Shown: positions 1 to 64,000 of the stretch, piece after piece
Numbering within the stretch: the stretch's first letter is position 1
Layout: the number at the start of each line of letters is the position of its first letter
DNA from: Faecalibacterium prausnitzii
GTDB lineage: Bacteria > Bacillota > Clostridia > Oscillospirales > Ruminococcaceae
DNA: 64,000 bases
Assembly (NCBI RefSeq): GCF_003287405.1
Contig: NZ_PRLD01000003.1
Location: 62,001-126,000, forward strand
Direction of reading: 5' to 3'
Notes under the pieces: model-generated
Seen by the model: the letters and a program-made list of their open reading frames with translations, nothing else
Database searches by the model: none
What the model was told of the DNA's origin: nothing
Translations under genes and position numbers: made by a program

Positions 1-298
1 TCTACAAAAGCGGACCAAAGGTTACAAAATCTTTTCGCGAATTATCACAATTTTTCATGCCGATGCAACCAACATACAAATATGATGCAGGTATGTAAAA
101 AAATATGCTTGAACATGACTGAATGTTGCATAACTGCTAAAAAACCGCGAAAAGGAGCGATACATTTTTTGAAAGATATTTTCAGGGATACTACGCAGCG
201 GAAAGAAAATGCCTTTTATACAGCCTTGCCTAGCGAGAAAAACAACACAGGTCGAGAAAAGCTCTGCTCCCCGGGTGGGGGTGGTGCTGCGACCTTGG

Positions 299-403
299 GG
301 TACGGCGCCGCTGTACCTTTATAGTGATAGGACGTGCGGGACGCAGCGAACGTTTTTGTGGGAGGTGTCCGAAATACAAGCGGACGTTTTTTGCGTGCCG
401 CAC
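299..403 (+). ncRNA. candidate structured RNA of unknown class
   Basis: A 12-bp arm at 334-345 pairs with 392-403 (one G-G mismatch). It encloses a 5-bp hairpin (367-371 with 381-385). Just upstream, 299-303 pairs with 313-317. I compared it by eye with SRP RNA, RNase P RNA, tmRNA and 6S RNA and did not recognise a match. It could equally be an unusual terminator of a gene lying before the window, since a run of T follows the inner hairpin. Strand is a guess from the direction of the phage genes. Confidence 0.3.
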
Positions 404-441
404 CAGCTGGGAAAATAAATCTGACGCAGCTGCGTTGTGCC

Positions 442-472
442 TTGAAAATATAAAATATACTATTTGGATAAT
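442..472 (+). promoter_or_regulatory. possible promoter of the phage head cassette
   Basis: TTGAAA at 442-447 and GATAAT at 467-472 are separated by 19 bases, a loose match to a housekeeping promoter. It is the best candidate in the AT-rich stretch before the first cassette gene, but the spacing is long and an alternative TATACT sits at 456-461. Confidence 0.3.
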
Positions 473-585
473 ACTTGCATGAAAATACCCGATGACCCCG
501 CAAAAGTGCACACTGTCGGGCACGGCAGGCGGGTGATATCCTGTGTACAGAGCCCGGGACACCGGACGAAAGGAGGAAGAACATC

Positions 586-873
586 ATGGGGCAGACAAAG
601 CCCGCCGCCGGGCTGAAGAGCCTGAACCGCGCCGCCGACACCCTGAGCACCCTGCTGGCGCAGGAGGTAAAGGAGCTGAACGAGCGTCAGAAGGCCGCCC
701 GGCGGGAAAACACCCCCGACCCCGGGATGATGAAGGGGCTGAAGGAAGCCACCGCTGTGCTCAAGGATCTGGCGGGCGTGGTAAAGACCCTGAACGATCA
801 GGGCACAGAACTGGAAGGGACAGAGTGCGGCGTGGTGCTGCTGCCGCCGGTGGAACAGGAGGAAAAGGCATGA
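586..873 (+). CDS. small protein at terminase small-subunit position
   Basis: A 95-residue, charged, helix-prone protein with a strong ribosome binding site (AGGAGG) a few bases before the ATG. Its last bases overlap the next start codon in an ATGA arrangement, which implies translational coupling to the large terminase. Position directly before the large terminase and its size fit a small terminase or DNA-recognition subunit, but I recognise no helix-turn-helix motif with confidence. It may instead be another packaging accessory protein. The assignment rests on position only. Confidence 0.6.
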   Translation: MGQTKPAAGLKSLNRAADTLSTLLAQEVKELNERQKAARRENTPDPGMMKGLKEATAVLKDLAGVVKTLNDQGTELEGTECGVVLLPPVEQEEKA

Positions 874-2315
874 GCAGGACGGAGCGTGCAGTCATCGTGT
901 GGAAGCCGCAGCCCCGGCAGCTGGAATTTATGCGCAGACCGGAACCGGAAGCGCTGTACGGCGGTGCGGCGGGCGGCGGCAAGAGCGATGCACTGCTGAT
1001 CGAAGCGCTGCGGCAGGTGCACATCCCGCATTACCGGGCGCTGATCCTGCGCAAGACCTACCCGCAGCTTTCCGACCTTGTGGATAAGAGCCAAATGTAT
1101 TACCGCCGGGCTTTCCCGGAGGCGCAGTACAACGCTACCTCCCATGTATGGGTCTTTCCCAGCGGGGCGAAGATCTGGTTCGGCTCTATGCAGTACACCA
1201 AGGACCGCACCAACTATCAGGGCAAAGCCTACGATTTTATCGGCTTTGACGAGCTGACCCACTTTGAGTGGGACGAGTACAGTTACATGATGAGCCGCAA
1301 CCGTCCCACCGGGCCGGGCACCCGGGTGTATATGCGTGCCACCACCAACCCCGGCGGCATCGGCCACGGCTGGGTGAAGGCGCGGTTCATCACCCCCGCC
1401 CCGCCCGGCACGCCCATTGTGGAAACGGTCACGGTGCGCCTGCCGGACGGCACCGACCAGCAGATGGAGCGGGCGCGGGTGTTCATCCCGTCCAGCGTGT
1501 TTGATAACCCTGCCCTGCTGGCCAACGACCCCGGGTATCTGGCAAGCCTTGCCAGCCTGCCGGAAGCGGAAAAGCAGGCGCTGCTCTACGGCAGCTGGGA
1601 CAGCTTTTCCGGGCAGGTGTTCACCGAATGGCGCAACGACCCGGCGCATTATCAGGATCAGCGCTGGACCCATGTCATCGCACCCTTTGCCATCCCCAAG
1701 CACTGGCCCATCTGGCGCGGGTACGACTTCGGCTTTTCCAAGCCCTTTTCGGTGGGGTGGTATGCAGTGGACGAGGAAGGGCGGCTGTACCGCATCAAGG
1801 AACTGTACGGCTGCACCGGACGTCCCAACGAGGGGCTGCGCATCGACCCGGTGGAGCAGGCAAAGCGCATCCGGGAAGCCGAGCAGAACGACCCGCTGCT
1901 GCGGGGCAGGGTGATCCACGGAGTGGCAGACCCCGCCATCTTCAACGAGAGTCAGGGCGAGAGCATTGCAGCCATGATGGAGCGCAGCCCGCATTTTCTG
2001 CGCTGGCAGCCCGGGGACCACACCCGGCTGGCGGGCAAGATGCAGTTCCACTACCGGCTGCGGTTTGCGCCGGACGGACGGCCGATGCTGCAGGTGTTCA
2101 GCAGCTGCAAGCACTTCATCCGCACCCTGCCAAACCTTGTGTACGACGAGAGCAATGTGGAGGATATCGACACCCGGCAGGAGGATCACATCTACGACGA
2201 GTGCCGCTATGTGCTGATGGAGCATCCCATCAGCCCGCCCGAAGCTTCTGCCGCGCCGCCAAGGCCGGACGACCCGCTGGAGCTGCACCGGCAGGCGCGG
2301 TTCTACCGCATCTGA
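870..2315 (+). CDS. terL: phage terminase large subunit (packaging ATPase/nuclease)
   Basis: The motor that pumps DNA into a preformed capsid and cuts it. The 481-residue frame has a Walker A loop ending GGGKS at residues 31-39, a Walker B ending FDEL with D127-E128, and a C-terminal RNase H-like nuclease region with acidic residues D286 (YDFGF), D354 (VADP) and a further Asp in DHIYDECRY. Both catalytic halves look intact. The ATG at 870 overlaps the stop of the preceding gene; the open frame extends further upstream, but this start fits the coupling and the family N-terminus. Codon use resembles the surrounding chromosome, which suggests long residence in the host. Confidence 0.93.
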   Translation: MSRTERAVIVWKPQPRQLEFMRRPEPEALYGGAAGGGKSDALLIEALRQVHIPHYRALILRKTYPQLSDLVDKSQMYYRRAFPEAQYNATSHVWVFPSGAKIWFGSMQYTKDRTNYQGKAYDFIGFDELTHFEWDEYSYMMSRNRPTGPGTRVYMRATTNPGGIGHGWVKARFITPAPPGTPIVETVTVRLPDGTDQQMERARVFIPSSVFDNPALLANDPGYLASLASLPEAEKQALLYGSWDSFSGQVFTEWRNDPAHYQDQRWTHVIAPFAIPKHWPIWRGYDFGFSKPFSVGWYAVDEEGRLYRIKELYGCTGRPNEGLRIDPVEQAKRIREAEQNDPLLRGRVIHGVADPAIFNESQGESIAAMMERSPHFLRWQPGDHTRLAGKMQFHYRLRFAPDGRPMLQVFSSCKHFIRTLPNLVYDESNVEDIDTRQEDHIYDECRYVLMEHPISPPEASAAPPRPDDPLELHRQARFYRI

Positions 2316-2339
2316 AAAACAGGACAGAAAGGAAAGATT

Positions 2340-4124
2340 ATGGAAGATACAAGAGCAGAAGCCCTGCCCATCGGCGCGGCAGAGGCGGCGGCTGCATTGC
2401 AGACGCTGCAGCGCTACAAGGCGGGCAAGGCGGCGCTGGACAAGCGCCTGATCGACAACGAGCTGTGGTTCCGCATGGGACACTGGAAAAACTACCGCGA
2501 CCCGCTGATGCCCGGCAAGGCGCAGCCCTCCAGCGGGTGGCTGTTCAACAGCATCGCCAATAAGCACGCCGACGCCATGGACAACTACCCCGAGCCCATG
2601 GTACTGCCCCGGGCGGCAGACGATCAGGCCACGGCGCAGGCGCTTTCCAGCGTGCTGCCGGTGGTGCTGGAACAGGCGGATTACGAGCAGGTGTACAGCG
2701 ATGTCTGGTGGCGCAAGCTCAAGCAGGGCACCGGGGTTACCGGCATCTTCTGGGACCCGGCGGCGCGCGGCGGGCTGGGTGACATTGCGGTGCGCAGCGT
2801 CAACCTGCTCATGCTCTACTGGGAGCCGGGCGTGCAGGATATTCAGGACTCGCCGGACTTGTTCCACCTCAGCCTTGAGGACACCGCCCGGCTGACCGCG
2901 CAGTATCCGCAGCTGGCAGGGCACGCCGCCGGTGTGGTGGACGTGCCCCGGTACATCCACGAGGACGGTCAGACCACCGCCAACAAGAGCGTGGTGGTGG
3001 ACTGGTACTATAAGCGCCCGGACGAGAGCGGCAAATTGCGGCTGCACTACTGCAAGCTGTGCAACGGCGTGGTGCTGTATGCCAGCCAGAACGACCCGGC
3101 GCTGGCGGCGCGCGGGCTGTACGACCACGGCAAGTACCCCTTTGTGTTCGACCCGCTGTTCGTGGAGGAGGATTCTCCCGCCGGGTTCGGCTACATCGAC
3201 GTGATGAAGGACTGCCAGAACGCCATTGACCGGATGAACCACGCCATGGACGAGAATGTGCTGCTGGCCTCCCGCCAGCGGTATGTGCTCAGCGATACCG
3301 CCGGGGTGAACGAGGAAGAACTGGCCGACCTGAGCCGGGACATCGTGCACGTTGTGGGACGCCTGAACGAAGATTCCTTCCGTCCGCTGCAGACGGCGGG
3401 CCTGCAGGGCAACAGCCTGAGCTATCGCAACAGCCGCATTGAGGAGCTGAAGGAGATCAGCGGCAACCGCGACCTGACGCAGGGCGGCACCACTGGCGGC
3501 GTGACCGCCGCCAGTGCCATCGCCGCCTTGCAGGAAGCGGGCAGCAAGCTGAGCCGGGATATGCTCAAGAGCGCCTACCGCGCCTTTGCAAAGCAGTGCT
3601 ACCTCATTATTGAGCTGATGCGGCAGTTCTACGACGAGCAGCGGGTGTTCCGCATCACCGGGCAGCGCGGTGAGAGCGAATTCGTGCCCTTCTCGGCGCA
3701 GGGGCTGCGCGCAAAGCCCATGCCCGCCGTGGGCGGGGTGGAGCTGGGCAGCCGGGAGCCTGTCTTTGACATCGTGGTCAGCGCCGCCAAAAAGAGCACC
3801 TTCAGCCGCCTGTCCCAGAACGAGACCGCCAAGGAGTGCTATAAGCTGGGCTTCTTTGACCCCGCCAACGCGGACGCTGCCCTTGCGGCGCTGGAAATGA
3901 TGGACTTTGAAGGGGTGGAAAAGGTGCGCGCCCGGGTGCGGCAGAACGGCACGCTGGCGCAGCAGCTGGTACAGCTGCAAGGGCAGATGGCAAGACTGTC
4001 TGCCGCTCTTGCGCAGCAGCCCGGCGGCACCCAAGCGGCGCAGGACACTGCCGGTCTGACGGCACAGCTGCCGGTGGCGGCGGCTGCCCGCGCCATGAAT
4101 TGGAACGGAAAGGAGGTGAAGTGA
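2340..4124 (+). CDS. phage portal protein
   Basis: A 594-residue protein placed between the large terminase and the scaffold/capsid genes, the standard place for the dodecameric portal ring through which DNA enters and leaves. The body is mixed alpha/beta with an acidic N-terminus and a C-terminal Gln/Ala-rich helical tail (about residues 530-590), as in large podovirus-type portals. The length is within the range of podovirus portals and longer than typical siphovirus ones. A ribosome binding site (GAAAGGA) precedes the ATG. The stop is separated by a single base from the next start, so the genes form one operon. Family assignment is by context and general resemblance. Confidence 0.8.
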   Translation: MEDTRAEALPIGAAEAAAALQTLQRYKAGKAALDKRLIDNELWFRMGHWKNYRDPLMPGKAQPSSGWLFNSIANKHADAMDNYPEPMVLPRAADDQATAQALSSVLPVVLEQADYEQVYSDVWWRKLKQGTGVTGIFWDPAARGGLGDIAVRSVNLLMLYWEPGVQDIQDSPDLFHLSLEDTARLTAQYPQLAGHAAGVVDVPRYIHEDGQTTANKSVVVDWYYKRPDESGKLRLHYCKLCNGVVLYASQNDPALAARGLYDHGKYPFVFDPLFVEEDSPAGFGYIDVMKDCQNAIDRMNHAMDENVLLASRQRYVLSDTAGVNEEELADLSRDIVHVVGRLNEDSFRPLQTAGLQGNSLSYRNSRIEELKEISGNRDLTQGGTTGGVTAASAIAALQEAGSKLSRDMLKSAYRAFAKQCYLIIELMRQFYDEQRVFRITGQRGESEFVPFSAQGLRAKPMPAVGGVELGSREPVFDIVVSAAKKSTFSRLSQNETAKECYKLGFFDPANADAALAALEMMDFEGVEKVRARVRQNGTLAQQLVQLQGQMARLSAALAQQPGGTQAAQDTAGLTAQLPVAAAARAMNWNGKEVK

Positions 4125-4125
4125 G

Positions 4126-5052
4126 ATGATCAAGGTATGTTACAGCGAGCTGGACGGCCCCGAGGGGCTGAGCCTGCGGCTGGAAGCCGCCGGTCACGCG
4201 GGCTATGCGCCCGCCGGGCAGGACATCGTATGCGCTGGCGCAAGCACCCTGATGCAGGCACTGGTGTACCTGCTGGCAGGGGAGGAAAACGCCCGCAGCG
4301 ATGCATGGGACGAGCCGGAAGGCCCGCGCCTTGCTGTGGCAGCGCAGGCACCGGTAGCGCCGTGGGTGCAGGGCGCGTTTGAACTGGCCAAGGCGGGCTT
4401 TACCCTGCTGGCAGAGCGCTACCCGGACAACCTGCGCTTTGCGGATGTGAGCCGCAGCGGACAGCAGAGCATGATGGACCTGCAGCTGTTTGCGGAAGGT
4501 GAAGCCGCCCCCGCGTTGAGCCCGGAACAGACCCGGCAGGCAGTGGCTGCGGGCACCCTGAAGCCGGAAGCCCCCGCCGCGCAGCCGGAAGTGCCCCGGC
4601 AGACCCCGGCAGAGCCGGAAAAGCAGCCGGAAACACCCGCACAGCCGGAGCGTCCGGTGCTGCCGCCCCTGCCGCTGCCGGTGCAGAACACGGTGCGCGG
4701 CTTGCACGCCCGCTGGGCGGCAGAGGAAGCCGCCATGCGCCGCAGCCAGCCGGGCTTTGACCTGAAAGCAGAGCTGAAGAACCCGGAGATGCGCCGTCTG
4801 ATGCAGCTGCCCGGTATGCGGGTGCAGGACGCCTACCGCCTTGCCCACTACGAGGATGCCCTGCGCACCACGGCACAGACCGTGGAGCAGGGGGTGGTGG
4901 AACGGGTGCAGCAGCGCGCCGCGCGTCCGCTGGAAAACGGCCTGCGCCCCGGTGCTGCGGTTTCGGTACGGCCGGACGTAGCCGCTATGACCCGCGCCCA
5001 GCGGGAAGCCTTGGAGCGCCGTGTGCTGCACGGTGCACAGATCGAACTTTAA
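4126..5052 (+). CDS. Prp-type cysteine protease fused to a scaffold-like domain
   Basis: Residues 1-110 match the ribosomal-processing cysteine protease Prp family. GHAGYA carries His24 and GQDIVCA carries Cys36; the 12-residue spacing equals that of the catalytic His22/Cys34 pair known in Staphylococcus aureus Prp. At residues 116-125 lies MMDLQLFAEG, which resembles the Prp cleavage motif found at the start of ribosomal protein L27 and of capsid proteins in Firmicute phages. The remaining roughly 185 residues are Pro/Glu/Gln-rich then helical, as expected for a scaffold. I infer a protease-scaffold fusion that cuts itself after Phe122. An internal ATG at 4471 could also give free scaffold, although no strong ribosome binding site precedes it. 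The gene sits between portal and capsid. Confidence 0.8.
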   Translation: MIKVCYSELDGPEGLSLRLEAAGHAGYAPAGQDIVCAGASTLMQALVYLLAGEENARSDAWDEPEGPRLAVAAQAPVAPWVQGAFELAKAGFTLLAERYPDNLRFADVSRSGQQSMMDLQLFAEGEAAPALSPEQTRQAVAAGTLKPEAPAAQPEVPRQTPAEPEKQPETPAQPERPVLPPLPLPVQNTVRGLHARWAAEEAAMRRSQPGFDLKAELKNPEMRRLMQLPGMRVQDAYRLAHYEDALRTTAQTVEQGVVERVQQRAARPLENGLRPGAAVSVRPDVAAMTRAQREALERRVLHGAQIEL

Positions 5053-5075
5053 CCTGACAGGAGAAAGGAAAAAAC

Positions 5076-6074
5076 ATGATGAATTTCAACATCCAGCTGT
5101 TTGCGGACGCGCAGACCAACACCACCGGCACCATGTCGGTGGAGATGAAAACCTTTTACGAGAAGCGCCTGATCGATCAGGCAGAGCCGCGCCTTGTGCA
5201 CGACCAGTTTGCGGATTACTACCCCGTGCCCCAGAACGGCGGCAAGACCATCGAGTTCCGCAAGTACGACAGCCTGCCCAAGGCCAGCACCCCGCTGACC
5301 GAGGGCGTTACCCCCAACGGTCAGGCGCTGAACGTGACCAGCATCACCAGCGACCTGCACCAGTACGGCGGCTGGACCCCGCTGACCGATGTGCTGCAGA
5401 TGACCGCCATCGACAACAACGTGGTGCAGGCCACCCGCGTGCTGGCAAGTCAGGCCGGCCGCACCATGGACAGCATCACCCGCGATGTGCTGGCGGGCGG
5501 CACCAATGTCATTTACGCCCCCAAGCTTGGCGCAGACGGTGCCGAGACCGCCGTTACCAGCCGCAAGGCACTGGACAAGAGCTGCACCCTGACCCCGAAG
5601 CTGTTCTTTCAGGCGGCGGCGCAGCTGGGCGCGATGAACGCTGACCCCATCGGCGACAGCTACGTTGCCATCATCCACCCCTATGCGGCCTACGACCTCA
5701 AGACCTGCAAGGAGTTCATGGAGGTGCACAAGTACGCCGACCCCGACACCATGTTCCGCGGTGAGATCGGCAAGCTGGGCAACATCCGCTTTATCGAGAC
5801 CAGCGAGGCCAAGATCTGGAAGGACGATACCTGCCCGGCGGGTCTTGCAGTGTTCGGCACGCTGGTGCTGGGCGCCCACGCCTACGGCGTGACCGAGCTG
5901 GAGGGCGGCGGCCTTGAGCACATCGTCAAGCAGCTGGGCTACGGCGACGACCCGCTGAACCAGCGCGCCTCTGTGGGCTGGAAGGGGATGCGTGCCGCCG
6001 AGCGTCTGGTGGAGCAGTACATGGTGCGCATCGAGAGCGTGTCCAGCTACTCTGCCACCGCTGCCGCCAACTAA
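5076..6074 (+). CDS. N4-gp56 family major capsid protein
   Basis: The shell protein of the capsid, 332 residues. I recognise the N4-gp56 capsid family from the central GGWTPLTDVLQ region and the C-terminal DDPLNQRASVGWKG region. The extreme N-terminus reads MMNFNIQLFADAQ, a near copy of the Prp substrate motif also found inside the preceding protease-scaffold protein, so cleavage after Phe9 is predicted during maturation. A strong ribosome binding site (AGGAGAAAGG) precedes two adjacent ATG codons. The gene follows the scaffold gene directly, as is usual for capsid operons. Confidence 0.88.
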   Translation: MMNFNIQLFADAQTNTTGTMSVEMKTFYEKRLIDQAEPRLVHDQFADYYPVPQNGGKTIEFRKYDSLPKASTPLTEGVTPNGQALNVTSITSDLHQYGGWTPLTDVLQMTAIDNNVVQATRVLASQAGRTMDSITRDVLAGGTNVIYAPKLGADGAETAVTSRKALDKSCTLTPKLFFQAAAQLGAMNADPIGDSYVAIIHPYAAYDLKTCKEFMEVHKYADPDTMFRGEIGKLGNIRFIETSEAKIWKDDTCPAGLAVFGTLVLGAHAYGVTELEGGGLEHIVKQLGYGDDPLNQRASVGWKGMRAAERLVEQYMVRIESVSSYSATAAAN

Positions 6075-6084
6075 GGAGGTGCCC

Positions 6085-6297
6085 ATGGCTGAAAAGAACG
6101 TGCGCATCCGGCTGTTCAAGGACAACAGCCGCTACAAGGGCGATCTGTTCGTCAGCGTCAACGGTGTGAATTACAAGATCCGCCGGGGCGTGGAGGTGGA
6201 GGTGCCGCCCGCTGTGGCCGAGGTGCTGGAACACAGCCAGCGTCAGGACGAGCTGACCGCTGCCCGCATTGCCGCTGCGGAGAACGCAGCACAGTAA
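6085..6297 (+). CDS. small structural protein after the capsid gene
   Basis: A 70-residue protein whose ATG at 6085 sits behind AAGGAGGTGCCC; the longer open frame starting at 5992 lies inside the capsid gene and lacks such a site. The first half looks beta-rich (KNVRIRLFKDNSRYKGD) and the second half helical. Genes of this size directly after a capsid gene are often head decoration or stabilising proteins, but no family is recognised. It is followed by an intrinsic terminator, so it closes the first part of the operon. Confidence 0.7.
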   Translation: MAEKNVRIRLFKDNSRYKGDLFVSVNGVNYKIRRGVEVEVPPAVAEVLEHSQRQDELTAARIAAAENAAQ

Positions 6298-6316
6298 AAT
6301 CTGTAAAATCAACGCT

Positions 6317-6355
6317 GCCCGGCTGGGAGAAATGCCCCCGGCCGGGCTTTTTATA
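6317..6355 (+). terminator. intrinsic terminator inside the head operon
   Basis: GCCCGGC at 6317-6323 pairs with GCCGGGC at 6341-6347, followed by TTTTTAT. It lies between the capsid block and the connector block. Partial termination here would make capsid and scaffold more abundant than the later, low-copy connector proteins. Confidence 0.8.
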
Positions 6356-6366
6356 AAAAGGATGTG

Positions 6367-6756
6367 ATGAAGATGACAGTAGGAGAAGCTTTGGAGCGTG
6401 CCGAGCAGCTGCGCCCGAACTGCCGCATTGAAACCGAGACCCGGCTGCAATGGCTGCGGGAGACGGACGCCCTGCTGCGCACAAAGCTGTTTGACCGCAG
6501 CGCCGCCGGGGCGTTTGACGCGGTGGGTGCAGACCGTCCGTGGGAGCAGCCGGTGCAGGACGACCAGCCGCTGCTGGCGCCGCCGCCCTTTGATGCGCTG
6601 TACCCGCACCTGTTGTGTGCGCAGATGGACGCCGCCTTAGGCGAGACCGACCGCTACGCCGGAGAGCAGGCACAGTACAACGCCCTGTATGCGGAACTGG
6701 CGGTCTGGCTGCGGCAGAACTACCCGCCCCGCAGCCGGGCGCAGTGGCGCTGGTAA
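6367..6756 (+). CDS. putative head-tail connector protein
   Basis: A 129-residue protein with a helical, acidic character that begins MTVGEALERAEQLRPN after the first three residues and ends in a basic RSRAQWRW tail. The ATG at 6367 is preferred over the GTG at 6364 because of its better spacing from AAAAAGGA. Position after the capsid block and size suit a connector or head-completion protein. I do not recognise a family by sequence. The next gene follows 12 bases later. Confidence 0.6.
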   Translation: MKMTVGEALERAEQLRPNCRIETETRLQWLRETDALLRTKLFDRSAAGAFDAVGADRPWEQPVQDDQPLLAPPPFDALYPHLLCAQMDAALGETDRYAGEQAQYNALYAELAVWLRQNYPPRSRAQWRW

Positions 6757-6768
6757 GGAGGTGAGGCG

Positions 6769-8649
6769 ATGGTACTGGCAGACAGAATGCGGCTTGGCAA
6801 CACCCGGCAGCTGCTGCGGGCCTTTGGCGGCCTGAACGAGACCTACGGCTGCTCGGAAGCAGAGTACAGCGCCGGAGTAAACTTTTCTGCCCGGGATTTC
6901 CCAGCCCTGAGCACCCGCACCCCGCGCCGCAAACTGCGGGCGCTGACCGGGCTGAACGGGATGTACCACCTGAACGGTCTGCTGACGGTCTGCGGGCGGG
7001 ATATCACCTATACCCCGGACGATGCCGCAGCCCCGGCGGTGACGAAGGCGGACGCCGTGACCGATGGCCGCAAGGCGCTGGTGGGCATCGGCACAAAGAT
7101 CCTGATCTTCCCGGATAAGCTGGCTTTTGATACGGCAGACGGCAGCGTGACCGCACTGGGGGCGCTGTGGACGGCGGCGGACAAAAGCGTGACCTTTGCC
7201 CCCTGCGATGCCGCAGGCAAGACCTATCAGGTGGAAGCCTTTGGCCCGGACGAGCCCGCCGATCCGGCAGACGGACAGCTGTTTTTAAGGGTGGAGGATG
7301 CCGACCATCCGTGGCGGTACGACAGCACGCTGGAAATGTACAGCAAAAACTCCGGCAGCTGGGCGGCCATCCCGCTGGAATACTGCCGCATCACGGCGGC
7401 AGGGCTGGGCAAGCTGTTCCGGCAGTGGGACACCGTGACCGTGCAGGGCGCAGCCGCCGAGACTGCGGGGCAGAGCCCGGAGCTGAACGGAGATCAGATC
7501 GTGTATGACATGGGCGAGGACTGGCTGCGGGTGCGCTGCACCCCGCAGGGCGAGTATTTTTACGGCACACTGGTGCAGAACGCCGCCGCCGCGCAGTGGC
7601 AGAGTATGGACGGCAAGCAGCACCGCAGTGTGGATGCCGCACAGACGGTATCCATGGAGCGCCGGGTGCCGGAACTGGATTTTGTGACCGAGTGCGACAA
7701 CCGGGTGTGGGGCTGCAACAGCAGGGAGAACGTTATCTACGGCTGCAAGCTGGGCGACCCCACCAACTGGTTCAGCTACCGGGGCATCGCTGCAGACAGC
7801 TACGCCGTCACTGTGGGCAGCGACGGCGCCTTTACCGGGGCGGCTTCCTGCATGGGCTATGCGCTGTTTTTTAAAGAGAATACCCTGCACAAGCTGTACG
7901 GCTCCAAGCCTTCGGATTTTCAGCTTTCCAGCCTGCGCTGCCGGGGCGTGGCAAAAAACGCCGCCCGCAGCCTGTGCGTGCTGAACGAGACGCTGTATTA
8001 TCTCTCGCCGGACGGGGTCATGGCGTGGGACGGCAGTCTGCCCACCAAGGTGTCCGGTGCGCTGGACGCCGCAAAGCTTGCCAACGTGCAAAGCGCCGTG
8101 GGCGGTGCGCTGGATGGCCGGTACTATCTGCACATCTCCCGGGAGAGCGCGCGTCTGCTGGTCTACGATACCGAGAAAGGGCTGTGGAGCGAGGAGGACG
8201 TCTGCTCCTGCGATATGACCAGCACCGGCGGGCAGCTTTATCTGTGGGACGGGCAGGCGCTGTGGGCAGCAGACCCCACCCGCGAGCCGGACTGGCAGAG
8301 CACCGATAGCGTGGAGACGGACATCCCCTTTGAACTGGTCACAGGCGATGTGGGACTGGACGGCACCGAGCAGCGGTACCTCTCCCGGCTGACCTTGCGT
8401 CTGGACGCCGAACGCACCAGCACGGTGGAGGTGGCAGTAAGCTATGACGGCGGCGCGTGGGAGACGGTGGCCACCCTTGCCGCCCAAGGCCGCCGCCGCA
8501 GCTATGACCTGCCTTTTGTGCCCCGGCGGTGCGGGTCGCTGCGGCTGCGGCTTCGTGGCAAAGGACAGATCACCCTGCGCAGTCTTGTGCGCACCATCGC
8601 CCCGGCAAAGGGAAAATTATGGGAGGAGGATACCTCATGGCAAGCATGA
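6769..8649 (+). CDS. large beta-rich phage structural protein
   Basis: A 626-residue protein with a strong ribosome binding site (AAGGAGGTGAGGCG). The sequence is rich in Gly, Asp and aromatic residues with repeated beta-strand patterns, and contains WGCNSRENVIYGC, NWFSYRG and AWDGSLP segments that resemble repeated blades of a propeller or tail-nozzle protein. There is no signal peptide or membrane segment. Its place after the connector suggests a stopper, nozzle or tail-hub component of a short-tailed particle. Function is inferred from context; no family is identified with certainty. Confidence 0.6.
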   Translation: MVLADRMRLGNTRQLLRAFGGLNETYGCSEAEYSAGVNFSARDFPALSTRTPRRKLRALTGLNGMYHLNGLLTVCGRDITYTPDDAAAPAVTKADAVTDGRKALVGIGTKILIFPDKLAFDTADGSVTALGALWTAADKSVTFAPCDAAGKTYQVEAFGPDEPADPADGQLFLRVEDADHPWRYDSTLEMYSKNSGSWAAIPLEYCRITAAGLGKLFRQWDTVTVQGAAAETAGQSPELNGDQIVYDMGEDWLRVRCTPQGEYFYGTLVQNAAAAQWQSMDGKQHRSVDAAQTVSMERRVPELDFVTECDNRVWGCNSRENVIYGCKLGDPTNWFSYRGIAADSYAVTVGSDGAFTGAASCMGYALFFKENTLHKLYGSKPSDFQLSSLRCRGVAKNAARSLCVLNETLYYLSPDGVMAWDGSLPTKVSGALDAAKLANVQSAVGGALDGRYYLHISRESARLLVYDTEKGLWSEEDVCSCDMTSTGGQLYLWDGQALWAADPTREPDWQSTDSVETDIPFELVTGDVGLDGTEQRYLSRLTLRLDAERTSTVEVAVSYDGGAWETVATLAAQGRRRSYDLPFVPRRCGSLRLRLRGKGQITLRSLVRTIAPAKGKLWEEDTSWQA

Positions 8650-8822
8650 ACGGCCTGAGCAAGCTGGGTCTGCCCAAGCTCAGTGATAACATGGACCCGG
8701 AGGATGCCCGGGCACTGCGCAGCTATCTGTACCAGATGCAGGAGCAGCTGCAGTATGTACTGACCAATCTGGATACGGAAAATATGTCCGACACCCTGCG
8801 CAGCAAGCTGCAGGGATTATAA
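8637..8822 (+). CDS. small phage cassette protein
   Basis: A 61-residue protein that starts at the ATG at 8637, behind GGGAGGAGGATACCTC, and overlaps the end of the previous gene by 13 bases. The sequence is helical and amphipathic, with a likely coiled coil around RSYLYQMQEQLQYVL. The function is unknown. Small proteins of this kind in head operons may be chaperones or minor virion parts. The overlap and strong ribosome binding site make it a likely real gene. Confidence 0.6.
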   Translation: MASMNGLSKLGLPKLSDNMDPEDARALRSYLYQMQEQLQYVLTNLDTENMSDTLRSKLQGL

Positions 8823-8840
8823 GTACGAAAGGAGAATTTT

Positions 8841-10184
8841 ATGGCATCCAAAAAGAAGGAGGAACTGCTGCAGCCGGACGTGCAAACGCAGGCACAGCCT
8901 GCTGCGCAGTCCACTTACAGCACCGAGGGGCTGGACAGCCGCGCCGAAGTGGAAAAGGCTATGGCAAACGCCAGCTACCGCCCCAGCCAGCAGGTGACCG
9001 ATGCAGCCAACGCCCTGAAGCAGTGGCAGCAGAACCGCCCCGCAGACTACCAGAGCGGCTATCAGGACAGAATCAACGAGCTGCTGGGGCAGCTGCTGGA
9101 ACGGGAGAATTTTCAGTACAGCTACACCCGTGACCCGCTCTACCGCCAGTATGAGCAGCTGTATACCCTGAACGCCCACAATGCCAGCGCGGACGCGGCG
9201 GCGCAGGCGGCTGCTCTGACCGGCGGCTATGGTTCCAGCTATGCCACCAGTGCGGCGCAGCAGGCCTATCAGCAGCAGATCGGCGGGCTGGCAAGCGCCA
9301 TCCCCACCTTGTACAGTCTGGCGCTGGATACCTACCAGAGCGGCGGCGAGGAGCTGGTGACCCGGCTGGAGCAGCTGAACGGACAGGAACAGAACGCCCA
9401 GAGCTTATATGACCGGCAGCTGCAGGACTACTACACCCAATTGCAGCAGAAGGGCGATGCCTACAACGACGCCTACGCCAAGGACTACGGTCAGTATCAG
9501 GAGCACCTGAACCGGCTGGACACCCTGCACGGCTACTACACCGCGCAGGAGCAGGCGCAGATCAGCCAGCGTCAGCAGGCTTTTAATAATGTTATGACCG
9601 TGCTGGGCGTCATCGGGGATGTGGTGCAACTGGCCATCAGCGGCACCACCGGCCTGGGCAGCTTAGCGGGCAGTCTGCTGAACACCGGGTACAACATCTA
9701 CTCCGGCAACCGCGCCTACGAGGCCGAGCGCGCCGACACCCAGTGGAGCCAGCAGATGCAGGAGAAGCAGCGTCAGGACGCACTGACCCAGCAGCAGTAC
9801 GACAACACCGCCAGCGAGCGTGCCTATCAGGACGCGCTGAAGCAGCAGGCCTTCAACAATAACGTGACCAGCCAGAAGCTGAACATCGCCAAGGGCGAGT
9901 GGGCGCTGAAGCAGGCGAATGCCCAGCAGAAGGCCGCACAGGCTGCCGGTAAGGCGGCGGCTGCGGGCACAAAGTCCGGCAGCTCCGGCAGCGGCGGAAA
10001 GGCCACCGGCAGCAGCGGCTCTGCTTCCGGCGGCAGCCGCAGCACCGTCAGCGCCGGGGTGCCCTACACGGCAGCGCTGCTGCGCAGTCAGGGCAAGAGC
10101 GAGGTAGCCATCACCTCTGCCCTGCGGCAGGAGGGCTACACCCCCGCCCAGATCGCAAAGATCCTGCAGGAGATGAATCAATAA
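8841..10184 (+). CDS. Gln/Ala-rich internal virion (ejection-like) protein
   Basis: A 447-residue protein, mostly helical and very rich in Gln, Ala and Tyr. It has a hydrophobic segment around residues 253-287 (VMTVLGVIGDVVQLAI onward), long coiled-coil stretches on both sides, a Gly/Ser low-complexity linker around residues 380-400 and a short helical C-terminal domain (LRSQGKSEVAITSALRQ). This resembles DNA-ejection or tape-measure-like proteins packed inside short-tailed phage heads. It is the last gene of the cassette and is followed within six bases by a 17-bp hairpin. The specific role is inferred. Confidence 0.6.
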   Translation: MASKKKEELLQPDVQTQAQPAAQSTYSTEGLDSRAEVEKAMANASYRPSQQVTDAANALKQWQQNRPADYQSGYQDRINELLGQLLERENFQYSYTRDPLYRQYEQLYTLNAHNASADAAAQAAALTGGYGSSYATSAAQQAYQQQIGGLASAIPTLYSLALDTYQSGGEELVTRLEQLNGQEQNAQSLYDRQLQDYYTQLQQKGDAYNDAYAKDYGQYQEHLNRLDTLHGYYTAQEQAQISQRQQAFNNVMTVLGVIGDVVQLAISGTTGLGSLAGSLLNTGYNIYSGNRAYEAERADTQWSQQMQEKQRQDALTQQQYDNTASERAYQDALKQQAFNNNVTSQKLNIAKGEWALKQANAQQKAAQAAGKAAAAGTKSGSSGSGGKATGSSGSASGGSRSTVSAGVPYTAALLRSQGKSEVAITSALRQEGYTPAQIAKILQEMNQ

Positions 10185-10189
10185 AATAA

Positions 10190-10229
10190 AAATCTCCCCG
10201 GCAAAGCAGCTACTTTGCCGGGGAGATTT
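10190..10229 (+). terminator. perfect 17-bp hairpin ending the phage cassette
   Basis: Bases 10190-10206 pair perfectly with 10213-10229 around a six-base loop. The descending arm ends in ATTT, and the other side has an A-rich tract, so it could terminate in both directions. It marks the right edge of the cassette, just before the tandem tRNA-derived repeats. Confidence 0.65.
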
Positions 10230-10250
10230 ACCTTTATGGTATATTTTGAG

Positions 10251-10620
10251 CCCACTGGACACCCCACCAAATAAAAAAATCCGCTGTGAAAACAGCGGAC
10301 AGTAGTCACCCCGGTAGACATTCCTGAAGATTGGGACCCGCGGGCTAAGCAACAGCCCACTGGGCTGATTGCTTACGCTGCCGCTGGCGCGTCAGCGCCG
10401 CCCTGTTCGAGTCCCACTGGGCACCCCACCAAATAAAAAAATCCGCCGTGAAAACAGCGGACAGTAGTCACCCCGGTAGACATTCCTGAAGATTGGGACC
10501 CGCGGGCTGATCAAAGCCCCACTGGGGCTTTGATTGCGTCGCATTGCGCCGCCGCCCTGTTCGAGTCCCACTGGGCACCCCACCAAATAAAAAAATCCGC
10601 CGTTGCAATGCAACAGCGGA
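10251..10620 (+). repeat. tandem repeats carrying tRNA-His 3' ends
   Basis: Two units of about 160 bases (10251-10412, 10413-10566) and the start of a third (from 10567). Each begins with the T-arm and acceptor end of the tRNA-His gene (CCCACTGGGCACCCCACCAA) followed by an A-rich tract and ATCCGC. The middle of each unit holds a palindrome at the same place but with a different sequence. The copies lie on the + strand, opposite to the intact tRNA-His at 10629-10706. They may be att-site remnants from repeated integration at tRNA-His or decayed tRNA duplications. No protein is encoded. Confidence 0.8.
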
Positions 10621-10652
10621 TTTTTTGGTGGGGTGCCCAGTGGGACTCGAAC
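10559..10652. repeat. long inverted repeat of the tRNA-His 3' end
   Basis: The third repeat copy (10559-10605, + strand) faces the real 3' end and terminator of tRNA-His (10606-10652, - strand), giving nearly perfect arms of about 45 bases. If transcribed from either side it would form a very stable hairpin. It overlaps the terminator region of tRNA-His. Confidence 0.75.
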
Positions 10653-10706
10653 CCACGGTCTCCAGATCCACAATCTGGCGCGTTAACCGACTACGCTATG
10701 GGCACC
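10629..10706 (-). tRNA. tRNA-His (GTG)
   Basis: A full cloverleaf can be drawn. The acceptor stem GTGCCCA pairs with TGGGCAC, there is an extra 5' G opposite discriminator C73 as required for tRNA-His, the anticodon loop is TTGTGGA, and the T-arm contains GGTTCGAGTCC. The CCA end is encoded. It is probably transcribed after tRNA-Arg from the promoter at 10852-10880. Confidence 0.95.
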
Positions 10707-10713
10707 ACATAGA

Positions 10714-10787
<74 letters not shown>

Positions 10788-10851
10788 ACGTTGTTATCCC
10801 AATGGGTTCCATTATGGCGGCAGTTCTGTGTCGGCACAGGCTGCGAGAGAA

Positions 10852-10880
10852 ATAATACCATACCCATCGCATTCTGTCAA
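10852..10880 (-). promoter_or_regulatory. promoter of the tRNA-Arg/tRNA-His unit
   Basis: Read on the - strand: TTGACA, 17 bases, TATTAT. This is a near-consensus promoter about 65 bases before the 5' end of tRNA-Arg. Confidence 0.8.
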
Positions 10881-10954
10881 GGAAAATCTGAAAAAAGTTT
10901 CAACTTTTTTGCGCTGTGGGCAAAAACAGACGCTCCGGCGTGCACAAAACGGCC

Positions 10955-11491
10955 TTACAGCAGCCACATTCCGGCAAAGCCCAGCACAAAGCCCAGCACA
11001 AAGCCGCACACCACGTCCCGTACATGATGTACCCCGGTGAGCACCCGCAGACAGCAGATGAGCAGGGCAATGCCCACCATCACGCAGCCCGCAGCGGGGT
11101 AGAAATACAGCCACACCGCCGCCAGCACGGCGGCGCTCAGCGCGTGGCGGGAGGGCATGGAGTGCCCACGGCTCTCCTTTGCCACCAGCGGGGTAAAGCC
11201 GGGCTGCTCGTAGGGGCGGGGGAAGTGCAGCCGGCTGCGCAGCAGCGTGCCGCCCCAGAACACCAGCCCCGGCACAAAGACGGAACGGGCGATGAGCACC
11301 ATAAAGTCCAGCGCGGCCTGCTTCTGGGTGAGGAACAGCCGCGAGAGCCGGACGTTCAGCAGGCACAGCAGCACCGGATAGCACACAAAGGGTACCAGCG
11401 GCAGCCACCGATCCAGAAAAACGACCAGCCGCTTTACAGCCGGGTGGGTGTTGAACCAGTGATAGATGGGCTTATACTGTTCGGCGGTCAA
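10955..11491 (-). CDS. PAP2-family membrane phosphatase
   Basis: A 178-residue integral membrane protein of the PAP2/lipid phosphate phosphatase family, likely acting on undecaprenyl pyrophosphate or another lipid phosphate at the membrane. The three family motifs are visible: SRLHFPRPYE (Arg-Pro), GHSMPSRHA (the usual PSGH appears as PSRH) and RVLTGVHHVRD. Several hydrophobic segments span the rest. The open frame continues upstream, but a TTG at 11489-11491 sits behind AGGAGGAGAGCTGC, immediately after the stop of the DUF1643 gene, so I take that as the start. The two genes probably form an operon. Confidence 0.8.
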   Translation of the reverse strand: MTAEQYKPIYHWFNTHPAVKRLVVFLDRWLPLVPFVCYPVLLCLLNVRLSRLFLTQKQAALDFMVLIARSVFVPGLVFWGGTLLRSRLHFPRPYEQPGFTPLVAKESRGHSMPSRHALSAAVLAAVWLYFYPAAGCVMVGIALLICCLRVLTGVHHVRDVVCGFVLGFVLGFAGMWLL

Positions 11492-11519
11492 AGCAGCTCT
11501 CCTCCTGTCGGGTCGGACA

Positions 11520-12083
11520 TCAGAAGCAGGTGTCCAGATAGTTTTCCACATCAAAGGGCTCCGGGGTGGAATCCTTGCGCAGGTACAGCGGGTGGTGCGG
11601 GTGTCCCTTTTTGCTGCGCTTGCCAAAGGTGACCCACGGGATCTCCCGCTCCCGCGTCAGGGCTACCATCTCCCGCATCAGACCGGGCAGGTAGTCCCGC
11701 TTTTCGATCAGGGTGCCCCATGCCGCCCACATGGTAGGCTCGGTCTGCGCCAGCACGGCCTGCAGCCAGCGCAGGTTTTCATCGCACAGGGCGCGGTCGG
11801 GGGTCTTATCCATATCGTTGGGGTCGGTGGCGCGCTGGGGGTAGACGTTGAACATGATCCAGCTGTCAAAGCCGTTGGCGGCGGCCAGACGCTCCACACT
11901 TTTTAAGGTGGGGTCCAGCGCGCCGGGCTGGGCGGTGCTGGGGTTGATGCCGATGCACACCAGCGGGTGCTTGCCCACCCGCCCCAGAACATAACGGTAG
12001 TTTTGGTAGGTGTGGGGCTCGTAATACCATACGCCGCCGGCGTATTCGCCCGCCTCAAGCACGGGCAGAGAAACGGTCTGCAT
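11520..12083 (-). CDS. DUF1643 domain protein
   Basis: A 187-residue cytoplasmic protein. It is recognised as DUF1643 by IGINPSTAQPGALDPT near residue 45, NVYPQRATDPNDM near residue 80 and the C-terminal KKGHPHHPLYL. The biochemical role of the family is unknown; members occur in bacteria and phages. It is the first gene of a two-gene unit with the PAP2 phosphatase. The intergenic region to the divergent gene at 12263 presumably carries its promoter, but no clear boxes were seen. Confidence 0.85.
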   Translation of the reverse strand: MQTVSLPVLEAGEYAGGVWYYEPHTYQNYRYVLGRVGKHPLVCIGINPSTAQPGALDPTLKSVERLAAANGFDSWIMFNVYPQRATDPNDMDKTPDRALCDENLRWLQAVLAQTEPTMWAAWGTLIEKRDYLPGLMREMVALTREREIPWVTFGKRSKKGHPHHPLYLRKDSTPEPFDVENYLDTCF

Positions 12084-12262
12084 GATAGTAAACTCCTGTC
12101 GGTTTTGAATGTCGTTATTATCGTACCTGAATCTACCGGGAAAATCAACAGTTTTAGCCCCAAAATACTGCCTTATTTCTGTTTTTGTGGTATACTGGGG
12201 GTGTTCCGGTGCGGCAGGGGGACTGCGGCACCGCGCTTCGCTTACAGAAAAAAGGAGTTCTT

Positions 12263-14194
12263 ATGCTGGAAGATTATAAAAGTGCACTGCGCGCAGGGCA
12301 GCGCGCCTATCGTGCCCGCATATCCCGCGGCCAGTCGCCCTATCTGGCTGTTCTGGACGATGTGCTCAAGGGCGTGGATATCGTGGCGCAGGAGCCGCTG
12401 GGGCTGGTGGAGATCCCATCGGACAGTCTTGTGGGCACCAAGACCAGCGGACGGCACACTGCCTTTTCGTATGACTTTATGCCCTTGCTGGAGCCGGATA
12501 CCGAGTTTGCTGTCAAGTGGTCGAACCTGTGCGACGCGCATCTGGAAGAGGGCATCCATACCCCCATCATCGCCTTTGAGTACATGAACCAGTTCTATGT
12601 GCAGGAGGGCAACAAGCGGGTCTCGGTGCTCAAGTATTACGGTGCCGTCAAGATCCCGGGCACGGTCACCCGGCTCATCCCCGCCCGCACCGACGAGCTG
12701 GAGAATAAGATCTACTACGAGTTTCTGGATTTCTATAAGCTGTCCAAGGTGAACTATGTGCATTTCTCCAAGCTGGGCGGCTATAGCAAGCTGCAGACGC
12801 TGGTGTGCAAGGCCAGCGGCGAGACATGGTCGGAGGATGACCGGCTGAACTTTGCAGCTTTTTACACCATGTTCCATCAGCAATTCGAAGCCTTGGGCGG
12901 CACGTCCATGGGGCTGACTACCGGCGATGCGCTGCTGGTGTACCTGTCGGTGTACCGCTACTCCGACACCTACGACGCCACCCCTGCGCAGGTGCGGCAG
13001 AACCTAGAAAAGCTGTGGAACGAGGTAAAGGTGCTTACCGAGCCCCACGGTGTGGAACTTTCGCTGGACCCGCCCAAGAGCCCCGCAGAGCCGCTTTTGT
13101 CCAAGCTGAATATCTTCAGCCCCAGCAAACAGCCCAGTGAGCTGCGGGTGGTGTTTCTTCACGAGTACAACGCCAAGATCAGCGCATGGGTGCGTGCGCA
13201 TGACGAGGGGCGCGAAGCGCTGGCTAAGGTTTTCCCGGACAAGGTGTATATCAGCAGCTACGAGGACGTGAACCCGGAGGTGGACGCGGAGCAGGTGCTG
13301 GAGGAGATAGCCCACAACAATGCAGACGTGGTGTTCACCACCAGCGTACGGATGTACAACGCCTGCCTGAAGGTGGCGGCGCAGCACCCCAAGACCCGCA
13401 TCCTGAACTGCTCGCTGAACGCGCCGCACCCACTGGTGCGCACCTACTATCCCCGCACCTATGAGGTGACCTATCTGCTGGGGATGCTGGCCGGTATTAT
13501 GACCAAGACCGGGCATATCGGCTATGTGGCGGCAAATCCTGTGTACGGCGTGCCCGCTGCGATCAACGCCTTTGCACAGGGGCTGAAGAGCGTGCGCCCG
13601 GCGGGCCGTATCTGGCTGCGCTGGGCTTGCCAGACCGATGCAGCCCACCCGCTGGATTTTGCCGACTGCCCGGAGATCGACATGGTCTACGCCCGGGACA
13701 GCCGGGAGCCCGCCGATACCAACCGGGACTATGGCCTGTGCCGCAAGCTGCCGGACGGCAGTTTGCAGCCGCTGGGGCTGCCGATCTGGCGGTGGGATAC
13801 CTTCTATGTGGAGATCGTGCGCTCTATCTTTGACGGTAGCTGGGACAATGCAGCCACAACCCGCGCGGTGAACTACTGGTGGGGTCTGCGCAGCGGCGCA
13901 GAGGATCTGGAGTATCAGGAATCGCTGCCCAGCGGTACGCGGCAGCTGCTGGATCTGCTGGAAACGCTGCAGGGCTCGGATAATGTGCACATCTTCCCGG
14001 AAAAGCTGTATGATAACGAGGACAACCTGCACTCCCCGGAAAACAAAATTTACAGCCCCAAAGAGCTGATGGAGATGGACTGGCTGGATGCCTGCGTACA
14101 CGGCAAGCTGCCCCATTACGATGAACTGGACGTCAAGACCCGTACCGTGCTGGCGATCAACGGACTGGACAACGTAAAGGGTCTGGAAAAATGA
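12263..14194 (+). CDS. leaderless BMP-type solute-binding protein with ParB-like N-domain
   Basis: A 643-residue protein whose C-terminal half (about residues 290-600) resembles BMP (basic membrane protein/PnrA) nucleoside-binding proteins: LRVVFLHEYNAKISAW, a TGHIGYVAANPVYGVP segment and SIFDGSWDN. The N-terminal region (residues 30-140) has a ParB-like look, including QEGNKRVSVLKYYGA. There is no signal peptide or lipobox, so unlike classical BMP lipoproteins it should be cytoplasmic. The ATG at 12263 follows AAAAAAGGAGTTCTT. It is followed after 21 bases by a metallophosphoesterase gene, suggesting one operon. I infer a ligand-sensing cytosolic protein; substrate unknown. Confidence 0.75.
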   Translation: MLEDYKSALRAGQRAYRARISRGQSPYLAVLDDVLKGVDIVAQEPLGLVEIPSDSLVGTKTSGRHTAFSYDFMPLLEPDTEFAVKWSNLCDAHLEEGIHTPIIAFEYMNQFYVQEGNKRVSVLKYYGAVKIPGTVTRLIPARTDELENKIYYEFLDFYKLSKVNYVHFSKLGGYSKLQTLVCKASGETWSEDDRLNFAAFYTMFHQQFEALGGTSMGLTTGDALLVYLSVYRYSDTYDATPAQVRQNLEKLWNEVKVLTEPHGVELSLDPPKSPAEPLLSKLNIFSPSKQPSELRVVFLHEYNAKISAWVRAHDEGREALAKVFPDKVYISSYEDVNPEVDAEQVLEEIAHNNADVVFTTSVRMYNACLKVAAQHPKTRILNCSLNAPHPLVRTYYPRTYEVTYLLGMLAGIMTKTGHIGYVAANPVYGVPAAINAFAQGLKSVRPAGRIWLRWACQTDAAHPLDFADCPEIDMVYARDSREPADTNRDYGLCRKLPDGSLQPLGLPIWRWDTFYVEIVRSIFDGSWDNAATTRAVNYWWGLRSGAEDLEYQESLPSGTRQLLDLLETLQGSDNVHIFPEKLYDNEDNLHSPENKIYSPKELMEMDWLDACVHGKLPHYDELDVKTRTVLAINGLDNVKGLEK

Positions 14195-14215
14195 GCCGGC
14201 CTGACCGGAGACAGA

Positions 14216-14881
14216 ATGGAGCATACGAACGTGAAAATTCTTGCCATCTCAGATGTCCCGTCCAAGGCGCTGTGGGACTATGACACCCGTGCCCGGCTGG
14301 AAGGCATCGACCTGATCCTCTCCTGCGGGGATCTGCCCAAGAAGTATCTGGAATATCTCACAAACTTTACCGCTGCACCTATCCTGTATGTGCACGGCAA
14401 CCACGACGGCAGCTACCAGACCGAGGGCGAGCCCGGCGGCTGCATCTGCGTGGACGATCAGGTGTACACATGGAAGGGGCTGCGCATCATGGGGCTGGGG
14501 GGCTGTCAGCGCTATAATAAAGAGGACACCTACCAGTACACCGAAAAGGCCATGCGCCGCCGTGCGCACAAGCTGGAGCATCAGGCGCACAAAAAGGGCG
14601 GCATCGACCTGCTGCTGACCCACGCCCCGGCAAAAGGGCTGAACGATGGGGACGACTGTGCCCACAGGGGTTTTGAGTGCTTCAACGAGATTTTGGATGA
14701 GTACCAGCCGAAGTGGTTCATCCACGGGCACATACACCTGAATTATGATGCAAAGCTGCCCCGGGTATGCACCCGCGGCAACACCACCGTCATCAACGCC
14801 ACCGAGCGCTATGTGTTCGAGATCCCGGATCCGGACCCGGCAGAAGAGCGTAAGACCCTCTGGCGGATGCTGGGGTTCTGA
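14216..14881 (+). CDS. calcineurin-like metallophosphoesterase
   Basis: A 221-residue cytosolic phosphoesterase that would use two metal ions to cleave phosphate esters. Family motifs in order are ISDVPSKALWD (in place of the usual SDxH), SCGDLPKKYLEYL, HGNHDG, LLTHAPAKG and HGHIH. The first motif lacks the common His, so metal-site geometry may differ. It follows the leaderless BMP-type gene closely and may act on the ligand that protein senses; this is inference. A strong bidirectional terminator follows. Confidence 0.85.
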   Translation: MEHTNVKILAISDVPSKALWDYDTRARLEGIDLILSCGDLPKKYLEYLTNFTAAPILYVHGNHDGSYQTEGEPGGCICVDDQVYTWKGLRIMGLGGCQRYNKEDTYQYTEKAMRRRAHKLEHQAHKKGGIDLLLTHAPAKGLNDGDDCAHRGFECFNEILDEYQPKWFIHGHIHLNYDAKLPRVCTRGNTTVINATERYVFEIPDPDPAEERKTLWRMLGF

Positions 14882-14899
14882 GTGACTGCTGCCTATGCA

Positions 14900-14937
14900 A
14901 AAAAAGACACCGCACAGCTGTGCGGTGTCTTTTTTGT
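14900..14937. terminator. bidirectional terminator
   Basis: GACACCGCACA pairs with TGTGCGGTGTC across a short loop, flanked by A6 and T6 runs. It serves the + strand metallophosphoesterase and can also serve the - strand DUF6465 gene. Confidence 0.9.
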
Positions 14938-15008
14938 TTATGGAGCCTTATTGTGGGAATGGCGGGCGCGGCAGCAGTGCGGTACAGCCTGCGGCCCTGT
15001 GGAAAAAA

Positions 15009-15299
15009 TTACAGTTCCAGTTTGCCAGAGAATTTGTTGATAACGTAGTAGGCTGCGCCCTCCTCGGGCTTGACGTACACCTTGCAGGACTGCACGCCGA
15101 CCTTGTGGGTGGTGCGGTAGTCTGCCTTGGCACGGTCGATGATGTCGGTGATGTTGTACTGCTCACCGCCCATCTCCACGTACAGCTCGGGTGCCAGCGG
15201 CGGGCGGCCGCGGCGGGCGGGAGCCTTGGCGGATTTGCGGGTCTTGCCCTCGGCAGCCGGAGCATCGGCTGCGGGAGCAGAAACTTTCTTTTCAGGCAT
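15009..15299 (-). CDS. DUF6465 family small basic protein
   Basis: A 96-residue protein recognised as DUF6465-like. It has a Lys/Ala/Pro-rich N-terminal tail (residues 1-35) with RRGRPP, an AT-hook-like DNA-binding motif, followed by a compact domain (ELYVEMGGEQYNITDII ... KVYVKPEEGAAYYVIN). Such proteins are common in Clostridia and of unknown function; a chromatin-associated role is possible from the tail. A ribosome binding site (GAAGG) precedes the ATG. Confidence 0.8.
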   Translation of the reverse strand: MPEKKVSAPAADAPAAEGKTRKSAKAPARRGRPPLAPELYVEMGGEQYNITDIIDRAKADYRTTHKVGVQSCKVYVKPEEGAAYYVINKFSGKLEL

Positions 15300-15730
15300 G
15301 ATGCATAACCTTCCTTCTGTATTTGATCATGGTGCAGCAGGGCTGCACCGGCGGGCTCCAATGGATCTATCGTAAGGCAGAAGCGGTGCGGAAAGCGCAC
15401 GCCTGTCTGCCCCATACGAACCGATATGAAAACGTTTGCATAAAGAAGCTGAATTTATAATTATATAATATATTTTTGAAATTCATTTGTAAAGCCTTTT
15501 TCATAAAAAACATTGTAAAATCGGTAAGAAACGGTGGAATAAATGGTCGGAGCGGGGTTTTGATGCTTTTTTCTCGGGTATAGTACGACCTTTCGGCAAA
15601 ACAGGCGGTCGTTTCCGGAAATGCCGGGCGGCACTGCGGCTATAAATACGGGCGGCAAAAAACACTCCCTGCAAGGGCGGAATAAGGCGGAACAGAACTG
15701 CCGGCGCACGCAGGATGCACCGCATATAAA

Positions 15731-15768
15731 AAAGAAACGTCCCGACAAAATCGGGACGCTTCTTTTGG
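15731..15768 (-). terminator. second terminator downstream of tRNA-Leu
   Basis: CGTCCCGA (15738-15745) pairs with TCGGGACG (15751-15758); on the - strand it is followed by TTTCTTTTTT. It lies after another terminator at 15811, so it acts as a back-up or ends an unrecognised short transcript. Confidence 0.75.
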
Positions 15769-15808
15769 GAGAGTGTGCAGTGCTGTTCGCGCCGCACACG
15801 CCGCAGAT

Positions 15809-15850
15809 AAAAAGAAAGCCCCCCAGACAAGCTGGAGGGCTTCCTTTTTA
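15809..15850 (-). terminator. terminator of tRNA-Leu
   Basis: On the - strand, AAGCCCTCCAG pairs with CTGGGGGGCTT and is followed by TCTTTTTAT, directly downstream of the tRNA 3' end. Confidence 0.85.
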
Positions 15851-15934
15851 TGCCGGTGGTGGGGGTCGAACCCACACGTGTTATTAGCACAAGGGATTTT
15901 GAGTCCCCCTCGTCTGCCATTCCGACACACCGGC
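15851..15934 (-). tRNA. tRNA-Leu (CAA)
   Basis: A class II tRNA. Acceptor arms are GCCGGTG and CACCGGC with discriminator A, the anticodon loop CTCAAAA gives anticodon CAA, there is a long variable arm (TTGTGCTAATAACACG) and a T-arm with GGTTCGACCCC. CCA is not encoded. Confidence 0.95.
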
Positions 15935-15957
15935 GTATCATTTTGTGAGCGGTTTTT

Positions 15958-15986
15958 ATTATACCGGATTTGACAGGTAAAATCAA
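15958..15986 (-). promoter_or_regulatory. promoter of tRNA-Leu
   Basis: On the - strand: TTGATT, 17 bases, TATAAT, about 24 bases before the mature 5' end. Confidence 0.8.
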
Positions 15987-16151
15987 GAGGGAGTTTTTAC
16001 GGAAAATGCAGCATAAAACAAACCGTTACACTCCTGTTTATGTGTCGTTTTGTGCGCGGAAGAAAAACAGACTTTGCAAAAACTGCGATAAAACAACCGA
16101 AATACGAAGGATTTTGAATAAACAACAGAGCGAGGTATTGCTTTGCTTCCG

Positions 16152-16181
16152 TTGACGAGACCGAAAAGGGCGGGGTATAAT
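16152..16181 (+). promoter_or_regulatory. promoter of the HD-GYP regulator gene
   Basis: TTGACG and TATAAT separated by 18 bases, about 50 bases before the start codon of the regulator gene. Confidence 0.75.
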
Positions 16182-16233
16182 CAGGCTAAAACAGGAGCTT
16201 TGCAGCAGAAGAATGCCCGCAGGAGGTAGGAAA

Positions 16234-17334
16234 ATGGCAGACGAACGCAACAGAATGCTGGAGCAGTTGAACACAGACGACTGGCAGGAATGCCGTCAGA
16301 GCGTGTTGATCGTGGACGATTCTGCCATGAACCGCAGGATGCTCACCGAGATACTGGGCGGACGCTTTGATACCGCCGAGGCCACCAGCGGGGAAGAGTG
16401 TCTGCACCTGCTGGAGGAAAACAGAGACGGTATTTCCATTGTGCTGCTGGACATCCACATGGAAGGAATGGATGGCTTTGCGGTGCTGGAGGAGATGGAC
16501 CGGCAGAAAATGCTGGAGGATATCCCGGTCATCATGATCTCCAGTGAGGACAAGGTGGACGCCATGCGCCGCGCTTTTGATCTGGGCGCGTCGGATTACA
16601 TCAGCCGTCCCTTTGACGCCCGGGTGGTGTGCCAGCGCATTGGCAATACCATGCGGCTGTACGCGAAACAGCGGCGGCTCTGCGCTGCGGTGGAAAAACA
16701 GATCCGGGAAGCGGATCAGAACAGCCGGATCATGCTTGCGCTGCTGAACCGGGTAATGGAAAAGCGCAACGGCGAGAGCCGGAACCATGTGCGGCGTATC
16801 CAGATCATTACCGCACTGCTGCTGGCACAGCTGGCGCAGAAAAACGGGCAGCACTGGCTTACGGGCTCTGTGCGCCGCCGCATCACATTGGCGGCGGCGC
16901 TGCACGATATCGGCAAAATAGAGCTGGAAAACCGGCTGCTATGCAATACCGCCCCGACTGCGGAGGAAGAGACACTGCTGCGGCAGCATACAACGCTGGG
17001 TGCACAGATGCTGGAAGAAAACAGTACCCGGCAGGAAGCGGCTTTTGTGCAGACGGCGGCACAGATCTGCCGCTGGCACCACGAACGATATGATGGCTCC
17101 GGCTATCCTGACGGGCTGGTGGGAGAACAGATCCCGCTGGAAGCGCAGGTGGTGGGGCTGGCAGATGCTTACGATGCACTGGCCGGCGGCGAAAACGGGC
17201 GTCCTTACCCCCACAAGGCGGCGGTGTATCTGCTTTGTACCGCCCAAAGCAGCCAGTTCAGCCCGCTGCTGCTGGAATGCCTGCAGGAGATCGGCGACAG
17301 GCTGGCAGAAGCACTCCGTGCACCGGAAAAATAA
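16234..17334 (+). CDS. response regulator with HD-GYP phosphodiesterase domain
   Basis: A 366-residue two-domain signalling protein. Residues 15-135 form a receiver domain with phospho-acceptor Asp73 in LLDIHMEGMDG and the conserved Lys in ISSEDKVDAM. The C-terminal part is an HD-GYP domain with H224-D225 (LHDIGKIE), the HTTLGAQML helix and HHERYDGSGYPDG starting at His282. Such enzymes hydrolyse cyclic di-GMP or related dinucleotides in response to a sensor kinase. The ATG at 16234 follows AGGAGGTAGGAAA; an upstream in-frame ATG at 16213 lacks such a site. No partner kinase is adjacent, so it is an orphan regulator here. Confidence 0.92.
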   Translation: MADERNRMLEQLNTDDWQECRQSVLIVDDSAMNRRMLTEILGGRFDTAEATSGEECLHLLEENRDGISIVLLDIHMEGMDGFAVLEEMDRQKMLEDIPVIMISSEDKVDAMRRAFDLGASDYISRPFDARVVCQRIGNTMRLYAKQRRLCAAVEKQIREADQNSRIMLALLNRVMEKRNGESRNHVRRIQIITALLLAQLAQKNGQHWLTGSVRRRITLAAALHDIGKIELENRLLCNTAPTAEEETLLRQHTTLGAQMLEENSTRQEAAFVQTAAQICRWHHERYDGSGYPDGLVGEQIPLEAQVVGLADAYDALAGGENGRPYPHKAAVYLLCTAQSSQFSPLLLECLQEIGDRLAEALRAPEK

Positions 17335-17629
17335 ACATTATAATAAGGTGCGCGGGGATGCTCCAAGGCGTTTGCTGCTGCGATGAAAAAGTATTACTTT
17401 TCCTCAAAAATCAGATAAAATTTGCGAAACGGTAAAGATTTGGTCGGTTTTTTGTAAGAAACTCACATTCTCTTTAAGGAAAAGGAAAAACAGCTGTGCA
17501 AGGCGCAGAAAATCCATACATGAAACAAATTGATATGGAACAATCGACAAAATGTGATAAAATAAAACCAGATATGCGCGCTTGTGTGCATGGTACGGAT
17601 GGTAAACAGCAATAAGGAGTTATGTGACT
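17335..17629. other. leader region of the Prs-like gene
   Basis: No gene seen. It is AT-rich with TTGATA at 17530-17535 and TAAAAT-like sequence around 17557, a poor promoter candidate because of spacing. The strong ribosome binding site AATAAGGAG lies at 17611-17619. Confidence 0.5.
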
Positions 17630-18772
17630 ATGTCTATTGAAATTTCCCCTAAGTCCTTCTTTGAGCAGCCCAGTGTGGCGGATATGCGGCTGATCGCCTG
17701 CCCCGGTGCAGAGGAGCTGACCGGCCTGATCGACAAGCACCTTGTCCGTTGGGCAAAGGCTGCCGGAATTGAAAAAGACACCTTCATTATTTCCTGCGAC
17801 TGCCCCCGCTTCCAGAGCGGTGATGCCAAGGGTCTGGTCAAGGAGTCTGTCCGCGGCGACGATATCTTTATCGTGGTAGACCCGGGCAACTACAGCGTCA
17901 CCTACAAGCTGTTCAACTACGAGAACCATATGTCCCCGGACGACCACTTTGCAAACCTGAAGCGCCTGATCCAGGCTGTGGCCGGTAAGGCACACCGTGT
18001 TTCCGTTATTATGCCCAGCCTGTACGGCGGCCGTCAGCACCGCCGCGTGGTGCGCGAGAGTCTGGACTGCGCTGTGGCGCTGCAGGAGCTGCAGACCATG
18101 GGCGTGCGCAACATCATCACCTTTGACGCACACGATCCCCGCGTGCAGAACGCAGTGCCCCTGATGAGCTTTGATAACGCCATGCCCACCTATCAGGTGC
18201 TGAAGAGCCTGCTGAAAAAGGATCCCACCCTGTCCTTCGACAAGGAGAAGTTCACCGTGGTCAGCCCGGACGAGGGTGCTATGAACCGCAATATGTACTT
18301 CTCCAGCGTGCTGGGCTGCAATCTGGGTATGTTCTACAAGCGCCGCGACTACACCCGCGTGGTGAACGGCCGCAACCCCATCGTTGCTCATGAGTATCTG
18401 GGCGAGAGCGTGGAGGGCAAGACCGTCTTTATCGCGGACGATATCATTGCTTCCGGCGAGAGTATGCTGGAGGTCGCCAGCAACCTGAAGGAGCGCGGCG
18501 CTGCCAACATCATCGCCAACGCCACCTTCCCCCTGTTCACCAGCGGTCTGGAGAAGTTCGACAAGGCTGTGGCAGACGGCACCCTGACCTACGTTGTGGG
18601 CACCAACCTGACCTACCGTATGCCCGAGCTGCTGACCCGCGACTGGTATGTGGACGTGGATGTTTCCAAGTACGCTGCCTACTTTGTGGTGGCACTGAAC
18701 CACGATATGTCCGTTTCCAGCATCATCGACCCCCTGAAGAAGATCGAGAACCTGCTGGCAAACCGCAAGTAA
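17630..18772 (+). CDS. prs: ribose-phosphate pyrophosphokinase (Prs-like, divergent)
   Basis: Makes PRPP from ribose 5-phosphate and ATP, feeding nucleotide, His and Trp synthesis. The 380-residue protein keeps the tandem phosphoribosyltransferase-like architecture, with NIITFDAHDPRVQNAVP in the middle and a PRPP-binding-like loop VFIADDIIASGESMLEV near residue 270. Compared with the usual enzyme of about 315 residues it is longer, and the motifs differ: VVSPDEGAMNRN replaces the typical VVSPDxGG, and the loop ends in GES rather than GGT. It may be a clostridial subtype or a related enzyme. The ATG at 17630 is preferred to the GTG at 17624 because of spacing from AAGGAG. Confidence 0.78.
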   Translation: MSIEISPKSFFEQPSVADMRLIACPGAEELTGLIDKHLVRWAKAAGIEKDTFIISCDCPRFQSGDAKGLVKESVRGDDIFIVVDPGNYSVTYKLFNYENHMSPDDHFANLKRLIQAVAGKAHRVSVIMPSLYGGRQHRRVVRESLDCAVALQELQTMGVRNIITFDAHDPRVQNAVPLMSFDNAMPTYQVLKSLLKKDPTLSFDKEKFTVVSPDEGAMNRNMYFSSVLGCNLGMFYKRRDYTRVVNGRNPIVAHEYLGESVEGKTVFIADDIIASGESMLEVASNLKERGAANIIANATFPLFTSGLEKFDKAVADGTLTYVVGTNLTYRMPELLTRDWYVDVDVSKYAAYFVVALNHDMSVSSIIDPLKKIENLLANRK

Positions 18773-18784
18773 GGAAACCTTTCC

Positions 18785-18817
18785 AAAGCCCCTGCACCCT
18801 GCGTGCGGGGGCTTTTT
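18785..18817 (+). terminator. terminator of the Prs-like gene
   Basis: AAAGCCCCTGCAC pairs with GTGCGGGGGCTTT followed by TT, 12 bases after the stop codon. Confidence 0.9.
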
Positions 18818-18947
18818 GCGTTTTCATAGAGAAAAGGAAGTGTATCATGAGAAACAGCAGCGTTATAGGGAACTTTCGCTGATCAGCTCTTTTTACAAAA
18901 AATAATATACTAATATGTTAATTGTAACAAAAAAACACTAAATACTA

Positions 18948-18976
18948 TTTACAAATCTTGATGTAAATGGTATTAT
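18948..18976 (+). promoter_or_regulatory. promoter of the secreted esterase gene
   Basis: TTTACA, 17 bases, TATTAT. It lies in a very AT-rich stretch about 130 bases before the start codon, leaving an untranslated leader of roughly 125 bases. Confidence 0.75.
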
Positions 18977-19107
18977 TTGTACAACATTGAAGCAGAAAGG
19001 CACCTGCTGTGAGGAAAAAGTCCGAGAAAAAGCAAGCGAGTCCGGCCTTCAAAGCTGGGCATAAAAAAGTACGCAGACACTTACAAGAACAAGAAGGAGA
19101 AAACAAT

Positions 19108-21015
19108 ATGAAACGCCGCGATTTTATGAAGCTTTCCGCCGCTACCGCGCTGGGCGCTACTGTAGCCGCCATGGCACCCTCGGCTCTGGCTGCAACAGAG
19201 CTGAACCAGACCAACGGAGATCTGCACACTACAGTAGACCGCAAGACTGCAGCCATGGGTCTGGGCGATGGCAAGACCTTTGCTTATGACCCGGAAAAAC
19301 CGTACCTGAACGTGAATGTGGGCCTGTTCCATGATGCGCAGGTAACAGTGGGCGGTCAGAATGTTGGCACTGCTACCTATTACCTGCCCGATGGCATGGA
19401 TCCTTGGGCGCCGGCAGTTATCGTGCTGACCCCGGATGACACCACCGCAAAGGCGTTCTCCGGCACGGTCACCGGTCGTATGTGGCGTACGGTAGCGTGC
19501 AAAAATAAGATCGCAGTTGCATTTTTCGGTCCCGAAAACGGCGGCAGCTGGAACCTTTCCCTGAGCGCTGCCGGTCGCGATGATGCAGCAGCGCTGGATG
19601 CACTGTACCAGCTGATGCGCAAGAAGAGCGTTAAACTGTCCGGCGCATTCTCTATGGATAAGTCCCACACTGCACTGGTGGGCTACAAGGAGGGCGGCGC
19701 AGCTGCCCTGCTGTTCGGTGCTCGCTGGGCAAGTGATTTCAGTTCCATCTGCGCTGTGGATGCAGCCGAGGTACCAGCAGTCTCTCTGGAGGCAGTGGGC
19801 GGTCAGTATGTGCTGCCATTCCCCGGCGACTCCACCCGCGGCGTGCAGGAGGAAGCCATTGCCGCAAAGACGGTGGATACCCCCGTTTGGCTCGTCCGCT
19901 CCAATGCTGATTCTACCAATAAGGCAGTGCTGGAGTTCTACCTGAAAGCCAACCAGGCTGTGGCAAAGGGCGACGGTGTTTATGTCAGCGGCCGTGCAGG
20001 TTCTGCAGCCGAGGTGTGGGTCACCGAAAAGGCACAGTGCCCGGCAGCCATCTGGGAAAAGTTCTCCGGTCAGTTCAAGCGCTTTATGGCGCTGCAGCTG
20101 CCGGGCCGCGTGGCAAAGGCAGAGGACTTTACTCGGCGTGGCTTTGATATTCACGAGGAGTGGGTCAACGGCGAGTTGCGCCGCTGGATGGTCTATGTGC
20201 CGTCCACCTATACTGGCAACGAAAAGGTGCCGCTGGTGCTGGTGATGCACGGTTATACCGCCTCCATGTATGCCATTGCAGAGGAGTCCCGCTGGTACGA
20301 TGTGGCAGAGCAGAACGGCTTTATCGTGGTCTTCGCGCAGGGTCTGGTGCGCCCCGCAGACCTGATGGGCAACATTCCCACCGCCATGTGGCTGGCAGGT
20401 CCCTTTGCCGCAATGGCCGGTAAGGATACCGACCCCAGCGTGGATCTGGAGTTCATCAACAGCTTGCTGGACCGCATGGAGCAGGATTACCGCATCGATA
20501 CCACCCGCGTGTATGCCACCGGTCACTCCAACGGCAGCCTGATGACTTGGGCTACCGCCTGCCGCTATGCAAGCCGGTTTGCTGCTATTGCTCCGGTCGG
20601 CTATATGTTTACCCCGCTGCCGGAGCTTGACCCCGCTGTTCTGCTGCCGGCATGGGCTTTCCTTGGTGAGTACGACTCGGCAGGCGTGGCAGAGCTGGTG
20701 GAGGATAACGGCACAGTGAAGGCGCTGCAAGGCTGGAATGCCCACAACGCCACCAACGAGGCAGCTGTTGCAGAAAGCTCCTCCTACAACGGCGCTTTTG
20801 TGACCAAGAGCTTTATGGGCGGCAACGCACCGCTGGTGAAGTACACCGTGGTCAAGGATACCCCCCACGTTTACCTGCAGGAGGAGAGCGTTGCCATCTG
20901 GAACGAGTTCTTCTCCCGTTACAGCCGCGGTGCGGACGGCACCCTGTACTATCAGGGCAATGCCGTAAACGCTGGTCAGTACCAGCCCAGCGCAAACTGG
21001 TACGCTGCAAAATAA
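19108..21015 (+). CDS. Tat-exported esterase with tandem alpha/beta-hydrolase domains
   Basis: A 635-residue protein that starts MKRRDFMKLSAATALG, a twin-arginine signal peptide with a hydrophobic stretch ending in PSALA. The C-terminal half (from about residue 350) resembles the PHB-depolymerase/feruloyl-esterase family: VPLVLVMHGYTA, then nucleophile motif TGHSNGSLM, and a late His in TPHVYLQ. The N-terminal half looks like a second hydrolase fold in which the nucleophile position reads GYKEGGAAAL without Ser, so it may be inactive or substrate-binding. The ATG at 19108 follows AGAAGGAGAAAACAAT. Likely substrate is an ester on polysaccharide or diet-derived material, by family only. A strong terminator follows. 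Confidence 0.78.
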   Translation: MKRRDFMKLSAATALGATVAAMAPSALAATELNQTNGDLHTTVDRKTAAMGLGDGKTFAYDPEKPYLNVNVGLFHDAQVTVGGQNVGTATYYLPDGMDPWAPAVIVLTPDDTTAKAFSGTVTGRMWRTVACKNKIAVAFFGPENGGSWNLSLSAAGRDDAAALDALYQLMRKKSVKLSGAFSMDKSHTALVGYKEGGAAALLFGARWASDFSSICAVDAAEVPAVSLEAVGGQYVLPFPGDSTRGVQEEAIAAKTVDTPVWLVRSNADSTNKAVLEFYLKANQAVAKGDGVYVSGRAGSAAEVWVTEKAQCPAAIWEKFSGQFKRFMALQLPGRVAKAEDFTRRGFDIHEEWVNGELRRWMVYVPSTYTGNEKVPLVLVMHGYTASMYAIAEESRWYDVAEQNGFIVVFAQGLVRPADLMGNIPTAMWLAGPFAAMAGKDTDPSVDLEFINSLLDRMEQDYRIDTTRVYATGHSNGSLMTWATACRYASRFAAIAPVGYMFTPLPELDPAVLLPAWAFLGEYDSAGVAELVEDNGTVKALQGWNAHNATNEAAVAESSSYNGAFVTKSFMGGNAPLVKYTVVKDTPHVYLQEESVAIWNEFFSRYSRGADGTLYYQGNAVNAGQYQPSANWYAAK

Positions 21016-21048
21016 GCTGACAATGCCCGCCGCGCGGCTTTATATCTC

Positions 21049-21089
21049 GGGACACCGGAACGTCTGCGGACGCTCCGGTGTCCCTTTTT
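21049..21089 (+). terminator. terminator of the esterase gene
   Basis: GGGACACCGGA..CGTC pairs with GACG..TCCGGTGTCCC around a TGCG tetraloop, followed by TTTTTA. One of several hairpins in the window with a C(TGCG)G loop. Confidence 0.9.
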
Positions 21090-21211
21090 ATGTTTTGCGG
21101 CGGCTTGTGTTAAGTTTTTGAAAATTCGTGCCGGGGGCTTTGCAAATTCCGGTGGATTTATGCTATATTTAAATTGAAATATTTTGCATTCTGACAGAAA
21201 GGAAAAACGCC

Positions 21212-21916
21212 ATGGAGCATTTTGTGGAGTTTGAAGATGTCTGTAAATATTACCAGACCGGCAGTGTGAAGATCGCTGCCGCAGACCACCTGAATTTCTA
21301 TGTGGACAAGGGCGAGTTCTGCATCATCGTGGGCCCCTCCGGCGCGGGCAAGACCACATTGCTGAACATTCTGGGCGGCATGGACAGCTGCGACGAGGGC
21401 AACGTCTGGCTGGACGGCCGCAACGTGAGCCGTTTTTCTGCCCGGGAACTGACCACCTACCGCCGGTACGATGTGGGCTTTGTGTTCCAGTTCTACAACT
21501 TGGTGCAGAACCTGACCGCGCTGGAAAACGTGGAGCTTGCCAGCGAGATCTGCCGCGACCCGCTGGACCCCGCCGAGACCTTGCGCAGCGTGGGGCTGGG
21601 CGAGCGGCTGAACAACTTCCCGGCGCAGCTTTCCGGCGGCGAGCAGCAGCGGGTGTCCATTGCCCGCGCACTGGCCAAAAACCCAAAGCTGCTGCTCTGC
21701 GACGAGCCCACCGGTGCGCTGGACTACCGCACCGGCAAGCAGGTGCTGGGTCTTTTGCAGGATACCTGCCGCAAGACCGGACGCACCGTCATCGTTATTA
21801 CCCACAACACGGCACTGACCGGTATGGCTGACCGCATCATTCAGGTGCGCAGCGGCCGCATCGTGTCCAATCAGGTCAACGAGCACCCGGTGCCGGTGGA
21901 ACAGATCGAGTGGTGA
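21212..21916 (+). CDS. ABC transporter ATP-binding protein (MacB/LolD type)
   Basis: A 234-residue ATPase that powers the FtsX-type permease encoded next. Walker [13 protein letters not shown]-loop region [17 protein letters not shown], signature [15 protein letters not shown] and Walker [13 protein letters not shown] are all present. LTALENV and the overall length match the MacB/LolD/FtsE class, which drives mechanotransmission rather than substrate passage. Its stop overlaps the start of the permease gene. In Firmicutes such pairs often export or resist antimicrobial peptides, but no sensor kinase pair is adjacent, so the substrate is open. Confidence 0.93.
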
Positions 21917-24900
21917 GAACTGTGCAGAAAAGTTACCGCAAAAATATCCTGCGCGAGATGAAAAGCAGCATCAGCCGGGTGGTGTCCCTGTTTGGCATCG
22001 TGGCGCTGGGGGTGATGATGCTTACCGGCCTGATGTGCATTGCTCCCGATATGCGCACCGCGGCCCAGAAGTACTATGTGCAGCAGAATGTGTTCGACCT
22101 GCGGGTGCTGTCCACCCTTGGCCTTAGTCAGGGCGATATCAGCGCCATTGCCGCTGTGGACGGCGTGGACGCCGTGCAGGCGGTAAAGTATCAGGACGTG
22201 GAAGGACACTGGACAGGGGACGAGCAGACCACGGTGGCGCGGCTGTATCAGCTGCCTGCCGACCCGCAGGCCGATACGCCGGAGAATATGAACCGCTTGG
22301 TGCTGCTGTCCGGCCGGATGCCGGAAGCTGCCGGGGAGTGCGTGGTGCACGTGATGGGTCATGGCAGCCCGGTGGAGCTGGGCACCCAGCTGACCCTGCC
22401 GGAAGAGACCGAAGGGGTCAGCGGGCAGGTGTTCACGGTGGTGGGCACGGTGCAGGACCCGCTGCATTTTTCCACCGATTCCGAGAGCAGCACCGTGGGC
22501 GATGGCCAGCTGGACTGCATCCTGTTTGTGCCGGAGGGCACTTTGACCGCAGATTATTATACGGTGTGCTATATCAAGGCGGAAAACGCCGGGCTGTATG
22601 ATAATTATTCGGATGAATATCAGGCCGCAGTGGATGCCGTAGCGGAAAAGCTCAAGGCTATCCAGAGCGTGCAGTGCACCGCCCGGCGGGAAGAGCTGAT
22701 GGACACCGCCAACGACAAGCTGACCGAAGCGCGCGCGGAGTACGACAGCCAGAAGGCAGAAGCCGAGCGCCAGTTTGCCGAAGCCGAGACAAAGCTGGCA
22801 GATGCGCAGCAGCAGCTGGATGCCGCCAAGGCGCAGCTGGAAGCCGGGGAAAAGGAGCTTGCCGCCCAGAAGGCTGCCCTGCCGGACACCATGCAGAGCG
22901 GTGCCGACCAGCTGGTGAGCAGCGAAGCGCAGGTGTTGGAGTTTGAGGAACAGTTACAGCAGATAGAACTGCTGGTCAACCTGAAAAAGGTGGCCGACCC
23001 CTTGCTGACCTACGCGGAAGCCGCCCTGCGCAATGCCGAAAAGGCGCTGGACGAAGCCGAGCCGGAGGACGAGGATTACATTGAACTGCGGGATGCGCTG
23101 GCCAAGGCGCAGGCCGCTTACGACAACATCTATAACCAGCTGCAGGGCTATCAGCAGCAGCTGGACGCGGGCAAGCGGCAGATGTACAAGCAGGGGCTCA
23201 TCTCCTCGCCGAACCTTTCCAACGACCAGCTGGTGACCGAAGCCAAGGCTGCGCTGCGCAAGATGAAATTGCAGCTTTTGCAGGGACAGTTGCAGCTGAC
23301 CACCGGAACAGCCAGCGCCTACACCCAGTTCGATGCCGCACAAAAGCAGCTGGAAGAGGGCTGGGCAGAGTATAACGCCGGGCAGACCCAGCTGGAAGCT
23401 TCCCGCACCGAGTACGAGAGCCAGAAAGCCGATGCACAGCAGAAACTGGCAGACGGCCTTGCCCAGCTGAACGATGCCGAGGAGCAGGTGAGCCAGATCA
23501 AAAAGGGCGAGTGGTATGTGCTGGACCGCACCTCCACCATGAGCTGCGTCACCTTTGCCCAGTACGCCGACCGCATGGACGCCATTGCCCGGGTGTTCCC
23601 GGTGTTCTTTTTCCTTGTGGCGGCGCTGGTGGCTACCACCACCATGACCCGCATGGTGGACGAGAACCGCCTGCAGATGGGCACCTTAAAGGCGCTGGGC
23701 TACTCCAATTTCAGCATCGCGGGCAAGTATTTGTTTTACGCGATGCTGGCCACCATTCTGGGCAGCATTATCGGCATGGTGGTGGGCTTTGTGGTATTTC
23801 CCATCATTATCTGGAACGCCTATCAGCTGGTGTTCACCCTGCCCACCTTCACCCTGCGCTTCTACCCGGGTATGGCAGCTGCCAGCGTGGGCATCAGCGC
23901 CGCCGTCATCGGCTTTGCCACATGGTACGCCTGCCGTTCCAGTCTGGCCGAAAAGACCGCAGCCCTGCTGCTGCCCCGGGCTCCCGTGGCGGGCAAACGC
24001 ATCCTGATGGAGCGCATCACCCCGCTGTGGTCCCGGATGTCCTTCTCCCAAAAGACCACCGCCCGCAACCTGTTCCGGTATAAAAAGCGGTTCTTCATGA
24101 CCGTGCTGGGCGTGGCGGGCTGCACCGCGCTGCTGCTCATCGGCTTTGGCATTCAGGATTCTCTGCTGCCCATCGTCACAAAGCAGTCCACCGAGCTGAC
24201 CCACAACGATATGTCCATCACCCTCAGCGACCCCAAAGCCCTGACCATGGAGCAGGGGCTGGCAGAGGAGCTGGACGGCAACAGCGCTGTGCAGAACTGG
24301 GGCGCGGTGTATACCAAATCCACCACCATCTACAATGCCGAAGGCGAGAGCGCCAGCGTGAGTATCGTGGCTGCCGCCAAGGACAGCGACCTGACCCGCT
24401 ACGTTACCTTCCGCACCCGCAAGGGACACAAGGCCATCAGCTTTGACAGCGGCAGCGCCATCCTGACCGAAAAGACCGCCGAGAATCTGGGTCTGCACAC
24501 CGGCGATACCTTCTGGGTGGAAAACGCCGAGGGCACCCGGGTGGAACTGACCCTGACCGGCATCACGGAGAACTATATGTTCACCCGGCTGTACCTCCCC
24601 CGCGCACAGCTGGAAAGCCTGCTGGGCACGGCGGAGATCCCGTGGAACACGGTCTACGGTCAGACAAGTTGCACCGATGCTGCCGGGTATAACGCCCTGC
24701 GCACCGACCTGCTGGACTGCAACTACGTCAGCAGCATCAGCTTTACCGAGGACACCACCGAACTGTTCGATAACCTCATCGTCAGTCTGGGCTATGTGGT
24801 GGTGCTGATCATCATCTGTGCGGCGGCGCTGGCGGCTGTGGTGCTGTATAACCTGATCAGCGTCAACCTTGGCGAGCGCAAAAAGGAGCTGGCGACCATC

Positions 24901-25188
24901 AAGGTGCTGGGCTTCTACGATCAGGAGGTGTACCGCTACATCTTCCGCGAGATCGAGCTGTTGGCGCTTATCGGCTCCGGCGTGGGTCTGGCGCTGGGTG
25001 TGCCGCTGCACAAGTTCATTGTGTTGACCGTGGAGATGGATCAACTCATGTTCATCCGCACCATTGCTCCCCGCAGCTACCTGCTGGCGGTGGCGCTGAC
25101 CATGGTGTTTACCGTGGTGGTCTGCTTTGTGATGCGGCGGCACGTCCGGCGCATCAGCATGGTGGAAAGCATGAAGGCCCCGGAGTAA
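21910..25188 (+). CDS. FtsX-type ABC permease with coiled-coil extracellular arm
   Basis: A permease of about 1090 residues and partner of the preceding ATPase. It has one N-terminal membrane segment (IVALGVMMLTGLMCIA), a large extracytoplasmic region with long coiled coils around residues 265-330 and 440-530 (repeats such as AEAETKLADAQQQLDAAKAQ), an FtsX domain with three membrane helices from about residue 555, a second soluble domain, and a final FtsX domain (VVLIIICAAALAAVVLYN onward). This is the layout of large clostridial putative-ABC-permease proteins. The start is one of the GTG codons at 21910 or 21913 and overlaps the ATPase gene by up to seven bases. Substrate unknown. Confidence 0.88.
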   Translation: MVRTVQKSYRKNILREMKSSISRVVSLFGIVALGVMMLTGLMCIAPDMRTAAQKYYVQQNVFDLRVLSTLGLSQGDISAIAAVDGVDAVQAVKYQDVEGHWTGDEQTTVARLYQLPADPQADTPENMNRLVLLSGRMPEAAGECVVHVMGHGSPVELGTQLTLPEETEGVSGQVFTVVGTVQDPLHFSTDSESSTVGDGQLDCILFVPEGTLTADYYTVCYIKAENAGLYDNYSDEYQAAVDAVAEKLKAIQSVQCTARREELMDTANDKLTEARAEYDSQKAEAERQFAEAETKLADAQQQLDAAKAQLEAGEKELAAQKAALPDTMQSGADQLVSSEAQVLEFEEQLQQIELLVNLKKVADPLLTYAEAALRNAEKALDEAEPEDEDYIELRDALAKAQAAYDNIYNQLQGYQQQLDAGKRQMYKQGLISSPNLSNDQLVTEAKAALRKMKLQLLQGQLQLTTGTASAYTQFDAAQKQLEEGWAEYNAGQTQLEASRTEYESQKADAQQKLADGLAQLNDAEEQVSQIKKGEWYVLDRTSTMSCVTFAQYADRMDAIARVFPVFFFLVAALVATTTMTRMVDENRLQMGTLKALGYSNFSIAGKYLFYAMLATILGSIIGMVVGFVVFPIIIWNAYQLVFTLPTFTLRFYPGMAAASVGISAAVIGFATWYACRSSLAEKTAALLLPRAPVAGKRILMERITPLWSRMSFSQKTTARNLFRYKKRFFMTVLGVAGCTALLLIGFGIQDSLLPIVTKQSTELTHNDMSITLSDPKALTMEQGLAEELDGNSAVQNWGAVYTKSTTIYNAEGESASVSIVAAAKDSDLTRYVTFRTRKGHKAISFDSGSAILTEKTAENLGLHTGDTFWVENAEGTRVELTLTGITENYMFTRLYLPRAQLESLLGTAEIPWNTVYGQTSCTDAAGYNALRTDLLDCNYVSSISFTEDTTELFDNLIVSLGYVVVLIIICAAALAAVVLYNLISVNLGERKKELATIKVLGFYDQEVYRYIFREIELLALIGSGVGLALGVPLHKFIVLTVEMDQLMFIRTIAPRSYLLAVALTMVFTVVVCFVMRRHVRRISMVESMKAPE

Positions 25189-25320
25189 TGTTTACAGCGC
25201 ATTCATAAAATAAGCATAATTTCGTATGATTTTTCGGGTATCATAAAATCACCGGGAGGGGGAAAGCCGCAAGCTCCCTCTCAGGGACATGATTCCTCCT
25301 ATACCCCAAACCAAATACCG

Positions 25321-25369
25321 CAAAAGGCCGCGCCTTGTCTGAACCAGCAGATGAGACGCGGTCTTTTGT
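25321..25369 (+). terminator. hairpin after the ABC permease gene
   Basis: AAAAGGCCGCG pairs with CGCGGTCTTTT (one G-T pair) across a long loop, followed by GTGTG. It sits 130 bases after the permease stop and before the promoter at 25497, so it is likely the operon terminator. Confidence 0.55.
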
Positions 25370-25496
25370 GTGTAGGATACGTCTGCAGTGCACCGGCAGA
25401 GGAGATCGTTTTTGCCAAACTGTGCAAAAAATACGGGCAGCACAGGCGGATATATCATGCAAAAAATACATCCTTGAAAAAAGTGGAATTAACCTA

Positions 25497-25525
25497 TTGA
25501 CAAACTAGGTAGAACGGGATATAAT
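25497..25525 (+). promoter_or_regulatory. consensus promoter of the sulfhydrylase leader
   Basis: TTGACA, 17 bases, TATAAT: an exact consensus match. It lies about 340 bases before the sulfhydrylase start codon and drives a long leader that contains a short reading frame and a terminator. Confidence 0.9.
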
Positions 25526-25630
25526 GCAAACATCCAATCCACCAGTCTTGTAGGGAAATGAAACAGAGGTTCCCCGGCGGGCGGAGACCATAGAGGGATG
25601 GAAAAGTTTTACCGGAAGGAGGGCACAAAG

Positions 25631-25759
25631 ATGAAGCTGATCTGGAAAGAACTGCTGCACGCGAATTATCGCTGTGGGCGAATGCATACCCACCGGGCAC
25701 CGGCATCGGATGTGTACTGTATGTTGCCCTCGGCTGCGCGAATGTGTACCCGAATGTGA
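25631..25759 (+). CDS. Met/Cys-rich leader peptide (42 codons)
   Basis: The ATG follows a strong site, AAGGAGGGCACAAAG. The 42-residue product begins MKLIWKELLHANYRC and ends in LPSAARMCTRM. Met stands at 1, 18, 31, 38 and 42 and Cys at 15, 30 and 39, with Cys30-Met31 and Met38-Cys39 adjacent and Met42 directly before the stop. This composition, between a consensus promoter and an intrinsic terminator ahead of a sulfur amino-acid gene, is what a ribosome-stalling attenuator would need. It is too short to judge by homology and could be an independent small protein. Confidence 0.6.
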   Translation: MKLIWKELLHANYRCGRMHTHRAPASDVYCMLPSAARMCTRM

Positions 25760-25818
25760 CAGCAGCTCCGGTAGACCACACTGCCCGGTGCGCCTTTGAA
25801 AACGCATCGGGATTTTTT
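25691..25818 (+). promoter_or_regulatory. attenuator: terminator and competing antiterminator
   Basis: CCCGGTGCG (25784-25792) pairs with CGCATCGGG (25803-25811), one G-T pair, followed by ATTTTTT: an intrinsic terminator before the structural gene. CACCGGGCA at 25691-25699, inside the leader peptide, is the exact complement of TGCCCGGTG at 25782-25790, the upstream arm of the terminator, so pairing there would prevent termination. No S-box, T-box or other known sulfur riboswitch core was recognised in the leader. Confidence 0.6.
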
Positions 25819-25864
25819 ACACACAATAATAATACTATTAGTATATAAATAGAGGTAAATAACA

Positions 25865-27154
25865 ATGTCTGAATATAAATTTGAGACCCTGCAGCTTCAT
25901 GTCGGTCAGGAGCAGGCCGACCCCGCCACCGATGCCCGTGCGGTGCCCATCTACCAGACCACGTCTTATGTATTCCGCAACAGCCAGCACGCCGCAGACC
26001 GCTTTGGTCTGGCCGATGCAGGCAACATCTACGGCCGTCTGACCAACTCCACGCAGGATGTGTTCGAAAAGCGCATTGCAGCGCTGGAGGGCGGCGTGGC
26101 AGCACTGGCTACCGCTTCCGGTGCAGCTGCCATCACCTACACCATTCAGGCACTGGCACAGGCCGGTGACCACATCGTGGCACAAAAGACCATCTACGGC
26201 GGCAGCTACAACCTGCTGGCACACACCCTGACCCAGTTCGGCGTCAACACCACCTTCGTGGATGCCCACGACCTTGCACAGGTGGAAGCAGCCATCCAGC
26301 CCAATACCAAGGCTGTGTATCTGGAAACGCTGGGCAACCCCAACAGCGACATCCCGGATATCGACGCCATTGCAGCCATCGCCCACAAGCACGGCCTGCC
26401 GCTGGTCATTGATAACACCTTCGGCACCCCGTACCTCATTCGTCCCATCGAGCACGGCGCAGACATCGTGGTGCACTCTGCCACCAAGTTTATCGGCGGT
26501 CATGGCACCACGCTGGGCGGCATCATCGTGGACAGCGGCAACTTCGACTGGAAGGCCAGCGGCCGTTACCCCAACATTGCTGCCCCCAACCCCAGCTACC
26601 ACGGCGTCTCCTTTGCAGATGCCGCAGGCCCTGCCGCTTTCGTCACCTACATCCGCGCCATCCTGCTGCGTGATACCGGCGCTACCATCTCCCCCTTCAA
26701 CGCCTTCCTGCTGCTGCAGGGCACCGAGACGTTGAGTCTGCGCATCGAGCGTCATGTGGAGAACACCAAAAAGGTGGTGGAGTTCCTTGCTAACCACCCG
26801 CAGGTGGAAAAGGTGAACCACCCCTCGCTGCCGGATCACCCGGATCACGCTCTGTACCAGAAGTATTTTCCCAACGGCGGCGCATCCATCTTTACCTTTA
26901 ACATCAAGGGCGGCCGCGAGGAAGCCTTTACCTTCATCGACAACCTGAAGATTTTCTCTCTGCTGGCCAACGTGGCGGACGTGAAGAGCCTTGTTATCCA
27001 CCCGGCCTCTACCACCCACAGCCAGCTGACCGACGCCGAGCTGGCCGAGCAGCAGATCTACCAGAACACCATCCGCCTGTCCATCGGCACCGAGCATATT
27101 GATGACATCCTTGCCGATCTGGAAGCCGGTTTCGCAGCCGTCCGCGGCAAGTAA
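25865..27154 (+). CDS. metY: O-acetylhomoserine sulfhydrylase
   Basis: A PLP enzyme of 429 residues that makes homocysteine (or methionine/cysteine) from O-acetylhomoserine and sulfide or thiol. It belongs to the Cys/Met metabolism family: YKFETLQLHVGQE start, ALASGAAA-type phosphate-binding region (LATASGAAAITYTI), DNTFGTPYL, and the PLP lysine in VVHSATKFIGGHGTTLGG. The length of about 430 residues, with NIAAPNPSYHG in the insert, is typical of the sulfhydrylase rather than of cystathionine gamma-synthase. It sits behind the Met/Cys attenuator. A strong hairpin follows the gene. Confidence 0.92.
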   Translation: MSEYKFETLQLHVGQEQADPATDARAVPIYQTTSYVFRNSQHAADRFGLADAGNIYGRLTNSTQDVFEKRIAALEGGVAALATASGAAAITYTIQALAQAGDHIVAQKTIYGGSYNLLAHTLTQFGVNTTFVDAHDLAQVEAAIQPNTKAVYLETLGNPNSDIPDIDAIAAIAHKHGLPLVIDNTFGTPYLIRPIEHGADIVVHSATKFIGGHGTTLGGIIVDSGNFDWKASGRYPNIAAPNPSYHGVSFADAAGPAAFVTYIRAILLRDTGATISPFNAFLLLQGTETLSLRIERHVENTKKVVEFLANHPQVEKVNHPSLPDHPDHALYQKYFPNGGASIFTFNIKGGREEAFTFIDNLKIFSLLANVADVKSLVIHPASTTHSQLTDAELAEQQIYQNTIRLSIGTEHIDDILADLEAGFAAVRGK

Positions 27155-27225
27155 CTAGCGATTCTCTTTCCCGCAAGGGGAGTGTGATCTTCCTTTTATT
27201 CCTGTCCAAGCCTCCATAAGCGTAC

Positions 27226-27262
27226 GACAAGACCCCCGGCGCCCGCCGGGGGTCTTGTCATC
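27226..27262 (+). terminator. terminator of the sulfhydrylase gene
   Basis: GACAAGACCCCCGGC pairs with GCCGGGGGTCTTGTC around a four-base loop. The T-rich tail is weak (ATCAT), but the position 70 bases after the stop fits. Confidence 0.7.
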
Positions 27263-27263
27263 A

Positions 27264-27307
27264 TAAAAAAAGTGGTTCAGAAACGTCTGTGGGCGTTTCT
27301 GAACCAC
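27264..27307 (-). terminator. terminator of the secreted protein gene
   Basis: GTGGTTCAGAAACG pairs with CGTTTCTGAACCAC; on the - strand it is followed by TTTTTTTATG, 23 bases after the stop of the gene at 27331. Confidence 0.9.
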
Positions 27308-27330
27308 AAATTATATTGCCGTTTTTCCGA

Positions 27331-27945
27331 TTAGCGGCCGATCAGCAGGTCGCGGCGGCAGCGCAGACCCACAGAGAGGGTGGCGCTGCTGCCCAGATGC
27401 CGCAGGGTGACGCGGGTACCGGACTTCTGTCCCTCGCACAGCAGCGAGAGGTTCAGGGTGGTGGTGTTCTTCTCGGTCACCAGCACCAGCGTTTTCACGC
27501 CGCTGGCCTGCAGCGCCTGCATATCCTCGATGGTGGTGCGGAAGGTAGCCACTTCGGCGGGCACGTCCAGCGTCAGCACGCCGTCCTTCTGGCGGGCGGT
27601 GTACAGCAGCTGCTTGCCCAGCAGACCCTTGACGGTGTAGCGCGCTTCGGTCTTTGCGGTGTCAGCCAGCTCGTCACCGGAGATCAGCATAATGTTGCCC
27701 TGAACGGGGTTGCCCTCCGGGGCACCGTAGCCGCCGTAGCTGGGGTCCTTTTCCCCCACGGCAACGTCGGCACTGTGCAGTGCAATGTCACCCTGCACCA
27801 TCTGCTCCTGCGGGGGCAGATAGCCCTCCACGCAGGTAGAATCCACCTCGGCGGCAAATGCACCTACGCTCAGCATGGCGGCGGCACACACCGCCACAGC
27901 GGCACAGCTCAGGGTACGGACAAACTTTTTGTTCAGCATCTTCAT
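27331..27945 (-). CDS. secreted protein of unknown function
   Basis: A 204-residue protein with a clear Sec signal peptide: basic MKMLNKKFVRT, a hydrophobic core rich in Ala/Val and a cleavage site after GAFA. The mature part is beta-rich with few recognisable motifs (DADVAVGEKDPSYGGYGAPEG-like region near residue 75, and a C-terminal RLRCRRDLLIGR-like end). The ATG at 27945 follows AGGAGGTATTTCCT; the longer open frame upstream is not supported. I recognise no family. It is a single-gene unit convergent with the sulfhydrylase gene. Confidence 0.75.
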   Translation of the reverse strand: MKMLNKKFVRTLSCAAVAVCAAAMLSVGAFAAEVDSTCVEGYLPPQEQMVQGDIALHSADVAVGEKDPSYGGYGAPEGNPVQGNIMLISGDELADTAKTEARYTVKGLLGKQLLYTARQKDGVLTLDVPAEVATFRTTIEDMQALQASGVKTLVLVTEKNTTTLNLSLLCEGQKSGTRVTLRHLGSSATLSVGLRCRRDLLIGR

Positions 27946-28047
27946 AGGAAATACCTCCTGAAAACGGCAGCCGCAGGGACTGCCTTTGTTTTTTGCATCA
28001 TAATCGTTTTTTAAACCATGGTTCAGCTGCGGCGCATCCACAATGGA

Positions 28048-28086
28048 AAACCGCCGTATCTGCTTTGTAAACGGATACGGCGGCCG
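28048..28086 (-). terminator. terminator of ftsH
   Basis: CCGCCGTATC pairs with GATACGGCGG; on the - strand it is followed by TTTTCC. It lies 33 bases after the ftsH stop. Confidence 0.8.
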
Positions 28087-28118
28087 GATTATTGCAAAAG
28101 ATTCAAAAATTTTTATTT

Positions 28119-29969
28119 TCAGGGATTTTCCGGTTTGTTTTCTGCATCATCGCGGTTGAGGATATCCATGAATTCCTCGCCGGTGATGGTCTCCTTCTGG
28201 TACAGATACTGTGCCAGCTCGTCCAGCTTTGCGCGGTTCTCGGTCAGGATGCGGATGGCCTTTTCGTGCTGGGTCTTGACCAGCTCTACCACCTTCTGAT
28301 CGATCTCGCACTGGGTCTGGGCACTGCAGGCCAGCGAGGTATCGCCGCCCAGATACTGGTTGTTCACGGTTTCCAGTGCCACCATGTCAAATTCATCACT
28401 CATGCCGTAGCGGGTCAGCATGGCACGGGCAAGCTTTGTAGCCTGCTCGATATCATTGGACGCGCCGGTGGTGATGGAGTTGAAGGCCACCTCCTCGGCA
28501 GCGCGGCCGCCGGTCAGGGTGGCGATCTTGTTTTCCAGCTCGGCCTTGTTCATCAGGTAGTGGTTGCCCTCGTCCACCTGCATGGTGTAGCCCAGTGCGC
28601 CGGAGGTGCGGGGGATGATGGTGATCTTCTGCACCGGGGCAGAGTTGGACTGCTTGGCTGCCACAAGGGCGTGGCCGATCTCGTGGTAGGCTACGATGCA
28701 TTTTTCGTGATCGGTCAGGATGGAATTCTTCTTCTGGTAGCCGGCAATGACCACCTCAATGCTCTCCTCAAGGTCGGCCTGGGTCACGCTCTTGCGGCCC
28801 GCCCGCACGGCACGCAGGGCGGCTTCGTTTACAATGTTGGCCAGCTCTGCGCCGGAGGCACCGGAGGCCATGCGCGCCACGGTGTTGAAGTCTACACCCG
28901 GGGCGATCTTCACTTTTTTGGCGTGTACTTTCAAGATCTCCTCGCGACCCTTCAGGTCGGGCAGCTCCACGGGCACACGGCGGTCGAACCGGCCGGGACG
29001 GGTCAGAGCAGGGTCGAGGGAATCCGGGCGGTTGGTAGCCGCCAGAATGATGACGCCGGTGTTGCCCTCAAAGCCGTCCATCTCGGTAAGCAGCTGGTTC
29101 AGGGTCTGCTCGCGCTCATCGTTGCCGCCAAACTGGCCGCTGTTGCGCTTCTGACCAATGGCGTCGATCTCATCAATGAATACGATGCAGGGCGCTTTTT
29201 CCTTGGCCTGCTTAAACAGGTCGCGCACCTTGGAAGCACCCATGCCCACGAACATCTCCACGAACTCCGAACCGGAGATGGAGAAGAAGGGAACGTTGGA
29301 TTCGCCTGCCACGGCCTTGGCCAGCATGGTCTTGCCGGTGCCCGGAGGGCCTACCAGCAGAATGCCCTTGGGCATGGAAGCGCCGATCTCTTCATACTTC
29401 TTGGGGTCGTGCAAATAATTGACGATCTCCTGCAGGTTCTCCTTGGCCTCGTCCTCACCGGCAACGTCCGCAAAGCGGATGCCGTGGGTGGACTGCACAT
29501 AGACCTTTGCGTTGGATTTGCCCGCGCCGCCGAACATCATGGCACCCGGGCCGCCGCCTGCCTTTTCCATCAGCTTTTTGTTCATCTGGTTGCCGATGAA
29601 GCTGAACAGCAGGATGGGCAGCACGAACCACAGCAGAAAGCTGAGCACCGGCGAACCCTGCTCCACGATCTCGCTGGAGAACTGCGCGCCCGCGTCGTAC
29701 AGGCGCTCGGTCAGGCCGGGGTCGTTCATCAGGCCGGTCTTGTAGATCTGCTTGTTGTCCTTATCCGTAAAAATGATCTGGTTGGACTGGATATCCACCT
29801 TGCCGATGTTTTCCTGCTCGGTCATGCTCATAAAGGTGCCGTAGTCTACCTCCTGCACCTGACGCTCGGCCAGCCACGGCATGACCACAAGGTTGATGAC
29901 CAGCAGCACCAGCAGCACGATGGCATAGTAGATGGCCAACGGCTTTCTGGATGGCTTGACTTCTTTCAT
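28119..29969 (-). CDS. ftsH: ATP-dependent zinc metalloprotease FtsH
   Basis: Membrane-anchored hexameric AAA+ protease that degrades misassembled membrane proteins and regulators. The 616-residue protein has membrane segments near residues 12-31 and 110-128, Walker A GPPGTGKT near residue 207, Walker [12 protein letters not shown], the second region of homology ([20 protein letters not shown]) and the zinc motif H429-E-I-G-H433. The ATG at 29969 follows AAGGAGGAACATCCC. It is a single gene here; on the - strand TATACT at 30017-30022 is a plausible -10 box. Confidence 0.97.
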
Positions 29970-30170
29970 GGGATGTTCCTCCTTATAAGGTGGGCTTCCA
30001 CCCGTTTGCTGCGTCCAGTATACCACATCCTGCCGCCCGGCAACAGCGCAGCGAGGGCAACTTTGCAAAAACTTAGCAGTTTCTTAACAAAGAGGGGAGA
30101 ATCCCCAATTCTGCATGATTTACCCTATGATATTATGAAATGCTTTCATCTTTATCCTGAACGAAACTTC

Positions 30171-30199
30171 TTGACACTTTCTGGCGGGCGTGCTAAAAT
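30171..30199 (+). promoter_or_regulatory. promoter of the leu operon
   Basis: TTGACA, 17 bases, TAAAAT, immediately before the T-box leader. Confidence 0.85.
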
Positions 30200-30223
30200 T
30201 ATCTCACTTTCAAAAAAGTGCAA

Positions 30224-30517
30224 ATGCGTTGACGGGGATAAAACGATCTTTTTTCTGCGTGCAGAGAGCCGCCGGGTGGTGCAAGGCGGGTGCAGAGAAC
30301 TTCGGATACTGGCCTCCGAGCGGCAGAACTGAACGGACAAGTAGGTTCTGACGGACGCCCACCGTTACAGGGGCAGCGATTCGCCGTTTTGGCCGATCGT
30401 GCAAAGTGGCTGTACCTGACCGTACAGCAAGGAGAGTGGTACCACGGGTGCCCTGTAAAAGCAATTTACAGGCTCTCGTCTCTCAAGGTTTTCGCCTTGA
30501 AAGACGGGAGCCTTTTT
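30224..30517 (+). promoter_or_regulatory. T-box riboswitch of the leu operon
   Basis: The conserved T-box sequence GAGTGGTACCACGGGTG lies at 30432-30448, and the competing terminator GGCTCTCGTCT...AGACGGGAGCC plus T5 at 30471-30517. The specifier loop can be placed after the helix GCCGC/GCGGC of stem I; its 3' strand reads AGAACTGA, so CTG (30329-30331) is the likely Leu codon. Uncharged tRNA-Leu would stabilise the antiterminator and allow leu transcription. Confidence 0.9.
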
Positions 30518-30529
30518 GTATGCGGATAT

Positions 30530-30660
30530 CCCTTCAGGCATCGCTACGCGATGCCAGCTCCCCCAAGGGGGCGCCTTTGGGCAGTGCCGCAAACTTTACC
30601 GCATTCCGGAAAGCCGTCCCCTTGGGGAAGGTGGATGCCAGTGAAACGAGCAGACGGAAG
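30530..30660. repeat. dispersed repeat of the GGGAGCTG...CTGA family
   Basis: Contains, in reverse orientation, a G-rich hairpin (CTCCCCCAAGGGGG), the AGCTG linker and a copy-specific hairpin GGCATCGC/GCGATGCC at 30537-30555, then more G/C-rich palindromes up to about 30660. It lies between the T-box terminator and leuA, so it is part of the leu mRNA. No coding potential. Confidence 0.7.
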
Positions 30661-30701
30661 GGGTGCATTTTTATGCACCACAACATCAGGAGGACAACAG
30701 G

Positions 30702-32354
30702 ATGATGGACGCTACCAAGTACGCACCGGGGTACTACCCGGTACCCGCCGGTTATGACAGCTGGGTAAAAAAGGACCATATTGAAAAGGCTCCCGCATGG
30801 TGCAGCGTGGATCTGCGGGACGGCAATCAGGCGCTGATCGTGCCCATGAGCCTTGCAGAAAAGCTGGAGTTCTTCCAGATGCTGGTGAAGATCGGTTTCA
30901 AGGAGATCGAGGTGGGCTTCCCCGCCGCCAGTGAGACCGAGTACGAGTTCCTGCGCACCCTGATCGAAAAGGATATGATCCCCGCCGATGTCACGGTGCA
31001 GGTGCTGACCCAGTGCCGCGACCACATCATCCGCCGCACCTTCGAGGCAGTCAAGGGCGCACCCCGGGCGGTGATCCACTTCTACAACTCCACTTCCGTG
31101 GCGCAGCGGGAACAGGTGTTCCACAAGTCCAAGGAGGAGATCAAGCAGATCGCTGTGGACGGCGCAAAGCTGGTAAAGCAGCTCAGCGAGGAGTACGAGG
31201 GCAATTTCCTGTTTGAGTACAGCCCCGAAAGCTTTACCGGCACCGAGGTGGACTACGCCGTAGAGGTGTGCAACGCCGTGCTGGATATCATGCAGCCCAC
31301 CCCGGAGCGCCCCATGATCATCAATCTGCCGGTGACCGTGGAGATGAGTATGCCCCATGTGTACGCCAACCAGATCGAGTATTGCGACAAGCACCTGAAG
31401 TACCGCGACAGCGTGATCATCTCTACCCACCCCCACAACGATCGCGGCACCGGCGTAGCCTGTGCCGAGCTGGCAGTGCTGGCGGGTGCACAGCGCGTGG
31501 AGTGCTGCCTGTTCGGCAACGGCGAGCGCACCGGCAATGTGGACGCCGTAACGCTGGCCATGAATATGTATAGCCACGGCGTAGACCCCAAGCTGGACTT
31601 CTCGGATATGCCCGCCATCTGCGCCACCTACGAGCGGGTGACCCGGATGCACATCTACGAGCGCACCCCCTACGCCGGGCAGCTGGTATTTGCCGCCTTT
31701 TCCGGCAGCCATCAGGATGCCATTGCCAAGGGTATGGCGTACCGCAAGCAGACCGGCGAGCACCGCTGGACCTGCCCCTATATCCCGGTGGATCCCCACG
31801 ACATCGGCCGCACCTACGACGCCGACGTCATCCGCATCAACAGCCAGAGCGGCAAGGGCGGCATCGGCTTTGTGCTGGAACAGAACTACGGCTACAATCT
31901 GCCCCCCAAGATGCGGGAGGCACTGGGCTACAAGGTCAAGAGTGTGTCCGACCACAGCCACAAGGAGCTGAGCGCCGCCGAGGTGCTGCACATCTTCGAG
32001 GATACCTACCTCAACCGCGCAAAGCCGCTGAACGTGGTGGAAGCCCACTTTGCACAGGTAAACGGCATTACCGCCACGGTCACGCTGGAACTGAACGGCC
32101 AGCGCAAGGTGGTCACCTCGGTGGGCAACGGCCGTCTGGATGCTGTAGCCAACGCCATCCAGAGCGCCACCGGCATGGACTTCCATCTGGAAAATTACTC
32201 TGAGCACAGTCTGGACGAGGGCTCTACCTCCCGCGCAGCCTCCTATGTGGGCCTTGTCTGGGGCGACAACACGGTCACATGGGGTGCCGGTACCGACACC
32301 GACATCATTGTGGCCGGTATCCGTGCCCTTGTCAGCGCGATCAATAATCGATAA
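30702..32354 (+). CDS. leuA: 2-isopropylmalate synthase (type 2)
   Basis: Condenses acetyl-CoA with 2-ketoisovalerate, the first step of leucine synthesis. The 550-residue protein carries the HMGL-like barrel with VDLRDGNQAL near residue 36 and STHPHNDRGTG near residue 243, and a C-terminal LeuA-type regulatory domain where leucine would bind. The form with DLRDGNQAL is the type 2 enzyme of actinobacteria and some Clostridia. The start at 30702 lies eight bases after AGGAGG. It is the first gene of the T-box-controlled leu operon. Confidence 0.95.
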   Translation: MMDATKYAPGYYPVPAGYDSWVKKDHIEKAPAWCSVDLRDGNQALIVPMSLAEKLEFFQMLVKIGFKEIEVGFPAASETEYEFLRTLIEKDMIPADVTVQVLTQCRDHIIRRTFEAVKGAPRAVIHFYNSTSVAQREQVFHKSKEEIKQIAVDGAKLVKQLSEEYEGNFLFEYSPESFTGTEVDYAVEVCNAVLDIMQPTPERPMIINLPVTVEMSMPHVYANQIEYCDKHLKYRDSVIISTHPHNDRGTGVACAELAVLAGAQRVECCLFGNGERTGNVDAVTLAMNMYSHGVDPKLDFSDMPAICATYERVTRMHIYERTPYAGQLVFAAFSGSHQDAIAKGMAYRKQTGEHRWTCPYIPVDPHDIGRTYDADVIRINSQSGKGGIGFVLEQNYGYNLPPKMREALGYKVKSVSDHSHKELSAAEVLHIFEDTYLNRAKPLNVVEAHFAQVNGITATVTLELNGQRKVVTSVGNGRLDAVANAIQSATGMDFHLENYSEHSLDEGSTSRAASYVGLVWGDNTVTWGAGTDTDIIVAGIRALVSAINNR

Positions 32355-32500
32355 GGAAAACTCCCCCAGTCTGCTACGCAGACAGCCCCCTCTGGGATGG
32401 GGCCTTTGGCAAAACCAGAAAGTTTTCCTTCTCGCCAGAGGCTCCCTCACCGAGGGAGCTGGCAGCACCGTCAGGTGCTGACTGAGGGAGTTTGGACAGC
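32355..32500. repeat. dispersed repeat between leuA and leuC
   Basis: A chain of palindromes: CTCCCTCACCGAGGGAG followed by CTGG, a copy-specific hairpin CAGCACC/GGTGCTG at 32463-32480 and CTGAGGGAG. The same frame with a different hairpin occurs at 30537, 40639 and 58020. It lies inside the leu operon and must be transcribed. Confidence 0.75.
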
Positions 32501-32537
32501 GTACTCATGTTTTGAAAGTAAAAAGGAGAAAACTACC

Positions 32538-33797
32538 ATGGGAATGACCCTGACGCAGAAGATCCTTGCCGCACACGCCGGACTGCCGGAGGTCAAGGCA
32601 GGCCAGCTGATCAACGCAAAGTTGGACATTGTGCTGGGCAACGATATCACCACCCCGGTGGCCATCAACGAGTTTGAGCGCGCCGGTTTTGACCGCGTGT
32701 TTGATAAAGAGCATATCGCCATCGTGCTGGATCACTTTGTGCCCAATAAGGATATCAAGAGCGCTACCCAGTCCAAGCAGTGCCGGGAATTTGCCAATAA
32801 ATACGATATCCTCAACTTCTACGATGTAGGCCAGATGGGCATTGAGCACGCCCTGCTGCCGGAAAAAGGCATCGTCACCGCCGGCGACTGCGTGATCGGC
32901 GCGGACAGCCACACCTGCACCTATGGTGCACTGGGTGCCTTCTCCACCGGCGTAGGCTCTACCGATATGGCCGCAGGCATGGCCACCGGCATGGCATGGT
33001 TCAAGGTGCCCTCTGCCATCAAGTTCGTGCTCACCGGCAAATTCAATCCCCGGGTGTCCGGCAAGGACCTGATTTTGCACATCATCGGCATGATCGGTGT
33101 GGACGGCGCACTGTATAAATCCATGGAGTTCACCGGCCCGGGCGTGGAAAGCCTTACCATGGACGACCGCCTGTGCATCTGCAACATGGCGATTGAAGCC
33201 GGTGCCAAGAACGGCATCTTCCCGGTAGATGAGGTGACCAAGGCTTATCTTGCAGGCCGCAGCCAGCGCCCGCCGGTGTTCTACGAAGCCGACCCTGATG
33301 CCGTGTACGAAAAGACCATCGAGATCGACCTCGGCGCACTGGAGCCCACCGTCAGCTACCCCCATCTGCCCGAGAACACCCATGTTGCCAGCGAGGGCAA
33401 GGACATCAAGATCGATCAGGTGGTCATCGGCAGCTGTACCAACGGCCGTCTGGAGGACATGGAAGCCGCCTACAACATCCTCAAGGGCAAGCACATCGCC
33501 AAGGGCGTGCGCGGCATCATCATTCCCGCCACCATGGCAGTCTATAAGGAGTGCATCCTGCGGGGCTGGACCACCGCCTTTATCGACGCAGGCTGCATCG
33601 TATCCACCCCCACCTGCGGCCCCTGTCTGGGCGGCTACATGGGCATTCTGGCAGCGGGCGAGCGCTGCGTTTCCACCACCAACCGCAACTTTGTGGGACG
33701 CATGGGTCATGTGGACAGCGAGGTCTATCTGGCCTCTCCCGCCACCGCCGCCGCCAGCGCCCTGACCGGCTGCATCACCGACCCGCGCACGGTCTGA
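32538..33797 (+). CDS. leuC: 3-isopropylmalate dehydratase large subunit
   Basis: An aconitase-family subunit that carries a [4Fe-4S] cluster and, with LeuD, isomerises 2- to 3-isopropylmalate. The 419-residue length is that of the short archaeal/clostridial LeuC form. Cluster cysteines appear in [13 protein letters not shown] (substrate region), [11 protein letters not shown] and [13 protein letters not shown]. The ATG at 32538 follows AAAAGGAGAAAACTACC; the open frame extends upstream through the repeat but lacks a site there. leuD follows 18 bases after the stop. Confidence 0.95.
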
Positions 33798-33815
33798 CCC
33801 GAAAGGAGCATGAGC

Positions 33816-34298
33816 ATGAACGCAAGAGGTTCTGTTTTCAAATACCCGGATAACGTGGATACCGACGTCATCATTCCGGCACGCCACCTGAACACGCAGG
33901 ATGCCAAGGAACTTGCCAGCCACTGCATGGAGGATATCGACAAGGACTTTGTGAACCGGGTGCAGCCCGGTGATATCATGGTGGGCGGCTGGAACTTTGG
34001 CTGCGGCTCTTCCCGCGAGCACGCGCCCCTGTGCATCAAGACCGCCGGTATCGCTGTGGTCATTGCCAAAAGCTTTGCCCGCATCTTCTACCGCAACAGC
34101 ATCAACATCGGCCTGCCCATCATGGAGTGCCCGGAGGCTGTAGACGCCATTGAAGCAGGGGACACCGTTCAGGTGGACTTTGACACCGGCGTCATCACCG
34201 ACGAGACCAACGGCAAAGTGTTCCACGCCGAGCCTTTCCCGCCCTTTATCCAGAACATCATCTCCGCCGGTGGTCTGATGAAGGCCATCCAGAAATAA
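33816..34298 (+). CDS. leuD: 3-isopropylmalate dehydratase small subunit
   Basis: Swivel-domain partner of LeuC, 160 residues. Motifs include [14 protein letters not shown] at the N-terminus and the loop [12 protein letters not shown] that reaches into the active site. The length is that of the short archaeal/clostridial type matching LeuC. The ATG at 33816 is preferred over the one at 33810, which sits too close to AAAGGAG. Confidence 0.95.
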
Positions 34299-34300
34299 CC

Positions 34301-34510
34301 CCATCCCCATCCGTGAAAATGTGTTTGGAGCGACCCGCGTTTGCGCAGCAATGAAAGCCCCAGTGGGGCTTTTAAGCGGCAGAGCGGTCTGCGTTAGCAG
34401 ATGGAAGGGCCTTCGCCCTGACAAGCTCCGCAGGCCGCGACAAACACGAAATATAAATAAAAATTCCGCTGATTATGCGCAGAGCAACGCGGAGCGCATT
34501 TTAAATCGTC
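34301..34510. repeat. composite palindromic repeat with a nested insertion
   Basis: The left part CCGTGAAAATGTGTTTGGAG and the right part, from ATTCCGCT to AAATCGTC at 34463-34510, match the composite repeat found at 46158, 47315, 55706 and 58089. GTGTTTG at 34321-34327 pairs with CAAACAC at 34441-34447, but about 110 bases of other palindromes (AAAGCCCCAGTGGGGCTTT, TCTGC/GCAGA, AGGGC/GCCCT) sit in between. The whole lies between leuD and leuB within the operon. Confidence 0.7.
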
Positions 34511-34585
34511 CATCCCCCAAAGAGGGCGTAAGGCTTTGAGAGAGTGGGGCTATCAGGGGCGTTTTGAGCATAGAAGGAGTGCCTC

Positions 34586-35659
34586 ATGGAAAAAAATATT
34601 GCTGTCATCTGGGGCGATTGCTCCAGCCCGGAGATCGTAAAGCAGACCCTCCGGGTGCTGGATAAGGTGGCCGAAAAGTACGGCCACACCTTCCACTATA
34701 CCGCTGCCGCCATGGGCGGCGAAGCCATTGATAAATACGGCGACCCGCTGCCCCAGCACGAGCTGGATAAGTGCCTTGCCGCCGACAGCGTGCTGCTGGG
34801 CGCGGTAGGCGGCCCCAAGTGGGAGGATCTGCCCGGGGAGCAGCGGCCGGAAAAAGGTCTGCTGCGGCTGCGTGCCGGGATGGGGCTGTACGCCAACAAC
34901 CGCCCGGCGAAGATCTGGCCGCAGCTGGCGCCTGCCAGCCCCCTGAAGCCCGAGATCGTGGCACAGGGCATTGATTTTATCATCGTGCGGGAACTGATCG
35001 GCGGCGTGTACTTCGGCAATCACGAGACCCACACGCTGGAAAACGGCGAAAAGCAGGCCGTGGATACCATGCCCTATGCAGAGCACGAGATCGAGCGCAT
35101 TGGCCGCATCGGCTTTGAGACCGCCCGCAAGCGCCGCAAAAAGCTGTGCTGCGTGGACAAGGCCAACGTGCTGGACACCAGCCGTCTGTGGCGCACCGTG
35201 ATGCACCGGCTGCAGGCCGAGTACCCGGACGTGGAGTACAGCGAGATGTTCGTGGACAACTGCGCCATGCAGATCGTGAAGAACCCCGCCCAGTTTGACG
35301 TCATCGTTACCGAGAATATGTTCGGCGATATCCTGTCGGACGAAGCTTCCATGATCACCGGCTCTATCGGCATGATCCCGTCCTCCAGCCTTGGTGACGG
35401 CACCCGGGGTCTGTACGAGCCCATCCACGGCTCTGCTCCGGACATTGCGGGCAAGGACATCGTAAACCCCACCGCCTGTATCCTTTCTGCCGCCATGATG
35501 CTGCGGTACTCCTTTGGCATGGCAGCAGAAGCCGATGCCATTGAGAACGCCGTGAGCCGTGTGCTGGACAAGGGTCTGCGCACTGCCGACAATATGAGCG
35601 ACGGCTGCACCTGCCTTGGCTGCACTGCCATGGGCGATGCCATTCTGGCAGAGCTTTAA
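34586..35659 (+). CDS. leuB: 3-isopropylmalate dehydrogenase (unusual N-terminal loop)
   Basis: Oxidatively decarboxylates 3-isopropylmalate with NAD, the third leucine-specific step. The 357-residue protein keeps ELIGGVYFG, the Lys of CCVDKANVL, VDNCAMQIVKNPAQFDVIVTEN split motifs, FGDILSDEAS and the NAD loop PIHGSAPDIAGKDIVNP. The usual N-terminal GDGIGPE reads GDCSSPE at residues 10-16, a marked departure next to the active site. The ATG follows GAAGGAGTGCCTC. The gene is separated from leuD by a 287-base repeat, yet position and direction place it in the same operon. Confidence 0.92.
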   Translation: MEKNIAVIWGDCSSPEIVKQTLRVLDKVAEKYGHTFHYTAAAMGGEAIDKYGDPLPQHELDKCLAADSVLLGAVGGPKWEDLPGEQRPEKGLLRLRAGMGLYANNRPAKIWPQLAPASPLKPEIVAQGIDFIIVRELIGGVYFGNHETHTLENGEKQAVDTMPYAEHEIERIGRIGFETARKRRKKLCCVDKANVLDTSRLWRTVMHRLQAEYPDVEYSEMFVDNCAMQIVKNPAQFDVIVTENMFGDILSDEASMITGSIGMIPSSSLGDGTRGLYEPIHGSAPDIAGKDIVNPTACILSAAMMLRYSFGMAAEADAIENAVSRVLDKGLRTADNMSDGCTCLGCTAMGDAILAEL

Positions 35660-35671
35660 GCCGCAGCGCGG

Positions 35672-35718
35672 GACGATTTGAAATGCGCTCCGCTTCGCTT
35701 TGCGCATAGATAGCGGAA
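35672..35718 (-). repeat. right-hand module of the composite repeat
   Basis: GACGATTTGAAATGCGCTCC through GCGCATAGATAGCGGAA is the inverted form of the 45-base module seen at 34463, 55767 and 58186. Here it occurs alone, without the hairpin and TTTTCACGGGAGG parts. Confidence 0.75.
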
Positions 35719-35735
35719 AACATATTTTTATCAGA

Positions 35736-35776
35736 GCAATGCCGGACAGCCAACAGGCTGTCCGGCATTGCTTTTT
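35736..35776. terminator. terminator between leuB and the nucleotidase gene
   Basis: GCAATGCCGGACAGCC pairs perfectly with GGCTGTCCGGCATTGC around AACA, followed by TTTTTA. It ends the leu operon and overlaps the end of the convergent gene at 35775. Confidence 0.9.
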
Positions 35777-36362
35777 ATGGCTTCGTCAGCTCGTCCAGAT
35801 TCTGGGTGTAGCAGGGCAGGCAGTGCTCCAGAAACCAGTCGGCTTCCGGGCAGTGCATGGCCTGCAGCGCAGTGCGCTGCTGCGTGAGTGCGGCGTCAAA
35901 TTCGTGGTTGCCGCTGCGCTGCTCCTCGGTGCATTTGATCAGCGCACTCAGCCGGTCGGCGGCTTTGAGCAGCCGGTGCTCCTCTGCCGTCAGGGCGCTG
36001 CCGTCCATGCAGGGGGTCAATTCTGCGGCCAGTTCTGCGGGCAGCAGGGCTGCCATGGAACGCACGCTCTCGGTCTCCAGCGCCTTGTAGGCGTCCCGCA
36101 GCGCCGCGGAGTGGTACTTGACCGGCGTGGGCATATCCCCGGTAATGATCTCCGGTGCGTCGTGGTACAGCGCCGCCACCGCCACCACCTCGGGGCGGCA
36201 GGGCGTGCCGGTGTAGTGTTTGGCAATCAGGCACAGCAGGTGCGCCAGCAGCGCGGTGTCGCAGGTATGCTCGCTGAGGGATTCCGCCCGGGTGGAATGC
36301 ATCAGGCTCCACCGGGTAATGTACTTCATGCGCGCCAGTAAGGCGCTGAAGGGATACAGCAT
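35775..36362 (-). CDS. YfbR-like 5'-deoxynucleotidase (HD domain)
   Basis: A 195-residue HD-domain phosphohydrolase, similar to YfbR, that dephosphorylates deoxyribonucleoside monophosphates. Motifs are SEHTCDTALLAHLL (first His), LYHDAPEIITGDMPTPVKYH (HD pair and the family-specific GDMPTPVKY) and a later Asp in KAADRLSALIKC. The ATG at 36362 follows AAAAGGAGGCGTATTGTT; the frame continues upstream without a site. It is a single gene, divergent from the YfhO-family gene. Confidence 0.88.
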   Translation of the reverse strand: MLYPFSALLARMKYITRWSLMHSTRAESLSEHTCDTALLAHLLCLIAKHYTGTPCRPEVVAVAALYHDAPEIITGDMPTPVKYHSAALRDAYKALETESVRSMAALLPAELAAELTPCMDGSALTAEEHRLLKAADRLSALIKCTEEQRSGNHEFDAALTQQRTALQAMHCPEADWFLEHCLPCYTQNLDELTKP

Positions 36363-36500
36363 AACAATACGCCTCCTTTTCTTCACCATACCCGCCGGGC
36401 GCTTGGTTGTCAAGCCCTTTTTTCTTGTACGCCGCCGTGCTATACTACAAGGTGTCATCAAATCCACTTCCGCGCCGGTGCGCGGAGAAAGAGGAACGCT

Positions 36501-38903
36501 ATGGAAAAGTTTATAAAGCCACGGCTGCTCACACCAATCGGGCAGAGCCATAAAAAATTCTGGCAGGCGGCGGGGCTGTGCGCCCTGACGGCGGCCATCT
36601 TCTTTTTACCCTTCTACCTCCTTGACGGTGGTTTTTTCCACTATGCCGGCGATTTCAACAGCCAGCAGATCAGCTTTTACCGGTATATGAACGGCTTCGT
36701 CAAGGGCGCGGGCTACCCGGACAGCGCCTTTGCCGGTGCGCCGCGCAATACCTTTTCGTGGGCGACTGACCTTGGCAGCGGGGTGATGAACGCCTACTCC
36801 TTCTACCTGTACGGCTCGCCGTTTTTCTGGCTGTCGGTGCTGCTGCCGCAAAGCTGGCTGCCCTATATGATGGTACCGCTGCTGGTGTTCAAGTTCGGCG
36901 TGGCGGGCGGCGGCGCGTACCTGTACCTGCGTCGCTACGTTAAAAACGCAAATTACGCCGTGCTGGGTGCCTGCCTGTACGCGCTTTCCGGCTTTGCGGT
37001 GTACAACGTGTTCTTCAACCACTTTGTGGATGTGGTGGCGCTGTTTCCATACCTGCTCTGGGCGCTGGACGAAGCCATTTATGAGGATCGTCACGGCCTG
37101 TTCGCCTTCTGGGTGGCGGTGAACCTGCTCAATAACTACTTCTTCTTTGTGGGACAGGTGCTCTTTTTGTGCATCTACTTTGTGTGCAAGCTTTCGGCGC
37201 GGGACTTCCGGCTGACCGGGCGCAAGTTCGGCCATCTGTTGTGGGAAAGCGTGCTGGGCGTAGCCATGGGCTGTCTGCTGCTGTTCCCGGCGGTGCTCAG
37301 TCTGCTGCAGAACCCGCGCACCATCGACCTTTCCTCCGGGTGGGGCTTCCTGACCTACTCCAAGGTGCAGCAGTATCTGGCCATCCTGCTCAGCTGGATC
37401 CTACCGCCGGACTCCCCTTATCTTACCTCGGTCTGGTCGGAGGGCGTCATCAAGTGGACGAGCATGACGGCCTATCTGCCGCTGTGCAGTCTGGCCGGTG
37501 CCATGGCCTACTGGCGCAGCCGGAAGGCAGACAGCAAAAAGCGCATCGTGGCGGTATGCGCCGTATGCGCACTGGTGCCGGTGCTGAACAGTGCCTTCTA
37601 TGCTCTGAATTCCAGCTACTACGCCCGCTGGTACTATATGCCCACCCTCATCCTTGCTGCCATGACCGTGAACGCGCTGGAGGACCCGGACGTTGATCTG
37701 GATGCACCCGCCCGGGGCATCGGCTGGATCATGCTGGCTACGCTTGTTTTTGCGGTGGTGCCCGTGCGGGACGATACCACCGAGACATGGTCGCTGGGCG
37801 TGCTGAAAAACCCGGGACAGTTCTTTGTCGTGCTGGGCTTCGGACTGCTGGGGCTTATGCTGTACCGCGTTCTTTGCAGCAAGTGGCGGCAGGACAGCCG
37901 CTTTGCCCAGCGCATGACGGCGGCGGTGCTGGTATTTGCCTGCGTGTTTACCATGGTACACATCGGCATCGGCAAGTTCGGGCAGTGGTACACCGACAGC
38001 GACCTTGTGGAGCAGGACACCAACGCCTTGCTGTTGAAAAACGACCTGCCGGAGGGCGACTACCGGATAGACACCTACAAGATCCACGACAACATTGGGA
38101 TGTGGCTGGATAAAAGCTGCCTGCAATACTTCGGCAGCACGGCTGCCCCCAGCATCCTCAGCTTCTACCCGGGTCTGGGGGTCAAACGGGACGTGCGCAG
38201 CGAGCCGGAGATCGCAAACTACGCGTTGCGCGGCCTTTTGAGCGTGGAGTACCTCATCACCACTCCGGAAAAGCGCGAGAGCTTTGAGGACGAAGCAGAC
38301 GCGGGCTGGACCTACCTTGCCGATGTGGACGGCTACGCGCTGTACCACAACGACAACTATGTGCCCATGGGCTTTACCTACGACTACTATGTGACCAAAG
38401 CTACCTACGAAGCTTCGGTCAAGGCCCTGCGCTCCAACCTGCTGATGCGGGCGCTGGTGCTGGAGGACGAGGATGTGGCGCAGTACGGCCAGTACCTGAC
38501 CGAGCTGCCGGACGCCATGCTGGATGACCTGCACTACGACAGCTACACGCAGGACTGCGCCGACCGCCGCGCCCACAGCTGCTCGGTGTTCCAGATGAAT
38601 AATGCCGGTTTCCATGCCGAGATTACGCTGGACAAGGCAAACCTCGTCTTTTTCTCCGTGCCCTACGACGACGGCTTTACCGCCTACGTCAACGGCGAAA
38701 AGGCCGATATCCTTCAGGTGGACGAGGGACTGATGGCAGTGCTCTGCCCGGCGGGTGCAAGCAGCATCGACTTTGTGTATCAGGCCGCCGGGCTTTCCGC
38801 CAGCCGGGTGGTCACCGCCGTGGCAATTCCGGTGTGGGTGGTGTACGTTGCCTGCTTTGTGCGCCGCAAGCGCCGCAGCACCGGCACCCCGGCAGAAGAA
38901 TGA
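36501..38903 (+). CDS. YfhO-family multispanning membrane protein
   Basis: An 800-residue protein with about a dozen membrane helices. I recognise the YfhO family from FFHYAGDFNSQQISFY, SWATDLGSGVMNAYSFY and SPFFWLSVLLP near the N-terminus, and from a C-terminal soluble lobe with VFFSVPYDDGFTAYVNGEKAD followed by a last membrane helix. YfhO proteins are GT-C-type glycosyltransferases; in Bacillus and Listeria members decorate lipoteichoic acid with sugars. The ATG follows GAAAGAGGAACGCT. The acceptor here is not known. Confidence 0.88.
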   Translation: MEKFIKPRLLTPIGQSHKKFWQAAGLCALTAAIFFLPFYLLDGGFFHYAGDFNSQQISFYRYMNGFVKGAGYPDSAFAGAPRNTFSWATDLGSGVMNAYSFYLYGSPFFWLSVLLPQSWLPYMMVPLLVFKFGVAGGGAYLYLRRYVKNANYAVLGACLYALSGFAVYNVFFNHFVDVVALFPYLLWALDEAIYEDRHGLFAFWVAVNLLNNYFFFVGQVLFLCIYFVCKLSARDFRLTGRKFGHLLWESVLGVAMGCLLLFPAVLSLLQNPRTIDLSSGWGFLTYSKVQQYLAILLSWILPPDSPYLTSVWSEGVIKWTSMTAYLPLCSLAGAMAYWRSRKADSKKRIVAVCAVCALVPVLNSAFYALNSSYYARWYYMPTLILAAMTVNALEDPDVDLDAPARGIGWIMLATLVFAVVPVRDDTTETWSLGVLKNPGQFFVVLGFGLLGLMLYRVLCSKWRQDSRFAQRMTAAVLVFACVFTMVHIGIGKFGQWYTDSDLVEQDTNALLLKNDLPEGDYRIDTYKIHDNIGMWLDKSCLQYFGSTAAPSILSFYPGLGVKRDVRSEPEIANYALRGLLSVEYLITTPEKRESFEDEADAGWTYLADVDGYALYHNDNYVPMGFTYDYYVTKATYEASVKALRSNLLMRALVLEDEDVAQYGQYLTELPDAMLDDLHYDSYTQDCADRRAHSCSVFQMNNAGFHAEITLDKANLVFFSVPYDDGFTAYVNGEKADILQVDEGLMAVLCPAGASSIDFVYQAAGLSASRVVTAVAIPVWVVYVACFVRRKRRSTGTPAEE

Positions 38904-38942
38904 CTTTGACCGGGCAGAAAAATAAAAATTTTAAATTTCCTC

Positions 38943-38970
38943 TTGACTTTACGAAGATAAAGTGTATAAT
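38943..38970 (+). promoter_or_regulatory. promoter of the TrpXYZ-like operon
   Basis: TTGACT, 16 bases, TATAAT, just before a T-box leader. Confidence 0.85.
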
Positions 38971-38974
38971 GCAA

Positions 38975-39300
38975 TCAAACCGATGAGGCGGAAGAGAACC
39001 TGCACAGCGCATCTGCAGTGAGCCCGGACAGTGCAAACGGGCGAAAGCGGGGCAGAGATTCGTGGGCCGCCGAGGGCCGGGCAAACGGGCAGAAGCCCTA
39101 GTAGCTTTGGACGGAAGTCTCCGTTATAGGACAGGGGAGTGTTGGCTCTCCGTGAGTGGCTCTGCTGTATTGGATGCAGAGCAAGCAAGGTGGCACCGCA
39201 GAATCGTAATTTACCGATCCTGTCCTTGTGGATAACACACAGGGACAGGGTTGTTTTGTTTTAAGACCCGTCCCGCAAAGGGAGCGGGTCTTTTGATTTG
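38975..39300 (+). promoter_or_regulatory. T-box riboswitch of the TrpXYZ-like operon
   Basis: The T-box sequence AAGGTGGCACCGCAG lies at 39188-39202. A terminator hairpin follows (GATCCTGTCCTTG / CAGGGACAGGG region, 39215-39255, then TTGTTTTGTTTT). Stem I can be drawn with GCGG/CCGC and CTGC/GCAG helices around a specifier loop whose 3' strand reads AGATTCGTGGG. It contains both TTC (Phe, 39059-39061) and TGG (Trp, 39063-39065), so the amino acid cannot be fixed by eye; the operon type favours Trp. Confidence 0.85.
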
Positions 39301-39329
39301 CCGCCCGCTCCGGGAAAGGAGTTACCACT

Positions 39330-40430
39330 ATGAAAAACCTGAACATGATCTCCCGCCGCAGCTTCCTGAAGGCCGCTCTGGCCGCTTCTGCTGTTTCTGC
39401 CATGGCACTGACCGGCTGCGGCAGTGCTGCTTCCAGCACCGCCTCCAGTGCAGCGGTCTCCTCCTCTGCAGCTGCTTCCGGCAGTACTGCCGCCGCTGGC
39501 GAGACCTTCAAGGTGGGCATCGTCAACTATGTGGACCACGCCTCCCTCAACCAAATCGTAGAATCTGTGGAGAGCCGTCTGGACGCCATCGGCAAGGAGA
39601 AGGGTGTCGCCTTTGACTACGCCGATTACTATGCCAACGCACAGGCCGACCAGTCCAACCTGAACCAGATCGGTGCAGACCTTGTGGCTGACGGCGTGGA
39701 CGTGATCGTGGCTGTGGCCACCCCCACCGCCGCTACCATGCTGGCCGCTGTGGAGGACACCGACATCCCGGTGGTCTACTCTGCCGTGACTGACCCCGCC
39801 GCCGCCGGGTTTGACGGGGAGGAGAACATCACCGGCACCTCCGATGCCCTGAACACCGACGCCATCATGAACCTGATCGTGGCGGCAAACCCCGGCATTG
39901 ATACCATCGGTCTGTTGTACGACCTGAGTCAGGATTCCTCCACGCAGGCCATTGCGGACGCCAAGGCCTTCTGCGAGAAGAACGGCATCAAGGTGGTGGA
40001 AAAGAACGGCACCACCACCGCCGAGGTGCAGATGGCTGCCGAAGCACTGGTCGCCGCTGGGGTCAAGGCCGTGTTCACCCCCACCGACAACACCATCATG
40101 ACCGCCGAGCTTTCCATCTATGAGAGCTTCATCGAGGCCGGTGTGCAGCACTACACCGGTGCCGACAGCTTTGCGCTGAACGGCGCACTGGTGGGCTACG
40201 GCGTGGACTACGTCCAGCTGGGCGAAGCCACCGCCGATATGGTCAGCCAGCTGCTGTGCGATGGCAAGACCCCCGCAGACCTGCCCTACCAGACCTTTGA
40301 TAACGGCATCGTCACCATCAACACCGAGACCGCCGAAGCGCTGGGTCTGGATCTGGCTACCCTGAAGGAAGCCTTCAAGCCCTACTGCACCGAGATCTGC
40401 GAGGTGACCACCGCCGAGAACTTCTCCTGA
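39330..40430 (+). CDS. trpX: TrpX-like ABC transporter substrate-binding lipoprotein
   Basis: The extracellular binding protein of an amino-acid importer, 366 residues. The N-terminus has a twin-arginine-like ISRRSFLKAAL followed by a lipobox MALTGC, then a Ser/Ala-rich linker to residue 56. The mature domain is of the COG2984 type (FKVGIVNYVDHASLNQIVES; ADYYANAQADQSNLNQIG; TPTDNTIMTAELSI). In Firmicutes this family is encoded with trpY and trpZ under Trp/aromatic T-boxes. The ATG follows GGAAAGGAGTTACCACT. The permease gene lies 305 bases downstream beyond a repeat. Confidence 0.85.
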   Translation: MKNLNMISRRSFLKAALAASAVSAMALTGCGSAASSTASSAAVSSSAAASGSTAAAGETFKVGIVNYVDHASLNQIVESVESRLDAIGKEKGVAFDYADYYANAQADQSNLNQIGADLVADGVDVIVAVATPTAATMLAAVEDTDIPVVYSAVTDPAAAGFDGEENITGTSDALNTDAIMNLIVAANPGIDTIGLLYDLSQDSSTQAIADAKAFCEKNGIKVVEKNGTTTAEVQMAAEALVAAGVKAVFTPTDNTIMTAELSIYESFIEAGVQHYTGADSFALNGALVGYGVDYVQLGEATADMVSQLLCDGKTPADLPYQTFDNGIVTINTETAEALGLDLATLKEAFKPYCTEICEVTTAENFS

Positions 40431-40433
40431 ACG

Positions 40434-40710
40434 CCCCGCTCTGTCAAAGCCTGACGGCTTTTCCGGCTCTCCCGCAAGGGAGAGCTTTTGGCAGTTCTGG
40501 GGGAAAGGTTCTGCTGCGCAAGGGCAGCATCCTCGCCCTCTCCGTCACCTGCGGTGCCACCTCTCCCAAAGGGAGAGGCCTTGGCAAAGAGATGAACTTT
40601 GCGTGGACTGCCAAGGGCTCCCACTTTGGGGGAGCTGGCAAATCCGTAGGATTTGACTGAGAGGGCGAGCCCGTTTACCTTTACGACCCCTCCCGTGAAA
40701 AGGGGATTCA
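40434..40710. repeat. dispersed repeats between trpX and trpY
   Basis: Chained palindromes: CTCTCCC/GGGAGAG units, CTCCCACTTTGGGGGAGCTGG, a copy-specific hairpin CAAATCC/GGATTTG at 40639-40655, then CTGAGAGGGCGAG. The end (40683-40703) carries the CCCCTCCCGTGAAAAGG fragment of the composite repeat without its hairpin. It lies inside the transport operon and could dampen expression of the permease relative to the binding protein. Confidence 0.7.
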
Positions 40711-40735
40711 AAAAAACATAAAAGGAGCATACACC

Positions 40736-41680
40736 ATGCTGGCGAGTATTTTTTCCCTCAACGTTTTGCAGACAGCGCTGGAGCTGGGCTGCATCTACGG
40801 ACTGGTGGCGTTGGCACTGTTTCTGAGCTACTCCATCCTGAATATTGCCGACCTTTCCACCGACGGCTGCTTTACGCTGGGCTGCGCCGTGGCCTGTCAG
40901 GTGGCGCTGACCGGTCACCCCATCCTTGCACTGGCGGCAGCCATGGCTGCGGGGGTGTGCTCCGGCTTTGTCACCGCCTTTTTGCAGACAAGGCTCGGGG
41001 TGGAAAGCATTATGGCCGGTATCATTGTCAACACCGGCCTATACACCATCAATCTGGCAGTGATGGGCTTCTCCTCCACCATGTCGCTGGTCAAGACCCC
41101 TACCATCTTCTCCATGGCAAAAACTTCGCTGGGCTTTCTGGGCAGCTGGTACAAGCTGGCACTGGCGGCAGGCATCATTGCTGTAGCCTGCGCGGCGATG
41201 CTGGGCTTTCTGGGCACGCGGCTGGGTCTTTCCATCCGTGCTACCGGCGATAACGCCGCCATGGTGCGGGCTTCCAGCATCAACCCTGCCTTTACCATCA
41301 CGGTGGGTCTGTGCGTGTCCGGTGCGCTGTGTGCGCTGTCCGGCGGGCTGCTGGCACAGTACCAGAAAAGCTGCGATATCAATGTGGGCACCGGTATGGT
41401 GACCATTGCACTGGCTTCCCTCATCATCGGCGAGACGCTGGTGGGCAAGCGCACCATGCTGCGCCGCATCCTTGGCGTGGTGTTCGGCAGCTGTTTGTAC
41501 CGCTTTATCGTGGCCGTGGCGCTGCGGTTCAACGTGCCCGCCGCGGCCATGAAGCTGGTTTCTGCCATCATTGTGGCAGTGGCCATCTCCATGCCCGCCA
41601 TCCGGGAGCACTTCGCCTTTGAAAAGCGCCGGCACGCCGCCCGTGCCCGCCGCACCGTGACCAACAGGGAGGGACAGTAA
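40736..41680 (+). CDS. trpY: TrpY-like ABC transporter permease
   Basis: A 314-residue membrane protein with about eight hydrophobic segments, of the branched-chain-type/COG4120 permease family that accompanies TrpX binding proteins. Recognisable stretches include YGLVALALFLSYSILNIADL near the N-terminus and GMVTIALASLIIGETLVGK, the ATPase-contacting region, near residue 225. The C-terminal 20 residues are basic. The ATG follows AAAAGGAGCATACACC. The ATPase gene starts one base after its stop. Confidence 0.88.
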   Translation: MLASIFSLNVLQTALELGCIYGLVALALFLSYSILNIADLSTDGCFTLGCAVACQVALTGHPILALAAAMAAGVCSGFVTAFLQTRLGVESIMAGIIVNTGLYTINLAVMGFSSTMSLVKTPTIFSMAKTSLGFLGSWYKLALAAGIIAVACAAMLGFLGTRLGLSIRATGDNAAMVRASSINPAFTITVGLCVSGALCALSGGLLAQYQKSCDINVGTGMVTIALASLIIGETLVGKRTMLRRILGVVFGSCLYRFIVAVALRFNVPAAAMKLVSAIIVAVAISMPAIREHFAFEKRRHAARARRTVTNREGQ

Positions 41681-41681
41681 C

Positions 41682-42500
41682 ATGGAAATGCTGCAGCTGA
41701 ACGACCTGCACAAGACCTTTAACCCCGGCACCGTCAACGAAAAGGTGGCGCTTGCCGGAGTGAGCCTGCAGATGGAAGCCGGAGATTTTGCCACTATTGT
41801 GGGCTCCAACGGCGCGGGCAAATCCACCCTGTTCAATGCCATTACCGGCGGCTTTATCGCCGACGAGGGCAGCATTCTGCTGGGCGGGCAGGACATCACC
41901 TTTGCGCCGGAGCACCAGCGCAGCAAGGTCATCGGGCATCTGTTCCAGGACCCGCTCAAGGGCACCGCGCCCAACATGACCATCGAGGAAAATCTGGCGC
42001 TGGCTTACCTGCGGGCAGGCACTGCGCCCAACGCCATCTTCTCCCGCATCTCCCGCAAGGACAAGGCGCTCTTCCGCGAAAAGCTTGCTTTGCTGGACAT
42101 GGGTCTGGAGGACCGCATGAAGCAGCCGGTGGGGCTGCTCTCCGGCGGACAGCGGCAGGCGCTTACCCTGCTCATGGCTACCCTTGTCACCCCCAAGCTG
42201 CTGCTGCTGGACGAGCACACCGCTGCGCTGGACCCTGCCACCGCCGAAAAGGTGCTGGCGCTGACCAAGAGCATCGTGGCCGAGAAAAAGATCACCTGCC
42301 TGATGGTGACCCACAATATGCATCAGGCGCTGGAACTGGGCAACCGCACCCTGATGATGGACGCTGGGCGCATCGTGTTTGACGTAAAGGGCGCCGCGCG
42401 CAGCAAGATGACCGTGGACGACCTGCTGGAAAAGTTCCGCGAGAACGCGGGCAAAAACCTTGATAACGACCGTATCCTGCTGAGCAAGGTGGAGAAATAA
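41682..42500 (+). CDS. trpZ: TrpZ-like ABC transporter ATP-binding protein
   Basis: A 272-residue ATPase that energises the aromatic amino-acid importer. Walker A GSNGAGKSTLF, signature LSGGQRQALTLLMA, Walker B LLLLDEHTAALDP and the H-loop VTHNMHQAL are intact. The family (COG1101) is specific to this transporter type. The ATG follows AGGGAGGGACAGTAAC and nearly touches the permease stop, so translation is coupled. Confidence 0.92.
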   Translation: MEMLQLNDLHKTFNPGTVNEKVALAGVSLQMEAGDFATIVGSNGAGKSTLFNAITGGFIADEGSILLGGQDITFAPEHQRSKVIGHLFQDPLKGTAPNMTIEENLALAYLRAGTAPNAIFSRISRKDKALFREKLALLDMGLEDRMKQPVGLLSGGQRQALTLLMATLVTPKLLLLDEHTAALDPATAEKVLALTKSIVAEKKITCLMVTHNMHQALELGNRTLMMDAGRIVFDVKGAARSKMTVDDLLEKFRENAGKNLDNDRILLSKVEK

Positions 42501-42501
42501 G

Positions 42502-42542
42502 AAAAGGCCTGCTGCATCATACCGGTGCAGCAGACCTTTTTA
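42502..42542. terminator. bidirectional terminator after trpZ
   Basis: AAAAGG.CTGCTGCA pairs with TGCAGCAG.CCTTTT, with A and T runs on both sides. It serves trpZ and the convergent regulator gene. Confidence 0.85.
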
Positions 42543-42553
42543 CTTTTATTTCT

Positions 42554-43213
42554 TTACCACAGGCGAATGACCTTGATGACGCCCTCGGCCTTATCGCGGG
42601 CCAGCTCCAGATGGTGCTGCAGCGCCATGGCTGCACCGTCCCAGTTGTCAGACAGGGCAGCGTCCAGAATCTGCAGATGCTCCTCGCAGGTCTGCTCCTG
42701 ATTGATCATGCTTACCTTGCCGGTCATGATGCGGAAACGGGTGTTCAGGCCGGTGATACGGTCGTAGGCAGAGCGCAGATACTTGTTGGGCAGGGTGCTC
42801 ATCAGCAGCTCGTGGAAATCGTCGTCCGACTCGCAGAAGTCCTCGATGCGCTCGCTGTGGTGCATCAGCTCGGCATAGGCTTCCAGCTGCTCGCGGGGGA
42901 TGGCATTGCCGTAAGTACGCAGAGCGTATGGCTCCACCAGCAGACGCATTTCAAACATACTGTGCACGTCCTCTTCGGTGATGCCGGAGACCATCAGCCC
43001 CTTTTTGGGCAGAATGGTGATCAGCCCCTCCTGCTCCAGACGCCCCAGCGCATCCCGCATAGGGGTGCGGCTGATGTTGCCCATCTCGGCGCAGAGCTTC
43101 TGCTCGTTCAGAAACTCGTTGGGGCGGTATTCGCAGTTCAGGATCTTGGTTTTGAGGTACTGGTACGCCTGCAGCTTCAGGCTAAGCTTTGCCTGTGCGT
43201 CCTGCTCTTTCAT
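42554..43213 (-). CDS. GntR-family regulator with FCD domain
   Basis: A 219-residue transcription factor. Residues 10-75 form a winged helix of the GntR type (YLKTKILNCEYRPNEFLNEQ; SRTPMRDALGRLEQEGLI), and the rest an all-helical FCD ligand-binding domain, which normally binds a carboxylate ligand with metal-coordinating His and Asp (DDFHELLMS; EEHLQILDA). The ATG at 43213 lies eight bases after AGGAGA and is preferred to the GTG at 43219. It is convergent with the transporter operon and has no obvious target beside it. Confidence 0.88.
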   Translation of the reverse strand: MKEQDAQAKLSLKLQAYQYLKTKILNCEYRPNEFLNEQKLCAEMGNISRTPMRDALGRLEQEGLITILPKKGLMVSGITEEDVHSMFEMRLLVEPYALRTYGNAIPREQLEAYAELMHHSERIEDFCESDDDFHELLMSTLPNKYLRSAYDRITGLNTRFRIMTGKVSMINQEQTCEEHLQILDAALSDNWDGAAMALQHHLELARDKAEGVIKVIRLW

Positions 43214-43589
43214 AAGCACATTCTCCTATTCTTCTTTGTCTTCTTCTCCAAAAACGTTCCAAAACGTCCGAACCGGCAGCGCAAACCCACCGCTGCCAGT
43301 TCGCTTCTTCTTCATGTTCAGCCAGCTTGTATCCCGGCTGCAATCCAACCACTTTATCTAGTATATTATTTCACATTAGGGCGTTTTTTACAAGACTTTT
43401 CGCTTAACTTTGGCGTGTTTTCCGTTTTATACAAAGATTACGCCCCGGTTTTGCTACTTTTTACAATGCTTTTTGTGCTTGTCGCCAAACAGACCGACTT
43501 TTTGCCCTCTTCTTTTGCATCCAAGCGCAAACTGTGCTACAATAGGGCTGAAAAACAACACATCTACACCGGAAAGGACCGTATCTCTC
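43214..43589. other. divergent promoter region of two regulators
   Basis: No gene. The left half is C-rich with no feature seen. The middle (43355-43410) is AT-rich and may hold the promoter of the GntR gene. The right part holds the promoter at 43515-43543. Confidence 0.5.
43515..43543 (+). promoter_or_regulatory. promoter of the Fur-family gene
   Basis: TTGCAT, 17 bases, TACAAT, about 45 bases before the start codon. Confidence 0.75.
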
Positions 43590-44075
43590 ATGGCACGAAG
43601 CGATGGCTACAACACCCGCACCCGGCAGCTCATCTTGGATTACCTCATCAACAACCGCCAGCACGCAGTAAGCGCTTCCAACATTCTGGAGCATCTGGAG
43701 GAGCAGGGCGCAAGCCCCAATCCCACCACCGTGTACCGCTATCTGGATAAGCTTGCGGGCGAGCAGCGCATTATGAAATATGTGGCCGACAAGGGCGAAC
43801 GGGCAGTGTTCCAGTATGTGGACGAGGGTCGCCACTGCCGGGAGCACCTGCACCTCAAGTGCGTGCAGTGCGGACGCATCTATCATCTGGACTGCCATTT
43901 TATGGACGAGGTGCGCGCCCACCTGATGGCAGAGCACGGTTTTACCCTGCAATGCGAGGGCAGCGTGCTGTACGGGCTGTGCCGTCATTGCGCGCAGAAC
44001 GCGGCACCGTCCGCAGCAGAAGAACAGTCTGCAAAAAAATGCGCCTGCTGTGTTGACACAGACAAAAACCCGTGA
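43590..44075 (+). CDS. Fur-family metal-responsive regulator
   Basis: A 161-residue repressor of the Fur superfamily. The N-terminal winged helix (TRQLILDYLINN ... SPNPTTVYRYLDKL) is followed by the metal-binding region HCREHLHLKCVQCGRIYHLDCH and a C-terminal CRHC zinc pair; an extra KKCACC lies near the end. Conservation of the CxxC zinc site and the overall layout leave Fur, Zur and PerR all possible. The ATG at 43590 follows GGAAAGGACCGTATCTCTC. No metal transport gene is adjacent. Confidence 0.88.
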   Translation: MARSDGYNTRTRQLILDYLINNRQHAVSASNILEHLEEQGASPNPTTVYRYLDKLAGEQRIMKYVADKGERAVFQYVDEGRHCREHLHLKCVQCGRIYHLDCHFMDEVRAHLMAEHGFTLQCEGSVLYGLCRHCAQNAAPSAAEEQSAKKCACCVDTDKNP

Positions 44076-44081
44076 TACAAT
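44053..44081 (+). promoter_or_regulatory. promoter of the asnB T-box unit
   Basis: TTGACA, 17 bases, TACAAT. It overlaps the last codons of the Fur-family gene. Confidence 0.85.
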
Positions 44082-44093
44082 GCAGACAATAAA

Positions 44094-44392
44094 AGCGTTG
44101 ACCGGGAAAAGTAAGGTTTCACCCTTTTCTTACAGAGAGTGCGGGATGCTGGAAACCGCGCAGAAAACGAAGCCCGAAGAACACCCGTGAGCCGCTCCCT
44201 GAACCTGTGGTGTGCAGCAGTAGGGGCAGACGTGCGCCGCTCGTTATCGCGGCAGTGCTTTCAACGGGGAGAGCGCACAAAAGTGACCGGCGTATTGCGT
44301 ATGCCGGTAATTTAGGTGGCACCACGGATACGGCAGCATATTCGTCCTAGGACTATGGGATGAATGTGCTGCCGTATTTTTATTTTTATCGT
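44094..44392 (+). promoter_or_regulatory. T-box riboswitch of asnB
   Basis: The T-box sequence TTAGGTGGCACCACGG is at 44309-44324, followed by the terminator TACGGCAGCATATTC ... GAATGTGCTGCCGTA plus T-rich tail (44328-44390). Near the 3' side of stem I, CCTGAACCTG contains AAC (44202-44204), a fitting Asn specifier about 15 bases before the AGTAG element. Low charged tRNA-Asn would switch asnB on. Confidence 0.88.
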
Positions 44393-44414
44393 TTTTACAA
44401 GAGGGGTAAGAAGT

Positions 44415-46001
44415 ATGTGTTGTGTTATGGGTTATACGGGGCATGATTTGCCCGCCGAAAAATTCAAAGAGTATCTGCTGCGCACCGTGGACCGCGGGCC
44501 GGACGACCAGCGAGTGGTGGAGGGTCCCTACGGCCTGATGGGCTTTGGGCGGCTTGCCATCATGGGACTGACCCCGGAGGGGATGCAGCCCTTTTACCGG
44601 GGCGCTGACTGCGTGGTGTGCAACGGCGAGCTGTACGGCTTCCGGTTCGAAAAGGAGATCTTAAAGCGCCGGGGCTACAAGTTCTGCTCCGACTGCGACT
44701 GCGAGATCCTGCTGCCGCTGTACTACGAGTACGGGCTGGATATGTTCCGCCACATGGACGCGGAGTTTGCGCTGATCATGTACGATTCCCGCAAGGATCG
44801 GCTTATCGCCGCCCGCGACCCCATCGGCATCCGTCCGCTGTTCTACGGCTACTCCAAGTCCAGCCACAAGATCGCCTTCTCCTCCGAGATGCGCAACCTC
44901 ATCGGCTGGTGCGATGACATCCGTCCCTTCCCCATCGGCAGCTACTACTGCGACGGCCGCTTTGTACGCTACGAGGACATTGCCGATGTGCCCGCCCCCA
45001 TGCAGGACGATATGCCCACCATCCTGCAGAACATCCGCGAGAAGCTGATCGCTGGTGTGGAAAAGCGGCTGGATGCCGATGCACCCGTGGGCTTTCTGCT
45101 CTCCGGCGGGCTCGACTCCTCCTTGGTGTGCTCCATTGCCGCCAAGAAGCTGGGTAAGCCCATCCGCACCTTTGCCATCGGCATGGACACCGATGCCATC
45201 GACCTGAAATACGCCCGCCAGACTGCGGACTATCTGGGCAGCGAGCACCACGAGATCATCATCAACCGCGAGATGGTGCTCAGCAGCTTGGAAGAAGTCA
45301 TCCGCCTACTGGGCACATGGGATATCACCACTATCCGCGCCAGCATGGGAATGTACCTGCTGTGCAAGGCCATCCATGAGCAGACCGATGTGCGTGTGCT
45401 GCTGACCGGCGAGATCTCGGACGAGCTGTTTGGCTACAAATACACCGACTACGCCCCCACCGCCGATGCCTTCCAGCAGGAGAGCCAGAAGCGCATCCGT
45501 GAGCTGTATATGTACGATGTGCTGCGGGCAGACCGCTGCATCTCCTCCAACAGCATCGAGGCGCGCGTGCCCTTTGGCGACTTGGATTTTGTGCGCTACG
45601 TCATGGCCATCGACCCGGAAAAGAAGCTGAACCGCTACGGCAAGGGCAAGTACCTGCTGCGCAAAGCCTTTGAGGGCGACTGGCTGCCGCCGGAGATCCT
45701 GTGGCGCGAAAAGGCCGCTTTCTCGGACGCCGTAGGCCACAGCATGGTGGACGACATCAAGGAGTACGCCGAGAGCCTGTACACCGACGAGGAGTTCCAG
45801 ATGCGCCGGGCAAACTACTCGGCACATTGTATGCCCTTTACCAAGGAGAGCTTGTTCTACCGCGAAATTTTTGAAAAGTACTACCACGACCAGAGCCGCA
45901 CCATCGTGGGCTTCTGGATGCCCAACAAGGCATGGCCGGGCTGCAACGTTAACGACCCCTCTGCCCGCGTGCTGGCAAACTATGGTGCTTCCGGCGTGTA
46001 A
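44415..46001 (+). CDS. asnB: asparagine synthetase (glutamine-hydrolysing)
   Basis: Makes asparagine from aspartate, glutamine and ATP. The 528-residue protein starts MCCVMGY, so Cys2 becomes the N-terminal nucleophile of the glutaminase domain; VDRGPDDQ and VVCNGELYGF follow. The synthetase domain has the pyrophosphatase loop LLSGGLDSSLVCS near residue 228 and EARVPFGDLDFV. Position 3 is Cys where Gly is usual. The ATG at 44415 follows GAGGGGTAAGAAGT. Single-gene unit behind an Asn T-box. Confidence 0.95.
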   Translation: MCCVMGYTGHDLPAEKFKEYLLRTVDRGPDDQRVVEGPYGLMGFGRLAIMGLTPEGMQPFYRGADCVVCNGELYGFRFEKEILKRRGYKFCSDCDCEILLPLYYEYGLDMFRHMDAEFALIMYDSRKDRLIAARDPIGIRPLFYGYSKSSHKIAFSSEMRNLIGWCDDIRPFPIGSYYCDGRFVRYEDIADVPAPMQDDMPTILQNIREKLIAGVEKRLDADAPVGFLLSGGLDSSLVCSIAAKKLGKPIRTFAIGMDTDAIDLKYARQTADYLGSEHHEIIINREMVLSSLEEVIRLLGTWDITTIRASMGMYLLCKAIHEQTDVRVLLTGEISDELFGYKYTDYAPTADAFQQESQKRIRELYMYDVLRADRCISSNSIEARVPFGDLDFVRYVMAIDPEKKLNRYGKGKYLLRKAFEGDWLPPEILWREKAAFSDAVGHSMVDDIKEYAESLYTDEEFQMRRANYSAHCMPFTKESLFYREIFEKYYHDQSRTIVGFWMPNKAWPGCNVNDPSARVLANYGASGV

Positions 46002-46045
46002 CGCCAGACCGTTTTATACAGCGGAAGAAATATTCTATCTTTTGT

Positions 46046-46086
46046 AAACCGGGAAGATCTGCGGATTTTTCCGGTTTACTTTTTCG
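46046..46086 (+). terminator. terminator of asnB
   Basis: GTAAACCGGGAAGATC pairs with GATTTTTCCGGTTTAC (two G-T pairs) around a TGCG loop, followed by TTTTT. Confidence 0.85.
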
Positions 46087-46157
46087 CGAGAGGGTTCAGC
46101 CTGCTGAGAGCAACAAAAATCTGCCCCGCAGCGCGACTGTTTCCGCAGGAAACGAGC

Positions 46158-46250
46158 GCGGCAACTGCCGTTTGCCATCACGACTCCTCCCGTGAAAATG
46201 GAATACCGGAGCGTCCGCAGACGCTCCGGTATTCCGGAATTATAAATCGT
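46158..46250 (-). repeat. composite palindromic repeat, copy A
   Basis: GCGGCAACTGCCG and CGACTCCTCCCGTGAAAATG are followed by a perfect 15-bp hairpin (46201-46234, loop CGCA) and a short remnant of the right module (ATTATAAATCGT). Read on the - strand the hairpin precedes CATTTTCACGGGAGG, so it can act as terminator of dus. Confidence 0.75.
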
Positions 46251-46266
46251 TGTTCAGCCTGTGGGC

Positions 46267-47286
46267 TTACGGGAACGGTACTTCCCGCACATCATCGGGG
46301 TCCAGCCCGGCCTTGCGCTGCTCTTCAAATACGGCGGCGATCAGCTCGTCCAAGTCCTCCAAGTGGGTCAGGGTGCAGCAGTAGCGGCGCAGGGCGGCTG
46401 CGCCCTTCAGCCCCTTCATGTAGTGCATGGTCTGGGCGCGTGCCTGCGGCATGGCCACAAACTCGCCCTTCTGCTCCACCATTTCCTCCACCTGACGGCG
46501 CAGCGCGTTCATCCGTGCCTGCAGGTTCGGCTCCTTGGGGGCGGGCAGGCCCTCCAGCGCGGCGTTCACCCGCTCAAAAAGCCACGGGTCGCCAAGTGCG
46601 CCCCGGGCGATCATCACGCCGTCGCAGTGCGTCTGGCGCACCATGCGCAGCGCGTCCTCGGCGCAGTGGATATCGCCGTTGCCCAGCACCGGCACTTTTA
46701 CCGCATCCTTTACCCGGGCGATGATCTCCGGGTCGATGCCCGGGGTGTACATCTGCTCCCGGGTGCGGGCGTGCACCGCCACCAGCGCCGCGCCCGCCTG
46801 CTCGCAGGCTTTGGCGCATTCCACGGCGGTGATATGGTCGGCATCCCAGCCCTTGCGCATTTTTACGGTGACCGGGCGCTTGGTGTGCGCCACTACCTGC
46901 TCCACGATGCGCCCGCAGCGGTCGGGGTCCAGCATCAGCTTGCTGCCCGCCCCGCCGGAAACGATCTTAGGGGCAGGACAGCCCATGTTGATGTCCACAA
47001 AGTCAAATTCGTACTGCTCGATGGCGGCGGTGGCTTCGCCCATGATCTCCGGCACCTCGCCAAAGATCTGCACCCCATAGGGTGCGCCGTTGGGCTCTGC
47101 TTTCAGCAGACTGACGGTCTTATGGTCGCCGTACACCAGCGCCCGGCTGGACACCATCTCGCTGACCGTAAAGCCCGCGCCGTGCTGTGCCATCAGGCGG
47201 CGGCAGGGGGCATCCGTAAAGCCCGCCATAGGGCCGAACACCGCCCGGTGGGGCAGGGTGATATTGCCGATCTTCAAAGGTTCCAT
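46267..47286 (-). CDS. dus: tRNA-dihydrouridine synthase
   Basis: A flavoprotein of 339 residues that reduces uridines in the tRNA D-loop. TIM-barrel motifs: FGPMAGFTDAPCRRL at residues 18-32, NMGCPAPKIVSGGAGS with the catalytic Cys, TVKMRKGWD, VHARTREQMY (His/Arg) and GNGDIHCAEDA. The C-terminal helical domain completes the family. It belongs to the DusB-like group by general appearance. A single gene on the - strand with the repeat copy B upstream. Confidence 0.93.
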   Translation of the reverse strand: MEPLKIGNITLPHRAVFGPMAGFTDAPCRRLMAQHGAGFTVSEMVSSRALVYGDHKTVSLLKAEPNGAPYGVQIFGEVPEIMGEATAAIEQYEFDFVDINMGCPAPKIVSGGAGSKLMLDPDRCGRIVEQVVAHTKRPVTVKMRKGWDADHITAVECAKACEQAGAALVAVHARTREQMYTPGIDPEIIARVKDAVKVPVLGNGDIHCAEDALRMVRQTHCDGVMIARGALGDPWLFERVNAALEGLPAPKEPNLQARMNALRRQVEEMVEQKGEFVAMPQARAQTMHYMKGLKGAAALRRYCCTLTHLEDLDELIAAVFEEQRKAGLDPDDVREVPFP

Positions 47287-47314
47287 GGGTTCTCCTTGTA
47301 TCTGTTTTGGGGTA

Positions 47315-47450
47315 GACGATTTGGAATGCCCTCCGTTTCACTTTGGGCATATTCAGCGGAAAAAATTATTTTTAATTTCGCGTTTGTCGCGCTCTGCGGA
47401 GCGCTCCAAACGCATTTTCACGGGAGGGGTCGTGACGGAAGCGGCAGCTG
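47315..47450 (+). repeat. composite palindromic repeat, copy B
   Basis: GACGATTTGGAATGCCCTCC ... CAGCGGAAAAA, then a hairpin GCGTTTG..GCGCTC(TGCG)GAGCGC..CAAACGC (47382-47413), then ATTTTCACGGGAGGGGTCGTG and GCGGCAGCTGC. This is the most complete copy in the orientation that shows the order module, hairpin, TTTTCACGGGAGGGG. Confidence 0.8.
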
Positions 47451-47469
47451 CTTTCCTGCTATATACCGT

Positions 47470-47512
47470 AAAAAGGGGCTGTTGCGCCAAATGCTGTGCA
47501 ACAGCCCCTGTG
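47470..47512 (-). terminator. terminator of argS
   Basis: AGGGGCTGTTGC pairs with GCAACAGCCCCT; on the - strand it is followed by TTTTTACGG, about 10 bases after the argS stop. Confidence 0.9.
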
Positions 47513-47520
47513 GTTTTATG

Positions 47521-49335
47521 TTACATCTTCTCAGGCACATTGATCTTGAACATGGTGAGCACGTTGAAGATGGCGTTCTTCACGCCGATGCACAGGGCCA
47601 GACGTGCCTGCTGCACGGCAGGGTCTGCGCCCTGAATGCGGCAGTTGCCGTAGAAGCGGTGGAAGGCGCTGGCCAGATCGATGACAAAGCGGTTGATGCG
47701 GCTGGGGTCATATTTCTCAGCAGCCATCACGATCTCCTGCGGGAAGGCTGCCAGCATACGGATCAGATCCATCTCGGAAGGCTCGGTGAGCAGGGTGGCA
47801 TCAATGTTCTCTGCACCGGCAAACTGCACACCCTCGCTCTCCATCTTCTTCAGGATGGAGCAGATGCGGGCGTGGGCGTACTGCACATAGTATACGGGGT
47901 TATCGTTGTCGGTCTTGACGGCCTGATCCAGATCAAAGTCGATGCCGCTGCCTGCGTCGTGCATATTGAACAGGAAGCGTGCGCTGTCGATGGGCACCTC
48001 TTCCAGCAGGTCGGTCAGGGTGATGGCGTTGCCGGTGCGCTTGGACATACGAACAGGCTGACCGTCCCGCATCAGGTTGACCATCTGCATCAGCACAACG
48101 TCCAGATCCTCGCCGTTCAGGCCGATGGCGTCCATCGCGCCCTTCATGCGTGCCACATGGCCGTGGTGGTCTGCGCCCCACACATCAATGGCCTTGGCAA
48201 AGCCGCGAGTGGCCAGCTTGTTGTAGTGGTAGGCGATATCGGCGGCAAAGTAGGTGGGGATGCCGTTGGCGCGGACGAGCACCTCGTCCTTGGCTTCTTC
48301 CTCGGTGCCGTCCTCGGTCTTTTTCTTGTTCACGGTGCCATACTTGGCAGCGTACTGGGCGCTGCGGTACATGATGGCGCCGTCCTCGGCCTTGTAGCAG
48401 GCACCCAGTTCCAGCAGCTTGTCCACCACAGCCAGAACTGCGCCGGACTCGTGCAGGGTGCTCTCATGGAACCACACGTCGTAGTCGATGCGGTACTTGC
48501 CGAGGTCACGCTTCAGGGCAGCGATGTTCTTGGGCAGGGCGTAGGCCACCAGTGCGTCCTTCAAAGCGGCAAAGGCCTCGCTCTCAAACAGAGCTTCCTC
48601 GCTCAGCCCGGAGCAGGCGGCAACGTACTTGTCGCCGTTCAGCTCAGCGAACTCACCGGCCAGCACCTTGATATCGCCGCCCTGATAGCACTCCTTGGGC
48701 AGGGGATAGGCATCCTCGCCGCAGAACTGCTGCAGGTAGCGCACCGCCAGACTTTTGCCGAACTTCTGGATCTGGTTGCCGGCATCGTTGATATAGAACT
48801 CGCGGGTCACATCGTAGCCGGACCAGTCCAGCACAGCGGCCAGACAGTCGCCCAGTGCGCCGCCGCGGGCGTTGCCCATGTGCATGGGGCCGGTGGGGTT
48901 GGCGGAAACGAACTCCACGTTGTACTTTGCGCCCTTGCCGTGGTCGGTGCGGCCATACTCCTTGTTGGCGCAGGCACCCAGCACCACGCCTGCCCAGAAG
49001 CTCTGGGCTAGGAACAGGTTGATGAAGCCGGGACCGGCAACCTCCACCTTGGAGAACACACTGTTTTCGATGGAGGGCAAATGTGCCAGCAGGGCGTCTG
49101 CGATCATCTTGGGAGCCTTGCGCCAGGTGCGGGCACCGGCCATGGCGAGGTTAGAGGCGATGTCGCCGTTTTTTACGTCGGCGGGGATCTCCACGATAAA
49201 GGCGGGCAGCTCTGCCGCGGGCAGGGTGCCGTCTGCCATGGCAGCCTTGGCGGCTGCGGTCAGCAGAGCGCGTGCCTCGTCCAGCGCAGCCTGCCGGGGG
49301 TTGTAGTTCTGGTAGGTCTTTTCAAAATCAGTCAT
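47521..49335 (-). CDS. argS: arginyl-tRNA synthetase
   Basis: Charges tRNA-Arg. The 604-residue class I enzyme has the HIGH-like motif NPTGPMHMGNARGG, the KMSKS-like MSKRTGN, an N-terminal additional domain and a C-terminal anticodon-binding helical bundle (YVQYAHARICSIL onward). An insertion around residues 360-375 (KKKTEDGTEEEAKDE) is low in complexity. The ATG at 49335 follows GAAAGGAATCCGACCC; the frame extends upstream into the DUF1934 gene without a site. Confidence 0.96.
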   Translation of the reverse strand: MTDFEKTYQNYNPRQAALDEARALLTAAAKAAMADGTLPAAELPAFIVEIPADVKNGDIASNLAMAGARTWRKAPKMIADALLAHLPSIENSVFSKVEVAGPGFINLFLAQSFWAGVVLGACANKEYGRTDHGKGAKYNVEFVSANPTGPMHMGNARGGALGDCLAAVLDWSGYDVTREFYINDAGNQIQKFGKSLAVRYLQQFCGEDAYPLPKECYQGGDIKVLAGEFAELNGDKYVAACSGLSEEALFESEAFAALKDALVAYALPKNIAALKRDLGKYRIDYDVWFHESTLHESGAVLAVVDKLLELGACYKAEDGAIMYRSAQYAAKYGTVNKKKTEDGTEEEAKDEVLVRANGIPTYFAADIAYHYNKLATRGFAKAIDVWGADHHGHVARMKGAMDAIGLNGEDLDVVLMQMVNLMRDGQPVRMSKRTGNAITLTDLLEEVPIDSARFLFNMHDAGSGIDFDLDQAVKTDNDNPVYYVQYAHARICSILKKMESEGVQFAGAENIDATLLTEPSEMDLIRMLAAFPQEIVMAAEKYDPSRINRFVIDLASAFHRFYGNCRIQGADPAVQQARLALCIGVKNAIFNVLTMFKINVPEKM

Positions 49336-49370
49336 GGGTCGGATTCCTTTCACAGTCTCAGGGAACTTCA

Positions 49371-49847
49371 TCAATTCACATGGGTCACGGTAACTTCCAG
49401 ACGGTTGCGGCTTACCAGCTCGGCGCTGTCGGCATCCAGCAGGTAGGCAAACCGGGCGGTGCCGCCCTTTTCGGTCAGCTGACAGTCGATCTCGTCCGCG
49501 GTCACGCCCAAGGTCATGGAGCCGAAGCCGGTCTCGTAGTGGCACAGGTTGCGGCGGCCTTTTTCGATCAGAAGCTGGGTGCCTGCCCCGCCGCCTTTGC
49601 CGAACCGCAGCATCGCCACCCGGCTGCCGTCTGCGGCGATCTTCAGGGTGGTGGTGCAGCCTTCGTAGCCGGTGGTCTCGGTCTCGCGGTAGGTCACATA
49701 GTAGCTGCCGCCCTTCAGCACAAAGCTGCCCCGGGTCATCAGCTCCACAAATTCTTCTTTTTCTTCCTCCGCAGCCGGTTCGTCCAGCCGCTGCTCAATG
49801 CGGCTTTTGATGCGGATGATATAGTCTTCCTTCAGTGGCTTGCTCAC
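49371..49847 (-). CDS. DUF1934 (YwiB-like) beta-barrel protein
   Basis: A 158-residue protein of the DUF1934/YwiB type, a small lipocalin-like beta barrel of unknown ligand, often encoded beside argS in Firmicutes, as here. Recognised from KGGSYYVTYRETETTGYEGCTT-like strands, the LRFGKGGGAGTQLL segment and HYETGFGSMTLGV. GTG at 49847 with AAGGAAAAACAAC upstream is the best start. It lies between argS and murI in a same-strand run ddl-murI-DUF1934-argS. Confidence 0.85.
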   Translation of the reverse strand: MSKPLKEDYIIRIKSRIEQRLDEPAAEEEKEEFVELMTRGSFVLKGGSYYVTYRETETTGYEGCTTTLKIAADGSRVAMLRFGKGGGAGTQLLIEKGRRNLCHYETGFGSMTLGVTADEIDCQLTEKGGTARFAYLLDADSAELVSRNRLEVTVTHVN

Positions 49848-49861
49848 GTTGTTTTTCCTTA

Positions 49862-50686
49862 TCAATATTTATCAATGGCGATCTGCTCCACCGGGCCGCC
49901 CTTGTACTCGCCCAGGAACAGGTCTGCCGTCTGCACAAAGCTGTCCGGCACATCGCTGACGTAAAAGTGCGCCTGCCCGTTCTCGTGGCTGGCGCGCAGT
50001 CCGCGCTCGGCAAGCATCCGCTCCAGATGGTGGGCGGCGGTCATGGCGGGGTCCACCAGCGTGACGCCCGGCCCCATAAACTCCCCGATCATGCTTTTCA
50101 GCAGCGGGTAGTGGGTGCAGCCCAAGATCAGGGTATCCACCCCGGCTTCGCGCACCTCGGTCAGGTACTGGGCAATGACGAGCTTTGTGATCTGCTGCTT
50201 TCCGGCTTCGCTGTGATCCACATACCCGGCCTCCACCAGCGGTACGAACAGCGGGCAGGGGCGGGCAGTGATCTCCACCCCGGGCACCAGCTGCCGCAGT
50301 AGCTTTTCGTAGCTGCGGGAGCGGATGGTGGCGGCTGTGCCAATGACGCCGATGCGGCGGTTGCGGGTGACAAAGGCTGCTTCCCGGGCGGCGGCGTCCA
50401 CTACGCCAAGGTAGGGCACCGGCAGCTGGGCTGCTTCCGCAGCCGGGTAGGTGCTGCTCACCGTACCGCAGGCCGCCATGATGCACTTGACGTTTTTGGA
50501 AAGCAGAAAGGCCACGTCCTGCCGGGCGTACTGCAGAATGGTCTCCGGGCTGCGGCTGCCGTAGGGCACCCGGCCGGTATCGCCGAAGTAGATGATATCC
50601 TCATGGGGCAGGCGCTTGCGCAGCTCCCGCACACCGGTCAGACCGCCCAGACCGCTGTCGAACACACCGATGGGGCGATTATCCAT
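49862..50686 (-). CDS. murI: glutamate racemase
   Basis: Supplies D-glutamate for peptidoglycan. The 274-residue enzyme has IGVFDSGLGGLTGV, YFGDTGRVPYG and the two catalytic cysteines in AACGTVSS and LGCTHYPLL. The first Cys motif normally reads ACNT; here Asn is Gly. The gene overlaps the end of ddl by eight bases, so the two cell-wall precursor enzymes are co-translated. Confidence 0.93.
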   Translation of the reverse strand: MDNRPIGVFDSGLGGLTGVRELRKRLPHEDIIYFGDTGRVPYGSRSPETILQYARQDVAFLLSKNVKCIMAACGTVSSTYPAAEAAQLPVPYLGVVDAAAREAAFVTRNRRIGVIGTAATIRSRSYEKLLRQLVPGVEITARPCPLFVPLVEAGYVDHSEAGKQQITKLVIAQYLTEVREAGVDTLILGCTHYPLLKSMIGEFMGPGVTLVDPAMTAAHHLERMLAERGLRASHENGQAHFYVSDVPDSFVQTADLFLGEYKGGPVEQIAIDKY

Positions 50687-51773
50687 GCTGCTTTTCCGTC
50701 CTTTCCACCGCCAGTGCGATCAGGCGGTCGATGAGCTGCGGCACCGGCAGACCCTCGTGCTCCATGAGCTTGGGGTACATACTGATAGCGGTAAAGCCGG
50801 GGAAGGTGTTGATCTCGTTGATGAGCACCCGGCCGGTGTTCTTTTCCACAAAGAAATCGCACCGTGCCAGACCTTCGCAGTTCAGTGCGGTGTAGGCCAT
50901 GGCGGCGTAGGTCTTTACCTCGTCCAGCTTGGCTTCCGGCAGATGTGCCGGGATGACGGTCTGGCTCACGCCGTTCTTGTACTTATCATCATAGGTGTAG
51001 AACTCTGCACCGGCAAGGATCTCACCGGGACGGGTGGCAACAGCGGGATCAGAGCCGATGACGGCGCACTCCACTTCCTGTCCGTCCACAAAGGCTTCAA
51101 ATACCACCTTGCGGTCGTTTTCCAGCGCAAGGGCGATGGCAGCCTTCAGCTCCTCCTGACTGGACACCTTGGAGATGCCCACACTGGAGCCTGCGTTGGC
51201 GGGCTTGACGAATACCGGCCAGCCCAGTTTTTGTTCTACACCGGCGCAAACGCCCTCCAGATCCTTCTCGATCTCCCAGCGGTTGGCGGCTACCCACTTG
51301 GTGTGGGGCACACCGTTGGCTTCAAACAGGGCGTTGGCCACAGCTTTGTCCATGCACACGGAGCTTGCCAGCACGCCGCAGCCCACATAGGCGATGCCTG
51401 CCAGCTCCAGCAGGCCCTGCACGGTGCCGTCCTCGCCCCACAGGCCGTGGAGCACCGGGATCACCACGTCAAGGTGCATCTTTTCCACCCGGCCGTCCGG
51501 GGTGAACAGGATCATGCCGTGGTCGGCGCGGTCCGGGCTGATCACGCAGGGCATATTGCCGGGCAGCTCTTCCCAGCTGCCGTCGGCCATCTGCTCTGCC
51601 GTGGCTTCGGTGTAGAGCCAGCGGCCCTCCTTGGTGATGCCCACGGTGAGCACCTCGTATTTGCTGCGGTCGATATTGCGGACAAAGTTGCCCACAGAGA
51701 CACAGCTGACCTCATGTTCGCTGGACATACCGCCAAACAACAGCGCCACGCACATTTTATTTGCAGACTGCAT
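50679..51773 (-). CDS. ddl: D-alanine-D-alanine ligase
   Basis: An ATP-grasp enzyme of 364 residues that joins two D-alanines for the peptidoglycan stem. Motifs include LFGGMSSEHEVSCVS at the N-terminus, LPVFVKPANAGSSVGISK-like ATP site (GWPVFVKPANAGSSVG), EAFVDGQEVECAV and RCDFFVEKNTGRVLINEINT near the C-terminus. The length is within the VanA/Ddl range. The ATG follows GGAGTGAGATATC. It is the first gene of the ddl-murI unit. Confidence 0.95.
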   Translation of the reverse strand: MQSANKMCVALLFGGMSSEHEVSCVSVGNFVRNIDRSKYEVLTVGITKEGRWLYTEATAEQMADGSWEELPGNMPCVISPDRADHGMILFTPDGRVEKMHLDVVIPVLHGLWGEDGTVQGLLELAGIAYVGCGVLASSVCMDKAVANALFEANGVPHTKWVAANRWEIEKDLEGVCAGVEQKLGWPVFVKPANAGSSVGISKVSSQEELKAAIALALENDRKVVFEAFVDGQEVECAVIGSDPAVATRPGEILAGAEFYTYDDKYKNGVSQTVIPAHLPEAKLDEVKTYAAMAYTALNCEGLARCDFFVEKNTGRVLINEINTFPGFTAISMYPKLMEHEGLPVPQLIDRLIALAVERTEKQHG

Positions 51774-52082
51774 GATATCTCACTCCTATTTATAAAGCCC
51801 CGGTAAAGGGGCGGCTTCAAACCGGTAAAATGCCGTTTCGATTCATTATACAATATCTACGCCCGCGATGCAAGCAGAATGCAAAAAAGCCGCTTTGGGA
51901 CAAAAAGACACAGGCTGCAAAAAAAGTTTCTCAAAATCGCTTTTTTCTGCTTGACGGATTGAAAAACGCGTGGTACAATGATATCACCTCTTTTGCGGGG
52001 TTATTAAGTGCGCCTGTTTTTACAGCTGCCACCCGCACCCGAGGGAGGTTCAAAACAACCGTTATAATGGAGGTGTCAACAA
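51774..52082. other. divergent promoter region of ddl and rpmG
   Basis: No gene seen. It contains the promoter at 51951-51979 for the ribosomal cluster and a leader of about 95 bases. A promoter for ddl must lie in the left part, but no clear boxes were found. Confidence 0.55.
51951..51979 (+). promoter_or_regulatory. promoter of rpmG-secE-nusG
   Basis: TTGACG, 17 bases, TACAAT. Confidence 0.85.
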
Positions 52083-52232
52083 ATGACCGTTAAAATCACT
52101 CTGGCCTGCACCGAGTGCAAGCAGCGCAACTACAACACCACGAAGAACAAGAAGAACAACCCCGATCGTCTCGAGATGAAGAAGTATTGCCGTTTCTGCA
52201 AGAAGCACACCGTTCATCGCGAAACCAAGTAA
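52083..52232 (+). CDS. rpmG: 50S ribosomal protein L33
   Basis: A 49-residue zinc-type L33: [14 protein letters not shown] supplies the first CxxC pair and [15 protein letters not shown] the second. The ATG lies behind GGAGGTGTCAACAA. Its place directly before secE and nusG is the usual one in Firmicutes. Confidence 0.96.
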
Positions 52233-52249
52233 AAGAAAGGCGGAGCATA

Positions 52250-52501
52250 ATGGCAGACAAAACCGAGAAAAAGCCGGGCTTTGTGGCCAAAGCTAAAGCC
52301 GCTGTGAAGGGCTTCTGCGCACGGGTCGCAAAGTTCTTCCGCGATACCAAGAGCGAGCTGAAGAAGGTGGTCTGGCCGTCCAAGCAGGACGTCAAGACCA
52401 ACACCATCGTCGTGCTTGTGACCGTCGCGATCGCAGCGGTTGTGATGATCCTGCTGGATGCCATCTTTGGTGGTATTCTGGGCCTGATCATCGGCGCCTG
52501 A
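52250..52501 (+). CDS. secE: preprotein translocase subunit SecE
   Basis: An 83-residue single-span subunit of the SecYEG channel. The amphipathic helix FFRDTKSELKKVVWPSKQDV and the following membrane helix (TIVVLVTVAIAAVVMILLDA) are typical. The ATG at 52250 follows AAAGGCGGAGCATA and is the correct start; the longer frame begins in rpmG. Confidence 0.95.
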   Translation: MADKTEKKPGFVAKAKAAVKGFCARVAKFFRDTKSELKKVVWPSKQDVKTNTIVVLVTVAIAAVVMILLDAIFGGILGLIIGA

Positions 52502-52531
52502 GAATCATCTTGAAACGGAGGGTCAACCAAA

Positions 52532-53083
52532 ATGGAAGAATCAACCAAGCTGGTAGATGAGTCCACTGAGGCTCTTTGGTATGTTGTGCATACCTATTCC
52601 GGTTACGAGAACAAGGTCGCTAACGACCTGCAGACCATGGTGGAGAACCGCCACCTGCAGGAGCTGATCTGCGATATCAAGGTTCCCGTCGAGATGGTTC
52701 CTGAGATCGACAAGAACGGTAAGCAGAAAATGGTGGAGCACAAGTTGTTCCCCGGCTACGTTCTGGTCAAAATGGTGATGAACGACGATACTTGGTATGT
52801 CGTGCGCAATACGCGCGGCTGCACCGGCTTCGTCGGCCCCGCCTCCAAGCCTGTTCCGCTGACCGCTGAGGAAGTGGAGAAGATGGGCGTGGAGAAGGCT
52901 GCACCGCTGAGCGTCGATTTTGCTGTCGGCGATACCGTGCAGATCACCGCCGGTCCTCTGGAAGGCTTTATGGGCCTTGTGGAGGCCATTGATACCGAGA
53001 ACTTCAAGGTGAAGCTCAAGGTCAATATGTTCGGCCGCGAGACCCCCGCAGAGGTGGAGATCGGTCAGGTCGAGCTGCCGTAA
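52532..53083 (+). CDS. nusG: transcription termination/antitermination factor NusG
   Basis: A 183-residue elongation factor with the NGN domain (WYVVHTYSGYENKVANDL, LFPGYVLVKMVM, RGCTGFVG) and a C-terminal KOW domain (VGDTVQITAGPLEGFMGLVE). It couples RNA polymerase with ribosomes or Rho. Good ribosome binding site ACGGAGGGTCAACCAAA. A structured spacer separates it from rplK. Confidence 0.97.
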   Translation: MEESTKLVDESTEALWYVVHTYSGYENKVANDLQTMVENRHLQELICDIKVPVEMVPEIDKNGKQKMVEHKLFPGYVLVKMVMNDDTWYVVRNTRGCTGFVGPASKPVPLTAEEVEKMGVEKAAPLSVDFAVGDTVQITAGPLEGFMGLVEAIDTENFKVKLKVNMFGRETPAEVEIGQVELP

Positions 53084-53113
53084 CCAACCGGCAAGTTCCG
53101 TTTACCAAGGTAA

Positions 53114-53184
53114 GACCGCAGTGCGGTTCTTATAGAGCGTGTGCAGCGTGCACGCGCTCGTGGGAGGCGCAGAGACACTGCGCC
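53114..53184 (+). promoter_or_regulatory. three-hairpin spacer before rplK
   Basis: Hairpins GACCGC/GCGGTT (53114-53129), GAGCGTGTGC/GTGCACGCGCTC region (53135-53159) and GGCGCAG/CTGCGCC (53166-53184) fill the space between nusG and rplK. It may be a ribosomal-protein leader for feedback by L1 or L11 or an RNA processing site; no T-run follows, so it is not a terminator. Confidence 0.5.
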
Positions 53185-53219
53185 GCAACTCACCACAGAT
53201 TTTTGGAGGTGCATTTATC

Positions 53220-53645
53220 ATGGCACAGAAAGTTACTGGCTACATTAAGCTGCAGATCGAGGCCGGCAAGGCGACTCCGGCTCCCCCTGTTGGCCCTGCT
53301 CTGGGTCAGAAGGGCGTCAACATCATGGCGTTCACCAAGGAGTTCAACGAGCGTACCAAGAACCAGATGGGTTATGTGATCCCCGTCGTCATCACCGTGT
53401 ACGCTGACCGCTCCTTCAGCTTCATCACCAAGACTCCTCCGGCAGCTGTTCTGATCAAGAAGGCCGCTGGCATCAACACCGCTTCCGGCAAGCCCAACAA
53501 GGAAAAGGTTGCTTCTCTGACCGCCGCTCAGGTGGAGGAGATCGCCAAGACCAAGATGCCCGACCTGAACGCTGCTTCTCTGGAAGCTGCCTGCAGCATG
53601 GTTCGCGGCACCTGCCGTTCCATGGGCGTCACCGTCGAGGGCTGA
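53220..53645 (+). CDS. rplK: 50S ribosomal protein L11
   Basis: A 141-residue protein of the GTPase-associated centre. [22 protein letters not shown] and the C-terminal rRNA-binding domain ending in [12 protein letters not shown] are characteristic. The ATG at 53220 follows TTTGGAGGTGCATTTATC. rplA follows after 57 bases. Confidence 0.97.
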
Positions 53646-53702
53646 GACATAAACAGTGGGAGGGCATAACACTGCCCGCATGACCACACAGGAGGATATA
53701 CA

Positions 53703-54395
53703 ATGAAACATGGCAAGCACTATGTCGACGCTGCAAAGCTGGTCGATTCTACTAAGGCATACGATGTGAACGAGGCTCTGGAGCTGGCTTGCAAGACCGC
53801 TTCCGCCAAGTTCGACGAGACTGTCGAGCTGCACGTCCGTCTGGGCGTTGATGGCCGTCACGCTGACCAGCAGGTCCGCGGCGCTGTCGTTCTGCCCAAC
53901 GGCACCGGCAAGACCGTCCGCGTCTGCGCTATTGCTAAGGGCCCCGCAGCTGCTGCTGCCGAGGCTGCTGGCGCTGATATCGTTGGCGATGACGAGCTGA
54001 TCGCAAAGATCGCCGGCGGCTTCATGGATTTTGACGTCGTCGTGACTACCCCCGATATGATGGGCCGCGTTGGTCGTCTGGGTAAGGTTCTGGGCCCCCG
54101 TGGCCTGATGCCCAACCCCAAGGCCGGCACTGTGGCTCCCGATCTGGGCAAGGCTGTCAGCGAGGCTAAGGCTGGTAAGATCGAGTACCGTCTGGACAAG
54201 CAGAACATCATCCATGTGCCCGTGGGCAAGGCTTCTTTCGGTGCAGAGAAGCTGTACACCAACCTGGACACTGTGATGGAGGCTATTGCCAAGGCAAAGC
54301 CCGCTGCAGCAAAGGGTACCTACTTTAAGAGCGCTACCATCGCCACCACCATGGGCCCTGGCATCCGTCTGAACACCCTGAAGTACGGTGTCTAA
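53703..54395 (+). CDS. rplA: 50S ribosomal protein L1
   Basis: A 230-residue protein of the L1 stalk. [14 protein letters not shown] at the start, [39 protein letters not shown] and the C-terminal GPGIRLNT are family signatures. L1 often represses its own operon by binding mRNA. The terminator that follows separates it from rplJ. Confidence 0.97.
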
Positions 54396-54410
54396 TTTGA
54401 ATTTCTGATG

Positions 54411-54448
54411 TTTTTCTGCCGTTCTGCGGAATGGCAGAAAAATTTTGT
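54411..54448 (+). terminator. terminator after rplA
   Basis: TTTTTCTGCC.TTC pairs with GAA.GGCAGAAAAA around TGCG, followed by TTTTG. Confidence 0.85.
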
Positions 54449-54467
54449 CGGAAATTGAAAAAAGTAC

Positions 54468-54496
54468 TTGACAACGCCGCACGTTTGCGGTATTAT
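54468..54496 (+). promoter_or_regulatory. promoter of rplJ-rplL
   Basis: TTGACA, 17 bases, TATTAT, a near-consensus promoter immediately before the L10 leader. Confidence 0.9.
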
Positions 54497-54504
54497 AATC
54501 ATGC

Positions 54505-54630
54505 TGTTTTTAAGACAGCAGGCGCTGGAGTCCAGTGTAAAGTTTGACCGCCTGCCGAGAAACGTGCGTAAAGTTGCTTTATGCCTCTCTCTCGGCGCAG
54601 TGCGCGGGAGAGAGGCTTTTTTCATTGCTC
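54505..54630 (+). promoter_or_regulatory. ribosomal protein L10 leader
   Basis: The leader ends in an attenuator, GCCTCTCTC pairing with GAGAGAGGC plus TTTTTT (54583-54624), preceded by a folded domain with GACAGCAGGCGCTGGAGTCC and CGCCTGCCGAGAAACGTGC. This is the usual arrangement of the L10(L12)4-binding autoregulatory leader of Firmicutes. Confidence 0.85.
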
Positions 54631-54669
54631 CGGCTTTTGATACAAGTTTTTGAAACGAGGTGAAACCGA

Positions 54670-55185
54670 ATGCCCAGTGCAAAGATTCTTTCTGAAAAGC
54701 AGGCTTACGTCGCTGATCTGAAGGCAAAGTTTGAGAGTGCGGTTTCCGGCTGCGTCGTCGCTTACGGCGGCATTAACGTCGAGAACGACACCAAGCTCCG
54801 TAAGGAGCTGCGTGAGGCAGGCGTTGATTACATGGTCGTGAAGAACACCATGCTGCGTCTGGCAGTTAAGGGTACCGCTCTGGAGGGTCTGGCTGAGAAC
54901 TTCAAGGGCGACACCGCTGTCGCTTTTGCTCACGAAGAGGATCCCATGGCTGCTGCCCGCATCCTGTGCAAGTATCAGGATGGCGATAAGTCCAAGAAGT
55001 TCGTCGTGAAGGCTGGCTTCATGGAAGGCAAGGCTATGAACGCCGCCGAGACCAACGCCATCGCAAAGCTGCCCAACCGCGAAGGTATGCTGTCCATGTT
55101 TGCAGGCGCCCTCACCAGCACCCTGTCTGGTCTGGCCGTTGCAATGCAGGCTTATGCCGACAAGCAGGAGGAGCCCGCTGCCTAA
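54670..55185 (+). CDS. rplJ: 50S ribosomal protein L10
   Basis: A 171-residue base of the ribosomal stalk. SEKQAYVADLKAKFES, VDYMVVKNTMLRLA and a C-terminal helix for L7/L12 binding (SGLAVAMQAYADKQEE) are typical. The ATG follows AAACGAGGTGAAACCGA. It is controlled by the leader just upstream. Confidence 0.96.
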   Translation: MPSAKILSEKQAYVADLKAKFESAVSGCVVAYGGINVENDTKLRKELREAGVDYMVVKNTMLRLAVKGTALEGLAENFKGDTAVAFAHEEDPMAAARILCKYQDGDKSKKFVVKAGFMEGKAMNAAETNAIAKLPNREGMLSMFAGALTSTLSGLAVAMQAYADKQEEPAA

Positions 55186-55255
55186 TGGCTGCGTGACCGC
55201 CGCTTAACAAAAAACTGAAACAAACTAAAACCATTGATATTGGAGGGTTATTACC

Positions 55256-55630
55256 ATGGCTTCTGAGAAGATTACTGCCATCATCGAGTCCGTCAAGGGC
55301 CTGACCGTTCTGGAGCTGAAGGAACTGATCGACACCTACTGCGAGGAGTTCGGTGTTTCTGCTGTTGCTGCTGCTGCTCCCGCTGCTGCTGGCGCTGCTG
55401 CTGCCGCTGAGGAAGAGAAGACCGAGTTCGACGTCATCCTGGCTGAGGCTGGCGCTACCAAGATGCAGGTCATCAAGGTTGTTAAGGAGATCACCGGTCT
55501 GGGCCTGAAGGAGGCTAAGGCTATCGTTGATGGCGCTCCCAAGGCTGTCAAGGAGAAGGTCTCCCAGGCTGAGGCTGACGACATCAAGAAGAAGCTGGAA
55601 GAGGCTGGCGCTAAGGTTGAGGTTAAGTAA
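55256..55630 (+). CDS. rplL: 50S ribosomal protein L7/L12
   Basis: A 124-residue stalk protein: N-terminal dimerisation helix region, Ala-rich hinge (residues 38-55) and the C-terminal domain with [19 protein letters not shown] and [16 protein letters not shown] that recruits translation GTPases. The ATG follows TTGGAGGGTTATTACC. A strong terminator follows and rpoB is not next. Confidence 0.97.
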
Positions 55631-55667
55631 TTTAACCCCTTCTCTTACCGTTCTTTCTTGAACATCA

Positions 55668-55703
55668 AGAGGTCTGCACCGCAAGGTGCAGGCCTCTTTT
55701 TTA
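55668..55703 (+). terminator. terminator of rplJ-rplL
   Basis: AGAGGTCTGCACC pairs with GGTGCAGGCCTCT around GCAA, followed by TTTTT. Confidence 0.92.
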
Positions 55704-55705
55704 TC

Positions 55706-55812
55706 TCGTGAAAATGCAATCCCGGAAAGTCCGCAGACTTTCCGGGATTGCTCAATAAAAATATTTTTCCGCTGAATATGCCCAAAGCAAAGCGGAGCAC
55801 ATTCCCGATCGT
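55706..55812 (-). repeat. composite palindromic repeat, copy C
   Basis: CTCGTGAAAATG, then a perfect 16-bp hairpin at 55716-55751 (loop CGCA), then the right module at 55767-55812 (TTCCGCTGAATATGC ... CGATCGT). The left GCGGCAACTGCCG part is absent. Confidence 0.78.
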
Positions 55813-55821
55813 TCTCTTATC

Positions 55822-55860
55822 AAAAAAGGCTGCCGCACAAACCTGTGCAGCAGCCTTTCG
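55822..55860 (-). terminator. terminator of the patatin-like gene
   Basis: AAAGGCTGC.GCACA pairs with TGTGC.GCAGCCTTT; on the - strand it is followed by TTTGATAA after an uninterrupted T run. Confidence 0.88.
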
Positions 55861-55862
55861 TG

Positions 55863-56732
55863 TTATTCTTCCGGTGCAGCCTTGCACTCCTCCACATAGG
55901 TTGCAATCTTGTCGATCTGGATCTGTGCCACGGCACGGCCGGTCTCGTAAACGCGGCGCAGCTGGGCGGGGTCGCGCTCCATAGAGGGAATTTCCAGCGG
56001 GATGGGCGGGCGAATGACGAAGGCCCGGCCGGACTGCTCCAGCATGGAAATATAGGCCAGCGTCTCATTGTAGCGCTGGTGCCGGTCTGCCACGGCCTCC
56101 ACAAAAGCGGGATAGCGCACATACCTTGCCCGGATAAGGGGCAGCATCTTGTTTTTCTGCTTTACAAAACCCTTGGGCTGGGTCAGGATGATCAGATTGC
56201 GCTTGTAGCCGATGGACTCGAAAAAGCGCACGGGAATGGAATCGGCCACACCGCCGTCCAGCAGCTGATAGTGGCCGATTTTTACGATCTTTGCCGCCAG
56301 CGGCATGGATGCCGATGCCTGCATCCACCGGATATCCTCGGCGTCGCCGGTGCGGCACTTGTGGTAGATGGGCTCGCCGGTACGCACGTCGGTGCACACC
56401 ACAAAAAAGTCCATGGGGTTCTCCCGGAAAGCCTTGGTATCAAAGGGGTCCAGCTTTTCCGGCACGGTATGGTAGCAAAACTGCTCGCTGTACAGGTTGC
56501 CGGTGCGCAGCAGATTGCCAAAGCCGGCGTAGCGCTTGTCATTGCAGTATTCCGTGTTGTAGCGGATGGTGCGCCCGATCTGGTGCGACTTGTAGTTGCA
56601 GCCGAACACTGCCCCCGCCGACACACCAATGGCACCGTCCAACTGGATGTTATGCTCCATCAGCACATCCAGTACGCCAGCGGTGAACATTCCACGCATG
56701 GCGCCGCCTTCCAGCACAAGTCCTGTTTTCAT
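55863..56732 (-). CDS. patatin-like phospholipase
   Basis: A 289-residue lipid acyl hydrolase of the patatin family (YchK/RssA-like bacterial group). The oxyanion hole LVLEGGAMRGMFTAGVLD, nucleophile motif GVSAGAVFG with Ser near residue 39, and the catalytic Asp in LLDGGVADS near residue 159 make a complete Ser-Asp dyad. No signal peptide is seen, so it acts inside the cell. A single gene on the - strand. Confidence 0.92.
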   Translation of the reverse strand: MKTGLVLEGGAMRGMFTAGVLDVLMEHNIQLDGAIGVSAGAVFGCNYKSHQIGRTIRYNTEYCNDKRYAGFGNLLRTGNLYSEQFCYHTVPEKLDPFDTKAFRENPMDFFVVCTDVRTGEPIYHKCRTGDAEDIRWMQASASMPLAAKIVKIGHYQLLDGGVADSIPVRFFESIGYKRNLIILTQPKGFVKQKNKMLPLIRARYVRYPAFVEAVADRHQRYNETLAYISMLEQSGRAFVIRPPIPLEIPSMERDPAQLRRVYETGRAVAQIQIDKIATYVEECKAAPEE

Positions 56733-57097
56733 ACCATTTTCCTCCTCGTCCGGTCAAAAATCCCGGATATTACCCTTCTCCTACAAGAATAGTATACTCG
56801 AAAACCGCGAAAGAACAAGGGAGGATAAGCCAAAAATGACCTGACAACCTCGCGAAGTTTCGGTATTTTTGGACAAGGTCATACTTTTAGAAAAAACGAA
56901 GAGGTTTGGTGCCGTATTTTTACGAATTTTGGCAAGAAAACCCCTTGTCAAAGCGGGATGCTTCCGGTATACTAGGTGAAACATTATATCATGGGCGCGT
57001 GTGGCGCGCGCCCGGGAATGGAAAACAGGCGGGCGCTTTTCGCGGCGGGCGAGCCGGAGACAGAAAACGCACCTGCAAGGGTTGGAGGATATACTTT
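56733..57097. other. leader region of xpt
   Basis: Holds the divergent upstream region of the patatin gene and the promoter and about 120-base leader of xpt. The leader contains a GC-rich hairpin GGGCGCG/CGCGCCC (56993-57014). No purine riboswitch core was recognised. Confidence 0.55.
56945..56973 (+). promoter_or_regulatory. promoter of xpt
   Basis: TTGTCA, 17 bases, TATACT. Confidence 0.85.
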
Positions 57098-57691
57098 ATG
57101 AAGATGCTGGAAGATCGTATCCGCAAGGACGGCATTGTGCGCGAAGGCAACGTGCTCAAGGTGGACAGCTTTATCAACCACCAGATGGACATCCCGCTGT
57201 TCCGCGAGATGGCACGGGAGTGGAAGCGCCTGTTTGCGGGCAAGCCCATCAACAAGGTGCTCACCATCGAAGCCAGCGGCATCGGCATTGCGGCTGTGGT
57301 GGCCAGCGAGCTGAACGTGCCGGTGGTGTTTGCAAAAAAATCCATGAGCATCAATCTGGACTACGATAATTACAAGACTCAGATCCAGTCCTTCACCCAC
57401 AAAAAGATCTACAACGTCATCGTCTCTAAAAAGTTCCTCACCCCGGAGGATCATGTGCTGATCATCGACGATTTTCTGGCCAACGGCTGCGCCCTGATGG
57501 GTCTGCTGGAACTGGCCGAGGAAGCCGGTGCCACCGTAGAGGGCATCGGCATCGCCGTGGAAAAGGGCTTCCAGCAGGGCGGCGAGCTGATCCGCAGCAA
57601 GGGCATCCAGCTGGAAAGCCTTGCCATCGTGGACGCCATGGACAGCACCACCGGCGAGATCACTTTCCGCCCCCAGCCGAACCAGAACTAA
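57098..57691 (+). CDS. xpt: xanthine phosphoribosyltransferase
   Basis: A 197-residue purine salvage enzyme that converts xanthine and PRPP to XMP. The type I PRTase PRPP loop appears as [17 protein letters not shown] near residue 125, and [31 protein letters not shown] and the N-terminal [12 protein letters not shown] match Xpt. The ATG at 57098 follows TTGGAGGATATACTTT. A terminator follows. Confidence 0.94.
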
Positions 57692-57712
57692 AAATCATTA
57701 TACATCTCAGCG

Positions 57713-57749
57713 TAACGGAATGTCTGCGGACGTTCCGTTATTTTTTTGC
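57713..57749 (+). terminator. terminator of xpt
   Basis: TAACGGAA.GTC pairs with GAC.TTCCGTTA around TGCG, followed by TTTTTTT. Confidence 0.9.
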
Positions 57750-58233
57750 GGCTGAATAGCAGCATTTGCAGCGGCGCTGCGGGTAAAGGTATCTGCTTGC
57801 CGCAAGCGTGCAAAGACGCTCCGCTGGGCCAGAGGCAGGGAGGGGTGTTCCGAGTCCCCCCTCCCTACCTCTGGACTCCACCCACCCCGCAACCCGTCGC
57901 CAAGGGTTGCTCGCCCTTGACAATCCTAAAACAGAAGTCGAAGCACAAAAAAGCTAGCGCTGCGCCAGTCGGCGCTATCGCTTTAACGCTTTTTTCGCTT
58001 CTCCATTTATAGCCCCTCAGTCGCTGCGCGACAGCTCCCCCGAGGGGGAGCAAGCGCTCGCCCGCAGCGCCGCGCTTTCGCAGAAAGCGGCGCTGCAACT
58101 ACCGTTTCCCGCCACGCCCCCTCCCGTGAAAAGGCAATTCTGGAAAATCCGCAGATTTTCCAGAATTGCAAATTAAAAATCATTCTTCCGCTGTTTATGC
58201 GCAAAGCGAACGCGGCGCGCATTCCAAATCGTC
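57750..58233. repeat. hairpin-rich intergenic region
   Basis: No gene. It contains a long hairpin CCAGAGG.AGGGAGGGG / CCCCTCCCT.CCTCTGG (about 57828-57875), AGCGTT/AACGCT-type palindromes around 57950-57995, the copy-specific repeat hairpin GTCGC/GCGAC at 58020-58032 next to AGCTCCCCCGAGGGGGAGC, and composite repeat copy D from 58089. Confidence 0.7.
58089..58233 (-). repeat. composite palindromic repeat, copy D
   Basis: GGCGCTGCAACTACCG and CACGCCCCCTCCCGTGAAAAG, then a perfect 16-bp hairpin at 58134-58169 (loop CGCA), then the right module at 58186-58233 (TTCCGCTGTTTATGCGC ... CAAATCGTC). On the - strand the hairpin, followed by CTTTTCACGGGAGG, stands just after the penicillin-binding protein gene and may terminate it. 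Confidence 0.8.
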
Positions 58234-60115
58234 ACGCCCCATCAAAGCTGTCCCCATCGGCGGGCAGGGCAGCGGCTTGCGCGTCTGCGCTGCCGGTGTC
58301 CGCTGCCCGGGGGACGCCCTTGTACACCAGCGTCTGCTCCAGCACTTCGGCGCAGACCGGTGCTGAAAGACTGCCGCCGGCGGTGGTCCAGCTGTGTGGC
58401 TCATCCAGACAGACCAGACACAAAAACTGCGGATCATCAATGGGCGCTACTGCCACAAAGCTGGCGATGCGGGCTTTCTCGTCGGCGCTGTCCAGCTTCT
58501 GGCTGGTGCCGCTTTTGCCGCCCACCCGGTAGCCCGCGATCTGTGCGTTGCGTCCGCCGCCGTACAGCACCACCGCCTCCATCATCTCCCGCATGGCGGC
58601 GGAGGTGGCGGGCTGGATCACCTGCCGCTTGCACACCGGGGCATTGTGCTGCAAAACGCTGCCGTCCGGCGCAAGGATGTCCGATACCAGATACGGCTGC
58701 ATCAGACGCCCGCCGTTTACCACCGCGCAGACGGCAGCAGCCATTTCCAGATAGGAAATTTTGCTGCTCTGCCCGAAGGCACAGGACGCCAGCTCTACCG
58801 GCCCCATGCGGTCGGCGGTGTAGTACAGGCTCTTTTTCGGCTCGGCGGGCAGGTCGATGCCGGTGGGCTCCCGTAGGCCGAAAGCGGCAAAATAATCGCA
58901 GAAAGCCTGCTTGCCCAGCCGCGCCCCGATCTGGATGAAGCTCTGATTGCAGGAGTTTTCCAGCGCTTGGGTCACGGTCTGGCTGCCGTGGCGTTTGTGG
59001 TTGGCGCAGTGGAACCGCGTGCCCGCCACTGAGATGGAGTCTCCGCAGTAAAAGGTGGAGTGCCGGGTGATGGCACCGGCATCCAGCGCCGCCGCACAAG
59101 TGATGAGTTTGAACACACTGCCCGGCTCGTATAAGTCGCTCACCGCCTTGTTGCGCCACTGGGTCTGCTGCGCCAGCTGCAAAGCAGCGGCGCGTTCTTT
59201 ACCGGAAAGAGCGTCCACGGCGGCGCGCGCGGCCTTGTTGGCAATCACCCGGGGCTGGTTGGGGTCGTAGGCCGGGGTGGTGGCCATGGCCAGTACTGCC
59301 CCGGTGTTCACCTCCATCACGATGCCCACGCTGCGGGCGGCCACATGATGCTCCTGCACCGCATAATTCAACGCATTTTCAAGGTAATGTTGAATATTTG
59401 CATCGATGGTCAGCCGCAGCCCGCTGCCCTCCACGGGCGTAAGTTCCGTCTCGTAGCTCTGCGCCAGCGTGTAGCCCCAAGCATTCACCGCAGTCAGCAC
59501 CACCCCATTCTGCCCGGTAAGGGTGTCGTTATATTTCAGCTCCAGCCCGCTGACCCCGGCGTTGTCCACATTGGTAAACCCAAGCACCGAGGCCAGCAGC
59601 TCCCCCTGTGGGTACCAGCGTTTGGAATCCTGATTGATGCGCACGCCGGTAATGCCGTTCGCCGCGCAGAAATCCCGCACTGCATCGGCGGTTTCCCGCT
59701 CCACCCGGTAACGCAGAAGGCAATCGTTGGAGCGCCGGTCGCTGAACTTTTCCAGCAGTTTTGTTTCGTCCAATTCCAGTATCTCCGCAAGCCCTTTGGC
59801 AGCGAGGGCAAGCTTCTCCTCCGGCATCTCCCGGGGGCTGGCGCGCAGGGTCCAGCAGCTGCTGTTGGCGGCAAGCAGCGCACCATCGGCGCTGTATATT
59901 TTGCCCCGGTCAGCGGGCACAACGGTGTCCCGCAGCTGCTGTCCCAGCGCCCGCTGGGTGTACCAGCCGCCGGTGCATAATTGCAGCCAGAACAACCGCC
60001 CAATGAGCCCTGCAAAGCAGACGGCGCACAGCCCCACCGCAATGAGCCGTGCCCGCAGACGGAACGCCCGCTCCGGTAAAGTGCGCAGGGCGTCCGTGGG
60101 TTTTGAGCCGCGCAT
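58232..60115 (-). CDS. class B penicillin-binding protein (PBP2/SpoVD type)
   Basis: A 627-residue peptidoglycan transpeptidase. It has an N-terminal cytoplasmic tail, one membrane anchor (residues 24-45), a dimerisation/pedestal domain (VPADRGKIYSADGALLA) and the penicillin-binding domain with SxxK in EPGSVFKLIT, SxN in ENSCNQSF and KTG-type GGKSGTSQK. No PASTA repeats follow. Such enzymes work with a SEDS glycosyltransferase; a FtsW-like gene starts about 100 bases away on the other strand. Division (FtsI) or spore cortex (SpoVD) roles cannot be separated by sequence. Confidence 0.93.
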   Translation of the reverse strand: MRGSKPTDALRTLPERAFRLRARLIAVGLCAVCFAGLIGRLFWLQLCTGGWYTQRALGQQLRDTVVPADRGKIYSADGALLAANSSCWTLRASPREMPEEKLALAAKGLAEILELDETKLLEKFSDRRSNDCLLRYRVERETADAVRDFCAANGITGVRINQDSKRWYPQGELLASVLGFTNVDNAGVSGLELKYNDTLTGQNGVVLTAVNAWGYTLAQSYETELTPVEGSGLRLTIDANIQHYLENALNYAVQEHHVAARSVGIVMEVNTGAVLAMATTPAYDPNQPRVIANKAARAAVDALSGKERAAALQLAQQTQWRNKAVSDLYEPGSVFKLITCAAALDAGAITRHSTFYCGDSISVAGTRFHCANHKRHGSQTVTQALENSCNQSFIQIGARLGKQAFCDYFAAFGLREPTGIDLPAEPKKSLYYTADRMGPVELASCAFGQSSKISYLEMAAAVCAVVNGGRLMQPYLVSDILAPDGSVLQHNAPVCKRQVIQPATSAAMREMMEAVVLYGGGRNAQIAGYRVGGKSGTSQKLDSADEKARIASFVAVAPIDDPQFLCLVCLDEPHSWTTAGGSLSAPVCAEVLEQTLVYKGVPRAADTGSADAQAAALPADGDSFDGA

Positions 60116-60216
60116 GGCAGCACCCCCTTTGCGGGCAGTTTATGCGCCCGGCAGCAGCGTGTATGACTAACCGCCCCCGCACCCGCGTACAATAACAGAA
60201 ACGGAGGTGACCGGGA

Positions 60217-61347
60217 TTGCACAGAACTGCTGCCCGCAAAGGGCTGCTGCGGCCGCTGCCGCCCATGGACCTGCCCTTTCTGGTGCTGGTGCTCACGCTG
60301 GTAGCCTTTGGGCTGGTGATGCTGTGCAGCGCCAGCAGCGCGGTGGCACTGTACCGGCGGCAGGACGCCTTTGCCTATGTGCGGCCGCAGCTGCTGTACG
60401 CCGCCATGGGTCTGGCGGCGATGTGGATGGCCAGCCGGGTGGACTACCACATCTATCACAAACTGGCGTGGCCGCTGCTGGCGCTCTCGCTGGTGCTGCT
60501 GACGGCGGTGCTGTTCATGCCGGAGTATAACGGCTGTAAGCGCTGGCTGGTGCTGCCGGGGCTGGGCACATTACAGCCCAGCGAGATCGCCAAATTTGCG
60601 GTGGTGCTGGTATTTGCCCATATCATCGCCCTGAACCACGACCGCATGGGCAGCTTTGCGGTGGGGGTAGTACCCTTTGCGCTGGTGCTGGGGGTGGTGG
60701 CGGTACTCATGCTGCTGGAACCCCACCTTTCCGGCACGGTGCTGATCTTGAGTATCGGCGCGGTGCTCATGTTCGTGGGCGGCACCGGGCTGCGGTGGTT
60801 CATGCTGGCGGGGGCGGGCGGCGCTGCCGCCATTGGCACAGCCATCGTGCTCATGCCGGAGCTGGTGCCCTATGCCGCCGACCGGCTCAACTCTTGGCTC
60901 GACCCCTTTGCCGACCCGCTGGGCGATGGACACCAGACCATCCAGAGCCTATATGCCATCGGCTCCGGCGGGGCGGCAGGGCTGGGGCTGGGCAACAGCC
61001 GTCAGAAACATCTGTTCGTGCCCGAGCCGCAGAACGACTTCATCTTTTCCATCCTCTGCGAGGAACTGGGCTTTCTGGGCGCGTGTGCGGTCATTCTGCT
61101 GTTCAGTGCGCTGCTGTGGCGGGGCATCACGCTGGCGGCGCACGCGCCGGACCGCTTCGGGGCACTGCTGGTGGTGGGTTTTGTGGTGCAGGTGGCGCTG
61201 CAGGCGGTGCTGAATATTGCGGTAGTTACTAACACCATCCCAAACACCGGCATCAGCCTGCCCTTTTTCTCCTCCGGCGGCACCAGCCTGATGATGCTTC
61301 TGGGCGAGATGGGCATCGTGCTCTCCGTCTCCCGGGGCGAAAGCTGA
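60217..61347 (+). CDS. ftsW: SEDS-family peptidoglycan polymerase (FtsW/SpoVE)
   Basis: A 376-residue membrane protein with about ten helices. SEDS signatures: LVMLCSASSA in helix 1, GCKRWLVLPGLGTLQPSEIAKFA, the conserved Asp-containing loop DPLGDGHQTIQSLYAIGSGG, GNSRQKHLFVPEPQNDFIFS and TGISLPFFSSGGTSL. It polymerises lipid II glycan with a class B PBP, most likely the divergent neighbour. The start is TTG at 60217, eight bases after GGAGGT; no ATG fits better. SpoVE is an equal possibility. Confidence 0.92.
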   Translation: MHRTAARKGLLRPLPPMDLPFLVLVLTLVAFGLVMLCSASSAVALYRRQDAFAYVRPQLLYAAMGLAAMWMASRVDYHIYHKLAWPLLALSLVLLTAVLFMPEYNGCKRWLVLPGLGTLQPSEIAKFAVVLVFAHIIALNHDRMGSFAVGVVPFALVLGVVAVLMLLEPHLSGTVLILSIGAVLMFVGGTGLRWFMLAGAGGAAAIGTAIVLMPELVPYAADRLNSWLDPFADPLGDGHQTIQSLYAIGSGGAAGLGLGNSRQKHLFVPEPQNDFIFSILCEELGFLGACAVILLFSALLWRGITLAAHAPDRFGALLVVGFVVQVALQAVLNIAVVTNTIPNTGISLPFFSSGGTSLMMLLGEMGIVLSVSRGES

Positions 61348-61526
61348 TATAGACCGGCATTTCCAGCCGTAAAGGGGAAATATCGGTGCAGGAAAGCCGA
61401 AAAAAGCGGACAAATGACCGGACAAATCCCGCAGACAGCGGGAAAGCCGTTTCCGGTGCATTTCTTTGACCAAAGACCCTCGTTTTGCATACCATGGGGT
61501 ATCTTTTGCAGAACGGGGGTCTTGGC

Positions 61527-62858
61527 ATGGCTGGGGATTGGATCATTACGGGCGGACGGCCTTTGCAGGGCAGGGTGGAAGTGCCTGCGGCCAAAAACAG
61601 TGTGCTGCCGTTGCTGGCAGCAGCACTGCTGTGCAGCGGGCCGGTGCGGCTGCAAAATGTGCCGCGCCTGACCGACGTGGAGGACTGTCTTGCCCTGCTG
61701 CGGGGCGTGGGCTGCACAGCAGGCTGGCAGGGCGCAGCGCTGGCGGTGCAGGGGCAGCCCATGCGCACCGACCTTGCACCGGAGGCCGCAGGCCGGATGC
61801 GGGCGTCTATCCTGTTCTGCGCCCCGCTGCTGGCGCGGCTGGGGCGGGTGAACACTGTACTGCCCGGGGGCTGCCGCATCGGGGCAAGGCCCATCGATCT
61901 GCATTTGCAGGGGCTGGCGCAGATGGGCGTGCGGCAGCTGCCCGCAGCGCCCGGACAGCTTACGCTTTACGCCCCGGCGGGGCTGCGGGGCGCGGAGATC
62001 TGTCTAGCTTTCCCCAGCGTGGGCGCAACCGAAACGCTGCTGCTGGCCGCTGCTACGGCGCAGGGGCAGACCGTGCTGCATGGTGCCGCAAAGGAACCGG
62101 AGATCGTGGATCTTGCCGCCTTCCTCAACGCCTGCGGCGGCTGCGTGGAGGGTGCGGGCACCGACACCATCCGGGTGCAGGGAAGGCGCTGCCTTGCGGG
62201 CTGCACCTTTGCGCCGATGGCAGACCGCATCATCGCCTCTACGCTGGCCTGTGCGGCGGCGGCAGCCGGAGGGCGGGTGGAGCTGGCAGGCTGTGCGCCC
62301 GGGCTGTATGCGCCGCTGCTGGAAATTCTGGAACAAATGGGCTGCACCGTAGAGCGGGCACACGATGCTGCCGCCATTTCACGGTTCGGGGCGCTGCGCG
62401 GCGCGGGAAATGTGCACACCGCACCCTATCCCGGTCTTGCCACGGACGCCGCCCCGCTGCTGGCGGCGGTGATGCTCTGCGCACAGGGCGAAAGCAGCCT
62501 GCAGGACAGGGTGTTTGAAAACCGTTTTGCCTGTGCCGGGGGCTTTGCGGCGCTGGGGGCTAACGTCCGGGTGGCAGAGCGCACGTTGTATGTGCAGCCT
62601 GCCGGGGCGCTGCACGGGGCAAAGCTGACCGCACCGGACCTGCGGGGCGGGGCGGCGCTGGTGGTTGCAGCGCTGGCTGCCCGGGGCAGCAGCCGCCTTG
62701 ACGGGGTGGAGCTTGTCCGGCGCGGCTATGCGGAGCTTGACCGGCTTTTGGCGGGGCTGGGCGCACAGATTTGGCAGGAAATACCCGCCCGGAGTGGGCT
62801 TGCGAAAAAAACACCCACGAAAAAGCAATTTTGTCTTGCAATCGGTGCAAAAAAATGA
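61527..62858 (+). CDS. murA: UDP-GlcNAc 1-carboxyvinyltransferase
   Basis: First committed step of peptidoglycan synthesis: transfers enolpyruvate from PEP to UDP-GlcNAc. The 443-residue protein has PAAKNSVLPLLAAALL near the N-terminus, the fosfomycin-target cysteine in LPGGCRIGARPIDLH, and SVGATETLLLAA. The last 20 residues (Lys-rich) extend beyond the usual end. The ATG at 61527 lies behind GGGGGTCTTGGC. Overall the protein is diverged and unusually Ala-rich. Clostridia often have two MurA copies; which one this is cannot be said. Confidence 0.9.
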   Translation: MAGDWIITGGRPLQGRVEVPAAKNSVLPLLAAALLCSGPVRLQNVPRLTDVEDCLALLRGVGCTAGWQGAALAVQGQPMRTDLAPEAAGRMRASILFCAPLLARLGRVNTVLPGGCRIGARPIDLHLQGLAQMGVRQLPAAPGQLTLYAPAGLRGAEICLAFPSVGATETLLLAAATAQGQTVLHGAAKEPEIVDLAAFLNACGGCVEGAGTDTIRVQGRRCLAGCTFAPMADRIIASTLACAAAAAGGRVELAGCAPGLYAPLLEILEQMGCTVERAHDAAAISRFGALRGAGNVHTAPYPGLATDAAPLLAAVMLCAQGESSLQDRVFENRFACAGGFAALGANVRVAERTLYVQPAGALHGAKLTAPDLRGGAALVVAALAARGSSRLDGVELVRRGYAELDRLLAGLGAQIWQEIPARSGLAKKTPTKKQFCLAIGAKK

Positions 62859-62864
62859 TACGAT
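62836..62864 (+). promoter_or_regulatory. promoter of ftsZ
   Basis: TTGCAA, 17 bases, TACGAT. It overlaps the end of murA, about 80 bases before the ftsZ start. Confidence 0.7.
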
Positions 62865-62944
62865 ACAGTTATATAAATATCGTATGATAATTTCTGTGCG
62901 GCATTTGCGCAGTTCCACATAAAAATCCGATGGAGGACAAAGTT

Positions 62945-64000
<1,056 letters not shown>

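Follow-up and report, generated by a model that had tools for sequence, protein, structure and literature searches.

Related maturation systems

The closest described systems are those of 80alpha, P2 and Cp-1. In S. aureus phage 80alpha, as in the locus described here, the scaffold and the capsid protein both have N-terminal sites of the LQxF|A type, and the two 80alpha proteins are reported to be cut at F|A by the protease Prp (PMC5744158). E. coli is reported not to cut these 80alpha proteins (PMC9405229). For 80alpha, Prp is described as an independent enzyme of the host, which matures ribosomal protein L27 as well, whereas in our locus it shares one chain with the scaffold and the host has no other Prp. 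According to the same report, the cleavage of capsid and scaffold by Prp is dispensable for viable 80alpha particles, while an intact N-terminal sequence of the scaffold is essential for assembly (PMC5744158), which counsels caution against taking the cut as the trigger in the present system.

The likeness to gpO of P2 is one of layout, gpO of phage P2 being described as a single chain whose N-terminal protease cleaves the capsid protein as well as gpO itself and whose C-terminal part is the scaffold (PMC7552001). It differs in that the change S107A makes gpO protease-deficient, marking it as a serine enzyme, and the description gives it no Prp domain (PMC7552001). By analogy, our fusion would work like gpO, whose architecture it fits with a putative scaffold part; its protease domain belongs to a cysteine protease family, and it is not a member of the gpO family. 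The third system is the protease encoded by the Streptococcus phage Cp-1, placed in MEROPS family C108, which shortens the major head protein by 48 residues; the description of this protease includes no scaffold fusion (PMC12445089). Phage-encoded maturation proteases resembling Prp are thus already known, and many phages related to the present locus have a separate prp gene. Among the titles and abstract openings listed in a literature search of mainly open-access papers, none describes a Prp-scaffold fusion. Protease and scaffold can also be nested genes, as in C/Nu3 of phage lambda and UL26/UL26.5 of herpesviruses.

The locus itself belongs to an element published as FpGTA I, a candidate gene transfer agent of 10.5 kb and ten open reading frames (Borodovich et al. 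2026, PMC12946183). The particles of F. prausnitzii ATCC 27766 are approximately 40 nm across, have no visible tails and contain about 9 kb of DNA, and particles containing the capsid and portal proteins of this operon have been purified from that strain (PMC12946183). Packaging of random host DNA was reported for ATCC 27766, not for the strain of the present sequence, and ATCC 27768 is listed as a further carrier (PMC12946183). The published gene list includes a possible TerS and a named head scaffolding protein. The main text contains no occurrence of the words protease, peptidase or Prp, and its authors allow for the later discovery of further genes with auxiliary structural or maturation roles (PMC12946183).

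The operon

The window, by which we mean the whole 64-kb stretch of DNA that was analysed, contains a compact operon of ten genes between positions 586 and 10184. This operon is FpGTA I, fixed in the chromosome, and not an ordinary phage: window and published element have the same kind of ten-gene operon (terS, terL, portal, scaffold, capsid), found throughout the genus. All features listed are on the plus strand.

586-870, plus: small terS-like gene, which precedes terL and opens the operon; 39-100% identity in the genus loci that have a match
798-2312, plus: terL frame, start uncertain, overlapping terS; PF03237 (E 2.4e-17), phrog_979 (E 2.5e-62)
2340-4124, plus: portal protein; PF16510 P22_portal (E 7.9e-31), phrog_156 (E 2e-78)
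4126-5052, plus: Prp-scaffold fusion, 308 residues; PF04327 at residues 13-103, phrog_13908 at residues 194-308; AlphaFold2 model
4126-4455, plus: Prp protease domain of the fusion, residues 1-110, as assigned by Pfam, profile search, Foldseek and VIA; contains His24, Asp33 and Cys36
4471-4500, plus: junction MMDLQLF|AEG, residues 116-125, where self-cleavage is predicted; translation may also start internally at Met116
4492-5049, plus: putative scaffold part, residues 123-308 (186 residues); phrog_13908, common to stand-alone proteins of related phages
5076-6074, plus: major capsid protein, 332 residues, with N-terminal NIQLF|A; TIGR04387 capsid_maj_N4 (E 8.1e-94), phrog_1357 (E 2.9e-84)
6079-6297, plus: small conserved gene; phrog_15239 (E 7.9e-23), a PHROG with no assigned function
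6364-6756, plus: conserved gene; phrog_12105 (E 3.3e-23), a PHROG with no assigned function
6769-8649, plus: conserved gene, 626 residues, of which 268-611 match phrog_511 'internal virion protein' (E 2.2e-49)
8604-8822, plus: small conserved gene, start uncertain; match in 18 of 18 genus context loci, no PHROG match
8841-10184, plus: final gene of the operon; match in 18 of 18 genus context loci, some partial, no PHROG match

The capsid protein scores 314.5 bits against a TIGR04387 cut-off of 60, which places it in the N4-gp56 major capsid family. Two tRNA genes, for His and Arg, lie on the minus strand at 10629-10788, about 450 bases past the final gene of the operon. The operon proteins of genome G160 are 91-100% identical to those of the window, and the capsid is 100% identical.

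Domains of the fused protein

The sequence-only reading had proposed that a Prp-type protease is built into the scaffold, with Prp-type sites at the junction and at the N-terminus of the capsid, and Pfam, the fold comparisons and the motif search all support this proposal. Its coordinates for the fused frame and the capsid gene proved correct, as did its placing of His24, Cys36, MMDLQLFAEG at residues 116-125, Phe122 (followed by 186 residues) and Phe9 of the capsid.

The PF04327 match reaches 44.9 bits against a cut-off of 27 (E 1.4e-11). The spacing of the putative catalytic residues, 24/33/36, is the same as that of S. aureus Prp, for which His22, Asp31 and Cys34 are described as catalytic and D31A as inactivating (PMC9405229), and none of the three residues varies among the 15 genus sequences. 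With a sequence profile built from five relatives, the structures found are those of S. mutans SMU.848 (E 4.2e-10), of S. aureus Prp (4peo/7kld, 2.3e-7) and of 2idl; 2g0i is among the PDB entries so matched. The depositions of SMU.848 and 2idl label both as hypothetical proteins. The best score against the NCBIfam equivalogs for L27-processing Prp was 23.8 bits, below their cut-offs of at least 133. The structure 1S12 is named TmPrp in a review of the family (PMC9405229).

An AlphaFold2 model of the fusion was built from nine aligned sequences. It has pLDDT values of 79-91 over most blocks of residues 1-110, with 65 for the block 21-30 that contains His24. Searched with Foldseek, the model gave 14 matches at E <= 0.001, these being SMU.848, S. 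pneumoniae 2idl, S. aureus Prp and TM1457, and in a comparison by VIA the top seven hits were all members of the Prp family (Z 11.3-13.9 over 90-105 residues, rmsd 2.2-3.0), the next having Z 6.3. The Foldseek and VIA matches chiefly span residues 1-111. Residues 1-110 thus adopt the Prp fold in the model, as the sequence-only reading had expected, and sequence and model together show a cysteine protease domain of Prp fold with its His/Asp/Cys set intact.

Confidence in the model falls below pLDDT 50 at residues 113-131, where the motif sits, which is consistent with a flexible site. Residues 184-266 are mostly helical, and the overall pTM is 0.39. We infer that the C-terminal part is a scaffold from the gene order, the helices and the published label. 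The PHROG that it matches, phrog_13908, has no assigned function, and Pfam gave no match above cut-off either for this part or for six stand-alone scaffolds.

The predicted cleavage sites

A search of all six frames of the window with the pattern [DNE][LIVM]Q[LMFYH]F[AG] found it only at 4477 and 5088, that is, at the junction and at the start of the capsid protein, which argues that its presence there is not chance. At the level of the whole 3.03-Mb genome, a degenerate DNA pattern for the motif occurs at four places, against three for a reversed-pattern control; the two beyond the junction and capsid sites fall well within other frames, one at codon 48 of 139 and one at codon 184 of 301. Elsewhere in the operon the only LQxF-like match is in the terL frame, with LQVFS at residue 431. 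Cutting at the motif would create new N-terminal peptides, predicted to be ADAQTNTTGTMSVEMK for the capsid and AEGEAAPALSPEQTR for the scaffold. By calculated mass, the fusion of 33.4 kDa would give pieces of 13.0 and 20.4 kDa, and the capsid protein would go from 36.1 to 35.0 kDa.

The fusion across relatives

Fused frames were collected from viral contigs, phage records and genomes, giving 95 frames and 48 distinct proteins, many of which are closely related. All 48 have H..D..C, and in all 48 the motif directly follows the Prp domain, at a distance from Cys to Phe that ranges from 78 to 104 residues. The sequence-only reading had suggested a database search for such fusions, and to these 48 proteins there were then added three from a second genus, described below. 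In one fused phage protein (L020), phrog_4478, 'peptidase', spans residues 1-96 and phrog_13908 begins at 106. Two protein searches of a phage collection returned 7 and 8 records, with no annotated relative among the matches listed.

A survey of 31 genomes of the genus found PF04327 in 30 of them, at 32 places, of which 26 are open frames of at least 310 codons. The six shorter frames comprise five separate prp genes (in G166, G081, G172, G165 and G170) and one interrupted gene (G174). At the five loci with separate genes (L396, L274, L397, L398 and L399 respectively), the gene order is the same, with prp and scaffold as neighbours; on sequence, they are likely to picture the unfused state. 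The surroundings of the operon were compared at 18 loci in 16 other genomes of the genus. Its downstream chromosomal neighbours, which we take to be PAP2-like, DUF1643-like and BMP-like lipoprotein genes, are the same in 12 of the 16 and different in G148, G150, G163 and G081.

This conservation bears on a rival view of the operon as an ordinary defective prophage, with the fusion a product of its decay. Such a reading would account for the lack of any tail, lysis or integrase PHROG match among the nine operon proteins scanned, and for the broken gene in G174, which has suffered a small insert. We nevertheless regard it as very improbable: the neighbours are shared across the genus, the Prp-scaffold frame is kept open at most of its places, and particles with the capsid and portal of the operon have been purified from ATCC 27766 (PMC12946183).

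The insert of G174 (L248/L400) lies just past the motif and breaks the frame; in L005 (MT836324.1) a small insert at the same point is in frame, with the motif on both sides. Similar insert text in L006, L012 and L238 suggests a small mobile repeat. It is also worth noting that G158 and G162 have second, diverged copies of the Prp-scaffold gene (L238 and L243, of 450 and 472 residues), at loci that run into further large open reading frames and are likely to be true prophages of the same lineage.

Over the order as a whole (394 genomes), the fused profile matched at full length in five places, which belong to four genomes of Faecalibacterium. Many other genomes of the order have Prp and scaffold as separate matches, side by side in several. 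A restriction of the fusion to Faecalibacterium was considered and is ruled out by g16, a second genus of the family, three genomes of which (G506, G352 and G380) carry Prp and scaffold in a single frame of 301-339 codons:

L401, 1453-2139, minus strand: Prp-scaffold fusion of g16
L402, 1408-2118: Prp-scaffold fusion of g16
L403, 1719-2438: Prp-scaffold fusion of g16

One of these three passes the Pfam cut-off. In all three the His and Cys are kept and Asn replaces the conserved Asp. Their junction sequence is DLCQFG or DLCRFD, and the capsids of the same genomes start NLRQFD, CLTQFD and CLDQFD. Junction and capsid sites have therefore both departed from LQxFA, which would fit a shifted specificity. 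The fusion occurs in 3 of the 11 g16 genomes searched, the others having a phage-type Prp that is separate or absent.

Where phages carry prp as a gene of its own, the next gene is homologous to the scaffold part, and at 20 of 32 loci (several of them near-identical) it begins, on a reading by eye, with the motif or a close variant; at the other 12 the gene picked as next was mostly wrong, cut or unclear. The starts of these stand-alone scaffolds align with the fused junction. The junction motif is thus most simply read, on these alignments, as the former N-terminus of the scaffold.

A tree of Prp domains, midpoint-rooted and drawn from a short domain, unites all 30 cellular Prps from the family sample in one clade (support 0.92) and distributes the fused Prps over at least five groups (minimum of five changes); its 'separate' class includes Prps of other bacterial genomes, and the g16 fusions are outside it.

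Conservation of protease and motif

The ratio dN/dS was calculated as a Jukes-Cantor (JC) ratio. For 15 genus sequences, in which synonymous sites are near saturation (pS 0.47-0.60), the Prp domain has a value of 0.20, the motif 0.07, the linker 0.42 and the scaffold core 0.32; for four close relatives the corresponding values are 0.05, 0, 0.35 and 0.06. Purifying selection keeps the protease and the motif, and the linker drifts.

The relation of motif to protease was examined in 72 capsid loci, reduced to 52 with less than 90% mutual identity and then to 42 with either 3 kb of upstream sequence or a Prp. The capsid motif is present in 35 of the 36 non-redundant loci with a nearby Prp (30 strict, 5 relaxed), the exception being L137, which reads LNYQMFA, and in two of the six loci without one, where L103 looks spurious by eye and L145 is real. 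The association is significant over the 42 non-redundant loci (Fisher p 6e-4), and motif-bearing capsids are enriched overall in this sample since the motif was one of the two seeds of the capsid search. Among loci found by way of Prp, which share contigs with those of the capsid search, the strict motif is present in 35 of 41 capsids, and the remaining six are five variants by eye and one fragment.

Four capsids of the same family (L129, L132, L149 and L150) have no N-terminal motif, and no Prp gene was detected near them.

Alternatively, the Prp domain might be a fossil, or help assembly without any protease activity, and the motifs might be docking peptides or remnants. The 80alpha scaffold, whose N-terminus is described as needed for assembly and its cleavage as not needed (PMC5744158), offers a precedent, and the loss of the conserved Asp in the three g16 fusions points the same way. 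Against this stand the retention of His, Asp and Cys in every one of the 48 fused proteins first collected, the low dN/dS of the Prp domain (0.05-0.20) and the tendency of prp gene and capsid motif to go together, and we consider the proposal improbable.

A possible internal start

A further arrangement to be weighed is a nested gene, in which free scaffold is mainly translated from Met116, the full-length fusion is a minor product that provides the protease, and the free scaffold, still bearing the motif, is trimmed in trans. An ATG stands just upstream of the motif in 42 of the 48 distinct fused genes, and Met116 is constant across all 15 genus sequences, in which residue 117 is M, V or I. 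The predicted anti-Shine-Dalgarno pairing at the motif ATG has a median of -7.4 kcal/mol (43 sites) against -3.3 at other in-frame starts (1000 sites; p 5e-11), and is at least equal to that of the genes' own starts (-5.5, where scorable). However, synonymous recodings give equal strength (mean percentile 0.50, p 0.15, 41 genes), at -3.2 kcal/mol the site in the window itself pairs weakly, and in five of the 48 fused genes there is no start codon at this place and the motif is still kept. With the fusion of the two genes, translation may simply have come to run through the ribosome-binding site of the former scaffold gene. We judge a nested gene to be a tentative alternative and rather unlikely.

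Host Prp and L27

In the window's genome the only PF04327 match at E <= 0.001 is the fusion itself. No gene lies between rpmA and the open reading frame upstream of it, which is presumably L21-like, and L27 begins MAHKKG. L27 was matched 27 times in the 31 genus genomes, four of which had no match, and three of the matches (L229, L230 and L231) had no readable start; the N-terminal extension is absent at all 24 loci with a readable start (23 relatives and the window's own). In the wider family PF04327 is found in 94 of 148 genomes, and among the 30 best-scoring L27 loci, 29 of them readable, the extension is present in 17 of 17 from genomes with Prp and in 0 of 12 from genomes without.

The sequence-only reading had supposed that maturation would be independent of, or in competition with, the host enzyme that processes L27. 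Independence stands, and in a stronger form, since there is no other PF04327 protein and L27 is unextended. For the same reasons competition is ruled out: with no other Prp in the window's genome, the fused protease has nothing to compete with. It would be tempting to go further and explain the fusion by the loss of Prp from the host. On the genomes compared this does not hold, because the g16 hosts carry the fusion yet retain a separate Prp of cellular size.

Proposed function

The best explanation, to which we give a probability of about three in four on sequence, model and analogy, is that the protein is the protease-scaffold of FpGTA I, laid out like gpO of P2, which would cut its scaffold part loose and trim the capsid protein. 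The scaffold would bring the protease into the growing shell. Prp would then cut after Phe122, either in cis or between neighbouring copies, to free the 186-residue scaffold, and would also remove nine residues from the capsid protein. In this way the enzyme would be supplied in step with the scaffold and held where it is needed, in a host unable to provide Prp.

Several observations weigh against the self-cleaving protease-scaffold. The g16 fusions have Asn where D31A inactivates S. aureus Prp, 80alpha particles are described as viable without Prp cleavage (PMC5744158), and the ATG before the motif in most fused genes would permit free scaffold to be made by internal initiation. The distance from Cys to Phe is variable, the model is of low overall pTM and least sure, within the Prp domain, around His24, and the scaffold role comes from context.

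If the self-cleaving protease-scaffold is correct, it provides a candidate maturation enzyme for FpGTA, and protease-scaffold fusions, known from gpO of P2, would extend to a cysteine protease family. The analysis adds that the only Prp of the window's cell belongs to a gene transfer agent. A change of the single catalytic cysteine would then be a clean switch for probing the role of the agent in a common gut bacterium.

For the genus as a whole, we think it somewhat probable that Prp has gone from ribosome maturation in Faecalibacterium and persists there solely as a maturation protease built into phage-derived particles, chiefly those of a domesticated gene transfer agent found across the genus. 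It would act as a self-cleaving Prp-scaffold, the cysteine-protease counterpart of gpO, possibly with a nested start for free scaffold. On this reading, assembly of FpGTA would hinge on one catalytic cysteine of a kind absent elsewhere in the cell. Prp has been studied as an essential ribosomal enzyme and as an antibiotic target; if this is true, it can leave the ribosome and join a capsid assembly machine.
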